NCBI GenBank assembly: GCA_029204225.1
Contig: CM055102.1
Location: 29,411,632 to 29,475,631, forward strand
Direction of reading: 5' to 3'
From: Diphasiastrum complanatum
Taxonomy: Eukaryota > Streptophyta > Lycopodiopsida > Lycopodiales > Lycopodiaceae
Length of the DNA: 64,000 nucleotides
Shown here: in pieces, positions 1-64,000 of the stretch
Layout: the number at the start of each line of letters is the position of its first letter
Position numbering within the stretch: the stretch's first letter is position 1
Notes under the pieces: model-generated
What the model saw: only the letters and a program-made list of their open reading frames with translations
What the model was told of the DNA's origin: nothing
The model's database searches: none
Position numbers and translations under genes: made by a program

Positions 1-879
1 TCACCAACACTAGAGGTAAGGCAACACCGTCATCATAAGAAATAAGCATCAAAACAGGAAAATCAGCATAAGGTACTGATTTTGGTGAGGCATGTGTGTT
101 TCCTCCAAGTTAAATAGATGCTTTGCTATCTCGCAAAGACTCGGACAGCCAACAAGAGGCTATAGCAGGCTGTCCAACAGTCACAAGATCACCAGCACTT
201 TGCTGTCCAAAGTGTTCCAAATGTGGACCTTGCTGTCCAAAAACCTTCCACGGGCCGTTCTCGATGCATAATAAGATGCTCATGATGTAACATAGGCTGA
301 AAATGATCAATAAACCATGGCTGAATATGCTGTTCACCATCTTCAAGAAAACAACCAGCAGCTTGCCACTTTGAACACCCAAAAAATCCAGCAACACACC
401 ACTTTGAACCAATGTACTAATTGACATGATTTTTCCCCCTCCTCCATTAGTACAAAATGGCTTCAAAGAATGCTTGATTTCAGCCTTTTCCAAAACATTA
501 ACTTGAGAACCTTTCTCATAAAGTTCTTACTAATGCATCCATCTGTGAACTCGAAGGGAAGGTCTCTTCTAAAATCTTAAAGGCCAATCGACTTATTGAT
601 TTATCATTTACATAAATTCATTCACATGCAGCAGAAGCACTGAGGGGTCAAGATGGGGAAACCATACCCCCCCCCCCCGAAGGATATTTCTTATCATTAT
701 GCAAAACCAATTCGCCTATGCCAATTACATATACATTAGATTCCAACAAGGGTCTCAAAATAGGAACATAAATTTACTTCCTTTCAATGGACTTAATTCC
801 AAAATCTAGCTTATCAAAAACATAGGATTTTCTTCATAAGTGTTAATTCTTTCGACATGCAATCATCAAGGATCATAGA

Positions 880-962
880 AACTTGACATGCAATCATGAT
901 TGATCATAGAAATTTGACATGCAATCATGATTGAAGTCTTGGAACTTGACATGCAACTGAAA
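880..962. repeat. Tandem repeat, about 31 bp
   Basis: Three to four degenerate copies of a unit that begins TTGACATGCAATCATGATTG and ends in GATCATAGAAA follow one another. The last copy diverges into CTTGACATGCAACTG. Confidence 0.7.
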
Positions 963-1871
963 AAGAGCAAGCTACAGTTACATGCAAGGGTAAATAAACA
1001 AACTGTAGTTACATGCAAGTGCAATCATCAGAGAAATGCACGCATGCAAAAGTTTCGAAGATCATAACACATGCATGCAACCAATTTTGGGGTTGTTTGG
1101 TAGTGGAAATCTTGAGTCAAGGTCATAAGATCATTTTGGACAGTTCATAACCTGTAGAAGGCCGAATTTGGAGAAGAAAGAGCTTTGTTTCATATTTAAT
1201 TGGTTGCTGGATTTTTGGTAGAAGTAGTGGGCCGAGTTAGAGGAATGGCCAAGACTAGATTATGGTGCAAATACTCCAAGAATGGAGATGTAGCACAAGA
1301 GAGATGGTGAAGATAGTCAAAGAGAAGAGAGAGAGAGAGAGAGATCCAAGAGGATTTGAGCTTCAAAATCCTTCAATCCAAAATTTAGCATAGCCTCCTT
1401 AAGCCAATGCTTCAATCTTCTTCTCCAAAGCACCTGTACACAAGAACAAACAAGAGGGAAGAGCTTGGATGCAAAATCAAAGAATCCTCTTGGTAGTGGG
1501 GTGCATTTCCACTTATATAGAGAGTGGAGAGTCATTCCAAAGTGAGTGAGGTGTCAAGTTCAAGTGCATGAGGTGTGGGGAAGACTCCAATTGGACTTAA
1601 GGTGAAGTGGAGTGCATGGATGAGGTGTATTAGTTAGAGAGGGTGAATGGGTGAGGTGTATTAGCTTGGGAGGGTTATTATGTTGATTTGGCATATGAAG
1701 TGAGAATGTAGGAGGGCGCCCCATTGTAGCAAAGTAGGTGGGAGGTAGGTGGTACAAGGTTTAATCTTGACTTTTATTTACATATAGTTTTTCATTTTCA
1801 CACCCAAGTGCAATCTTCCTAGGGAAAAGGCCAAAGTATATACCCATCTTGTTTTGCATAATAGTCATTAT

Positions 1872-1960
1872 TTCATTGGCACTTTTTTTCTAGAGGTTGC
1901 CCATCCTCAATCATGGTCATTGGCACTTTTTTGTAGAGGTTGCCCATCCTCAATCATGGT
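1872..1960. repeat. Direct tandem duplication, about 45 bp
   Basis: The unit starts TCATTGGCACTTTTTT, passes through AGAGGTTGCCCATCC and ends in TCAATCATGG. It occurs twice back to back, at 1872 and 1917, with a few differences. Confidence 0.8.
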
Positions 1961-2126
1961 GGAAAGGGTCAATAGGGTGATCAGACCCTTGGCCTTGTCC
2001 TGTTCTTTATAGACTCCTCTGAGCTTTCATTATAGACTTAGAAATAAGCCTTCTTTATAGACTCTTCTGAGCCTTCATTATAGACTTTGCCATAAGCCTT
2101 CTTGGATAACAGTCTTGAGCTTTGAA

Positions 2127-2296
2127 AGCTTCTTGTTCCAATTCTTGTCCTTCAGGCACTTTCAAGAGTAACCTGCACACACCTTCAAAGTAAGGTCAGT
2201 CCTGAAGCCCAAAAGGCTTCTTATTCTTGTTCTGGTTCTTCAGGTACTTTCGTGAGTACCTGCACATACCTTCAAAGAAAGATCAGTCCTTAAGCC
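2127..2296. repeat. Tandem repeat, about 88 bp, interrupted by the retroelement
   Basis: A unit running from GGCTTCTT through CTTCAGG, ACTTTC, CCTGCACA and CCTTCAAAG to CAGTCCTGAAGCC occurs at 2127 and 2215. The start of a further copy (GAAGGCTTCTTAGTTCT) lies at 8169, on the far side of the compound element. The repeat therefore acts as an empty-site reference for the insertion. Confidence 0.75.
2292..2296. repeat. 5-bp target site duplication, left copy
   Basis: AAGCC directly precedes the first TGTTGG terminus. The same five bases follow the last TAACA terminus at 8162-8166. Five bases is the usual duplication length for copia LTR elements. Confidence 0.85.
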
Positions 2297-2338
2297 TGTT
2301 GGAATATCAATCCACACTCTAGAGAGAACTATCAAACA

Positions 2339-2398
2339 GGGCGGATAGCTCAGTGGTAGAGCATCAAATCTGTATGGGTTCGAATCCTAGTCTGTCCA
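2339..2398 (+). other. tRNA-like module in LTR unit 1 (deleted anticodon arm)
   Basis: The A-box (TAGCTCAGTGGTAGAGC) and B-box (GGTTCGAATCC) are intact. About 13 nt of the anticodon and variable region are missing compared with the other copies, so it can no longer form a full cloverleaf. Confidence 0.8.
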
Positions 2399-2427
2399 TC
2401 CATATTATGATTTATGGATTTCTAACA

Positions 2428-2440
2428 TGGTATCAGAGCC
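2428..2440 (+). promoter_or_regulatory. Primer-binding site of LTR unit 1
   Basis: TGGTATCAGAGCC begins directly after the LTR end TAACA. It matches the reverse-transcription primer site of plant copia and TRIM elements, which is complementary to initiator-Met tRNA. Confidence 0.85.
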
Positions 2441-2588
2441 AAGTTAGACCTAACAGGTCATGGTGTCAAAGCCATGGTTAGGTGGCCCAAGTTGTGGGGC
2501 AGAGGTGACAGCTAGGACCCCAACCAAGTGTGGCTTGAGGGGGGTTGTTGGAATATCAATCCACACTCTAGGAGAGAACTATGAAACA

Positions 2589-2661
2589 GGGCGGATAGCT
2601 CAGTGGTAGAGCATCCCATCCAGTATGAGGGAGGTCTTGGGTTCGAATCCTAGTCTGTCCA
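2589..2661 (+). other. tRNA-like module in LTR unit 2
   Basis: This is a 73-nt cloverleaf-capable sequence. Its 5' GGGCGGA pairs over seven positions with 3' TCTGTCC, using two G-T wobbles. The D arm is GCTC/GAGC. The T arm has the canonical TTCGAAT loop. The anticodon stem carries one mismatch, and loop position 33 is C rather than T, so it is not an ordinary decoding tRNA. Confidence 0.85.
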
Positions 2662-2849
2662 TCCATATTATGATTTATGGATTTCTAACATGGCATCAGA
2701 GCCAAGTTAGACCTAACAGTTCATGGTGTCAAAAGCCATGGTTAGGTGGCCCAAGTTGTGGGGCAAGTGACAACTAGGACCCCAACCAAGTGTGGCTTGA
2801 GGGGGGGTGTTGGAATATCAATCCACACTCTAGAAAGAACTATCAAACA

Positions 2850-2922
2850 GGGCGGATAGCTCAGTGGTAGAGCATCTCATCCGGTATGAGGGAGGTCATG
2901 GGTTCGAATCCTAGTCTGTCCA
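2850..2922 (+). other. tRNA-like module in LTR unit 3
   Basis: This 73-nt copy has a fully pairing anticodon stem, TCTCA/TGAGG, around the loop TCCGGTA. The Pol III A and B boxes are intact. The formal anticodon would be CGG, but position 33 is C. The adjoining LTR is followed directly by the copia primer site and leader. Confidence 0.85.
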
Positions 2923-2951
2923 TCCATATTATGATTTATGGATTTCTAACA

Positions 2952-2961
2952 TGGTATCAGA
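2952..2961 (+). promoter_or_regulatory. Copia primer-binding site
   Basis: TGGTATCAGA follows the last LTR unit of block X. It then diverges from the spacer sequence (TCTGCAG instead of GCCAAGT) and leads into the copia leader. Confidence 0.8.
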
Positions 2962-3265
2962 TCTGCAGCAAGCTCGTTTGTTGGCGCCCTACCAGAAGAG
3001 GAGCTTCTCTGCTTTTTGTTGTGAAATTTCAGCATCTTGCTGATCTTTTCAAGTGGAGTTTGGATCAGCTTTTTTGTCTCTTTTCAGGGTGGAGGAGGGC
3101 GGCCATCAGAGATCTTGGATCAGCAATTTTTGGCACCCAAAAATCAGAGAAAGACATCTTGTGCTCCTATTTTCAGCTCTTTGTTTGCTACAAATGTTTG
3201 AGTAGATTTGGTTGTAAAAAGGCTCTCTTTCCTATCTACTACAAGCTGAAATTTTGTTGGAGGTA

Positions 3266-4330
3266 ATGGCTAAAGAATCAAAAGCTATCGGTTCTTTGTT
3301 TAGTGAAGATCGATTGGATGGCACAAACTACTCCCTGTGGAGTTACATGATGAAGAATCTTCTCATAGCGAAAGGGCTGTGGGATTTGGTCATCGCACAT
3401 GGCAGGGCCAATTAGGAGTTAAACCCGACTATTATAGGACTCATTTCTTGGAGATGGATGACGTGGGGACCCCTATTCTACCACGCTATTTAGATTCTGG
3501 ATTATCAACTACTTGTTTACGCTTTTCATTATATGTCAGCCTTGAAGGTACTTGTCTTTCCCTTGATGTCTTTGGCACCTCCTACACCTCGTGGATCATC
3601 ATCATCAACATTATCTTCTACATCTTCGGAAGAACAAAAGAAGTGGGATAGAAGGGATGCACAAGCACATTCTATGGTTGCTCTTGTTGTGAAAAGATCT
3701 ATCTTACCTCATATTAGGTCTTGTAAGACATCTAAAAGTGTGTGGGATACACTTTATACTATGTATAGAGTCAAAAATCTAGCAAGAGTGGTGTATCTTA
3801 GAAATCAGCTTTCTTTGTTGAAGATGCAAGAAAGGGATCAAGTGACCAATCACTTGACGAAGATCAAGGATCTTCGTGAGGAGCTTCTCAATATTGATGA
3901 GATAATTGAGGATGCTCAATTTGTTTCCATTACTCTCAACCCATTACCTTCATCTTATCTTCCATTTGTTTCATCTTTGAGTATCCCTCTTAGGGGACAA
4001 CAACTCTCCTTTGATGAACTTGTTGGGCTGCTTCTTCAAGAGGAGCAAACGAGGCAAAATTTTGCGGGTGACACTCAACAAGATCAAGCTTTCTTCACGA
4101 AAGGCAAGGGCAAAGGCAAGTCAAAAGGAAAGGGGAAGCCTCCTTCCAAGGACGAGCAAAAGCCCGTTGGAGGTCAAAATGTCAACACTCAAAAGAAGAA
4201 AGGAAAGTGCCATTATTGCAAGAAGTATGGGCACTCATCAAGGATTGTAAGAAGAAGCTTACGAAAGAGGAGAGTAAAGGAATTGATACTAGTCCTTCAC
4301 TTGCTACTTTGGAGTAAGAGCTTGAAGGTA
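3266..4330 (+). pseudogene. gag: Copia gag (broken)
   Basis: The start MAKESKAIGSLF is followed by LDGTNYSLWSYMM, the typical N-terminal motif of copia Gag. That frame stops after about 50 codons. The main Gag body resumes in another frame at about 3640-4240, with SKSVWDTLYTMYR, a lysine-rich linker and a zinc-knuckle start CHYCKKYGH. A one-base shift inside the knuckle moves the last Cys (KDCKKK) into the next frame. Gag would form the virus-like particle and bind element RNA. This copy cannot make a full protein. Confidence 0.85.
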
Positions 4331-4362
4331 GTGGTGATCTCTTCAACCAAGACTATGCTTTT

Positions 4363-6844
4363 GTGTCTAATACTGCTTCTACTAGTACTTCTACATCTAT
4401 GAGGAATTCAGGTTCTGTTTTGCAAGTTGCTGATTTTCAGCCCATTGAATGGGTGATTGATAGTGGTGCTACTCGTCATATGACTTCTCGCAAAGAAGCA
4501 TTCAATAAATTAGTGAAAGTGCAAAATGGAAGTAAGGTACAATGTGCGGATGATGCATCTTATTCTATTCATGGAATTGAAATTGTAGCCATCATTTTGC
4601 CTAATGGTGAAGAAAAGTACATTAAGAATGTGCTTTATGTTCCGAGAATCAAGAAGAATCTTCTTTCGGTTTCAACTATGTTGAAGCAAGGACTAGTTGT
4701 TGAGTTCAAAGAAGATAAGTGTCTTGTCAAGGATCCTAAAAGATCACTCTTGATTATTGTTTCGGGAACGATGCATGTTGGCTTATTCATTATGGATACC
4801 TATGAGCGACGAATTCCCTCTACATGTCTTGTTGCTTCTACATCACAATCATTGGAGTTGGCTGAATTGTGGCACGCAAGGTTTGGGCATCTCAACTTTG
4901 CAAGTTTGAAGAAGCTGAAGACATTTAATATGGTAGAAGACATTCCTACTATTGAGCAGCTGAAAGGGCATGTATGCGAGGGGACGGTGCATACTTGGAA
5001 AGTTTCAAAGGAAACCTTTTCCAATTGATGGAACTATAAGGGTTCTTGATGAATTTGATTTGGTTCACAGTGATGTTTGTGGTCCAATGAGGACCGAATC
5101 CATTGGAAAGTGCATCTATTTTGTGACTTTTATTGATGACTTTTCCTGTTTTACATGGATCTATCCTATGAAGGCTAAATCGGAAGTTTTTCAACATTTC
5201 AAAGATTTTCTAGCAATGGTGGAAAATCAGTTTGGGCATTCTTTGAAGACCCTACGCACCGATCGAGGAGGGCAATACATTAAAAATACGTTCGGTGCAT
5301 TTCTTCGAGAAAAGGGAATTCTACATCAAAGGACAACTCCCTATATGCCTCAACAAAATGGTGTTGCCGAGCGAAAGAATCGCACACTTATGGAGATGGC
5401 CCGTTGCATGCTCAAAGCAAAGCAACCGTTGTCCTACTAAAGCATTGAAAGTATTCAAGTATAAGGCAGATGGTACCATTGAAAGGTACAAGGCAAGGCT
5501 CGTTGCCAAAGGCTATGCTCAGCAAAAGGGGATTGGTTATGAGGAGACTTTTTCTCCTACTGCTCGGATGACTACCATGAGGGTAGTAACCTCTTTGGCT
5601 GCCCATTTTGGTTGGTGTTTGCGGCAACTTGACATAAAGACAACATTCCTCAATGATAATCTCAATGAGGAAGTGTACCTTCAACAACCTGCTGGTTTTT
5701 TGGTTGAAGGCCAAGAAGATAAAGTTTGTCTTCTCAAGAAGACACTTTATGGACTGAAGTAAGCTCCGAGGATGTGGTATCAAAAGATACATGCCTACTT
5801 TTGTGATCGAGGGTGTACTAATAGTCCTAGCGAATCTACTCTTTATGTCAAGCATACTTCAGATTATATCATCATTATTTTGCTTTATGTTGATGATATT
5901 ATTATTACGGGAAGAAATGAGCAGCAGATTGATGCCGTAATACTTGATCTTGGTATGGTTTTTGAAACCTCAGATTTAGGCCTATTGCACTTTTATCTTG
6001 GTCTTGAATTTGTACAAGAAGGGGCTGGAATTTTCATCTCTCAAGAACGCTACATTGGGCAGGTTTTGAAGCGGTTCAAGATGGAAGATTGCAAGCCGGT
6101 TGCTACACCTATGGAGACAGGTCTGAAATTAAGTAGTCAAGGTGATGATGAATCATTTGACACTTCTTTATATTGTCAAGCTATTGGCTGTCTCATTTAC
6201 CTATGTAATTCAAGACCGGACATTTCTTATAGTGTCTCACTCATGAGTCAATTCATGCATGCCCCGATGACATCACATTGGAAAGCGTTGAAGAGGATCT
6301 TTCGATATCTTCAAGGAACAAGAAGTCATGGACTGGTTTTTCCTGCTTGTGATGATGCATGTTTGGTTGGTTTTAGTGACTTGGATTGGGGTGGAGATCA
6401 AGATACTAGACGCTCTAAAGTGGACATTGCTTTTTCTATGGAGATTTTGCAATTTCTTGGTCAAGTAAAAAGCAGCCCACTGTTGCTACTTCTTCTAGTG
6501 AGGCAGAATATAGAGCGATATTTTCAACCACAACGGAGTGTTTATGGCTGAGAAGACTACTTGTTGACATGAAGTTTGGCGAGCCCTCAGCCACTCTTAT
6601 CTTGAGTGATAGTCAAAGTGCTATTGCCATTGCACGGAATCCTGTTTTTCATGCGAGGATGAAGCACATCAAGATCCATTATCACTTTGTTCGGGAGAGA
6701 CTTCATAATGGCGACATTTTACTTGAATATTGTCCTATGGGGGATAATATTGCGGACCTCTTCAGTAAGGCATTGCCTAGAGTCAGATTTGAAGCTTTAT
6801 GCAAAGCTTTAAATTTGATACCACGTGCTGGTTTTGTTACATAG
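4363..6844 (+). pseudogene. pol: Copia pol: protease, integrase, reverse transcriptase, RNase H (broken)
   Basis: In order: protease WVIDSGATRHMTS (about 4447); the GAG-pre-integrase motif ELWHARFGHLN, with a frameshift near 4975; integrase core with HSDVCGPM, RTDRGGQY and NGVAERKN (the D, D, E residues), cut short near 5440. A deletion then fuses it directly to reverse transcriptase, which carries YKARLVAKGYAQ, a stop at LK*APR (about 5760) and the catalytic YVDDIIITG (about 5890). RNase H is split by a frameshift near 6440 and ends after ADLFSKALPRVRFE at 6844. It is dead, but the domain order protease-IN-RT-RH identifies copia. Confidence 0.9.
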
Positions 6845-6863
6845 TGAAGATTTCAGTTTTCTC

Positions 6864-6874
6864 ATTAAGGAGGG
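6864..6874 (+). promoter_or_regulatory. Polypurine tract
   Basis: ATTAAGGAGGG lies just after the pol end and immediately before a TGTTAG terminus. This is where plus-strand synthesis is primed in LTR elements. Confidence 0.75.
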
Positions 6875-7405
<531 letters not shown>

Positions 7406-7496
7406 TGGTATCAGAGCCAAGTTAGACCTAACAGTTCATGGTGTCAAAGCCATGGTTAGGTGGCCCAAGTTGTGGGGCAGGTGACAGCTAGGACCC
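7406..7496 (+). repeat. Partial TRIM spacer
   Basis: It begins with the primer site TGGTATCAGAGCCAAG and matches the other spacers up to GCTAGGACCC. The final 26-27 bases, which hold the G-rich tract and the first two LTR bases, are missing. The next unit therefore starts TTGGAATATC. Confidence 0.8.
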
Positions 7497-7536
7497 TTGG
7501 AATATCAATCCACACTCTAGAGAGAACTATCAAACA

Positions 7537-7609
7537 AGGCGGATAGCTCAATGGTAGAGCATCCCATCCGGTATGAGGGAGGTCCTGGGTTCGAATCCTA
7601 GTTTGTCCA
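7537..7609 (+). other. tRNA-like module in LTR unit 4
   Basis: This is a 73-nt copy with point changes: the first base is A, the D loop has AATGG, and the 3' acceptor strand has TTTGTCC. The A and B boxes are still recognisable. Confidence 0.8.
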
Positions 7610-7798
7610 TCCATATTATGATTTATGGATTTCTAACATGGTATCAGAGCCAAGTTAGACCTAACAGGTCATGGTGTCAAATCCATGATTAGGTGGCCCA
7701 AGTTGTGGGGCAGAGGTGACAGCTAGGACCCCAACCAAGTGTGGCTTGAGGGGGGGTGTTGGAATATCAATCCACACTCTAGAGAGAACTATCAAACA

Positions 7799-7871
7799 GG
7801 GTGGATAGCTCAGTGGTAGAGCATCCCATCCGGTATGAGGGAGGTCCTGGGTTCGAATCCTAGTCTGTCCA
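7799..7871 (+). other. tRNA-like module in LTR unit 5
   Basis: This 73-nt copy is nearly identical to unit 2. C4 of the acceptor stem is changed to T (GGGTGGA), and the B box is intact. Confidence 0.8.
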
Positions 7872-8059
7872 TCCATATTATGATTTATGGATTTCTAACA
7901 TGGTATCAGAGCCAAGTTAGACCTAACAGTTCATGGTGTCAAAAGCCATGGTTAGGTGGCCCAAGTTGTGGGGCAGGTGACAACTAGGACCCCAACCAAG
8001 TGTGGCTTGAGGGGGGGTGTTGGAATATCAATGCACACTCTAGAGAGAACTATCAAACA

Positions 8060-8132
8060 GGGCGGATAGCTCAGTGGTAGAGCATCTCATCCGGTATGAG
8101 GGAGGTCCTGGGTTCAAATCCTAGTCTGTCCA
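8060..8132 (+). other. tRNA-like module in LTR unit 6
   Basis: This 73-nt copy shares the TCTCAT anticodon-stem variant with unit 3. The B box has one change (GGTTCAAATCC). Confidence 0.8.
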
Positions 8133-8161
8133 TCCATATTATGATTTATGGATCTCTAACA

Positions 8162-8166
8162 AAGCC
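8162..8166. repeat. 5-bp target site duplication, right copy
   Basis: AAGCC directly follows the outer TAACA terminus and matches 2292-2296. Confidence 0.85.
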
Positions 8167-8526
8167 TAGAAGGCTTCTTAGTTCTACAAGTATCAATGCC
8201 TTGTTACTCAAATCATTGAAGCAATAAATTCATACAATATCCAAAAAAAATAATGGTCATTGGTAGTTTTATGTCATTAAAGTCTATATGGAGTTTGAAG
8301 CTGGAAAGTCTTTATTACTTTGGGGCAATTTGTCTCTACAAATTACACCATCATTTGCAACAAATGGCTCAAGAGAAGAAGAACGCTCTACCATATCAAC
8401 ATTCCAATGCAAATTTGTACTTGTAGAAAGACAATGATCAAACTTTGCATTCCTTTGCTCTTCTACCTTCAAAGAGGATGAAGTAGAGAGGAGAAAGCAT
8501 GATGATGAATCCTTTATTCGGTATAT

Positions 8527-8735
8527 CTATAAAAGTGTTTCCCAAGCACTTTTAGAGGTCTTGCAAAATCTCAAATGATATAAGATAGATCTTGTTACCG
8601 ATAAAATCTTGATCATCACGTCGATGCCAAACCTCAGCTTGCAATTCCATGAAGAATAGTTGGTGCCATCCAACATATCTTTGCCCGAACAAGTACGAAT
8701 TGCTCCCAAATCTCTTGCCATAAGAACTAGCCAAG
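8527..8735 (-). pseudogene. gag: Copia gag fragment
   Basis: MARDLGAIRTCSGKDMLDGT is followed by NYSSWNCKL, then an internal deletion to SILYHLRFCKTSKSAWETLL. Both pieces align with the Gag of the copia at 3266, with the intervening residues missing. It is too short to function. Confidence 0.75.
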
Positions 8736-9586
8736 AAGATAAATTTTTTCAAACCCTAAATGTGCCCTAAAAGACACAAAAACCAGCAAGTATCAAATTT
8801 GAAAAATCAGCATCGGAATGTGTCAAAACCACACATTAGATGGATGCAGGAACTCGCCCTCCTACAGGCCTTGTGTGCTGAAAATTTCAGCCTGAAATTG
8901 CATTACAAACTCAAAAAACCAGCAAGCAAAGAATTAGGTTAGCCTCCAACAAAGCTTTTTCCGGAACCCTTCTGTCCTGCCAAAAAGTGTGAACAACACA
9001 CACACGGATAGGGCTGTTGCAAACACCCTACAAATGGTAATATGCTATCCAATTTTCAGCCTCGGAATGTGATCGGATCATCACAAAAAATTAGCGCCTT
9101 CTTCCACATCTGGAAACAAGCAAAAAGAAGCGGATTTTTACTTTGTAAAATCAGCAAGGGTGCTGATTTTTCAGCCAAATCAGAAGATAAAAATTGCTTG
9201 TAGATGGGCGGCCTCCTGCAAAGGAGCAAATCTGAAAAATAGGGCAGCAGCGGACCAACAGACGTAGGATAAACCTACACGGATGTGGGCAACCTAAAAG
9301 CAGCCCCCAAGAAGATAATTAATGGTGCCTTCCTGCAACCTGAAAAATCAGCAAACAACCAACTGATTTTTGGTCGCCCAAAATCCTATTATCTTCTTTG
9401 ATGTGTGGCGCCCTCTTGCAAAATGGAAAAGAGTCAAAATTGAACGGATCTTCACTCCAAAAAATCAGCGAAGGTGCTGAATTTTTGTGATCCCTAAGTG
9501 AAGACGATTGCTTTTGGTAGGGCGCCCTAAATCAAGCATAGAAGATCCATGGCTCTGATACCATGTTAGAAATCATAATATATGGA

Positions 9587-9666
9587 TGGACAGACTAGGA
9601 TTCAAACCCAGGACCTCCCTCATACCGAAATCCGAATGGGATGCTCTACCACTGAGCTATCCGCCC
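9587..9666 (-). other. tRNA-like module with an expanded anticodon arm
   Basis: It has the same GGGCGGA acceptor start, A box and discriminator region as the plus-strand copies. It carries a 7-nt duplication in the anticodon arm (80 nt in total) and a B box with one change (GGTTTGAATCC). The LTR around it is 9564-9708. Confidence 0.8.
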
Positions 9667-9715
9667 TGTTTGATAGTTCTCTCCAGAGTGTGGATTGATA
9701 TTCCAACGTGTGTAA

Positions 9716-10329
9716 TGAAATACTCACTTCTTGATCTTTAACTGTGCCTGTTAAATGAAACAGTTCATTAGGCAAAAAAGAAGCAGTATTAAAAGAACAT
9801 TCACACTCACAATCTTTACTTTTACCTTCAGGGATTTCTATCATCTGTGCCGCAGGATTCTTTCTCTCTGGACAAAATTTCATCATATGTCCAGGCTTAT
9901 TACAAATGAAACAGAGATTTTCTTTCTTAGCCTTCATCCGGGACATAGATTTTTTCAACTTTTTCTTCGGTTTCTGGGGTTCCGACCCCATTTGATCCAA
10001 TTCGTCAAAACATTTTGTTGCTCGGTTTGGATCGCACGTCTTTACCTTCTTGGATTTCAAAGTGGTTGGAATTTGTTGAAGTTTCTTCCTGGACGCCAGC
10101 ACCTCGTATGCTTTTTCTATCCGAAAAGCATCCTCGAGGCTTTGAAGCATATTCCTCCTACATTCGACGAATAGGTTTCAGGCTGAAACCCGAGGTTCAA
10201 AGAAGACATTTGGTTCAAAAGAACTTCCATCTGCTGATCTCTCATATTATTTCGATGGTTCATGTCATTGAGTGCCATACTCAACTGCTGGCAAATCTGC
10301 ATATATGATGGTGTAGCCGGATTTGGCAT
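9716..10329 (-). pseudogene. gag: Gypsy gag with zinc knuckle (broken)
   Basis: The N-terminus MPNPATPSYMQICQQLSMAL matches the Gag start of the gypsy at 43710. A zinc knuckle CFICNKPGHMMKFC (C-x2-C-x4-H-x4-C) lies near 9900, preceded by a Lys-rich stretch. Much of the central Gag is missing compared with the sister copy. The frame then runs toward the protease (GTVKDQEVSI), where it is cut by the copia insertion. Confidence 0.8.
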
Positions 10330-11021
10330 AGCCCGACCATCAATTTACAGGTCTGCTTGCTGGACAGGTCAAGAGGAGTACTAAACAGGCTGTAAAATTT
10401 CCCAGTACAATCCCCTTGTGGATTGAGAGCAATCCATCCCCCAAAAATCACCAAAAAAGGCTATTTTTTTGGCTTTTTTCTGCCTTCTACAAGCTCAGTT
10501 CATGGAATTCTTGGCTCTAACTTCAGGGACATCAACTTTTGCCAAGCTCTATAGGCGTTTTACAGGATCCTACTGTGCAATGTTATGAAAAAACTAGCAA
10601 AAATGATGATTTTTGACTATTTTCCAGTTTTTTCTTCACCATAAAGTGGAAATTCATGATATGCAACTCTTTCTCACCCACATGCAACTCAATTTATAGG
10701 ATTATAGCCATCCTAATGATTTGATCTTGCTGGATTTTAGCTCTTACTATCAATTTTTAGCCAAAAATCATGAAAAACAAGCAATTTTTGACCAAAAACA
10801 TAGCCTAGAACCATAAATCATGAAAAGAACGGCATGCATCATTAATTTCATCATTAATGATCCCTAGACTGAAAGTACACTTGTTGGAAAATTCAGATCT
10901 ACCAAAGATTTGAGCTACATAGGCAAAAGCTCCAAAAAAGCATCGCAGATTGGCTTCCAAGGACAATCTCCCATAAAACACCAGAGAATTTCGATCTTCG
11001 TAAGCCTTGCTCTGATACCAA

Positions 11022-11489
11022 TGTAAGGGAAAGCTCCTAAAGATCCTGCTTACAAGACAAAACACAAGTGGAGAAACCACCCAACCAAGTAGAAGCAACC
11101 GATCAATCTCCAAAAGCTTCACCCCCAAGCCAAGGAATAGGAAGCAAGAGTAGAGTGAGAGAATCTGGCAATGAAACACCAAATGAATCATGGACTAGGG
11201 TGAGTTTCCAATAGATATATGGACCCAAGACCACCCTGTGCATGTAGTCATGCAAGGCCTAAACTCCCCTATTAAGAAATTCCATTGCTATTGATACTCT
11301 ACACATGCATTGACTGTCCTAAACCATGTACTAACTCCAAATAGTGTGTCTGGGCCTCACAAGGTTATTAATTACTTTACGGGTCCTGTCCAGTATGACG
11401 TGACATAACTAATAATCTCGAGCACTGGAGTATCGTCTATCCAAGTCTAGGATTATAGTGAATGCTATAACCAGGACGTGGACGTAACA
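11022..11489 (-). repeat. Gypsy 5' LTR
   Basis: This 468-bp LTR is bounded by TGTTACGTCC and CCTTACA on the minus strand and followed by a tRNA-Met-type primer site. Its outer half is shared with 37902-38131 and 45015-45165. Confidence 0.8.
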
Positions 11490-12330
11490 ACATGCCTCCC
11501 CTCCAGCCCTCCGTATAACTTGCTCAAGCTCGTCTATGTTTATGCTGAAGAGTGTAGATGAAAGTGCATAGCCCTGCTTAATAACCCCAACCGTACTATC
11601 CACCTTTGGCTATATAACCCCTGATACCCGAATCCGGCCAATAACTCACCTGTGCAATGCTACAACCGCTCGTATAATATCATCTTGAAAGCCATGGTCT
11701 CGAAGCCTCTGTATCAATAGATGCCTAGGCACAGAATCAAAGGCAGCAGTAGACACCCTCCCTCTTAGCCTTAGCCTCCTCAATGATGGATCGCAGGGTT
11801 ATAATATTATCCCCCAATGTAGTATATCCTGGTTTGAAACCGGCCTGACCAATTGCATAAAGTGCTTTGGTATCCATCTTTGTGCTGATCTCTGGCTGTA
11901 GAATAGAACATAGACTTTGGCGAAGAGGTGGCTAATCATGATGGTGCGATAGTTGTCAATTTTCATAGGATGACCGCCTTTATGGCTAGGATGGATAAGA
12001 TTTGTGGACCACGAAGAAGGGAATCCAAATGTGACAATGTGGTTGAATAAGATGGAGAGGAATTGTGAGAGAATGTCAAGAGCATACTTCAGAAGTTCAG
12101 CCTCTAAATCATCAAGGTCTTTGGCTTTATTTGAGTTTAGTCAGGTGATTGCCTCTTCTACTGTAGGCGTGGGAAGTGGGGGTGCAGCAGATACGGTGTA
12201 CAATGATGTGGCGTAGGTTCCCCATGTGCTGAGATCCATGATACGGGGCGGAGGTGCTCGTGGGAGGAATTTCTTCCAAAAGGATCCCGATGAGGACAAT
12301 TGTGTGATGCTGTTCATGTGTTTCAAGCTT
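11490..12330 (-). pseudogene. LINE reverse transcriptase fragment
   Basis: The minus strand gives, in order, SFWKKFLPRAPPP, KAKDLDDLEAELLKYALDIL, NLIHPSHKGGHP, DNYRTIMISHLFAKV, a palm motif region with GQAGFKPGYTTL, and KQGYALSSTLFSINIDELEQ. This is the order seen in non-LTR reverse transcriptases of plant LINEs. Several stops and frameshifts are present. The catalytic FADD-type block is lost where the gypsy LTR enters at 11489. No endonuclease domain was found upstream. Confidence 0.8.
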
Positions 12331-13060
12331 CTGGATTTTAATTGAGGTAGCTATTGGGGAAGATGCTTCGGTTTTGATAACTACAACCTCTTTCTTGAGT
12401 TCTTCAATGGACGTACTTAGTGCATTTTCATGGCTAGGATCATAGATTCATGAGAAGCAAGTTTTTCTCGGTGATTGTTAAGGTATTGGAATGAACGTTC
12501 TTGATCCACACAAATAACAGAGATCATGAAAGATGGAGGCATGAATGCTTTTGGGTTATTCGGAGTTAAGGGAAGCGCTATAGTAACTTCATTGTTAGTA
12601 GGGGAGTTTGCCACATGCAATGAAGGAGAAGGGAAATGTGGTTCTGGTTAGGAGCATTGAAGCATTACTAGGAATGGAATATCTCTGAGGCGTAGCTGGC
12701 ATTTCAGAGGAGGATGTCGAAGTAGAAGCGATGGATTCTGAAGAGGATGTTGGACGAGCAAAGGTAGGGGTAGGTGCGCCCCCTTTCCTATTCCTAGTCA
12801 TGGTCACAAATCCTTGACCAATCTTTTCAATGAGCAAATTCTATAGCGGATCTCCAACAGACAGCAGAGCGCCAGTAGGAGCACAACTCCACAATAGGCA
12901 CAATTTCTTTGGACAAGGATCAACGTAGGTATACAACAAGTAGCAGTGTAGCATCTGCATAAGGCAATAGCAAGCAGCAACATAGCATCCGCATCAAAGC
13001 CGGGGTGCTCCACCATCGCGCTCAGGAAGTAGCACACCATCACACCATCGTGCTCAGGAG
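12331..13060. other. Probable decayed LINE upstream sequence
   Basis: Minus-strand frames contain a Ser/Thr/Pro-rich stretch (about 12660-12800) and PLTPNNPKAFMPP, but no domain I recognise. Its position upstream of the LINE RT suggests former ORF1 or linker sequence. I cannot show more. Confidence 0.35.
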
Positions 13061-13064
13061 GCAG

Positions 13065-13068
<4 letters not shown>

Positions 13069-13126
<58 letters not shown>

Positions 13127-13135
13127 GAGAGAGAG
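13069..13135. repeat. (GA)n microsatellite
   Basis: A GA run of about 65 bp directly abuts a LINE tail sequence (TTTTTAATGTCTTTTTCATG) that recurs at 14008. Confidence 0.9.
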
Positions 13136-13914
13136 CACTTTTTTAATGTCTTTTTCATGCCAAAAGGCATATAAGACTGATGAAGTACATGTCAAGTATG
13201 TGGTAATCATGGGAGCCTATAAAACGTCTCCAAAACTATAGTAAAGAAAACATCTAGTACAAACTAAAATAGACACGTATGAGAGAGTGTGTGTGCATAA
13301 TAATCATATGTATCTATGTCAAGATGTCAAGACTGTGCTGCTGCTGCTACTGCTGTGCTGAGGCTATAGAAAGATGTAATGTGAGCCACAACATGAGAAA
13401 GCACTGGAGCCTGCCGACGTCGTCTGTGAGCATGAGCATGTGTAGTAGTAGTATGTCTTTGGGTAGGATGTTTGGTGATCCTGGTAGTAACATGAGGGTG
13501 GGAAGTACATTGTCTTTGATCTCTATGAGCATGTGAGCAGCTATCATCCTCGTCGTCGTCATAATCCTCATCCTCAGGCACTAAATCACGCGATCTCCGC
13601 CTAATAAAGAATGAAGTCATCAATGGCTGTGAGGTGAACTGCTGGGGTCCGTATAAATCTCTCCGTACTCACGTACCATCAGAGCGACACATTGTGGGTC
13701 CTCCTCGGTTACGAGAGAGCATAGAGTGGTAGGCATGTCTCGAAACAGGCAATGATATCGCCCTCTGATCTCATAGTATACAGGGCATCTAAAGATAAAG
13801 TGCTCCTTAGACTCCACCTCACCTATAGCATAACTGGCAAATCTGCTCCTCTCTAGGAATACCATGGAACCTCCCAGTCTCGATAGCTAGCTGATGAGAA
13901 GACACCCAGAGCTG

Positions 13915-13920
<6 letters not shown>
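13136..13920 (-). pseudogene. LINE 3' end: C-terminal zinc finger and 3' UTR
   Basis: On the minus strand, SSHQLAIETGRFHGIP and ICQLCYR are followed by GEVESKEHFIFRCPVYYEIR. This matches the C-terminal zinc-binding segment common at the end of plant LINE ORF2 proteins. After the stop near 13620 a 3' UTR runs down to the tail GGCATGAAAAAGACATTAAA at about 13140. It is a fragment only. Confidence 0.75.
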
Positions 13921-13984
<64 letters not shown>

Positions 13985-14001
13985 GGGGGGGGGGGGGGGG
14001 G
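13918..14001. repeat. (GA)n followed by 28 G
   Basis: The GA run ends in an uninterrupted G homopolymer (13974-14001). It abuts a second LINE tail copy at about 14003-14040. Confidence 0.95.
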
Positions 14002-14653
14002 AACTTTATTAATGTCTTTTCCATGCCAAACGGCATATAAGACCAAATTGCGTTGTGGCGCCAAGTTTTATTCTTGACTGAAGGCTCTTTATTCGATTAT
14101 CCCATTCTTTGATGCACTTCTTGGCAGTACAAGCTCGTGCTTGAGCCATGCTGACAAATCCTTGGTGCCCTCAGGGCCGTTTTCTTAAATGTTCATCTTG
14201 CATAACTTCCATGTCTTGCACCCAAGTTTTCCTTCGGTGACTTGTGCCGGGTTTTGACAATTTGCGAGTAAATTCTTTGCAAGTTTTATTTACAAATGAT
14301 TTCTAAAATTTCATGGCACATGGTATGCTATCAGATATATAGGCTTTATATATACTCGTTTTATATTAGATAAAAACTAAATTTGATTATACTAATGGAT
14401 TCTACATAAAAAATGATATAGCATACTATGTACAATTTGTAGACAACATGATTTGCAGACATATCTTTTAGCAAGTAAAAAAATAAACAACATGATAATG
14501 AAGTATACAAATAGATTTCACCCCCAAAAGCGAAGTAGAATAAATTTTAAAACCTAAAATCAATTTAGCATGCCATGTGCTATCAATTTTATGTACAACC
14601 TATAACTGCTGATTTATTTCATTCGGGACCTGTTGTAACTTATGGTGTTTCAG

Positions 14654-17600
14654 GCTTTTGAGACTTATGGACAGGAGATTTAGGGGCATTGCAAGAGGTG
14701 TTGGGCAGTCGGAGATTGTTGGTCGCATACATGTTGCACCTCTAAAGGTAGAAAGTTTGCAGTCCAATTTTGAGGTTTTCTGACTGATATATGGTGAATT
14801 AGATCTTATTTATCGTAGAATGCTCCTATTGTTTAGTCTAGAAAACTTGTGTTTGCTTTCGATTTTGTTGGAATTTTAACTTCCAGATAGACCTTTCCTG
14901 TGATTCAATGAAAGTCTGTTATTGATGTGCTGGTACCCCTTTGCGTGGTACTAGCTAAACCCTGGCAACTGTGTTGCAGATTGGGAAAAATTACTATCCA
15001 TGCTCCTTCACAGTACTTGACCAGCCAAACCTGGAGTTTCTTTTTGGACTTGATATGTTACGAAAGCACCAGGTATAACAGCTGAATGAATCGTAGTTCA
15101 TATGAACTCAACTCTCTGTTATGCAAGGTAGTTCTCATATCAAACGTACGGCTGCAGTGCTCAATTGACCTCAAAGATAATGTTCTGCGAGTTGGAGGCG
15201 AAATTGCTGTTCCATTTTTGCAAGGTGATGCAACATAAATTTTCTGTGAAGTTCCCAAGATGCTTTTCTAAAGAATAGGCTTGGTATTTGTTATCTGGAA
15301 TGCCAAAATGGTTTGAAGAGGGAGGATACAAGTCTGAGACAATCCTGTTTGTAAACATGTTTTTCTGGTTCTTCTTCACTATAGGTCCTTTTATGTTCTC
15401 TTTCTTATATTTGACATTTTGCTATACTTGTGAGTGATCCTTGATATGATCCTAATTCTTTGACTTTTCTTGTGAACAGAAAAGGATATACCACTACATC
15501 TTCATGATGAAGATGCAAAAGTTGAACTCCAAGGCGGTTCCACTTCTGCTCAAGCAGAGGTGTGCTTTCTTTATAAGAGAAGTTTGATACTTTAGTTCCT
15601 TAGGTAGTGAATTATTGCTAGCCTGAAGAAGAATGTTAGTCTCTTGAACATGCTAATGAGTTTGTGCAAGTGCGGAAAATCCAACTTTCTTCTTTCCAAA
15701 GACTCAATGCTCTAATACTTGGCATAACCAGGGATGCACGTTATAACACTCTCCCTTTAGACAATCAGTTTGAAGATGTCAGTTGCTTCAATCATGGCTG
15801 AATCCTGTCCTTCCATGATCGTTACGCCTAAAACTACACAAGAACATTAAAATGACTGAAAGGACTGCATTATGCTGAACAAATTGTACTCATTAATCAA
15901 GTGTGTGTATGATAATTTGCTATTTATAACGTAACCTGTACATGACATGCTGGAAATGAAAACAGGGAGACTCTAAGTCAAGCTAAAATGGACTCTCCAA
16001 CCAAGCATAAGAGGCCTTATAGGTCTATTGATACAAATTGAGGCTTGATTCAAGGCTATGACACCCATCGCCTAAGGCCCAACAATAGCCTAATAAATGA
16101 AAAATATTAATAACAAATGTCCAATCAGTAAATCAGGGTTCCATGGCCCTTGTGATCAACTGCCAAACATTATATTAAGAGATTGTAAACATCATATAGG
16201 GATATTGTTGGCTGCAGATAGAGAAATAAGCAAACCTGATTTTTGGGCAGCTTGTAGAGAGTTTTCTTGGTTGGATGTTGAAAAGGCTACAAGCATTTGT
16301 TTTCGGTGATTTCAGTTGCTAAGGTTCAGTGCAATAGAGGAAGGAACATTTGACCTCCAGTCCTCTGCATAATTTTCAGTCGGTGGAGTGGTTGCATCCA
16401 ACTTAGATTTTAGCTGTGTGGCTTGGGAACAGGCAAGGTATGTGGGAGGCGATCGAAATGCTAGCTGGAGATAACGTACCCTATTTGGATCAGGAGCATT
16501 GAGATGGCTTTTCCTTCATCATGGAAACGTACTCTAGCACTCTCACGAGCGTGAATTTTCATTTACTGGGGATTACATTGCTGAATGGCAAGACCCATGG
16601 CCTTGCCAGAGTGGGCCGGACTTCAAGAGACTTATGGTGAGATGGGCATAGGTAGGCCTGCGAGAGGTTGTCTGACAACAGTTACAACAGCGACAGTAGA
16701 GCCAAGATGCACACTTGGGAGGTTTGGAACATCAGTAGGCTTTGGCCTGGTGTAGAACCTTCCAGCACTTTTGTAGGGCCCTCGAAGCCATCACCATCAA
16801 TTGTAGGGCCTTCTCAGCCTCCTCCAATAGCAGTGGGCTTTTCCAAGGCTTTTCCATCAGGTGCAATGCCATCCAAGCTTGGATCTTCATCTCGCAGGAG
16901 ACCTGGTTCGATACTACAAGTGTAGGATCATCTACAGCACATGCAGTGCTCGCATTGGTGAGAGAGAGGGCATTGCGGAGGCAGAGCCAAGAGGGAAGCC
17001 TGCCACACATCATGCATCCAAAGTGTGCGCCCCAGGATTTTTCTACTTTGGCATTTGAGTGGAATTGGTGCACTTGGTCACTCTCCCATGTGAAGAGGAC
17101 GAATCATTTGAGCGTGCCACAATGTGAGCACTTGGTCTTTAATAACACAAGCTTGCACCTCGTTCATCGCATGGAGAAGTGAGGAAGACATTGCAATTGA
17201 GCCATAATCTGTGCATGGTAGGCATGATACCAAAGCACAAACACAAAGTGAAAAGAAACAAGTCAAATAAAGATATTGCAAGTGGACCCTGATGTGTGCA
17301 TGGTAGGTAGGGCATGATGCCCAAGCACAACGACGAATTCAAAAAAAGTTTCAAAGAAAAAAAACTTTTACACTGTATTTTGGAACAACGTAAAAAAATG
17401 AATAATTCAGTGTGGGTGGAGATGGAAAATGCCCCTGCACCTTGGGGGCGAAACAGAGTGCCAAAGGCCCTTCTCGGGGCAAGCTGGAAAACGGGCAAGG
17501 AAAGGCCATAATAGGGGGCAGGTCCTCTTTCAAATTCTCAAATAAAATTACTCAGCGATCTGAAATTGACTTTTTAATTTCAGGACTAGAACGCTGGAAC

Positions 17601-20600
17601 CATATGATCTTCCCAACCGAATGTCTGCAGAGCCTGCTCTGGGCTGTCTAAGTTGGCTATCTTGAAAACAGTAATTCATATGGCATGTCGTCGGTCGCCC
17701 AATTGAAAGCCTTTTAGACCGCCATATAATAAGAGGCTAATGTAAGTTAGAGCTGACTTTACCTCATGCCTACTAACCCGTGCTAATGCTTATGATCTGT
17801 CTACTTCATGGAGTCATAATTGGCTAATGAGCTACACGATTGAAAAAAAAAATAATATTAGTTTGATACTATGATTATTGATGTATTACACAAACTTCGA
17901 TTTCAATTATCATGCATCTTCCACCTGAGAATGCAAGCATCTTGCTCTAGCCATGTCTATTTTTCTTCTTCTATCCTAGTATTATTCTGTAAGTATATCA
18001 TGTACCTTAGTTGCCCGTTCCGGAACGGAACACGTTCTGGAATGCGTTCCAGAACGCGTTCCATTCCAGAACGTAACCAAAATAAAATTTTAAAAAGTAC
18101 GAATTTTTTAACACATGACTAGAGCAAAAAGCGAGCCTCCTATTCTTCCGATCTTAACAGAAGCTTGATGTGCACATCCGAAGGAGAAGTTGGAGAACTT
18201 TGGAGGCTTTCCATCTGTTCCTGTCATTGTGAGAGTGTCCGCGATGAAAAGTCTCCTGCCAAATTAGATTCATCGTTGTAGCCATATTGAAATCTGCATC
18301 TGGTCTTACTGCAATGGGCAAGCGCTCTGCATTGTGAAGATAGACAACGAATGGGCTTGTAAGAGAGAGGTTTTAAGATTCGACATAGGTCCTCCAGTTC
18401 CATTAAATGGCTTGCATCCAACCCACACCATATCACTACCCGTGTCTACAAGAGCATGAATTGTCTGTGGAGGAGCGGCTAGTTGCACCACCATGAGATA
18501 GGATCCATACAAATCAGTATTGTAGGAAGGATTGAGTGTGTTCTCTTCTGTTTCTGACTCTTCCTTTCAGGCTTTCTTGGTCAATTCATCAATCACAAAC
18601 ATACGCTCTGTTTTAATACCTGGTTTTTTGAATTAAAAAAATAAATAAAACGTACTGACCCAATACGTTCTGAAACGTACTGTACGGAACGTACAATACG
18701 TTCCGACCCGAAAGGGTCGAAACGGGTTTCTAAGTTGACATGCACCATATGTCTCAAACATTTGCTCTCCTATTGCTCATCCGTAGCACAAGTTGGATTG
18801 ATACCTTTTGGTCCTTTGTAGATGACATGAAAAACACTAGATCTTTTATATATATGGTGATTCTTGAAATTGGTGGAAATCTCACCAAAAATTTGTTTTG
18901 ATAGGTGAAGCATATATTGGAATTATTTGCTTTTGAATTTAATCTCTTGGCTAATTGCCAATCCTACTTGGCAAATACACCATCAATTTTTGTAGATAGA
19001 GTTCTATTTTTCAATATCCTATGATTATGTCACGACTTTGTGAAACCAACCATCATATTGATCTTTTGTCAAGGTGTTTAGCTATTTTTACAAGGCCTCT
19101 TACCACATCTCTAAAACCAATCTAGCAGAAGTATCTAAATAGACTTGTAAGTTAACCATTCTTGTCATTCAAGCACAATTCGTTATTTTCATGTCTTCTA
19201 TTCCTTGTTGATTAAAAGGATGGTCTCAACTAAGATGCCTGAAACAAACTCTTTAAAATCATCATCCTTTCATTCCTTTACTGTGTAATTATGATCTATT
19301 TAACCATTTAAGAGGCTTTATTGTTTATCCCAAATTGAATCATTGTTTTGGTTACAACCAAATGCATATTCGCCACCACAAGCACAAGATTGTGTTTCAA
19401 CTTATGAAGGTCATTTCTGTTTCCAATCAAGCATTTATGTGTTTGTAATGGGCCTATGTTTTAGAAGCTTGATGCGACCCAGTTAAACCACCCCGTAATG
19501 TCAAGCCATGCTTTTAAATGTATGATCTGACATCAACCTTTTCCTCGAGACAGTATTCTCCAAATACTTACTGATTGAATTCTTGGTTCCCTTGTTTACA
19601 AGGGGCAATACAGTAGATCTCTCTCAACTTGATTCCCTTCGAAGTTTGGCCAAAACATCAACTATCCATTATGTTTGTTGATTTGTCACTTTAGCTAATG
19701 ACTAGACTTCTCACTCTTTGAAGGTTTTCATTTTTGAGTTCAAATCAGAAATTCCAGTGTATCTGATCAGTCAAGTTTTGTCTCTCTCACTTTCTCTTTT
19801 GTTTGTAAAATTTAGATCATCATGGTTCCTATTTCAGAGTAGATTGAATATACAACAGGTGTATATAGAAAATTCTCCATGCCTTGCTCTTATTGGGTAC
19901 TTATTGGCTGTTGTTTCTTATAATTTGCAGCCAGCAGGCAATAGAACAATGAACACACAATCTGCTCCACCATCCTCTTTTGGAGGTACATGTAAGTTTA
20001 AATTTAGAGTTCTGCTAGCTTTGCATGAAAGTGCGCTCATTTTTTTATGCTCTATATCTTTTTGTATCTTGTATGTTACCTGATGAAATATAGAAGTTCA
20101 TTCCCAAAAGTCTCAATCTATGCTAATCTATGAGGGGTTGGAACATGGATGCAGCATCTTCACCATTGAACAGTGCAAGAAACACAAATGTGAGTCCTGC
20201 CATCTAGTTACGTTGCTATAATTGAATTTTTTGCATGAAGATAGAAAGAATGTAGTAAACATAGGTAGTAATCAAAGCATTATATGTTGGAACCCATTGC
20301 ATTCGAATTTGGGTAACAAATTGAGCACTTAGAGGTTTGCTACAGAAATATGCCATATACGTAGGTGCTTTTGATTTCTCTTATGTTCCAACTCCATTTG
20401 ATGAGGTTATCAGAATAGAATCATTAGTTTAGCCTTGTGAAAAGAAACTCATCCATGTGCGTGTGTGATTATGTTGAAACTGTTCAAGTCTGAGAGTTGA
20501 TAATACTTGTTAAGTTGGGAGTATTGAGGACGATGCGCATTGACCCACTTAAGGAACTGTTCGAGTTTGGAGTTGAGAGTGCTCCTTAAATTGTGAGTAG

Positions 20601-21529
20601 TAAGGAACTTGGGCATTGACCCACTTGAGGAACTTAGCCATCCCCCCACTTTAGGCTTAGTGAGGTCGTTAAAAGTCTTGAAAGATACCATTTCATACAG
20701 TTGATTCTGACAAGAATGATCTAGGATATCATAGCTCAAACTTAGAAACCCGTTCCAACCCTTTTGGGTCGAAACGTACTGTACGTTCCGAAACGCACTG
20801 GGTCGGAACGTTTTTCTACTAAATATCAAAAAACAGGTAATAAGGCACCTGCTGGCCGCATCTTCCTTCTTTCTGAGGGACGCATCTTGATATGCAATAA
20901 TGTGTAGAGGTTTTTTGAAAATCTTCTATCTGTTTATTTAGTCAGAATCAGCTTCTGGACCAATATATATCTTAGCTGACCGCGACATTCTCGTAGCCGC
21001 ATACGAGAAAATCAAGTCGCGATCTGGCTGGCAGACTCCAGGAGGCAACGAGCACTGTGGGGGTGTTCAGTTCGCTCGTACTAAGATTATCCTAACACTT
21101 ATGCATCTCTTTGTTCTTCCAACAAAGCTGGTGGTGTAAATACAATTGATGAGAGCTCAACAGCCCGAAGATAGGCAAGATCTGGTCTTGCCAGCAATAG
21201 TCAAAGCAAAACCCAATAATCAAAGCCACCACAGTGAGGACTCCTTAGTCGTCATCCTCCTATCCCTCAATGGTTGTCAAAATCATCCTGAAAACCATCT
21301 CAGGTGATGGCATCGTGTGCAGTTATCGCGCATTTCTTGATGGTTATCAACCAATCGGATCTCCAGCGTAGACTCAGTTTCGCTTGTTCTTCTTTGTTAA
21401 AAAAAAATATTAAAAATTTGGCCACGTTCCGGAACGGGCAACTAAGCCTCAGTAGCATATAGTTGGAGTAAGCTAGTTAGTGTTGGTTTCTGTACTCGAA
21501 AGTCTCGTGCACCTACCGATGAATAAATT

Positions 21530-21580
<51 letters not shown>

Positions 21581-21989
21581 TTCAGGAAATCACAAGGATC
21601 TAGGTTTAGAAGTTTCAGGACTTTTCTCCCCCATGGTTGCTAAGTTGCCACTTATCTCAGATTTCTGTGTCATCAGGGCTTTCTCCATTTTTATGAAAGT
21701 ATGAGTCTCTATGATGTAGAGGTTCATTATTCGATGAACTTTTGCCCCTCTGTAGTTGCAGAGTGGCTACTTCTCTCCGATGTTATGAGTCGGAGTGGTT
21801 GTTTGTTATGCTTAAACGCTGTGCTATTGTTGACTGATGTCGTGAAAATTTTTGCAGACTGCATCTGCCTTAGAACTGAAGGTTACAAGGCTCGTGGAGC
21901 TTGGGTTTGATCGTGCTTCTGTGATTCAAGCTCTTAGTCTTTTCAACGGAAATGAGGAGCAAGCTGCAAGTTATCTGTTTGGAGGCTGA
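14654..21989 (+). CDS. DDI1: DDI1-like ubiquitin receptor / retroviral-like protease, last seven exons
   Basis: Exons with GT..AG borders and a continuous reading frame: 14654-14747, 14980-15072, 15158-15224, 15480-15559, 19931-19985, 20155-20189, 21858-21989 (TGA). The first three encode the second half of the retropepsin-like domain: LLRLMDRRFRGIARGVGQ, EIVGRIHVAPLK, LEFLFGLDMLRKHQ, CSIDLKDNVL. EKDIPLHLHDEDAK and a Ser/Pro-rich linker follow. The last exon is a UBA domain (LVELGFDRASVIQALSLFNG, NEEQAASYLFGG) ending at the protein C-terminus. DDI1 proteins shuttle or cleave ubiquitinated proteins at the proteasome. The N-terminal ubiquitin-like domain and the catalytic DSGA exon are not in view, so this is 5'-partial. 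No frame damage is seen. Confidence 0.92.
15560..18005. other. DDI1 intron sequence
   Basis: This is the left part of the 4.4-kb intron between exons 15480-15559 and 19931-19985. It holds a short Pro/Ser repeat-coding stretch near 16770-16860 (copies of VGPSKPSPSI-like sequence) and a duplicated TGTGCATGGTAGG...GCATGAT segment near 17213 and 17296. No gene is supported. Confidence 0.6.
18006..18734. mobile_element. Transposon-like element A with captured protease fragment
   Basis: The left end is CTTAGTTGCCCGTTCCGG. The right end, read inverted, is CTTAGAAACCCGTTTCGACC. The subterminal regions are rich in palindromic GTTCCGGAAC and ACGTACTGTACG motifs. Element B (20741-21446) has both end types in the opposite orientation but a different interior. 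This is the layout of a non-autonomous element family carrying host gene pieces. No clear target duplication was identified. Confidence 0.6.
18224..18535 (-). pseudogene. Pepsin-like (A1) aspartic protease fragment
   Basis: The minus strand encodes YGSYLMVVQLAAPPQTIHAL, then VDTGSDMVWVGCKPF. This is the start of a plant A1 aspartic protease domain with the first catalytic DTGS motif. The frame breaks after about 50 residues (GTGG, then frameshift), and no second catalytic lobe is present. It lies wholly inside element A, within a DDI1 intron and on the opposite strand, so it is best read as captured sequence. It is unrelated to the DDI1 protease itself. Confidence 0.75.
18735..19930. other. 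DDI1 intron sequence
   Basis: The sequence is AT-rich with a run of TCTCTC near 19780 just before the acceptor region. No repeat or gene is recognised. Confidence 0.6.
20741..21446. mobile_element. Transposon-like element B, inverted relative to A
   Basis: It starts CTTAGAAACCCGTTCCAACC and ends CGTTCCGGAACGGGCAACTA followed by AG. It thus shares both termini with element A in the opposite orientation. The interior is different and includes a possible maturase-like segment. It sits in the intron before the UBA exon of DDI1. Confidence 0.6.
20970..21140 (+). pseudogene. Possible group II intron maturase/RT-like fragment
   Basis: An open stretch encodes ADRDILVAAYEKIKSRSG, then WQTPGGNEHCGG, and stops near 21137. 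AYEKIKS..G..TPG resembles the N-terminal signature of group II intron reverse transcriptase/maturases. It is short and has no catalytic motif. I treat it as a possible captured piece. Confidence 0.4.
21531..21576. repeat. (CT)n microsatellite in the last DDI1 intron
   Basis: A pure CT run lies about 280 bp upstream of the final exon acceptor. Confidence 0.95.
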
Positions 21990-22452
21990 TAATAGTACTG
22001 GCTTATTTATATTGAAGAGCAGCACATTGCTGTAACTCTTTTTCAGGCAGTTTTCCCATTGTTTCAAATTTTTTCTTCATCAGGAAAAATGCCTCAGAGA
22101 ACTGTGATTAAGGATTTGGCCAATTGAGGCGGATTTTGCTATGTTTTTTTTATTGCTTCAGCCTTTGATTCATTTTTTCATCCGGCAAAGTGTCTCACAG
22201 AAATGTGGACATGAAACTATCTACCTAAGGGTAAATTTTACGATATATTTTCTTTGCTTAGCATAAGAAATAATGTGTATGAAACAATGTTTTTCTAGCT
22301 TTATAGTTTTCCGTTACTTAAAAGACATGACGATTCATGTACATTAAAAGCAGCTACTTACGAAAGGATTTATAATTTAGTGCAGAATCCAGATCATAGT
22401 TCCCAGCTGTAAAAATGAGATCATTTCTAAATAAAAATAATAATCAATCAAT

Positions 22453-22675
22453 CATAATGTTCTGTACTTATGGAATGAAGCCGTTCCGTACGTACATACA
22501 GTATGTGGGACCTGGAGAACTTAAAGACGGGTATCTGTGGTACAGATATGCATGAGGTGACCAGATCATAATGTTCTGTACTTATGGGATCTGTACTTAT
22601 GGAATGAAGCCGTTCCGTACGTACATACAGTATGTGGGACCTGAAGAACTTAGATATGCATGAGGTGACCACTGC
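22453..22675. repeat. Direct duplication, about 110 bp
   Basis: A unit containing CATAATGTTCTGTACTTATG, then CCGTTCCGTACGTACATACA, then GTATGTGGGACCTG and TGCATGAGGTGACC occurs twice in tandem. The second copy has a short internal duplication of CTGTACTTATGG. Confidence 0.85.
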
Positions 22676-23321
22676 CATCCAGATCTAGTGACTTCTAGAA
22701 AATGGCAACAATCATTCCAAAATCTAGTTGTACGAGGAATATGTCGCAGTTAATTAGTCATGGACCAAAGAATTGTTTTACTTTTTCTTGGCCCTCCTTG
22801 TTGGAAAACTGTGCACTGCAGAATGAAAATGATTTTATTGAAAAACTCATCTAACTGGAGATTTTCTGGTATTTCATGAATCGTTAAACACTGCACAACT
22901 CTTGGCTATATTATGCAATTTACTTTCTGTTTTTGCCTGATTGTGAAAATCTGGAGCACCTGTTCTAACCAAGGCACGTCAGTCCTCGACTGAATGAAGT
23001 GATTGTAATAACCTTATTTTGAGATCAGGAGTGCAATTCCAGTCAGCCCCACAAAAGAGGACATACAAGAAAATTCAAGGCAGAATCTTTGGAAGCTTCC
23101 ACTTTGAATTGCTTCTTTCAATTTAACTATACCAGCTGTGATGACATGCAAAGCCAATTCAATGAATTTGGATTGTAATCCTGATTGGAATTAGAATGGG
23201 CCCATTTGGATAGAAAAAATATCCAGGGGGAAATTTTTTCAAACCTTCCAACCTATACCAGTCTGGAAACGTTTCATTTAGCCTATATATTGCCTTGTAA
23301 AGACATTGTGCACGTGTTTCC

Positions 23322-23426
23322 TTTTTTTTTTTCCGGACGCTGCCTATGTGTGGCCGGGGTGTGACTTGGGTGGTCAATCCCACACCAGAAACCCTCTACC
23401 ACCACACCACACAAGGGCGGACCATT
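23322..23426 (-). mobile_element. SINE-like element
   Basis: Read on the minus strand it starts near CCGCCCTTGTGTGGTG and has an A-box-like GGTGGTAGAGGG and a weaker B-box-like GGGATTGACCACC. It ends GCGTCCGG followed by about 11 A. The flanks TGTTTCCTTTTTT (23315-23327 and 23427-23439) match as a target duplication. This is the layout of a tRNA-derived plant SINE of the Au type. Confidence 0.65.
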
Positions 23427-24559
23427 TGTTTCCTTTTTTGAGCGATGCGTGACTGCCTAGGCTTTTGAATCCATCTACTTTGAAGCCTATTCACATAAAG
23501 TGCAAATTTTCAATTTTCTAGGTTGTATATCTCATTTAAATTTAACTCAGCAACATGATGCTTCTTGGTTTCCAAGGGGAGGCTCGAACTTGAGACCAAA
23601 GAAACTCAGCAACATGATGGCTATATGCATATCCTAAGGACATGCATGTAGTGGCATATGGAAGCATTGTCTCATATCCATAAAACGAAACGAATATGCA
23701 CATCAATAAGGAGAGGTTCTTCTCCTTGAAACTTAAGCTTGCATTTGGAATCATGGCATTATTTTAAAGTGAGCTCACCCTTCTGTTGTTCTTTTCTTTG
23801 CAATCATTATAATCCTAGGTCTTTAGTTGTAATTTTTGTGTTATTGATACTTGAAGGACCATGAATATGATTATTTGTAAGTTTATCACATCCTCTTTTC
23901 ACACCTTCCTTTCATCTACTTAAGCAGGATTCCAACTCTTGCATTCTGAAAAGTACATTGCACAAGCAAAAGTTCTTCCAAATAGTAAAGAATTTGAATG
24001 GCATGTGTCATGTACTTGTCTTGATGGCAGTTGTAACTTTCTATGGTTTTAAATGTAGTTTATTTTTCCGATTTGATAAATGGTATTGGAGCATTTGGTT
24101 ATGGTTTCCCTCCTAGGTGTAGTCTGAACATGATAGCTTTGCACATTCTCGAAATTAAACAAGTGAATGGTGCAATTGTTCATTTAGCAACATAAATTTT
24201 CAGGCTTGTAGGGAACTAGTAGATGCTACATCACATGGAGATGCTACATAATTGTTGTCTCGAATAAGAAACATCAGATGAAAGACATATTTTGATTACT
24301 ACATAGACAATGTGACCATATAACATTGGTAGATAATAATGTCAACAAACAAAATCTTCATACATCTACACATCATGATAGATCATGTCAATGTAGTGTT
24401 CAAAGTGCTTGGATTTTTTTATTGTACTTTAGGTCTTTTAAATAGAAATCATCATTGCTTTAGTTAAACAATGTAAGATGAAGATTTTCTTTCTTTCAAA
24501 AGAAAAAAACATATACAAATAGTACTATGATATAAAAAACTAAGAGAATCTTGAAAACG

Positions 24560-25960
24560 TAAGAAAAAAAATGCGGTCAATACATTTTGAGAAGCTTTGC
24601 CTTATTGAGATGTCAAATCACTTCAATAACTTTAAGAATCTTCTGGAGCAGATGTTTGCCTTTGGTGTAGAAATCAATGATTTTGATGCTATCATGACTC
24701 TTCTATCAAGCCTTCTTCACACTTGTGAAAATTGGGTAATGATCATTTCAAATCAGCAAGGTTTCTTCTATGTTATTTCAAAGAGATCAAGAGGAATGGT
24801 GCTTCATTATCCAAATTGGTAGCAAAATTTGAAGCTCTATTGTAATAAAAAAGTTCAACAAGAAGAAGTCGAAGAAGAAACTAGAAAATTCAAATTTAGA
24901 ACAAGGTAAAAATTCAAATACTAACTTACCACTTCAAAGAATCTGTTTTGCAAATATTATAAAAGAAAAGGACATTTGTTGAAGGATTGTCGAATTCTAG
25001 AATAAAAAGAAAAGGAGTAGCAGCATCATCATGTAAGCTTATTCAACTGAATGTTTGCAAGACTTTGACAAAGAAGAAAATGAGATAATAATTATGGCAA
25101 ACAAAGATCGACAAGATGTTGAATTGGTATTTGGATTCCGGTGCTTTTTAGCACATGACTAACCATCGAAATTGGTTTCATGAGTATCGGGAAGCTACCA
25201 CTCAGAGGCATGTCTCATTGGATGACAATAGTATTCTTAGGATTGATGGTGAAGGAACTATCAAATTGCAATCTCAAAATGGTATGTCCTTTTCAGTTTT
25301 TTGAATGTTTGTCATATTTTGAATCTCACTAAGAAATTGCTCTCAATAAGTAAAATTGTCGATTTGGGCCATAAAGTCAAATTTAATATTCATGCTTGTT
25401 CTATTCTACACAAAAGCACTAAAGTACTTGCACTTGAAAAAAGGCAAGGTTGCCTCTACAAGCTTAGTCACTGTAATTATTCTAATGTTCGAGCTCTGTC
25501 TACTTCTATTTCAATAGATAATAATTAAGTTTGGCATCTTAGAATGGGTCATGTGAATTACAATAGCATTCAACATATGTCAGATAAATAGATTATTTGA
25601 CATACGGACTTTCACAACAAGTCAGACAATATAGTTTGTCAAAGCTGCATTCAAGCCAAGCAAGTAGAATTCTTGTCAAGTCTGATAAGTACATACTTCC
25701 AAGTGTGTGTTAGATATTGTTCACAATGACATATGTGGGTCCATGCAAACTCTCTTGATAGGGGGAGCAAAGTATTTTCCTGATGTTTATTCGAGAAGGA
25801 CTGTTGTCTATTTATTGAAGTAGAAATCAAAAGATTTCAAATATTTTTATCAATTCAAGCAAGAAGCTAAAAATCAGACTTAAAGAAAGATCAAGACAAT
25901 TCGGAGGTGAATTCATTCGACTGAATTCAAAGTAGGAAAAGAAAAAGTTACAGATGTCGA
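24560..25960 (+). pseudogene. Decayed copia gag-pol
   Basis: Pieces in order: a Gag segment (MSNHFNNFKNLLEQMFAFGV, INDFDAIMTLLSSL); a zinc knuckle region near 24955 (CKYYKRKGHLLKDC, second Cys replaced by Tyr); a protease motif near 25130 (YLDSGAF followed by a stop, then HMTNHRNWF); LTKKLLSISKIVDLGHKVKF; and GAG-pre-integrase WHLRMGHVNYNSIQHMS. Many stops occur. Integrase is barely traceable and RT is absent. No LTRs could be assigned. Confidence 0.75.
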
Positions 25961-26224
25961 ATCAATGCATGATATTGCACCAACTTCGAATCAAAACTAT
26001 CGTCCACATGGTATGAGAGCACTTGATAGAAAAAACCTAAGTAAAAATCTTCTTGCTCAAGTCTATTCTTGCATCATATGATGAAGAAGAAGCTGTACTT
26101 GTAAGACAAACATCATCACACCTCATCAAAAAACTATGTGTCAATACAAGCTATCTCACACTCTTATAGAGTGGCTCGAGATCCAAGAAGGATGGAAACA
26201 AAGCTCAATAATTGGACCACTTTT

Positions 26225-27650
26225 TGTTGGAGGGTTTGTGGATATCGAGGCAACCCTAACCCTAGTTAATAAGTGAGAGGGATTTGGCACCCTGCGTGTG
26301 TAAGTCCCCAACCCAATGATTACATAGTTATTTGATAATTAGAAAGTCAATAAAAGGACAGGCCTTTTTGCGGGACCTTTAATGTCGCAGGTCCTAAATG
26401 TCAAGTTAGTGAATAAAGTTGGGACTCCTACCAAAATTGGTTCAAATTTCAAATTCAAATTGGTTCCCTCCAATTACTGAATGGGTTCCCACTCTTTTTT
26501 AAGTTTGAATAGTTAGGGAGGTAGAAATGAGCCAATAAGATTTTGAGGCCAAGGCCCTCCTCTCCACTATAAATAGGGGCAAACTCGAGTTGCTCCTCAT
26601 GTTTAGATCTTCATTTCAATACAAGCAAATTAGTTCTCATAGAAGGTCAAAGTGACTATTCATCTAGAAATGGGTAAATTTTGTGAAGAATTTAACACCT
26701 TTTTACAAATTTTTTAGTTTCTAGAAAGAAACTTCAGCGCCAAAGTTTGTGTCAGTTTGACTTATTATTTTGGTTCATCAGTGAGTTCGACGAACGATAA
26801 GCAGAGACCACGTGTCATATTGTCCAATTTTTGTCAAAAAAGTCTCTTTTTTGCAAAAATGGCAGTATTACATTTGTAACCTTTGCTGAAACTTTTGAGG
26901 ATTCTATTTATAATAAGTTATCATTTTTGAGTTTGGTGAACAATAATTTTGACAAAATCTAGAAAAATCTCTATTTTTACCCTTGACAAACTACAAAAAC
27001 CATATTTTTGGGCAATAAAGGACCTTCGCCAGTTCTACCCTAGCCTTATCTGAGTCAGATATACTATCTGAGAGTTCGGCAAACCAAAATTTGTCAAAAA
27101 AATAGCTTGATCAAAGATTTTTTTTTACCCAAAATAGCATTGAAGAACCTTCGTCGAGTCAACCTTTGCCAAGAAAACACTCGCCAGTACTATTTTTAGG
27201 TTCTAATTTTCCAGATCAAGCTACTGTCAAATTTTTGAATAATTCTGTTACAATTATATTCTGATTCTAAGAATTCATCATTCTTAGAAGTGTCTATCGT
27301 TTGATCATAGATCTTTTTCCAAAAATCAGAAATCTAATTATTGTCAAGTGAAAGAAATTTTGCAGATTTGAATTGAGATAAATTCTGATTGAAAATCTAG
27401 ATCCAATCTCATACACACCTACACCTGACGCCTGAAGAGATTCATCTCTGCTTGAGAGAGTGGCCTTGAGTTAGGTGCGGGTTGAGCTAACCAAGCGAGT
27501 TCCACCCAAATTTTGGTAGGGACCTTCTTCACAATATTCTAAGACCTCAGAGAAGTCTACGAGAGTTCAGAAGGTGATTAGACTGCCTTGCAAAGGTTCT
27601 GCGAGGGTTCAGACAGTTTGCGAGGGTTCAATCCTCGCAGGGAGTGAATG
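26225..27650 (+). repeat. Gypsy-type LTR
   Basis: It starts TGTTGGAGGGTTTGTGGAT. For its first 430 bp or so it matches the 3' LTR at 47589, including CACCCTGCGTGTGTAAGTCC and CTTCATTTCAATA. A plausible core promoter CTATAAATAGGGG lies at about 26570. The right boundary is uncertain: sequence up to about 27650 has no other explanation, but the match to the sister LTR ends near 26650. Confidence 0.65.
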
Positions 27651-28340
27651 CTCACACAACTTGCTCTTGTGGTTGGATTTTCAAGATCAAGACATGTAGA
27701 CAGGCTAATTTCATTGCTCCGATTCTATTTATGCCCCTTGCAAAAGTTGGTTTGATGATCTTGATGCTCTACGAAGGTTTTGAAGATTCTGCTTCTTGGA
27801 ACTCTCACATACACTTAAAAATGATGTTTTTTCCATCAATAATTCTCGTAGAGATTTTCATGGATGCGTCTGGGTCAGAGATCTAGTGACTGTCCAAGTT
27901 TCAAGAGCTACCTCCCAGGGGATCCCCAAAAATCATGAAAAAAATGCTCTTTTAGAGTGTTTTTTGACGAGATCTTGAGATTCTCTGATTTTTAGCTTTT
28001 GCAAATTGGTAATCTGCCTCATCCATGTTAGATTTGACTGTTGGTAGCTCTCTGGAAGTTCTGATAGATATTTGGTAGTAGATCCATCAGTTCTAGGTGG
28101 ATTTTGCCCGTATTTTGCAATAGTTACCGAGATCGAGATCTCCGACATGCAAATTGGAGCCTTATTGGTGTAATATGATGATCTGCTTTCCTATTGATCC
28201 TATCTGGATCTGGATCTCTCTTGGATCTTGATGGATTTTCTCTGATCTAGCCAGATCTAGCTGAATCTTGATGGATCTAGCTTGATATAGCTTGATCTTC
28301 CTGGATCTAGTTGGGATGGCCGAGAGATAAGCTTTTCGTA
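27651..28340. other. Unassigned sequence, probably 3' LTR of the minus-strand gypsy
   Basis: On the minus strand a TGTTACGAAAAGC terminus at about 28350 follows a purine-rich tract, so an LTR should extend leftward from there. Repeated GGATCTAG and TTGATGGATC motifs fill 28190-28310. I could not place the far end. Confidence 0.45.
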
Positions 28341-28367
28341 ACATGCCACCACCAACCTGGATTTGTC

Positions 28368-29906
28368 TCACTGCGGTGGCCAGTACTTGTGCAACCAGCT
28401 ACCATTGATGGGTGTGTCGAACGGTGTCCCATCTAGCGTCTCTAGATTCACGGCTCCGTGATTAAGAATTTCTTTCATCCGATAAGGACCTTTGCCTGTA
28501 AATTTTAATTTTTCTTTGATCACCTTGGTTTTGTACATCAGGACTAGATCTTCGGAACAAAGATCCTTCTTTTGTAACCTGCAATCGTGCCATGCTTTGC
28601 GTCTTTTCTTTTCAGCTGCCAGTGCATGTGCAACTAGTAAGCATGTTTCACAGACCTTATGCAGAGCTTCATGGCGTAATTGTAGAGATCTGGATTCATC
28701 AAGGCGTTGCGTTGTGGCAATCCTTAATGAAGGGACTAAAAACTCTACTAGCATTACATCATCCTGACCATATACCAATGAGAAGGGTGTTTGATCAATG
28801 TTCCCCTTATATGCTGCCCTAAATGCCCACAGAGCAGCATGCAACTTGTGTTCCCAATCCAATCTACTAGCTTCGACTGTTTTTGTGAGCACGCTACACA
28901 TGATCTTATTGGATGATTCTGCTTGCCCATTACCGTGAGGATAATAAGGCATACTAGTTCTATGGATCACGAAGAATTCCTCCAACATGACCTTGATGGT
29001 CTCATTGATGAAATGACTTCCACGGTCGCTGACTATCTCCATCGGGCATCCAAAGCGCACAATGATATTTTCATAGAGGGACTTGGCAGTGGTCCTAGCA
29101 TTAGCTACTCTTACTGCCTTGGCTTCGACCCACTTGGTGAGATAGTCGTTGGCCACGATTATGTATCGAGCCTGGGTACTTCTTGCTACAGGGTGAATCA
29201 GACCAATGTAGTCCAATCCCCACTTTTTGAGTGGTGCTTGGGCTAAGACCGGGTGCAGTAGGTCATAATTCAATCTTGTTGGTCTTCTTTCCCTTTGGCA
29301 CACATCGCACTTCCTCAGGTATTCCTCTGTATCCTTATAAATCATTGGCCACCAACATCCTGATTGCAGGATCTTGCAAATTGTAATGTCGGATGCAAAA
29401 TGGCCTCCACCCATGCCTTCATGTGAAAGCGAAATGATCTGGGTGGCCTCATGAGGAAGAATACACCACCGAAGAATCCCATCTGGTCCTCTTTGGTACA
29501 ATTGGCCGACAATCAGCTGATAAGGTCTAGCTTTCAAGATCAATTTTTGCTGATCCGCCTTTGGTAGTGATTTGTCTGGTTGGCCCCGCATTAGATATTC
29601 AACTATGTCGGCAACCCACTCTGGTACTGTGTCTATGTAAAATAAGACAGCATCGACCAGCTCATCGTCGAGTTGGAGTGCAACCTCTTTCTCCTTGATC
29701 CACGTAACATGATCTGCCATGTAGTGTTGTTTTTTCTTGCGAACTACTATCCGAAAATCAAACTCTGACAACAGAAGTAGCCATCTAGTGATTTTCCCTG
29801 TGTTGCAGGTTTTGTTAACGCGATAGAGCAAGGGTTGATGGTCCGTATAAAAATCAAAGTGTGTGGCCATCAGGTAGTGCCAAAACTTCTTAACTGCATA
29901 TATCAT
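28368..29906 (-). pseudogene. Gypsy RNase H end and integrase, long open frame
   Basis: A 512-codon open frame begins inside RNase H (HFDFYTDHQPLLYRVNK). It continues with the integrase zinc-binding segment (GHFASDITICKILQSGCWWP, CDVCQRERRP) and the core with GLDYIGLIHP, IVSDRGSHF and PHGNGQAESSN, giving D, D and E in place. A C-terminal domain ends KYWPPQ ten or so bases before the polypurine tract. The integrase part looks undamaged, but the upstream RNase H and RT are interrupted, so the polyprotein as a whole is broken. Confidence 0.85.
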
Positions 29907-30179
29907 TGCCAGTGCTTCTCACTCTGTGGTTGAATAATCCATTTCTGTATCACTGAGCTGTCAGCTTGCAAATCAGATCGAAAAATCCTTTTTGTGTTCT
30001 CCCGGCTGGGTTAAGACTGCTCCAACTGCATACTTCGATGCATCCGTATGCACATGAAACTCAATGGACCAGTTGGGTGGACGTAGGATTGGTGATGAAA
30101 CCAATGTATCTTTAAGTTTTTGGAAAGCATTTAGGGCTCCCTCGTTCCAATGTGGATCCGTTGTGAGTTTGTAACTTGG

Positions 30180-30998
30180 TCATGCTAACTCTGCAAAATC
30201 TAAAATGAAAATCCTGTAATAGTTAGCATGACCCATAAAAATGTAGACCTCGTGGATCGTTCCTGGTGGTGGTAGATCAACAATGATCTTGATTTTTGAT
30301 AGGTCTATGGCGATCCCATGTCCAGATACTATATGGCCGAGAATCAAGCCATGTGTAACCCAAAATTGACATTTTTCTGGATTCAGGGAGATCTGGAATT
30401 TGTAGCATTTTTGTAGCACCTTCTCCAAATTGGATAAGTGTTCTGAGTCTGGTCCAAGCACGCACAGATCGTCCAAGAAAATTTCCAGAAATTTCTGCAA
30501 ATTCTCTTTGAATGTCGCCTGCATGACTCACTGGAAAGTGCTTGGGGCATTGCAAAGTCCGAATGGCATCACCTTATAGGCATAGGTTCTCCATTCCGTG
30601 GCAAATGTTGTCTTATGTTGGTCTTGGGGTGCTATCTTCACCTGGTTGTAACCGCTAAAGCCGTCTAAAAAACTGTAGGCTTCGGTTCCAGCTAGTCTAT
30701 CAAGGACACTTTCCGTAAAGTGTAAAGAAAAATGATCTTTTTTTGTGACTGTGTTTAGCGCCTTCATATTCACACAGATTTGCATTTTGCCATTCTTCTT
30801 GGGTACTATAGCTTTCGGCAATACCCATTCAGTGTGCTCGATTTCATAAATGAAATCTGCATCTAACAGCTTCTGCAATTCTTGCTTGATCAGCTCCGTG
30901 TAGTTTGGGTTGCAACAGTAGTATCGACTAACCTTGGGGACTGCTCCATCCACCAAGGGTATGGTGTGTTGGACTACTGTTGGTGCAATGCCCTTCAA
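30180..30998 (-). pseudogene. Gypsy reverse transcriptase
   Basis: Fingers and palm include ELQKLLDADFIYEIEHTEWV, IVPKKNGKMQICVNMKALN, YSFLDGFSGYNQVKIAP and MPFGLCNAPSTFQ. A stop follows near 30528, then the frame resumes with FLEIFLDDLCVLGPDSEHL. The catalytic box is FLDD, an accepted variant of the usual YxDD. NPEKCQFWVTHGLILGHIVS follows. At least one stop separates the two halves. Confidence 0.85.
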
Positions 30999-31299
30999 AT
31001 CACTGTAAAGCGAAACAATCCTTGTACTCCACCAACAATGATCGTAGCCTTTTGAATTGTGTGGGCGTTAACTGCTCTCCCACATGCACTATCTTTTCTT
31101 CTTCACCTGGCTCGGCAAGGTTCATTGGTTGTGTTTGCGCAGGTCCTTCAAAGACTGGTTACGTTGGTGCCTGACTTTGATTAGGTTCTCACTGGGCTTG
31201 CGACATCATAATTACCACATCGTCCAAGGTATAATTCTTGAAGGTTTCAGGCATCTCATGAACTAGTGCTCATCGATATTCCTCCTTCAACATATTGAT

Positions 31300-32030
31300 C
31301 TTAGCCCGATTGGTCATCTTTTGATTTTCCTTCATCTAAGATGAGAATGTCACTGTATCTGAGTTCATCCTGTTTGACTTCAAGGAATCCAACACCTTCT
31401 TTTTGTCTCTTTTTGTCATATCGGTGGATTTGTCCTTGTTGTCTTTCTTCAAAACTGGTGTGACATTTCCCCGTGGTTACGAATATCAACATCCACTGAA
31501 GCTATAGTTTCTTCGGGTAGATCACTCCATCGGATCACGTGGTTGTAGTGTTGTTTCAACTGGTTCTTCTTGTTTGCAGGTGCCCTTGGTGGATCTATCC
31601 TTGAAACTTTTGCCATAGTAGATTTTTGTGGCGGTTGAGCTGGTACTTTCTTAATTCTGTAACAATCTGGGTCCATGTGCTATAGGACCTGCTCATCAGT
31701 CAGCTCAATCTCCTTATTATGAGTCAGAGCATGTTGCCAAGGAACTAAATCATCGTCCACTGGGTTCTCAATAGGTTCCGCTGACAGCCATGCTATGTTT
31801 ATCATATTCACTCCAAATGTAATTGGTGTATCCATGGTATAACACTTGGGTGAAGATGTGCTAGGTCCAGGATCTGATTCGTATTGACATGCTTGGCTGT
31901 CAATCGTTGCTAATGCATCCATCCATCTCACGACATCCATCTCTAAATCGTAGTGACCACCCTTGGCTGGCCTTGGGCGATATATCATGGACGATCCGTC
32001 ATCAGCCTTGGGTGCAATAGGTTTCACCAC
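31300..32030 (-). pseudogene. Gypsy protease-RT linker
   Basis: An acidic, poorly conserved stretch contains NMINIAWLSAEPIENPVDDD and LTHNKEIELTDEQVL. The same features (NVLNVAWISTEPILDPIEDE, LTDEQIL) occur in the plus-strand element at 45900-46060, so this is a family trait rather than random sequence. No function is recognised. Confidence 0.6.
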
Positions 32031-32050
32031 CCATGTGGTTGGATCGACCT

Positions 32051-32532
32051 TTACAGCCGCTCTCTGTTTTCAAAGGTGAGTTTCCCCGTACCCCAGTTGT
32101 GTACTACTTGTGCAGTCCTCAACCATGGTCTTCCCAGTAAAACACGGTATGCAGTTGGAGATTCAGGTATATCCATTACTACAAAGGTTATGACAAACTG
32201 CATGCCTGCTACTTTTACATGGATATCAGCAACCACACCCTTTGGTTTTACACATGATTGATCCACTAGCTTGATGGCGAATCTTGTTGGCTTCAACCCT
32301 GTAAACCCCACTTTTGATATAAAGTAGTGGAGATCAGATTGACACCTGATCCTCCATCTACTACTGCTACCTCGTCCTCGAATCTCTTGTGTTTGATTGG
32401 TAGGGTGATGTTGTGTTCTTTGCTTTCCCATGTTGTCCCGATGTGGAGGACGTTACTAGTCTCTTCATAGCCCATACAATATATGGGCTCAGGCGCTACT
32501 GGCTCCACGTCCGCTTTGGCCCATTCAGCCAA
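32051..32532 (-). pseudogene. Gypsy aspartic protease
   Basis: The motif VAVVDGGSGVNLISTTLYQ carries DGGSG where retropepsins usually have D-S/T-G. GVVADIHVKVAGMQFVITFV and YRVLLGRPWLRTAQVVHNWG follow. The two parts lie in different frames. The plus-strand sister has DGSSG at the same place, so the variant is family-wide. Confidence 0.75.
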
Positions 32533-32909
32533 AAGGCTTTTAGCTTGTGGCGCAATCCGCAGTAATTCCCCGAGGGGTAAACTAACATGGCTCGCCAGTA
32601 AACTTGTGAGCCTTTCAGTGCGTGGTCCTTGGGCTCCACCATGTGAAAAGGTGGTTCATGATGATGCAACCGATTGTTCTGATCCATGCGCAATGGTGAG
32701 CCCGTTTGTGGTTCCCGTTTGCCATCAGCAGGAGGTTCCATAGGATTATCCCTTTCTTGTTCTTTTTCCTCCGCTTGTGCTCTCTGTACCCAGTGTCGTA
32801 TCTTCTAGTATTGTCTCCTTTCTTCCCTCACATTCAGATATGGCGCTGAAGTTGAGGGTTGGTCATCAGTGATCGATGGTGGTGGTGAGGGAGCCACTTC
32901 CTTCCTCTT

Positions 32910-33611
32910 CTATGCCCGTGTAACGGCTAACACAGGGGCATGGAACTGTTGCCTTTCCAGTGGCATACCCTCTGGGACTATTGTCTGTTGTATTGCAATG
33001 AAGCTCAGTGGGGCACTGGTCCCAGGTCTCAATGGACAATTCTTATAGCAGTGTCCATAACCACATTCTCGACAGAAGGATGTATATTGTCCCTTGTAAG
33101 GACATTCCACAATTCTGTGTCCTTCGCCACATCCGTGGCAGCCGTAATTTCTTCCACCTTCATGCTGAGTTTGGGCTGCATAGGCCACAATATATTCACT
33201 TATGGCAGGATCCATAAATGGTTCATCCGGTCCATACCATTGCTGCTGCTTAGGTTGAGGTGGTACTAGCAATTCTGGTTCTGCTGTTGTCAAGTTTACG
33301 TGGGCCACTTGTTGATTGGCTGGCCCTGGTGGTGCAGCTAAGGCCATACGTTGTTGATGATTCGGTGCGCCGTACCTTGGTGCCGCATCTGGTACCCCTT
33401 GATGATATAGATAAGAAGTCTAATAAGGACTTCTCTTCTGTTGAACAATCCGGGGGCTAAATGGGCAAAATGCCATATTGTGCGATGTTGCGTTGCACAA
33501 ATGACAAAATCTATGTGTCAGTCTCAGATTTTGCTTTAGGACTGGGCACTCGTTTGCTGTATGGTTTTGTCTACACACTAAACACTTAGAATTTGCTTTG
33601 CACAGGAACAC
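32910..33611 (-). pseudogene. gag: Gypsy gag with several zinc knuckles
   Basis: Two segments carry Cys/His clusters: CLVCRQNHTANEC and CHLCNATSHNMAFC (33420-33611), then CHGCGEGHRIVEC with CRECGYGHCYKNC (32910-33347). Four knuckle-like motifs are more than most plant gypsy Gag proteins have. Stops separate the segments, and the N-terminal Gag is missing at the copia boundary. Confidence 0.7.
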
Positions 33612-33912
33612 AGATCATGCTACACAGTAACACAGACAGAAAATCACTCTCCTCAGCAAGCTCACATAGCAACTGTATTTCTCAAAATGAAATTACACTG
33701 TACATATAGTTGTTCACTCAGGCAACCCATGCATAACCCAGCTTGCCATTGGCGGGACGTGTGTCCCATCGACTTGCCTCATGGCGAGGCCAACTGATCC
33801 TTATCCACTGATAGGACCCACAGTACAGTAACACAGTGATTCTAACTTTAATTCTAACTCTCTCCCTTAAAGTAGAGTCACTTTTTATACAGTCATATAC
33901 ATAGCTTTAAAG

Positions 33913-35827
33913 TCAACAAACTTTAAATACAGAAAGTTTTGATCTAAACTTATCAAACTTTTCTCCAGTAAGTGGCTTAGTGAAAATATCAGCTAGTTGT
34001 TCTTCTGTGCTACAATGAACAACATGAATTTCATGACTTAGCAGCCTTTCACGTATGAAGTGATATTGAATCTCAATGTGTTTAGTTCTAGCATGGAACA
34101 CTGGATTCTTTGCTAGCTGAATGCCACTCTGACTGTCGCTATGTAAAGTTGTGGGATTTTTCTGCTTCATGCCAATCTCTTCCAAGATTTGTCTCAACCA
34201 TATAGCTGCTTGTGCAGCACTACCTGCACATTGCCTTATACTCTGCTTCTGTGGTGGAAAGAGCAATTGTACTTTGCTTCTTACTAGACCAGGAAAAGCA
34301 ATTACCACAAAACTGGAATATATATCCTGTGGTGGATCTACAATCATCATAGTCACCTCCCCAGTCCGCATCCACATAGCCACACAACTCAGGTAAACCA
34401 TCTTGCTTCTTGTAAATCAAGCCATACTCTGAAGTGCCTTTCACATAACGCAAAATGCGTTTAGCTGCTTTCCAATGCGTTTCTATAGGTGCTGCCATAA
34501 ACTGACTTACAATGCCAACAACATAGCATATATCTGGTGTAGTTGTGGTAAGGTAAATCAAGCTCCCTACTAACTGTCTATATAGCATAGCATCAAATGA
34601 CTGTGATTCATCAAGCTTAGAAAGCTTTTTACCTGGTTCAATAGGAGTGTTTATTGGTTTGCAATCCTGCAACCTAAACCTGTGTAGTAACTCTTTGACA
34701 TATTTCACTTGTGTTAAACCCACTTCATGTCCTTTTTGCCACACTTCTACTCCAAGGCAGTAATGCATCAGGCTGAGATCCGTCATCTCAAATTGTTCCA
34801 TGAGGTCTTTCTTGATTATGTCTATCATCTCTTGATTATTTCTCGTAATAATCAAGTCATCAACATAAAGAGCAATCAAAGCAACCATACCATCAAAGCA
34901 TAAGACATATAGATTTGGATCAGAATGTGTTCTCACCATCCCCTTTGAATGAAAGTAGGCATCAATCCTGCTATACCACGCACGTGGTGCTTGTTTAAGA
35001 CCATAAAGCGCTTTCTTCAAGCGACATACTTTATTTTCCTGTCCTTCTGTTACAAAGCCTTCAAGTTGATCCATGAACACTTCTTCTTCTAACTCACCAT
35101 TTAGAAAAGCAGATTTCACATCCATCTGATGCAAAGGCCAACCAAAACGTGAAGCTAAAGCAATAAGTAGACGTAGAGTACTCCACTTACACACTGGCGC
35201 AAAGGTCTCCTCATAGTCAATGCCTTTATTTTGTGCGTACCCTTTGATTACCAATCTTGCTTTGTGCTTTGCTATGCTTCCATCTGCATGGTACTTAGTT
35301 CTATATACCCATTTGCAACCAATGGGTTTCTTGCCAACTGGTGGTTCTACTAAGTCCCATGTGCTATGCTTAGCAATTGACTCCATCTCCTCTCCCATGG
35401 CCTTGATCCAAATGTCATCATCCTTCGCTTCACCATAAGTCGAAGGTTCTTTGCTTTGAATAATGCTGGATAACAGAGCATAATTTGCTTCATACCTTTC
35501 AGGTAGTATCTTCTCTCTTGTTGATCTTCGTAGCTCTCCCTGGTTAGATGATCTTGGAAAGTCATCTATATCGCGGCTCTCCATCAATCTCTCAAACCAC
35601 TTAGGGAGCTTTCTGTCAAGTGATCGGCTTCCTGGTGAAAATGTATCCCACCGTACATCCTTCTCCTTGCGTTTGCCACCTGCAATTTCAATCCTTCTTG
35701 CACCAAAAGGTTTGTCCCTACATCTCCAACCTGTTTCTTGAGGTTGAGTAGTAGTATCCTGAGATGTATACTCATGTTCATCACTCGGAAGGTCAATGAA
35801 TGGATCATCATCAGGTGGTATCCTCAC
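33913..35827 (-). pseudogene. Copia reverse transcriptase and RNase H
   Basis: RT motifs include CKWVYRTKYHADGSIAKHKA, DYEETFAPVCKWSTLRLLIA, HQMDVKSAFLNGELEEEVF, LKKALYGLKQAPRAWY and the catalytic YVDDLIIT. RNase H starts with GYVDADWGGDYDDCRSTTGY and reaches STTEAEYKAM. A frameshift near 34220-34260 moves the end (SDSQSGIQLAKNPVFHARTK, EQLADIFTKPLTGEKFDKFR) into another frame. It is otherwise open for 535 codons. Confidence 0.9.
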
Positions 35828-35908
35828 TATGCCATTTTTCCTACTGGATGTGTCTATCTTCTAAGCATCTTCGTCTTCATACATCTTGGATTCATCAAAG
35901 ATAACATC

Positions 35909-37507
35909 TCAGCTTATATGGATTTTGTTTTCGACTGGATCAAAACATCTATAGCCTTTCACGCGATCATCGTATCCTAGGAATATGCACTTGATAGCTT
36001 TTACATCAAGTTTATGTCTTTCTTCCTTAGGAATATGTACAAAGGCCTTACATCCAAAGATTCGCAAGTGGTTCACCTTTGGATTCTTCTTTGTGAATGC
36101 TTCCTCAGGTGTAATTTTTGGTATGGCAATGGTAGGACTTCTATTTTGAAGATAGACTGCCGTGCTACATGCTTCTGACCAAAAATCTTTTGGTAATTTC
36201 ATCTCAGCTAGCATAGATCTAGCACTTTCCACAATCGTACAATTTTTGCGCTCAGCTACACCATTGAGAGCAGGAGTATGAGCTTGCGTAAATTGTCTTT
36301 TAATCTCACATTGATCACAAAGATCATTGAAGTCATTAGACTTATACTCACCTCCACTATCTGATCTTAGGACTTTGATCTTCTTACCTGTCTGATTTTC
36401 GACCAAGTTTTTAAAGTTCTTGAAGTTATCAAAAGCATCTGATTTCTTCTTCAAGAAGTAGATCCACGTCTTACGTGACATATCATCAATAAAGGTCATG
36501 AAATAGAAGGCTTTTCCTAAGGACATGGTCCTCATGGGCCTGCATAAATCTGTGTGGATTAAATCCAGGATGTTCTTTGCTCTTGCAACACCCCCTTTAT
36601 TGAACTTCTCTCGATGCTGCTTCCCATATATACAAGATTCGCACATCGATTTCAAGTGATCTTCTATTGTAGGCAGTCCTGTTACCATCTCCGATTTTCT
36701 CATCAAACTGAGGCTTCCCAAGATCAAGTGACCAAGCCTCCTGTGCCAGAACTCAGTTTGCGAAGGAACAGTTGACACAAGTCCATGTTGCCCCTTGATT
36801 GTGGCATTCAACCTGTACAATTTTGTATTGGGCTCTCTTACTCCATTCGCAATAACTTTGAACTTTTGGTTCGCATCCTTCACAAAGCAACGATCATGGG
36901 CGAATTCTACTTTCAACTTTTGATCAGTAATGACTCCAATAGAAAGTAGATTTTTCTTCAAACCTGGTACGTAAAGTACCTCCCTGATCATCCTGCTTTT
37001 GCCGTCAGGCAGTTGGATTGAAACTGTGCCTATCCCCTTGATCATGCACACCTCACCATTTGCTTGTGAAACAGATGTTCCATTATCCAACGCCTTCAAA
37101 CTACTGAACCAGTTCTTGTTACCTGTCATGTGTCTTGTGGCTCCTGAGTCAATATACCATGCTTGATCATCTTGATTAGATGACAATGCAGATATGAAGA
37201 TGCTAGAGTCTTCAATCTCACCTTCATCGACAAGGTTACCCGCTTGTTTTGGTTTTCCCTTGCCTTGTTCCGCCAGGAATTTGCGACATTCACTCTTCCA
37301 GTGGCCCTTTTTACCACAATGGAAACACTTGCCTTTCTTCTTAGTTTTGCTGGAAGATCCCTCATCCTCCTGAGACTTGGCAAATTGCTGTTTAGTCTTC
37401 TTCTTGCCCTTGACCTTGCCTTGTTTTTGGCGTGTCGCAAGTGCCTGATCATCAGTATTTTGACGTCTAGCTTTCACCATTTCTCGTCGTTGCTCTTCCT
37501 GCATCAA
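35909..37507 (-). pseudogene. Copia gag C-terminus, protease and integrase
   Basis: A 532-codon open frame holds the zinc knuckle CFHCGKKGHWKSEC, protease WYIDSGATRHMTGN and GAG-pre-integrase FWHRRLGHLILGSL. Integrase core residues lie in LIHTDLCRPM, VLRSDSGGEY and NGVAERKN, followed by the C-terminal GYDDRVKGYRCFDP. A stop at about 35908 separates it from the RT frame. The Gag N-terminal part (37891-37694) lies beyond one or two stops. Confidence 0.9.
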
Positions 37508-37901
37508 GATTCATGTGAGCTCGTCAAAGGTTGGCAATCTTTCTCTTGATGTTATTCCGCTCACAAACATCTGATAGGGTCCTGCAATGCCGCATAATGC
37601 ATTATGCACTAGCTCCACATCACGTATGCGTTCTCCAATAGAATGCAGTTCATCTCTCATTGCCTTGATTCTGGTCATGTATGTCTGAATGTGCTATCCT
37701 TGCTCCATGCGGACACTATTCAACTTTGACTTCAAAAACATGATTCTTGACGGATTTGACGTCTCGAACTGCTCCTTTAGCACATCCCATGCCTGTCTGG
37801 GTGTAATAGCATCACAAATGTGGGTAATGATGTGATCCTTCACTGACAAGTTAATGAAGGTCAAAGCTTTCCTCATCTTTTTGTCGAACACTGAGTCCTA
37901 T

Positions 37902-38131
37902 GCATGGACCAACTATTCATAGAATTGCTATTGATAACTCTACACATGCATACACTGTCTCATACCTTGTCTAAACTCCATTTAGTGTGTTCTGGGCCTC
38001 ACAAGGATATTAGTTACTTTCGGGTCACGTCCAGTATGATGTGGCATAACTAACAGCTTGTTTCATTGGAGTACCGTGTATCCAAGACTAGGAGTATATT
38101 GTATCCTATGTACTGGTCATGGACATAACAT
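37902..38131 (-). repeat. Gypsy 3' LTR, partial
   Basis: It starts TGTTATGTCCATGACC on the minus strand after the polypurine tract GGAGGGAAGAA. It matches the LTRs at 11022-11489 and 45015-45165 and is cut at 37901 where copia gag sequence begins. Confidence 0.8.
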
Positions 38132-38187
38132 TCTTCCCTCCTTAAATTGTTTCTATCCTTAGAAACTAAAGTTCAGGAAATTCTTCT

Positions 38188-39460
38188 TTATGCTATCAAC
38201 TCTCTTCCACGAATCATCATCCTCAGTACGACCTTCCACCGAGTTAAGCACTCAGAGATAGAACGATTTCTCAATTGTTTATCTCTGGTTCTGAGCACTA
38301 TCTCAAGTTCCAAAGGTACACTAAGCGAGAAATCTTCCAAATGGGATAAATCCTCATCCGATCCAACTGTATCACCATCATGTAAACTTAGTTTCAAACG
38401 ACTTACATGAAACACTGGGTGTGCAGTCGATTTTCCTTGAAGATCGAGTTCATACGCCAAAGAACCAATTCTACGTACAATCCTGAAAGGTCTACAATCA
38501 CAGGTAGGCAGCTTATAATGCTTCCTTGTACGTAACATCTTAGAATCTTTTGGAATCCTAAGATATACCCAGTCATCAACTTTAAAATCTCTTGGAGATA
38601 TCTTAAGATCGGTATAGTGTTTAGCTCTATCTTGAGCACTTCGGATACTATCCTTAGCCACTTGCAACATTTCTTGCATATCATGCAAAAAATCAGCAAC
38701 CTTCTAGATCTTAACAGACTTCGTCTCAACATTTACTGGAGATCTAGGTTGAAGACTGTACATAAGCATAAAAGGACTGTAACCTGTAGCATAATGTTTT
38801 CTACTATTATATGCAAACTCAACCAGTGGGAGATAATCTTCCCAAGGTTGCTTGTGAGAAACATACATCCTCAAAATATCTTTTATAGTTTGATTAGTCC
38901 TTTTGTCTGGCCATCTGATTCAGGATAATCAGAAGAACTTAAACTCAAAGACATTTCAAGTTTATGGAATATTGTTGACCAAAAGTGACCTGTGAACTTA
39001 GGATCTCTATCACTAACAATGTCACTTGGCATACCATACAACCAAAATAATCTTTCAACAAAGATCTGGGCTAAATTAGAAGCCTTTATAGTTGACTTGA
39101 CTGGTATGAATGCAACTAACTTAGTTAACCGATCCACTACAACCCAAATAGAATCATTTTGCCGTTGGGTCTTTGGAAGTCCAACTACAAAATCCATAGA
39201 TATGCTTTCCCATTTCTTATCTGGGATATCTAACAGATGCAACAAACCACCAGCCTTATGGCGTTCAGCCTTTGCTAGTTGACAGGGCTTGCATCTAATA
39301 ACATATGACTCGACATATGGCTTGAGATTTGACCAATAAAAACAAAATCTTCTGTTTGAGCTCATCATCCCTAGGTACAGAAACTTTTCCATTCCGAAAT
39401 AGTAATCCATCTCGAATGGTGAACTGTTTCACAATCTTCTTATCTTTATTAGTTAGTTGA
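38188..39460 (-). pseudogene. Gypsy integrase (broken)
   Basis: The zinc segment end CKPCQLAKAERHKAGGLLHL is followed by the core SMDFVVGLPKTQRQNDSIWV, VVDRLTKLVAFIPV and VSDRDPKFTGHFWSTIFHKL. The frame breaks near the third catalytic position (SDYPESDGQT). The downstream segment VDDWVYLRIPKDSKML, KLPTCDCRPFRIVRRIGSLA and HPVFHVSRLKLSLHDGD is the usual gypsy integrase C-terminus. Confidence 0.85.
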
Positions 39461-39857
39461 GTCAAAAAGAGTTTGCTTTATGTTGGTATAATGGCAAATC
39501 AACATCTTAAGATTGAATTTGTCAAGGATGGATGCCTTATGAGGGATATAAACCACAACCATAAAGTGGTGGCAAAAGGTTATAGAGATAGTAATTGTGG
39601 CCTTTATAAATTGGATGCTGCAAAACCAAGAGAATATGGTTTGGCTATCTCAACAACATCTCAATCTGAGTTGTGGCACAGAAGACTTGGTCATTTGAAC
39701 TATGGGAGCTTGAGATTGATGGCAAAGCTGAAGATGGTAATAGGGTTACCAACATTGCAGGATGATCATCATGCAATATGTGAAGGATGCGTCATGGGAA
39801 AGCATCACAGGGAGACATTCAAGAAAGGTGGAGCTGTAAGAAGAGTGGCAAAGGGCA

Positions 39858-41259
39858 ATGGAAGAGGAGATAGAATCCATCCACGGGCATGATACATGGG
39901 ATTTGGTTGATCTAACACTTGGAAAGAAACCCATTGACAACAAATGGGTGTTTAGAACAAAGTTTCATGCGGATGGCACGATAGCAAAGCATAAGGCACA
40001 CCTAGTAGTGAAGGGTTATGAGCAAAGCAAAGGAGTTGACTATGAAGAGACATTTGCTCCAGTGGCTAAGTGGATTACGCTATGCCTTATCTTTGCCTTA
40101 GCATATCATTGTGGGTGGAAGATCCATCAAATGGATGTGAAGTTCGTATTTTTGAATGGTGACTTAGAGGAAGAAGTTTACATGGTCCAACCACAGGGCT
40201 TCATGGCAAAAGGGCAAGAACAGAAGGTATGTAAACTGCACAAAGCACTTTATGGCCTTAAGCAATCGCCACGCACATGGTATTGACGCATTGACAATTA
40301 CTTTCTTTCTCATGGGTTTGTAAGAACAAATTTAGATCCAAACCTTTATGTTCTTATAAATGATGATAGCATTGCCTTGATTGTACTTTATGTTGATGAC
40401 ATCATTATCACGGGCAATGATGAGAACCTCACTCGTTCTATCAAAGCCAACTTATGCAAGCAGTTTGAGATGACAGATTTAGATCTTATGCACTATTGCT
40501 TGGGTGTCAAAGTATGGAAAACTGGCAGTGATTTCAGGTTATGTCAAAACAAGTGTATGGGTGAGATATTGGAGAGATTTCACATGACAGAGTGCAAACC
40601 TTCCATCAACCCTTGCGAAGCTGGTAAGAAACTATCTCGTATTGATGATAGTGCACGTGTTGACGCTACTCTATTTTGTCATCTAGTTGGGAGTTTGATA
40701 TATCTTACAACTACATGTCCTGATATCTGCTATGCTGTAAGTTTGATTAGCCAATTCATGTCATCACCCACTATGGATCATTGGAAAGCTAAAAAAAAGA
40801 TTTTGAGGTATGTAAAAGGTACAACTAACCTTGGCCTAATCTACAAAAGACAAAGTGTTTTACCTAAGTTGCAGGTTATGTTGATGTTGATTGGGCAGGG
40901 CAGATACTATTTCTCTTTCTTCTACAGAAGCCGAATAGAAAGCGTTGAGTTCTGCTACCCAGGAAACTGTTTGGCTACGTAAGTTGTTATGTGAGATTGG
41001 CATGAAGCAGATAAATCCTACTATTATTTTCTATGACAGTCAAAGTGGAATACAATTGGCTAAGAATCCTATCTTTCACGCAAGGACAAAACATATTGAG
41101 GTAAAATATCACTTTGTGTGTGAGAAGTTACAATCTGAAGATATAAGTATTGTACATTGTTCTACGTTATTACAAGTTGCTGATATATTTACGAAAGCTT
41201 TAAGTAGAGAAAAGTTTGAGACTTTTAGAACCAAACTTGGCTTAGATCTGGTTATGTAA
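39858..41259 (+). pseudogene. Copia reverse transcriptase and RNase H (broken)
   Basis: KHKAHLVVKGYEQSKGVDYE, HQMDVKFVFLNGDLEEEVYM and LHKALYGLKQSPRTWY, then a stop at 40285. The catalytic YVDDIIITG lies at about 40390. LVGSLIYLTTTCPDICYAVS follows. RNase H is frameshifted near 40880 and ends with FYDSQSGIQLAKNPIFHART and VADIFTKALSREKFETFRTK. Confidence 0.85.
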
Positions 41260-41352
41260 AAAGCCTTTACTTGTAATACTATCATGGAGGTATGTTCCAT
41301 GAATAGAGTAAACTCTAAAATAAAGAGAGATGTTGATCATTGAGGGAGAGAG

Positions 41353-41604
41353 TTGAAATAGCAATGATCGACTTATACAGTGCTTTCTTATTTCGACGAC
41401 ACCACGTGTGCTTAGTTCTAGAGTTATCGAGCCGTCTTTCTTTTACAAGCCCTTTGAGTGCTTTTAAGCAACTTATCTTTGTACTTACTTATTAGTTGAA
41501 TTACAGTTTGTGGAGAGCAATTCTGTTGTCTTGTCTTGTTGCACTTGACGTTGTGCTGTGGTAATTGATCCAGTCGGGTGTTTAAACTGTGTTTTCTTAA
41601 CTAA
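41353..41604 (+). repeat. Copia 3' LTR, probable
   Basis: It starts TTGAAATAGCAATGATCGAC directly after the polypurine tract and ends near GTGTTTTCTTAACTAAAC at the gypsy junction. The terminal TG/CA bases are not perfect, so the borders are approximate. Confidence 0.6.
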
Positions 41605-43710
41605 ACTTCCTCAAATATGGACGAAATAAATCATTCATCATTTGCTGGAACGTTGTTGGAGTATTCGTTAATCCAAATGGCAACACTAGAAATTCATAAT
41701 GACCAAATCTAGAACAAAATCTTGTCTTTTGAACATCTTCCTACTTAATTCTTGGTTGATGGTACCCTATCCTGAGATCTATCTTGGTGAAATACCATGC
41801 TCCACCCAAGCAATCTACAAGGTCATCCATCCTAAGTAATGGATATTTATTCTTTATAGTCACTTTATTAAGCCCCTTGTAATTCACACACATCCAGAAA
41901 CCTCCATCTTTCTTCGCTTTAAGAAGAACAGGAGCGCCCCATGGTGATTTACTAGGTTGTATATGTCACATCCTTAGATAGTTTTCTATTTGATTTGAAA
42001 TTTTTGTCTCCTCTTTCTGAGAGAACTTATAAGGTTGTCTAGAAACAGGTTGACTTCCTAGAATTAGCTCAATTCTGTGGTCTACTGACTTAGATGGTGG
42101 TAAACCATGAGGTAATTCAGATGGAAAAACATCCCTAAATTCATTTGTGATCTGTTCTTTCACTGCTTGTTCTTTTACTGAGTTAAGAATTGCTGAGAAT
42201 TCACAACCATTTAGATTCATTTCAAGAACATTCATAACTGAAATAGCATAAATTGAAAAAACTTCATACTCAGAATAATCCAATGTTTCCATTTCATTAA
42301 CTATAGAAATCTGATCCAACGGACGTACAAAATTACTGCCAAATAATATAACTACCTTATCACCCTCCTTGAAAGTGAGAACATGCTTCTCAAAATCAAT
42401 TAACAGAGAAGGCGATTTACTAAATAACCATTTGCAGCCTAACATTAAATCAGTACGAGCTAGGTCTAAAACATGAAAATTAACTAATTCCGTGTGTCCT
42501 TGCATCAAAACTGGGAGCTTCGGAACTTTTACGTTCCAAGTTTCCAACTCTGCTCCTGAAGCTAGATAAACTTTATATCTATGATTGCTGGCTTCAATTT
42601 CCAAGCTGAGTTTCTACACCAGATGAGAATTAATAAAATAATGAGTTGAACCATTGTCCAATAAAATACTCACTTCTTGATCTTTAACTGTGCCAATTAA
42701 ACGAAAAAGTTCATTAGACAAGAAAGAAGTAGTACTAAAAGAACATTCATACTCACAATCAGTCCGATTAATTTTCAAAGTCTTACCATTGCCTCCTGGG
42801 ATTTCAATTATGTGAGCAGACACTTTCTTCCTTTCTGGACAAAATTCATATGTCCAGGATTCTTACAGATGAAACATAAGTTCTCTTTCTTAGCCTTTTG
42901 CCGGGACGTAGATTTCTTGAATCTCTTTCTCTTCGGCTTCCTGGATTCCGATGCTGCTTGATCTAATTCGTCAAAATATTTTGCTTGGTCTAGACTGCGC
43001 TTCTTACCCTTCTTGGTTTGTAAAGTGGTTGGAATTTGCGCAAACTACTTCTTGGATGCCACCACTGTGGAATCATATGCTTTCGCAATCCGAAACACAT
43101 CCTCGAGGTTTTGAAGCACATTTTGCCTGCATTCGTTCTGATAGTCGGCTGGCAAACCTACGACAAACTGCCAAAGTGCCAACTTCACATTGAATGATGG
43201 AACCCTATTCCATAGGTCCATGAATTCCTGGATATAAGAGTCTAAACTCTTTGTACCCATCTTTTAGTTCACAAACTTCAGGTAGTAGTCCACGTCATCA
43301 GCTACTACGAAAGCTTTCTTGAAAACTTTCGCAAACGTCTCCCAAGTAGTTGGCTTCACCGGTAAATCTCGTCACCACGATGACGCTTTGTCGCGTAAGA
43401 ACAGCACGACACTTTCAATTTTCTTCTCATCAAGAACACCGTGCAGATTGAAGTAACTACTCCACTTGGCCAGCTAGTCCTCGACGACCTCAGGTTTCTT
43501 CTCCTTCTTCTCGCCCGCATAAACCTCCGGTTGAAAACCGAGATTGGGTGAAGACATCAATTTGACTTGATTCAACAGAACCTCCATTTGTCGATCTCTC
43601 ATCTGATTACGATTATTCATATCATTGAGTGCCGTACTCAACTGCTGACAAATCACCATATAAGATGGCACACCTGGATTTGTAGCTTGATTTGAAGTTT
43701 CCTCGGCCAT
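41605..43710 (-). pseudogene. Gypsy gag, protease and start of RT (broken)
   Basis: Gag starts MAEETSNQATNPGVPSYMVI. Further Gag pieces lie at 43260-43045, and the protease begins DQEVSILLDNGSTHYFIN at about 42680 (retropepsin D-N-G-S). ARTDLMLGCKWL, FPSELPHGLPPSKSVDHRIE and [19 protein letters not shown] mark the approach to RT. It ends at [27 protein letters not shown]. Stops occur at each join. The knuckle near 42850 is damaged. Confidence 0.85.
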
Positions 43711-43719
43711 CTCGTTATA

Positions 43720-45014
43720 TCTATCCTGGAAATAACTAAATTTAGTTAATATCAGATTAACTCATAGTGAATTATTATTGACCAAAAACTGACTGAAATT
43801 AACTCAGTATGGTCAAATCACTATTTTTAGTCAATTTTATAGATATTACAAGAAACTGGAAAAAAACTAAAAATTTCGAGTTTTCGCAATTTTAATTTTT
43901 TTTAAATTTTACGTTTTCTAAAAATTCATAAAAAAATCACTATCAATTATTAAGCAATCGAAATCGAAAATTTGATTCACTATTCGATTCTTAATTTTAC
44001 TCTGTGAATGTCTCTCAGGCATGCAAGACATGCGACATTAGACTGATTTTTTACTTTGCGGAATTTTACGTAAAAATCCAGTTCTACGGAAATTGTTTGC
44101 TATAAATTCCAGTTTTGTATCTAACAGTCGGAGTACATGCGTATGACCACTCAAAACAGATCTAAACTACTCATGCATGTCAGAATTACTCTAAGAATCC
44201 ACATGCAGACATTCTATGCAAGCATAGTACCTCAAAATAGAAAATTGTCATGCATGCAATCAAAACAATTGAAAAATTTACCAATTTTGCACACAAAATT
44301 GCAAAACTTCAGATGATCATATCTTTGGCTACAGGACACCAAATTGGGTGCTGTAAAGCTCAGTACAGAGGGAGACCTAAACAAGACACTTGCCACATCA
44401 TCCTGCCACCTAGGATTCACACGTGCGAGCTCAAAACAGCCAATTAACCAGTCGGAGAACGCACTTTTTCTAGGCCAATATGTCTAAAAACTTGTAAACA
44501 CTCAACCAAGTCTAAAAGTGATGATCCAAACAGTCTTAAATGGTCTCAAAAAGTTCCATGAAGCCTTCATACAGATCCTATGAAGCGGTATGGGTTGAGA
44601 ACCATGAATTCTTGATTTCTAGAAGTCAAAATTGCTACAAACTTGATGGAATTGAAACATAAGCCTCTACCCATCAATTTACAGGTCTGATAGCTTGCTG
44701 GGAAGGTAAAAAGGAATACACATCCATGCTAGAAAAAATCCAAAATGATACCCTTATGGATTTAGAGAAATCCATCCCCCAAAATTCACCAAAATTGGTC
44801 AATTTTTGACTTCCTACAAATCCCATTGCTGAAATTCTTAGCTCTATCTTCTAGGACAGCTTCAAAATACTATGATTCGTCTTTTCCCAGCTTCAATTGA
44901 TGTTCAACAATCTCCTACCATCCAATTTCATGAAAAAACAAGCAAAAAAGCCAAAAGCATCTTGGGCAGTCAGCCATGCATAGCCCTATGTTTTCTATAC
45001 ATAGATTCACCTGA
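43720..45014 (-). other. Gypsy 5' leader
   Basis: This AT-rich untranslated leader upstream of the Gag start matches the leader at 10330-11008 in patches (CCCATCAATTTACAGGTCTG, ATCCATCCCCCAAAA). No open frame of interest and no clear primer site remain. Confidence 0.65.
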
Positions 45015-45165
45015 AATAGAGTCCTATGCATGGACCAACTCTTTATAGAATTGCTATTGATAGCTCTACACATGCATACACTATCTCATACCTTGTCTAA
45101 ACTCCATTTAGTGTGTTTTGGGCCTCACAAGGATATTAGTTACTTTTGGGTCACATCCAGTAAGA
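45015..45165 (-). repeat. Gypsy 5' LTR, partial
   Basis: It matches 37902-38060 (CTCTACACATGCATACACT, GGGCCTCACAAGGATATTAG). It is truncated on both sides, and the right side joins the plus-strand gypsy fragment. Confidence 0.75.
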
Positions 45166-45351
45166 TCAATATTTCGTTAGGAGAGTTCCTGAAGTTGGTG
45201 CCAAAAAAGCAAAAGAAGTATTAGCACAAAAGTTAACTCAAGTTGAACCAGAAGTTCATCAAGGGCCACTTTTTTTTGTGCTGGATTTGAAGACTCTAAT
45301 GAAGTACTCCATGTCGGACCAGCTTGGGAAAGTGAACAAAAAAATATCACT

Positions 45352-46980
45352 ATGTCGATACAACATAGACAATTTTCTAATGAAGCAACTGTGATAGATG
45401 GCAGTTCGGGAGTTAGCCTGATTTCTACAAAGCTATGTGCAAAATGGGACCTTACAAAGATAAAGCCTGCGACTTTTGCCATTAAGCTAGCTAATCAAAC
45501 GACAGTTCGTCCACGGGAAATGGCTGAAGATATACATGTCAGAATTGCCAAAGTATAGTTTGTCATTACTTTTGTAGTAATGGACTTACCGAAAGCACCA
45601 AATGTTGGGCAAGTAATTCATAACTGGGGTACTGAAAAAATCACTTTTGAAAATTGTGAACGTGCAGTCAAGGTTGATCCTGCAACTTGGACTATCAAAC
45701 CAGTGGTTCAAAAAGAGGATGATGATTCATCAACAACGGATCATACTTGTGATCGACCACAAAAAAATTTGGGAGTTCATTACGATTCTCAAACCGATAC
45801 TGTCAACTGGAATGAAGCTCTTGCAATGATTGACTGTACAGTAGGATATATGTGTCAACAAGATAATCACTCAGATTGGAGCGAGATTTCATTATTGGAT
45901 CAAACCTTGGATACATCGATTTCTTTTCCATTGAATGTGCTGAATGTAGCTTGGATATCAACGGAACCTATACTAGATCCAATTGAAGATGAACCCATTT
46001 TTGTGAGTCATGTCTTGACTTATGATGACAATGCAGAACTTACTGATGAGCAGATTCTAAATCATATGGATCCAACCAGATTTGGAGTGCGTAATATTCC
46101 TGATGAGCCAACAATAAAACCTCCAAAAGCAATTATATTGAAGGAAGACAAGATCACAGGGTCAATGACGAAGAAACAAGACAATCAACACTATAATACG
46201 GTCTTGAAATGGGAAAATCCTCCTCAAAAGATTGATTTAAAGAATGTGCCACCCTTACTGGATAAATGCAGAGGAAAAGTCAAGGATGATTCTACAAGTC
46301 AGAGTTCTAGCAAGACGTCATCGTCTAGGAAGTCTTCACCTTCGAAAAAGAGTTTATCTTCTCAGAAGTCATCACCTCCATGATCAATTCTTGCTAAGAA
46401 GGCTAAGCAAAGATCCAAGACAAGTCCTTTTGACAAAGAACAAGCAGATGTAGTCCAACATGATATGCCCGAACATTTTAAACGTTATACATTGGATGAT
46501 GTGGTTATCATGTTACCCAAAGCACATTGTGAACCCGAAGAACAGGTGTCAGAATCGAAAGATGTTTATGATGGCCCAACTAGGACACATGCTATGAATC
46601 TTGCTGAACCAGGTTACCAGAAAAGATTGCACAAGTTGGATCACAACTTAATCCTGAACAATATCAAGCACTCCGAACGTTATTCTTTAAGTATCAAGAT
46701 TGCTTTGCATGGACTTATCAAGATCTGAAGGATATTCCGATGTCAGTTATTGAACATACCATACCTTTAGTACCTGATGCAGTTCCAAAGGTTACAAAGT
46801 TCTATCGCTGTAATCCTAATGTTGCAGATCTGATAAAGAAAGAGCTTCAAAGCCTGCTTGACACCGATTTCATTTATGAGATCGAGCATACCGAATGGGT
46901 TTCACCGATTGTCATTGTTCCTAAGAAGAATGAGAAATTGAGAATCTGTGTAAATCTCAAGGCTTTGAACAAAGTGGCAG
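45352..46980 (+). pseudogene. Gypsy protease, linker and RT start
   Basis: The protease has ATVIDGSSGVSLISTKLC and AEDIHVRIAK. The linker includes NVLNVAWISTEPILDPIEDE, LTDEQIL and a Ser/Lys-rich tail SSSKTSSSRKSSPSKKS. The RT start has IEHTIPLVPDAVPKVTKFYR, LLDTDFIYEIEHTEWVSPIV and LRICVNLKALNKVA, then breaks off. Two or three frame changes occur. The close match to the minus-strand element (EIEHTEWV, NLKALN) shows one family. Confidence 0.8.
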
Positions 46981-46984
46981 TTAT

Positions 46985-47580
46985 GTGGCCAGCCCTCGCC
47001 AATTGTGCGTAGATCCATATTATGTAACGATGCTGCGCATGAATAAGTGGAAGGATTTTAGATTGGCCATGGACAAAATTATTATCCATACGCCAAATTG
47101 GCCAATCATCCACCAACCTTACAGTTGGGAAATTTCAGTGGATTTTCATCAGGCACTACAAGCGTACCCGCGAGAGTATATACACTCTTCGGATCCGACA
47201 GTGAAGCAATCGACGCTCTTTGCAAAAGATTTGACTCTATTGGCATTTGTGGCAACGAGATGGGATGATTGTCTTGCTCCTTTGGCATAAGCCGATGGCC
47301 TCAGAGAGCGTTAAGGATCAGCTGCCGATGGCTAGACTGTATTTCCGTGTCGTGATGATGGGAGGCTCTTGGGAATCTCGATTCACATCCTGGACAACTT
47401 CAAAGTGGATTGCCGGAGCCCACCATTGTCTTTTTGTCACACAATTTGGATTTCAACATTGCCCGACTCGATTTCATGGAGAAGGTGCAGTATCATTTAA
47501 TAAAGATTCAACGTGAAGCAAATAAAAGCCCATAGTAATTGCATCTCGCAGGTGTCGTGGGACCGCCACCAGCTTTGGTG
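46985..47580 (+). pseudogene. Extra coding-like stretch between RT break and polypurine tract
   Basis: An open frame from 46985 reads NKWKDFRLAMDKIIIHTPNW and VDFHQALQAYPREYIHSSDP up to CLAPLA (about 47288). A protein-like run in a second frame follows (PEPTIVFLSHNLDFNIARLD, FMEKVQYHLIKIQREANKSP, about 47420-47537). I recognise no domain. It may be an additional 3' ORF of this gypsy family or captured sequence. No counterpart is seen in the minus-strand sister, whose integrase ends right at the polypurine tract. Confidence 0.45.
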
Positions 47581-47588
47581 GGGGATAC

Positions 47589-47975
47589 TGTTGGAGGGTT
47601 TGTGGATCCCAAGGCAACCCTAACCCTAGTTAATTAGTGTGAGGGATTCGGCACCCTGCGTGTGTAAGTCCAACCCGATGATCACATAGAGATTTGATTA
47701 ATTAGAAAGTCAATATAAGGACTTTAGGCCTTTTTGTGGGACTTTTAATGTCGCAGGGCCTAAATGTCAAGTCAGTGAATAAAGTTGGATTTTCTTTTAA
47801 TTTGGATGGTTCCCACTCTTTTTTAAATTTGAATATTAGGGAGACAGAAATGGACCAATAGGATTCAGAGGCCAGGGTCCCCTTCTCTACTATCAAAAGG
47901 GACCAACTCGAGTTTCCTACACATGTACATATCTTCATTTCAATAAAGCAGATTGGTTCTCTTGTGAAATGGATT
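47589..47975 (+). repeat. Gypsy 3' LTR, partial
   Basis: TGTTGGAGGGTTTGTGGATC follows the polypurine tract. It matches 26225-26650 and is truncated near 47975. Confidence 0.8.
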
Positions 47976-48353
47976 TATGAATGTCCTTGCTCTCTATCAC
48001 TTTTCCTCCATCTCTCATGCTTTTATTGTGTTTGCTAATTGTTGGATCTCATTGTTATTGGGATTGCATGTTTTTATACTTTTATGAGGGAGAAAGGGAG
48101 AGAGAGAAACAGTAAGCTATCTTCATTGTGGATCTAGTGTTAATGGATGTAGTGTTAATGCTTAGGGTTGATGGATGTTAGAGTTAGATGTGGATCTTCC
48201 ATTCATGCTCAAATATGAAGTATGCTATCGCTCTCATGGGAACGAATCTACACGTGACAACTAACTTCATTTCCTCGATGCTAGATTGATTAGATCTTGG
48301 ATTGAGAATAGGCAAGGAAAGAAACCCACTACACACGCATGCACATGTGTGTG

Positions 48354-48408
<55 letters not shown>

Positions 48409-50769
48409 AGTCTTTTTTGTAGCTCACCAAGCTCAACAATTTTTACCCAAATTCTTTTGGTTTTTTTTTTTAAAGTCACTCACCATCACCATGGTATTTT
48501 TCACATCATCATTATTTTCTCACATCCTCTTAATTTTTTTGAATTTTATTTGTTTGAATAATTTAATCCTCTACAATTATAGCTAAAAAATATTCAAATC
48601 TTTGACGCTCACAAATTAATACAACTAAGTTTGCATGTTCTCTTACTAAAAAAACATTGTGAAAGAATCAAATTTCTACTATCTAATGTATCCATGTGCA
48701 TTGGATTGACACTCAACATTTAAACTTGAGTTTGGAGAAGGAGCAACATGCTTTTATTTGTTGGACAAGAATCAAAGAGTTTGTGAATTTTCTTTTCTAA
48801 ACTATACATAAGATTCTTACTTGTCAACCTTAATGTACTTATCATAAAAAGTCCATATCATATTTTAAACATTTGGCGATGATCAATAGATGTTGTTACA
48901 TAATATATAACATGCAAGTCTTTTTCAAATATTGGTCTATCAATATAGGTTACTTTATTCAAAAATATTTCGCATATCAACTTCAAAAGATATATCTACT
49001 TCATTTTCCAAGATTGTTTTTGTCTTTTTCTTGGATCTCTTGTTAAAGGCCTTGACATTTCAAACTTCAAAATTGCGTTACAAAAATTTGTGAACTCCTT
49101 GATTACTTTTGGATTATGATTGTTCCATGTGATGAGGTAAAAACTCATAATGCTTGTATATTTATTTATAATACAATATTTTAGTTTCTTGCTTGGTGAT
49201 TCATCAAGTGTAGCATCATTGCCTACTTATTTCAAAAAATAATATACCAATTAGGAAAAGACATCACACATTGCACTTTGACATTGCACTTTGAGTTCAT
49301 TCATTACCAATTGTTGTGTTGGTTTTGTTGTAATAACTATTGCTATATGAGGAAGATCATTTTTATATGTGGTATATGATTGGATACACAATGTATGCTT
49401 GATTTTGTTTGTGACTTGCTAAGTATGTGACTAGTTTGACTTATTGATGCAACATTCCTTATCTAGATTGGCATATTCATGATTTGTTGATAACCCCAAT
49501 AATTAACATATGATTAGTGATAATGTATCCCTAGTGGATTGTTTTTGCTAATATAATGAATTCAATTTGTTTTTAAGTAGCTTTATCAATCTTGTATCAC
49601 TATGATCTAAATAGATTGGGTTTGACTAATTGGGGTAGATTGAAGACACTATAATCTTGTTTTGGAATATTATCCTTGAGTCACACTCTCACGAATAAAA
49701 TTTAATAATCTACTAAAATTACATCAGTGGAGTGTATTATAGTTGTTGCACATGTGGGAATTGTGCTTTGAAAAAATCAAATAAAAGAATTATCATCCTA
49801 TTAGTGACTCATATAGAAGTTGTACAAGCATTTATTGTGAAGTCTATTTCGATAAACATTAGGATGTCTCCACATATGCAACACAAGTACAAATTATTGC
49901 ATAAAAATATCTCCCATCTTGAAAAAATTTGCACATGTGGGTTGGAAAGTGCACAAGTTGCTACAATATGATTATAAGGTACCGAGTTTCTATTGCATTC
50001 TTACTAAGGAAATTTTCACCATGTCCTAGATGTTAGACTTTTCTTTGAATTGTTTTGAGAAAATAGTAATATCAGGTACTAACATGCACTAAAAAGTTTC
50101 GCTCCATTTATGTGTATAAGGTAAATGATTTCCTCTAAAAACTAAAACCAATGATGTAAACTATGAAATGACTATTTTATATGAAATACCACACCTTTCT
50201 CTTTTTCGTAAAGTATTCCAACATTGGAATTAGAGAATCTTCAATGTTTCCTCTTAGGAGTCAATATCTTCAACAATAAAGAGGTTATGAGTATTTTACC
50301 ATAAAATGTCTCTTGTCACAATGGGAAGTGGAACGCGGCTTAAGAGCACATTCATGCTTCTATAAGGTAAATTTGTGTCAAAAAAATATGTTTTTTTTTA
50401 GTGCATTTCTTTTCTCTTATATTAACACTAAGACCATTGACAAGGTGCAAGAGAGAGAAAGAGATGCTCATATAACAAAGCAAAACCTAATATTCAAACC
50501 AAAAAAGTCTCAAGAACATCTAGTCAACACATTTCTTATGCTTCATGTGTTTTTCTTTTGACCACACAATCCACTTAAAATAGGTTGGATGGGGTAGTGA
50601 TATTTGAAAGGATCGAATGCCTTGAGAAAATAGACTTTGCCATGAAAAGCTCTTTTTGGTTGAAATATGCACTCAATCACGTAAGAGGAGGCAATTGATA
50701 AAGAGTACAATTTCACCTCAAGCCAAGAGGACAATAATGGTGTTATCTTGTTCTACATGAAAAGAGGAC
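47976..50769. other. AT-rich intergenic DNA
   Basis: No coding motif on either strand. A small duplication of CACATTGCACTTTGA lies near 49267. The AC microsatellite is listed separately. Confidence 0.6.
48360..48404. repeat. (AC)n microsatellite
   Basis: A pure AC run is preceded by GTGTGTGCGCGC, which gives a short potential Z-DNA or hairpin motif. Confidence 0.95.
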
Positions 50770-51230
50770 TCAACAACAAAATATGAGCATCTGCATCCCT
50801 TGACGACTCTGCAACATTCGCCTTGTCAGCTTTGTTTTTTCTTTACGGGTTGGATCTGCAATCGTATGCAGAGTGTCCCTTTTTCTTGTAGTGCATGCAA
50901 GGTATTGTCGAGTTAAACCAGCATTTGTTAGTTGCATAACCGGCTTGTGACAGTGATCACAGGAGGATGTTCGTTGGCTGTCGTTGCCTCTGCTCACCTT
51001 GTCAAATCTAGGTTTGGATTTGTTCTTCTTATTTCCCTTTATGAAAAGGGCCTTCTTTTGCCTTTACCCTTCAGAAGTGTTTTTATTTTGAATTTCCATA
51101 CTCTGTAGTTTTTGCCATCAAGCCTTGTTGTTATTCTCGTCTGGATCGTTGTAGCCATATTGTGTTGTCTTAGAGAATCATTGCTCGAATATCATGTAGT
51201 GATAACCTTGAGCTCTGATACCATGTAGCG
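50770..51230 (-). pseudogene. gag: Copia 5' end: primer site and gag remnant
   Basis: On the minus strand the primer site TGGTATCAGAGCTCAAGG (from 51223) follows a likely LTR end CGCTACA. Gag starts near 51160 with MATTIQTRITTRLDGKNYRV-like sequence. Near 50985-50860 a pair of zinc knuckles is readable across a frameshift: CDHCHKPGYATNKC (His changed to Tyr), then CMHYKKKGHSAYDC (Cys changed to Tyr). Nothing of pol follows. The LTR should extend right from 51224, but its far end was not found. Confidence 0.65.
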
Positions 51231-51771
51231 GAATTTCGGCTTTTCGTTTTCGTGTTTTGAATTCAGGATCCTAAGCAAGCAACTACATATCATAGATCAC
51301 GGCAGAATCAATCGAGAAGACGACACGACAAAGAAGAGTTGGAGAAGAGAACAATTTGTATTTTTAGTTTTATGTTATCGAGTGAGTCATTCAGTGTCTC
51401 GCTCGCTGACGCTCACCTTAGTCACAGTGTTCTGCTCGTTGGCAGACTTTCATGCACAGCTCTACTCTCTGTATCATCTCTCGTCCTCTATCTTTCGTGT
51501 TAATCAAAAAGTGCATTTATCTCCATTGTGTGGAGTTTACAAGATAGTTCATCAGAGAATTGCAAGACAAATTAATGCTAATCAACTAGTTAGTTAATCT
51601 TTGTCATCATTGTCTATTTCAATTGAGCATGAAGTACAATACACCACGCTCGTCGAGCTGCCAGTTGGCAATACAAATTGTTCTCTTTCATTTCATGTCT
51701 TTTCGTCATCTGGTCAATGGGCCAAATCTCAAATACTTTTCTTTTGGTCTTTGGGGTTTGTTTGCCCTTAG
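51231..51771. other. Probable copia LTR and flank
   Basis: The sequence to the right of the copia primer site begins TGTAGCGGAATTTCGG on the plus strand, which is the inner end of the minus-strand LTR. No matching second LTR is present to define it. Confidence 0.4.
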
Positions 51772-51831
51772 CTTCGTTTCGTTTCGTTTCGTTTCGTTTC
51801 ACTTCGTCTCGTTTCGTTTCGCTTCGTCATC
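51772..51831. repeat. (CGTTT)n microsatellite, imperfect
   Basis: About eleven CGTTT-like pentamers with a few changes (CACTT, CGTCT, CGCTT). Confidence 0.9.
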
Positions 51832-54110
51832 TTCGCGACAAAGTTGCAGGAGTTCACAATTTCTGACATGAAGCCCATTGGTCCTTCCAATATGCCCTAT
51901 GAATTCTCATTTAATCAAGTTGATAATTTGCATTTGTAGAAATATAACTTTGCACTTTTTTGGCGAGATCGTTACTTGTATTAAAATAATCATCTCTTTT
52001 CCCAACTATACAAATATTAAAAATCATATCGCCCTTTCTTTTACACAATTATATGAATAATACTTTGTGTCTATACAATTTGTTACCTCATTTATACTCA
52101 GTTGTTTTAAAGCAGCATAACTAATATGCAATACATAAAAGCTTTCAAATGAGGAGGGAATGATATTGCTTTCAGTAAAAAAAAAAAAATTGCAACCATT
52201 TTCAAACAAACTATGCTTCAAATCTTCAATGTATTGGAGGACAAACAACCCCACATTTTCTATTCTTCACTCATCACCACAAAAATGGACCCCCATCACT
52301 ATTTGTTGCCACTTTCCCCTATTCTTCTTTTCCTCTTTATTTTTTACACATCCAACATAAACATTTTTTATTGCATCTAACAACAATCTCCTATTGAAGT
52401 TGATGTTTTTTTTTAATGATCTCTATTACCATCCACAAACATTCTAGTATCTAGACCTGCTCCATTATCCATGTTAGGATGCTTTGGTTTCTAGACCCTC
52501 TCCATTATGCATGTTAGGATGCTCTAGAATAGTAGTATCAATACCAAAACAACTTTGCATGATTGATATTGTCTTTTTTTTTTTCATTACATTGTCATTA
52601 TTCCTCGTCTCTCCATTAACACAAACATATTATAGAACGCATTTTTCTTTCCATTGTCATTCCTCGTCTCTCCGTTGACACAAACATATTATAGAAGGCA
52701 TTTTTCTCTTTCTCATTAGATCCACCTCCTTGTCTACAAGCAAGTGTGCTCTTCCCAAACCATGTTCCTCATTGACATCCTTCTTGTCATGTTATAACGA
52801 TCTAAACATCAATTCCGAGATTTTCACCAATCAAATTTTCAAGAATGAACCAAGCTTCGTAACCAATGTTCTCCCCCTAGGAACTTCCTAGAAGAAAAGC
52901 ACAAGACAATAAAACCAAATCACAAACCATGCAATTTTTCCCTAGAAAATCGCATCAAAATGTCAGAAACATCTCCACTTATATAAACAAAAACTTGTAT
53001 TCATCAATAGCTATAGGTGCTAGCATTAACAACCTTTTCCCTCTCCCTAAACATTCCCAGGTCCTCAACCATATCCTTAGTTTTGATTTTCATTATCTCT
53101 CTAGATACTCAAGTCTAGGTAGCCATTCTTCCACTACCAACCACTTCCTTCATTACCTACCATACATACTTCATTGCCTATCTTTCTAAATCTAGTAATC
53201 TAGTTAGCTTATTCTTTGCTTCCATAGCTAGGGTCCTACTAACCACTACCTCTCATTGCTAACTTGCTTCTAGAAAGGAATTATCAAGAAGTGTTGAACA
53301 TATACAATTTTGAACTTTATATTCCACAACATTTTCTACTCATTGATATACATTTATCCATTTTGTGTTAAGTACAATAATGGCTATAGATAAAAATATA
53401 GATTTGTTTCCAATGGGAAGTCCCATAGTAATGATCAAGCATAAAAAAATATGAAACTTCACATTATTGAACTTATTATAAGGCCAGCTAATACCCATTT
53501 TAAAATTCTTTGGAAGGAGAAAATTCCATGTCAACATTTGAAAAAATAAAAAACAAAAATTCCACGTCATCAATTTTTTAAAATCATGACGTGTCATTTT
53601 CCATCTATCTCTCTCGCCATTTACGTATGCCCATTAGGGTGTGTCTTTTGCAACTTGACCCTTTGTCGTATATCGCGCTTCTCTTGTTCTTTATCTTTAT
53701 GGCGCAGTATCCTTGTCTCCCTCTAGATCGATCGATTGCGCTAGCTCTTTCTGTGTAATAACGATTATGTCTCAACGACTTATTTAGAAAGCTTCAGCGG
53801 ACGTCTAGACTTGTGGTGGAAAAAGTGTGGTGATCGAACGATGGCATTACAGGTCACATATCTGCTGTTGAATGCGTAGTCTATAGATGGGACTGTGCGA
53901 AAGTTTGTAGAGGAAAATCTGAGGTAGTCTTAAAATATAATGTGGCTATTTTTTCGCTCTCTTTCACATTAGCTTGCGTATAATGACACGTCCATGGAGA
54001 GCTGCAAGTTTTTGGATTGATTCTTAAAATGTTGGTGGATGCAAAGGAGTCACAACGAAAGAGTGAGTCAGTGTAGCAATGGCTGGCACTTGATCACGTC
54101 GTGATGGACT
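51832..54110. other. AT-rich intergenic DNA
   Basis: No gene is recognised. It includes a tandem duplication of about 60 bp at 52594-52712 (TCCTCGTCTCTCC, then AACATATTATAGAA and GGCATTTTTCT). Confidence 0.6.
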
Positions 54111-54122
54111 AAATCAAGGCTT

Positions 54123-54225
54123 CCAAAGGAAAAATTCATCGCGCTTGCGCGATCTTGTAGAAGGTCCTCTCAATCGATCTTTCCAAAGGAGAAATCCATC
54201 GCGCTCGCATGATCTTGCAGAAAGA
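54123..54225. repeat. Direct duplication, 60-bp period
   Basis: CCAAAGGAAAAATTCATCGC followed by GCTTGCGCGATCTTG at 54123 recurs with changes at 54183. Confidence 0.75.
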
Positions 54226-54270
54226 GAAATAAAGGCTGGGCTTATTTTTCACCTCTACCGCATTCTAAGC

Positions 54271-54371
<101 letters not shown>

Positions 54372-54899
54372 GGATTAAGAAAGAGGCAAAAAGACGGTCC
54401 CATATAATGCAAAATAATATAAAAAGACACTAAAATCTCTTGAAAGGCAATTATGAAGATTGATATGAAACCAACTGCCACCATCTCTAGTGAAGCGAAA
54501 AGCATCTTAAGAAACTTAAAACAGCCATGAGCCATGGCTTGTTGTCAATTGCTAAGCTATAAGTTGCAAGTCTTGTGAATGACATGGCAAGCTGTGCTTT
54601 TGAGAAACTGATCACCTCTCTTGATCACCTGAAGCTTTACTTAGAAAGCGAAAAGACATACATCGATTATTCTCCCTAAATATTTAGCTCACTAGAACGT
54701 TCAAGAGAAGAAATGTTGTCATCACAAACTCACGCACCTCCATTTCCATGAATTTTGACCTTGGAGTGAACAAGCTACGTCATCCATGCGTATAAACATT
54801 AACTAAGGAACAGTGTTACAACAGAGGATCGACCGGTGATCGAAGAAGTTTGTCAGAGTTCGACTAGGCAGCAAGAGAGTGGGAGGGAATTCAATTTAA

Positions 54900-55690
54900 A
54901 TGGACAGTGTATTTGTTGCCATTTCATCTTATAAAACTTATCTGCCAAATCAGTCGCCCATTTTGCACAAATTCACACTCATGTCTCCATTGGTAGTAAA
55001 GCATTTGGTAGCAAAGGTTTGTGAGCCATGGACAATAGAGGCCAACATAATTGAACTGGGCCATGCGTCTATACGCTTCATGAGTTTTCCATCTATGATA
55101 TTCCACTCGTCGTTACACCTATTCCAAAGGTTATGGACAAGGCTGCCATGGACGTAACCTAGTGCTTTGGACAATGAAACTGTTTGTCATGAATGTAACT
55201 TGTTGTGAATTGAGCCTTTTGCAGTCTTCCATCTGTGAGATCCGAATGGAATACAATCAACAGAAGAGACCCAAAAGTTCTCATTTCATCATCCTCTAGG
55301 CACCAGGAGTTCTCATTTGAGCTCGATGAAGTGTAGCCACCAATTATATCCACTATTGTAAATGACAGCTCCCATGCATTCATTTCGAGGCAAATTCAGC
55401 TACAGAATTTGTTGCCAGCGTTGGCTTCGCCAGTCATAGAGTTCCATAGTTGCCAGACACAGATTTTCATCACCTTGTCCACCTGCAACAAGGATCTTGC
55501 CTCCAGTTGTGACACATGTGAACCCACTTCTCGCCGCTTGCATATGTGACCAATTTCGCTAGCTTCATTTGGTTGCTTTGAGATCTATGGCATAGACTTC
55601 GCTCATGAGATCCCAGGTTAAGAGGTTTCTTCCTCCTAGAATAAATAGTTGTCCTTCTACGCAGATGCACCTAATACTTAGTAAAACAAT
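54900..55690 (-). pseudogene. Kelch-repeat protein remnant
   Basis: On the minus strand near 55670-55570: CVEGQLFILGGRNLLTWD and SEVYAIDLK. Near 55530-55390: TTGGKILVAGGQGDENLCLA, then TMELYDWRSQRWQQIL. These are two consecutive kelch beta-propeller blades (double Gly, then Tyr/Trp). In-frame stops and frameshifts separate and follow them. Further coding-like pieces run to about 54900 (WNIIDGKLMKRIDAW). Kelch proteins of plants are often F-box ubiquitin-ligase adaptors, but no F-box is seen. The breaks argue against a working gene. Confidence 0.65.
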
Positions 55691-57622
55691 TACTTTATTG
55701 CAGGATTTCTTATCCATTTATTTCAAATCACTATTCCTAAAATATATGAATTCAACAACAATTCATTATTTTGAATCACATGTAAACAAATTCTACTACA
55801 CAGTAAAAAATTTGTATTTTGGATACAACATTCCAATCGACCATTGGAATGAAATGACTCATGCACAATCTAATGCAGTTGTTTCCAATCTTGATAAACA
55901 CTTTGGTCACATGGATCAAGGTGGAAACAAAGTGACAAATGGACCAATCATAATTTCTTTTATAATATGAATGATCAACCCTAGCCTACAATAGCACATT
56001 TGTTTGAGTCCCCCTCAAATACAACAACATAAGGTATAACAAACATCGTTTTTATATTTCTATGATAAAATATTAAAATAATTTTCAACTTAAGTTTATT
56101 GCACAATTTTTAGGTCATTACAGAAGAAGATGTAGCATCAACCAGTGCCACAAAGGTAAATCAAACTTCGTTTATCTATTTCATTTCTGAAAGTTTACTC
56201 TAATGCAAATTTACAAAAGTATACATTAAATAAATTGTTTGAATGCAAAAAACACACCACCATAAAGAGCACGAAGAACATTCACATCTACAAGTTAGAA
56301 TGCAGCAAAAACAAAAAAGTTCCAATTGGACAAATTACAACATCATTGACAAAAAGATATCACCTAGCATTGTGAAAACCCTCCTTAAAAAATGTTAGTA
56401 GACGCATCTCTATATGTTCCTTTTAAAATAATGTTATTATATCTACAATTTGTACTACTCATGAAAAAAAGATTGCAAAAAATTTAGAATCATTCTATAT
56501 AGATTTATTGCTTCATGTGGTTCAAATGATTCAACATATTAAAAAACAATCCAAGCATTTCCAAAAAATATTGGTACTTGAAAAGACATCATTACATATA
56601 AATATAATAATAAAGTTGAATGTCAATTATAAACCGTGAAACTATGTTTTCATTTCTCATTACATAATATCCAAATTAAAGTATTAGAGTCACCAACATA
56701 TGAAACATTGTAATGATGTTACACATACCTTACTAGTTATATCATTCTCACATTGTATTGGATGAAGTTCCAAGACTAAAATACATGTTTAGTGCATTCT
56801 AGAACATTGAACCTTAGCTTAGATGTAAATGTCTATGAGGCTGGCCTTCGTTTCTAGTTCATATTATAAAGCTTGTACTTGCATCTTATAAGAGGGCTTG
56901 TTTGGAATGTTTGAAGTTAAAACAATGACTGTGAAATTCTTCTCTTTGAATGTTTTGTAAAAATTTGAACCTTCCTCCTCCTCTAGTTTACTTTTGCCGT
57001 TTATATTGATATTAATCCATGGCCTTGATCCTCAAAATTCTTTGTAGTTGCTAGAAAATAGTAGTCCACACACAACATACTACTAAAAGTTGTGCTTTCT
57101 AAGCTATAAGCCTACGTGTAGATTATGATTTATTCAATAATCTTCTTTTATAAAAAAAACATAACTTGATAAAGTTATATCCTTAGATTTTGAGGCTCAT
57201 TTTTCATGATAAGGGGTTAGGATATACTGGAACAACAAGAATTTTTTTAATAATGGAATACATATTGCAATTACATTTTACTAACATTTCTTTATGCATA
57301 AATATACATTGTACAAAGTGTAGTAGGCTTAAATTGGGATTACAAGAAAGGCTCAAAGATATCACGTGCACAACATGTGGGATTTGAGCCTGCATAAGTA
57401 TGGCAAGAACTTCCCTATATCAAACTGCCCTTAACAAAGGTAGAAAAACATAAGATTATCATAAAGACATTTGAGACATTTAGTAATTTGGACCTAACTA
57501 CCAGGTTAACAAACATCAATAAGATGAGACATTTACTATTCTCTCAATACAATGAGGCTAACAATGTGATGGTGTGAATGATCAAGCGTACAGAAAGTAA
57601 TAACCAATCAGGAAATGTGCGT

Positions 57623-57671
<49 letters not shown>

Positions 57672-58009
57672 TATACACACATTACTTTATGTTACTATTC
57701 AATGCACATGAGGTGTCAAGTTCAACACATCAAGTGGGGTAAGAGTGGTACTACTGCCACCCACTGTGAGAAAACTGTGTTTACTGAGTTGTTGACATCT
57801 CGGAGTCTTAAGCTCCTTGTTTGGGCTTGAGTTATTGTTTGATGCAAAGTGTCTGCTTCTACAAATCAATGCTAGTACAATCAACTTGCAAACACAACTA
57901 AAGATACTCCTAAAGATCCATGCTAGTACAAGCAACTTGCAATTACAACCAAAAAAACATACCAACGGTCCATTGCTATGGTGGTTCTCAAATGGGTGAC
58001 CTTGAAGGT
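55691..58009. other. AT-rich intergenic DNA
   Basis: No coding motif was found. It contains only the AC microsatellite listed next. Confidence 0.6.
57624..57669. repeat. (AC)n microsatellite
   Basis: A pure AC run preceded by GTGCGTGC. Confidence 0.95.
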
Positions 58010-58560
58010 AAGGTTAACCTCATACTAACTTCACATGGAATGTTGGGTGACCTTCAAGCGATCTACAATATCAATGATACAAAATCTTTTTGAATGCTAT
58101 AATGATGTAATATTAACCTCATATTAACTACATGACTATTGGGTGACCTTCAAGTGATTGTTGACAATATGAAGGATCCAATATCTTTTTTGTTTACTTT
58201 TGTATCAATGCTAAGAATAAGGATACAATATCAAAGGACATACTAGTTGTAAATAGAATGTTAGCTTTCTCCTTTTGGAATGAGTTATGAGTTATCAATG
58301 ACATGAATGCCATAATGAAAGACACTTTACCATATTACCAACTTTACATAAATATTTGTCAATTGCCCATTTTCTTATAAGGTTCAATTGCGAAACAAGT
58401 TCATTGATTAGACATGTGCTCTATAGGTCACCTCCTTGCACATGACTATTTGTCAAGTTCCCATATGCTCACAAAGTTCAAGTGCCAAACAAGACAAGTG
58501 GAGTGCACTATGTGTTCCCTAGGTCACCTCCTTGCACATGGATTGTACTCACAATGACAT
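58010..58560. repeat. Two local direct duplications, about 115-bp period
   Basis: TTGGGTGACCTTCAAG...GATACAAAATCTTTTT-type units occur near 58045 and 58138. A second unit, containing AGGTCACCTCCTTGCACATG, occurs near 58425 and 58521. Confidence 0.7.
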
Positions 58561-59411
58561 TGACCTTTGTAGGTTGGAGAAAAGGGGTGAAGAGACCAAT
58601 AGTTTTCCATTTTCAGTGCAACTCAAAACATTGGAGTCACTTGCACCTGGTTGTATGCCATTTTTTTACTTTCAAATAAAGCATTTTGATCTTTTTTCAT
58701 GGACACCAAATGAAGCATAGAATGGCATTTATCAAGAATCTATTGGGATGCGATGCAATATAATAAAAGAATCTACATGTATGCTTGTGGGTTTGAGCCT
58801 TTTTTATTTTATTTTTAGATCTTAAAAACAAATGTAAACCGCGCGCTCCGAGTCCTTTCACAGGTATCTCACAAAATATGAATTTTGAAGTCCATAGAAA
58901 TTTTCAAGAGCAAATTATGACCCATAAAAAGCTTGTAAGTAGCTTGAAAAATACCATAGCCTATGAAAATGACATATTTTTGGGAGATTAAAATAAAATG
59001 CAATTGTAAAGTGAGTTAGTGAGGACAAATTTCACCAAAAAATCCATTTCCCAATATAGAAAGACCTATGTTAGTAAAATATGAAGAACTTCTTATGACA
59101 AAATACAATCCAATGGGACAAAAGCGTTAGGTACTTTAGGGAGTTTTCTATTTTGGACATTACAGGCACTTGCACTTGAGGAATCAAGGACCATTGCTCT
59201 ATTTTCACTTTCTTCTATTCAAATACATGTAGAATCTATATCATTTCTAAAGAAAACTTATATTCCACAAAGAACTAAGTTTGGAAACTTTAACAAGGCT
59301 CCTCTTACCAAAATAAATGCTAACAAGGACAAAAGCCAACCTACTTGGAGACATTTCAATGTCTTCAACAAACCAAGTAATTGTCTTGCGAGCATATATG
59401 TATGTGTGTGT

Positions 59412-59455
<44 letters not shown>

Positions 59456-59849
59456 TCAACAAACCCTTAACATAGAAACTACGAGAGGATATATATTTGG
59501 TATCAAAGTCTTCTTTTCTATATGTGACAAGATGTTTATTTTATGAGAAACAAAGGCATGTAAGCTCCAACTATGATCTTGAAAGTTGTAAGAAATTAAG
59601 AATGTCAAATAAGGTTGGTGGTTCCATTCACAAAGGCATAGAAATGGATCTTCATTGTTGCAATGTAAGGACACAAGAGCCTTGTCATGTAATCTTGGCT
59701 AGGCCTAAATATGTGTAATTTGGATGTAAAATTTATATATTATACATAATGAAAGCTAGTAGTAATTATATATAGTTACAATAAGAGAGAATATCCAATA
59801 AGGGTACTGTGCTCACTTTTAAAGCTATCTAGTGCAGATTGAAAAAAAC
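58561..59849. other. Intergenic DNA
   Basis: No gene is supported. The AC run at 59413 is listed separately. Confidence 0.55.
59413..59454. repeat. (AC)n microsatellite
   Basis: A pure AC run preceded by TATGTGTGTGTG, giving a potential hairpin. Confidence 0.95.
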
Positions 59850-60510
59850 ATGGCAAAATGATGAACATTTAAGTTTAGCTTTGAATCGGGTGTAAAAGTC
59901 ACTAAAAAGATCTTGTAATGGTCTCACAATAATTATGTGATGGTTTTATTGGCTGAAAAAACCATTTCCCAATATTTGAAAGTTCTTGACGATCTCGCCA
60001 TAATTTGACTTTTACACCCGAAGCAAAGGTCACCAAACAAAGAAAATTTTTTTCCCAGTACTTAAGGTTCCTAAAGATCTCACCATAATTTGACTGTCAC
60101 AACAAGTTCATCTATTAATAAAAAAAAAGCCTTGTGACCAATACTTACAATTCCTAATGATTTTGCCATAATTTGACTTTTACAACAAATTCAATAGTTG
60201 TTAAATTGGGTGTAAATTTTAAAAGTCATAAAAATAGATTATAATGGCATCCATAATTAACACTCTCTCACTTTAACTTGGACCTGGACCGTTGGATGGG
60301 CACCATTTAAAGCCTATGAGTTTTTCATCGCGTCATAATATTGAGGTTGTTCTATTGGGTGCAAAGGTCACCAAAAAAAAAAAAACCATTTCCCAATACT
60401 TAAACATGTAAGAGGTCTCGTCATAACTTGACCCTAAGAGGTCTAGTCAGAACTTGACGGTCATTGAACGGCGTGCAGAGGTGCTTGAAAAAAAAAAAGA
60501 CCATTTCCCA
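59850..60510. repeat. Degenerate repeat array, about 100-130 bp units
   Basis: The phrases AAACCATTTCCCAATACTT, CTCACCATAATTTGACT and AAAGGTCACCAAA recur in the same order about five times (59950, 60040, 60135, 60380 and 60495) with much divergence. Confidence 0.65.
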
Positions 60511-60999
60511 ATCAATGCACTCAATTCCTATGCAATAGGGATGGATCACACCAGGCCACATCACTCTTTTTAAGCATAATTACTCCAAAAAGACTACACC
60601 CAACCTTTAGTCCCAAGCCCAGGGGCCAGGGGCCAGCACTGACCAAAGGGCGACCACACAAACCAAAAAGCATAATGAGTCATGGACACATGGTACGGGA
60701 AAGGAAAGAGTAGGGGCCACCACGGGTACTAGACCCCCAAGGGGTCCTGTCAATACCTATTTATAGTAATTATAACGTACTCACACTGTCATATACAACT
60801 CACGTGGAACAAATATAGTAATCCACTGGGTCCGGATCTGAATTGCCGCCTGTACCCGCTTTGATCCGACGGACAAACGTAGTGTCTTACGGTCCTGCCC
60901 CTGCTGTCGCCGTTACTGTCGCAGTTCAGCAGCGACTCCCCCCCCCCCCCCCGCCGCGGTCGCAGTTGCCCTCTCCAACGACGCCAACGGCGACGTCGT

Positions 61000-61026
61000 C
61001 CTCTCTCTCTCTCTCTCTCTCTCTCT
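61000..61026. repeat. (CT)n microsatellite in the MADS upstream region
   Basis: A short pure CT run within the GC-rich patch. Confidence 0.9.
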
Positions 61027-61419
61027 GGGTTTTTTTTTCCCTCGAGGTAGCAGCGCTGAGCGCGAGCTCGCGCGTTATATCTCGAGCGAGCGAGCGAGAG
61101 TCTGGAATGTACCTGTCGCCCTGAGGCCTCCCTCCGGAGCTTGGGTTGGATCGGATTCTCCAAATGCTTCTTTGGTTTGGGTGCTGCTGCATTTGCTGGG
61201 AGTTGCATAGATTACCGTGCGCCGAAGCTATATAATAAGCTAGAGTGACGAGAGCTGACGAAACGCTTGCAATTAGCTGAAAGCATTAAGTAGTAAGAGC
61301 TATAGCTGTAGCGTGCTTGCGAGGTGCAGGTTGAGAATTGAGAGGGAGAGTGAGAAGGGGCCCGAGGTTGAGAGTTAAGAGGAAAGCAATCAGGAATCAG
61401 CTGGCGGTTTAGGAGCATT

Positions 61420-61446
61420 GACAGGACAGGACAGGACAGGACAGGA
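61420..61446. repeat. (GGACA)n microsatellite
   Basis: Five consecutive ACAGG/GGACA pentamers. Confidence 0.9.
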
Positions 61447-61608
61447 CTCGTGTTGAGCTACTAGCTGAAAGAAACAATTGCCGTGGAGTGAAGATCAACG
61501 AGGGTGGTACTGGTAAGAGGAAGAAATCTGGACGAGAGCTCAGAGGACGGAACTGGGTTAAATATAACGGGGAACGCATCTGTAGGATGTTTGCAGTTGC
61601 GGGTATGC

Positions 61609-61850
61609 ATAATTAAAAAGTGCCTTAAGGGAAAGAGAAGCTTAGATTCGAAAGGATGCCTGAGGTTGCTCAGATTTAGAAAGTGTCTTAAGGGGAAGAC
61701 AAAAAAAGGATGTTCGAGGTTGGTTGCTCAGAATTAGAAAGTGTTAAGGGCAAGAGGAGGTTAGATTAAAAGGACGTTTGAGCTTGCTCAGAATTAGAAG
61801 GCGCCTCAAGGGAAAGAGGAGCTTAGATCAGAAAGGGAAACGGTTTAAAT
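61609..61850. repeat. Tandem repeat, four copies of about 60 bp
   Basis: Each copy begins near AATTAGAAAGTG, passes AAGGGAAAGAGGAGCTTAGA, and ends GGTTGCTCAG. Copies start at about 61609, 61674, 61732 and 61792. They are diverged by substitutions and small indels. The array lies 400-640 bp upstream of the MADS start codon. Confidence 0.85.
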
Positions 61851-62243
61851 TCTTGAGAAAGAATACGTAGAGAAGTGACTTGTAAGGATACGTAGAGAAG
61901 AACTGACTTGTCATCGTGTTTTTATCAGTCAAAAACAAAGATTTTGGCTGTTGATGGCTTACATACCAAACTGGAATGTCTCTCTGAGAGTTGAACGAGA
62001 AAGGAAGATTCTGGCTCATCGTTTCTTCTCTCTTGCTGCAATAGGAAGTGCTGTAAATACATCAAGCTGAAAAAGCCACATGTCACAAGAGCTAATATCA
62101 GCGTACTACTGATCTCGGATTTTGGCAACACGTTGAGGTTGAGGGATACGAGAAACGGAAGTGTCTTGGAAAGTTGAGAAGACAAAAAGTCGATTGCAGG
62201 ACATAAGAGGCTCAAAAGCATCTTTTAAAGATATAAAATCAAA

Positions 62244-62425
62244 ATGGGAAGAGGAAAGATAGAGATAAAGCGGATTGAAAACGCCACAAGTCGTCAAGTA
62301 ACTTTCTCGAAGAGACGCGGTGGACTATTAAAGAAGGCTCACGAATTAGCTGTCCTGTGTGATGCTCAGGTTGCATTGATCATATTTTCCAATACTGGAA
62401 AGCTCTTCGAATATGCAAGCAGCAG
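62244..62425 (+). CDS. MIKC-type MADS-box transcription factor, exon 1 (B-sister-like)
   Basis: ATG opens [20 protein letters not shown], then [20 protein letters not shown] and [19 protein letters not shown]. This is a complete DNA-binding and dimerising MADS domain of 60 residues. The exon is 182 nt and ends at AGCAG|GTACGA in phase 2, the usual first-exon size of type II MADS genes. I, K and C exons are not in view, so intron 1 exceeds 1.5 kb, which is common in this family. The [16 protein letters not shown] and CDAQ residues favour the B-sister group (ovule and seed-coat development). AGL15/AGL18-like is the main alternative. The protein would act in the nucleus on CArG boxes. No defect is seen. 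Confidence 0.9.
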
Positions 62426-64000
62426 GTACGAAGTTGCCCATAATTTTTCTGTAGAAATTGTTTGCTGTTTGTCCTTTTCAGTGAATAGTTCCTGAGATAC
62501 GCTTGCTAGGCTTTTTGTGGAATGTGGAGTCTTTATCGTTGTAAAAACACTTAACTCTTTTGGCACAAAATAATGTTTGCCTACAAAAGATGTCAATATT
62601 TTTTCCACCTTGAAAACATTAAGGTTGGGATTCTCTGGGCTAATTCATGTCGACTCTTCTCATCTCAAAGAGTTTAGATCAGTCTGTTGAAAAAACTGAT
62701 ATGAGATTATCAGCCTCAACAGGTATCTACTACATGCTTTGCATCTATGGGTCATTACATGCAGTTAGATGAAGTTCATCAAGTTTGAAATTTGACAACA
62801 AGAGAAAAAAATTTGAAATTTGCAGTGCTTTGCAGTGGTTAAGGAAAACTCCGGGTAGAGGCTCTCTCTTTAGGACAAGTCACAGAGAAATCTCTTTCAA
62901 TTTCCAAACTTCAAATCCTAAGTACGCTGCTTACCATATACTTGGCCATCTTGAGTGGCTAATCGGAATGGAATGATGACAAATGCTGCAAACAATGCTA
63001 GCATGCATCTGAGGAAAGGTACACATTTACTGGAAAGTCCCGGAAAATTGAGACTCGAAATAGACAGTTTACTGTGGTGTTAAGGGTAGGCATTGAAATA
63101 CAACCTTCTTGCACCTGCATGCTTGATGTTCATAGGGGTCCATAACGTTGAACAAGCTTCTCTCCATACATCTTCGCTGGATCGCAAAGGTGGCCATGGG
63201 GTACAAATCAGATTTATGTGACTATTCGCACTGAATGCATGTCTCCCTAACTTGTCAGTTGTCCCCGGGCAAGTTCAAGAAAAAGTTTTTGGATCTGTAA
63301 GTGAACTGTTGGAAGCTGGAAATTGGTTCTCATCTATAGGTATTTGTTTCTCAAGTTAGGATGATCCGTCAGCACTAAAAGCTTAGACAGCCGCTTTGTA
63401 TCTGTCTTTGCATTTTCAGTTTTAAACAGTGCCTATGAAGATCTTTTATTTATTTTCAAAAGCACCTAGCAGCAACTCCTAGCACGAATGCATCAATTCG
63501 TGGTCATGAACTTGTAGGCCATACGTAGTGATGTAGTCACAAATCTGGTCTGAAATATAGTTTGACGCAAGACTAGACTGTCAATGAATTCTGAAAGTGC
63601 CACCTACCTTCGGATAAAGCGCGTAGATTTTTCTCCTGTTAACCGCTTCTTACCTTCTCCTGGCGTCCACGAAGGTTATTTCTGAGAACAGGTTATTTCA
63701 AGAACCTCAAGCCTTTAGTCCATGCTATCCACGAAGTTCAAACTTCCCAACATTTTCTGCACATACAGCGTGTGCCGGGTTGAGAAGCTGAAGCAAGAAT
63801 CATGATTGTGTCCAAGCTCCATAAAAGCCGAGTTAAGAATCACAGTCCGCACTACAGATAGCCATATCACGAATACGTGTAAATTGCCCCAAGGTAATTA
63901 CAGCTCTCACTGTGGAGAGCTATACCCTGAGATATGTAAATCGTGTAATAGTTTGAGATTCAAGCATGAATGAATCATTCTTCATATGAAAAAGGTTTTA
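62426..64000 (+). other. First intron of the MADS gene (start)
   Basis: It begins with a proper GT donor. No second MIKC exon (I or K domain) is recognisable up to the window end. MADS first introns often hold regulatory sites, but I could not pick out a specific one. Confidence 0.65.

Follow-up and report, generated by a model that had tools for sequence, protein, structure and literature searches.

TRIMs with tRNA-derived sequence in their LTRs have been described under the name Helenus and grouped with Cassandra as TRIMp3 (Kojima 2024, PMC10886601). In the sections of that article consulted here, Selaginella moellendorffii is the only plant in which Helenus is recorded (Helenus-1_SMo), tandem arrays are reported for one family (LTR-11_DR), and a Pol III promoter is put forward by the author as an expectation only; a meeting report (PMC12859917), in its consulted text, merely cites Helenus. 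For Cassandra, the partner that mobilises the element is described as unknown (PMC7215508, consulted excerpt), and for composite elements of the Triticeae, Sabot and Schulman proposed template switching within a shared particle (PMC1950507, consulted excerpt).

We analysed a window (the whole stretch of DNA under study, 64,000 nucleotides of the Diphasiastrum complanatum genome) in which positions 2297-2951 form an LTR-IR-LTR-IR-LTR array, where IR is an internal region and each LTR contains a tRNA-like sequence. A preliminary description of this DNA had stated that it knew of no described family with a tRNA in that role; the publication of Helenus in 2024 overturns that statement (PMC10886601, consulted sections). 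Like Helenus as presented there, the TRIM in the window is a short, non-coding LTR element with tRNA-like A and B boxes in each LTR, a primer site (PBS) and a PPT; like the plant and fungal members it makes 5-bp target-site duplications (TSDs), seven of 13 being perfect here; and its isotype or anticodon is unlikely to be functional, the mixed identities given by ARAGORN resembling the isotype disagreement noted by Kojima. It is set apart from Helenus-1_SMo by size, with an LTR of 144 bp and an internal region of about 117 bp, as against 120 and 85 bp. The evidence for a mobilising partner also differs: Kojima used the PBS and internal similarity, whereas here it consists of chimeras with one Copia family. 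By size and features, the Diphasiastrum TRIM looks like a new family of the Helenus kind, and we found no account of it in Diphasiastrum in the open-access literature (Repbase was outside the scope of this search).

With Cassandra, the TRIM shares a small-RNA gene sequence with Pol III promoter boxes in the LTR, the TGGTATCAGAGC primer site and tandem LTR-internal-LTR arrays (PMC7215508, consulted excerpt). Unlike Cassandra, it carries tRNA-like instead of 5S rRNA sequence, and an assignment to Cassandra was rejected because Rfam at gathering thresholds gives only tRNA in the window and no 5S rRNA. Its L2I1 and L3I2 layouts are like those of the tandemly arrayed TRIMs of Gao et al. 2016 (PMC4717578), but their main text does not contain the word tRNA (count 0). 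A composite within one 5-bp TSD is likewise known from the Triticeae template-switch elements of Sabot and Schulman 2007 (PMC1950507, consulted excerpt); in contrast to those, the TRIM is fused here with a coding Copia of a different family, and other LTR pairs are more similar than the outer one. What is new is the 5.9-kb composite, together with three kinds of chimera with the same Copia family.

The tandem array and its copies in the genome

The LTRs of the array are 131, 145 and 144 bp long, and all three start with TGTTGG and end with CTAACA. They score 37.2, 46.5 and 43.2 bits against the Rfam tRNA model RF00005, for which the gathering threshold is 29, and each preserves an intact A box (TAGCTCAGTGG) and B box (GGTTCGAATCC). 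Thus the two central observations of the preliminary description, a tRNA-like sequence in LTR-like units and A and B boxes inside them, hold for every unit of the array, and others needed adjustment. Units of about 144 bp running from TGTTGG to TAACA had been described; the termini are as stated throughout, but the first unit (5L1) has only 131 bp. The 73-nt tRNA-like part is that of the second and third units; in 5L1 a deletion of 13 nt in the anticodon/variable region leaves 60 nt, with both boxes kept. A primer site of the TGGTATCAGA type does abut the end of the array LTRs, but it is exact (TGGTATCAGAGC) only after the first; it has one mismatch after the second (TGGCATCAGAGC), and the third is followed by TGGTATCAGATC, which is the start of the internal region of a Copia element (Copia1). 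Whether a C stands at position 33, as reported, varies with the alignment: ARAGORN places the anticodon at 33 or 34 and assigns some units to Thr, others to Pro.

Both internal regions of the array (118 and 117 bp) open with a primer site of the TGGTATCAGAGC type and close with a G-run; the PBS and PPT expected between the LTRs of a Helenus element are therefore present, as TGGTATCAGAGCC at the start and the G-run at the end. Further units lie outside the array: three at 7497-8161, plus a minus-strand one at 9708-9567. The window has seven Rfam tRNA matches in total (37.2-49.9 bits), every one inside a copy of the tRNA-bearing LTR, and ARAGORN makes six tRNA calls among these LTRs, including two of the three units in 2297-2951.

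A search of the 1.74-Gb assembly with a 51-nt pattern comprising the tRNA 3' half and the LTR end, allowing up to three mismatches, found 1,568 places, and the reversed control found 0; copies without the LTR end would escape this pattern. As all seven matches in the window fall in this LTR and the reversed pattern finds nothing, the tRNA matches are not due to chance. We read the first 20 loci on one contig (C1) among 100 places listed, counting close pairs once and omitting the place L015; these loci are exact matches and so lean toward young copies with a whole LTR end. They comprise 14 LTR-IR-LTR elements or arrays, one solo LTR (L077) and five chimeras (L074, L087, L088, L078 and L083). 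The LTR-IR-LTR element is about 404 bp long, with LTRs of 144 bp and an internal region of 116-118 bp; among the 14, L070 and L086 each have one truncated LTR, and L075 is an L3I2 array with a deletion in the middle LTR. Two LTRs in a short, non-coding element, as in Helenus, are thus found in 14 of the 20 loci, the window unit itself lying within a 5.9-kb chimera. The tRNA-derived A/B-box sequence in the LTR, the other Helenus feature, is present in all seven LTRs of the window and in 17 of 19 loci scanned with Rfam, which gave 29 tRNA matches in those 17 and none in L083 or L060.

For the 13 insertions with both LTR ends, seven TSDs are perfect over 5 bp, four agree at four of five positions and two at two of five; among 182 cross pairs used as a control, none is perfect and ten reach at least four of five. 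L078, a chimera without the TRIM 5' end, was set aside from the 13 insertions, yet is included in the cross pairs.

A second sample, based on the primer site, comprised 68 loci (256,768 b) with 76 exact primer sites, mostly around TGGTATCAGAGC on C1. It contained one copy of the TRIM family (L015) and one diverged tRNA-LTR. The latter (L060:330-450) is a tRNA-like LTR of about 120 bp, 81% identical over 64 nt and placed directly before TGGTATCAGAGC; it gave no Rfam match at E 0.1 and no ARAGORN call, and judged from its sequence it probably represents another tRNA-LTR family of the Helenus kind in the same genome. The TGGTATCAGAGC primer site itself occurs 81,101 times in the 1.74 Gb (reversed control, 39), as one primer type common to many elements. 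Two exact DNA patterns searched in viral contigs gave 0 matches.

A composite insertion and chimeras with Copia1

The array at 2297-2951 looks like part of a much larger unit (Table 1). The same five bases, AAGCC, flank 2297 and 8161, and thus the whole 5.9 kb, which encloses a Copia with its own LTR, looks like a single insertion within one TSD. It sits inside another, minus-strand Copia-type element (Copia2).

Table 1. Coordinates of the composite insertion, its flanks and the adjoining minus-strand element in the window
Feature	Position	Strand	Evidence
Left TSD AAGCC	2292..2296	.	sequence
LTR unit 5L1, 13-nt deletion; tRNA-like 2339-2398	2297..2427	+	Rfam, sequence
Internal region IRa: primer site TGGTATCAGAGCC at start, G-run (PPT) at end	2428..2545	+	
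LTR unit 5L2; tRNA-like 2589-2661	2546..2690	+	Rfam, ARAGORN, sequence
Internal region IRb	2691..2807	+	
LTR unit 5L3; tRNA-like 2850-2922	2808..2951	+	Rfam, ARAGORN, sequence
Copia1 internal region joined to 5L3 at or just inside primer site	2951/2952	+	comparison with 20 other Copia1 leaders
Copia1 internal region: leader, gag, Pol_BBD, GAG-pre-integrase, integrase, RT, PPT; several reading frames	2952..6874	+	Pfam
Copia1's own 3' LTR (TGTTAGAAA..), its end joined to TRIM	6875..7405	+	sequence
TRIM internal region IR0, without its PPT-bearing 3' end	7406..7496	+	
LTR unit 3L1, first TG missing; tRNA-like 7537-7609	7497..7638	+	Rfam, ARAGORN, sequence
Internal region IRa', 2-nt insertion common with IRa	7639..7756	+	
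LTR unit 3L2; tRNA-like 7799-7871	7757..7900	+	Rfam, ARAGORN, sequence
Internal region IRb', extra A common with IRb	7901..8017	+	
LTR unit 3L3; tRNA-like 8060-8132	8018..8161	+	Rfam, ARAGORN, sequence
Right TSD AAGCC	8162..8166	.	sequence
Copia2 primer site, leader and gag remnant, directly behind seventh LTR	8167..9566	-	
Seventh tRNA-bearing LTR, first base T to C; tRNA-like 9587-9666	9567..9708	-	Rfam, ARAGORN

The left and right arrays correspond in their internal regions, IRa with IRa' and IRb with IRb', by indels specific to each unit, and a C-to-T change is common to 5L3 and 3L3. Unlike these indels, the LTR identities give no matching left/right pairing: 5L1 and 3L1 (93.8%) are less alike than any other two of the six plus-strand units (15 pairs), 5L2 and 3L2 are 97.2% identical, and 5L3 is closer to 3L2 (97.2%) than to 3L3 (96.5%). 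The outermost LTRs, 5L1 and 3L3, are 93.9% identical over 131 positions and are not the closest pair, although a single clean reverse transcription should make them so. At the 5' junction nine leader bases are missing by comparison with other Copia1 leaders, either through a switch at a shared GA or because the leader was shortened afterwards; at the 3' junction CTA is common to Copia and TRIM. The two junctions fit template switching or later small changes; at the 5' junction, the join may first have been exact at the primer site and the leader may then have lost 9 nt. For the RT reading frame at 5772-6548, the best relative with a named organism is a protein of D. complanatum, a lycophyte of the family Lycopodiaceae, that matches 43% of the query at 94% identity (third among the best 120 of 326).

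Three kinds of Copia1-TRIM chimera were found: that of the window, that of L074, L087 and L088, and that of L078. The three loci of the second kind share one TRIM piece (part of an IR, a whole LTR, an IR and part of an LTR), which lies between the Copia1 positions equivalent to window 4073, immediately past the gag domain, and window 4485, in Pol_BBD; over 1,301 b, L074 and L087 are identical and L088 has one difference. Read further, L087 ends in a Copia1 3' LTR, and its 5' Copia LTR is cut to 32 nt. In L078 the Copia1 integrase (5280) runs into primer site-IR-LTR. Microhomologies at the breakpoints are GGTGACA (7 nt) and TTC (3 nt) in L087, and ACAT (4 nt) in L078.

The TRIM is also joined to other families. 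In L083, 63 bp of the 3' end of the tRNA LTR are joined to the primer site of an L017-type element. At L015:3393-3650 we observed an IR and a tRNA LTR exactly between the LTR end and the primer site of an unrelated element family, of which L013 is an unbroken relative. These two chimeras suggest that the TRIM RNA may meet several elements. Over all TRIM-side ends that could be placed, seven of ten lie within 10 nt of the LTR/primer-site boundary (two in the window, one at the minus-strand LTR, one in L078, two in L015 and one in L083), the other three being two of the L074 type and one in L083; the pattern, in demanding a whole LTR end, favours such near-boundary ends.

Copia2 stands directly behind the seventh tRNA-bearing LTR. 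It seems to have this LTR at its 5' end and the start of a Copia-type LTR at its presumed far end in the left flank (L009:6230; 145 aligned columns only). Elsewhere in the window, two pairs of stretches at 26225-26422 and 47589-47788, 93-94% identical and about 21.4 kb apart, the first beginning with TGTTGGAGGG, are possibly the LTRs of a nested element; minus-strand open reading frames that look by eye to be of Gypsy type (28368-33347) adjoin others that look Copia-like (33913-37507).

Alternative readings and the fold of the tRNA-like part

It is hardly credible that the window holds a plain tRNA-derived SINE, or pseudo-tRNA genes lying by chance beside LTR ends: the matches to the tRNA model are strong, but two LTRs surround an internal region in 14 of 20 loci and seven of 13 copies have perfect 5-bp duplications at the LTR ends (counting only copies with an LTR end), so that the SINE reading was rejected and the preliminary view of the units as more than a one-off tRNA insertion is borne out. 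Nor do we give much weight to the notion that the autonomous Copia at 2952 normally carries the 144-bp LTR as its own, which would make that Copia one driven by a Pol III-type promoter; this is very improbable, even though a tRNA LTR stands at the primer site of both Copia1 (2951/2952) and Copia2 (9567/9566, minus strand). The window copy of Copia1 ends in a 3' LTR of its own (6875-7405), and a Copia2 relative with a nearly identical leader (L011) has its own LTR on both sides. The Copia1 leader occurs at 697 places in the genome (control, 0); the first 20 besides the window all follow the LTR end TTCCTACA and none follows a tRNA LTR; 19 of them match the Copia LTR of the window directly. L099 has four extra bases before the primer site. 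At L097 we observed agreement with the LTRs of the other leaders only in the last bases and a different LTR upstream, perhaps another chimera. A 30-nt pattern across the junction of tRNA LTR and Copia1 leader (up to three mismatches) found a single place in the 1.74 Gb, the window, although it would miss a tRNA LTR before an unshortened leader. The leader sample and the unique junction contradict a shared LTR for Copia1 and indicate recombination instead; the tRNA TRIM and Copia1 are, on this sequence evidence, separate families that recombine. More weight is due to the proposal, unlikely in our judgement yet well short of implausible, that the chimeras postdate integration and come from recombining genomic or circular DNA rather than from reverse transcription, as when a circle with one LTR joins a TRIM array at the primer site. 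The arrangements in the window and in L015 are those expected of a circle joined at the LTR/primer site, and the unit-specific indels common to the left and right internal regions are as from one duplicated trimer; however, the junctions in L087 and L078 have merely 3-7 nt of identity at non-homologous places, a single TSD frames the whole window insertion, and the L074 chimera has at least three nearly unchanged copies.

That the tRNA-like sequence is kept for its fold, through RNase P/Z processing or tRNA mimicry, and not as a promoter, appears improbable. Standard pairs make up 95.1% of the pair cells across the seven copies in the window, against 30-49% with slid partners, but this is expected of any tRNA-derived sequence. 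For covariation we used 35 LTR copies (37 were found, and two duplicate chimera copies were dropped). Neither these copies, over 21 cloverleaf pairs, nor the seven in the window show a compensatory change, a weak test since the copies are young; of the one-sided changes in the 35 copies, 35 keep or make a standard pair and 21 leave none. One of the 21 cloverleaf pairs (C-A) is non-standard in the majority letters. Folded in isolation, the 73-nt sequence of unit 3L2 takes a best structure other than the cloverleaf (z -0.53), and ARAGORN assigns mostly Thr, with some Pro, Ile and Ala. Selection on fold, which the preliminary description had offered beside selection on promoter, finds no support here.

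Of 55 differences between the two LTRs of 11 elements (L069-L085), 48 lie in the tRNA-like half (LTR positions 43-115), which suggests that this part decays faster after insertion. The excess is partly a matter of ascertainment, as one LTR was chosen by an exact match at positions 94-144, and much of it is probably the decay of methylated C. At non-CpG sites the first 42 bp of the LTR also vary less than the tRNA-like part (0.75% against 2.40%, in loci chosen by the same exact match at 94-144), and conservation of the A and B boxes does not clearly exceed that of the sequence around them. Neither array contains a run of four T, the feature used here as a Pol III terminator, an absence within what shuffles give by chance (P = 0.37 and 0.40).

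Proposed mechanism and its meaning

The TRIM anatomy, copy number, 5-bp duplications, tandem arrays, solo LTR and chimeras are direct observations. The reading that joins them, which we consider quite probable, is that of a Helenus-kind TRIM whose tRNA part would act as a Pol III promoter and which would be mobilised by Copia1, the window insertion being a template-switch chimera. The A and B boxes would let Pol III start RNA inside the 5' LTR, and the promoter would be recopied into both LTRs at every round of reverse transcription; such transcription is plausible from the sequence, and the tRNA-like part would then work as a promoter and not as a tRNA. The TRIM RNA would be primed at TGGTATCAGAGCC, which we take to be complementary to the host initiator-Met tRNA. 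The tRNA-like part was rejected as the primer because its 3' end (..CTGTCCA) lacks complementarity to the primer site.

The chimeras point to the Copia1 family as the mobilising partner, whose proteins would copy and integrate the TRIM RNA. With TRIM and Copia1 RNAs in one particle, the reverse transcriptase may switch templates near the TRIM primer site, and one integration of the switched product, leaving the AAGCC duplication, would give the 5.9-kb insertion. Template switching in a shared particle is the best account of the chimeras, with recombination between DNA forms as a less likely alternative. Tentatively, and with somewhat less than even confidence, we propose a broader view: jumps between co-packaged TRIM and Copia1 RNAs near the TRIM primer site would yield array-framed Copia elements and amplified Copia1 copies with a TRIM piece, would hand a Pol III-type promoter to larger retrotransposons, and would leave chimeras that reveal the mobiliser.

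In a genome of this kind, tRNA gene finders will give many false tRNA genes. These results extend tRNA-bearing TRIMs from one plant (Selaginella, according to the consulted sections of Kojima 2024) to a homosporous clubmoss with 1,568 LTR places. The chimeras offer a sequence-based pointer to the mobilising element, a question described as open for Cassandra (PMC7215508, consulted excerpt).
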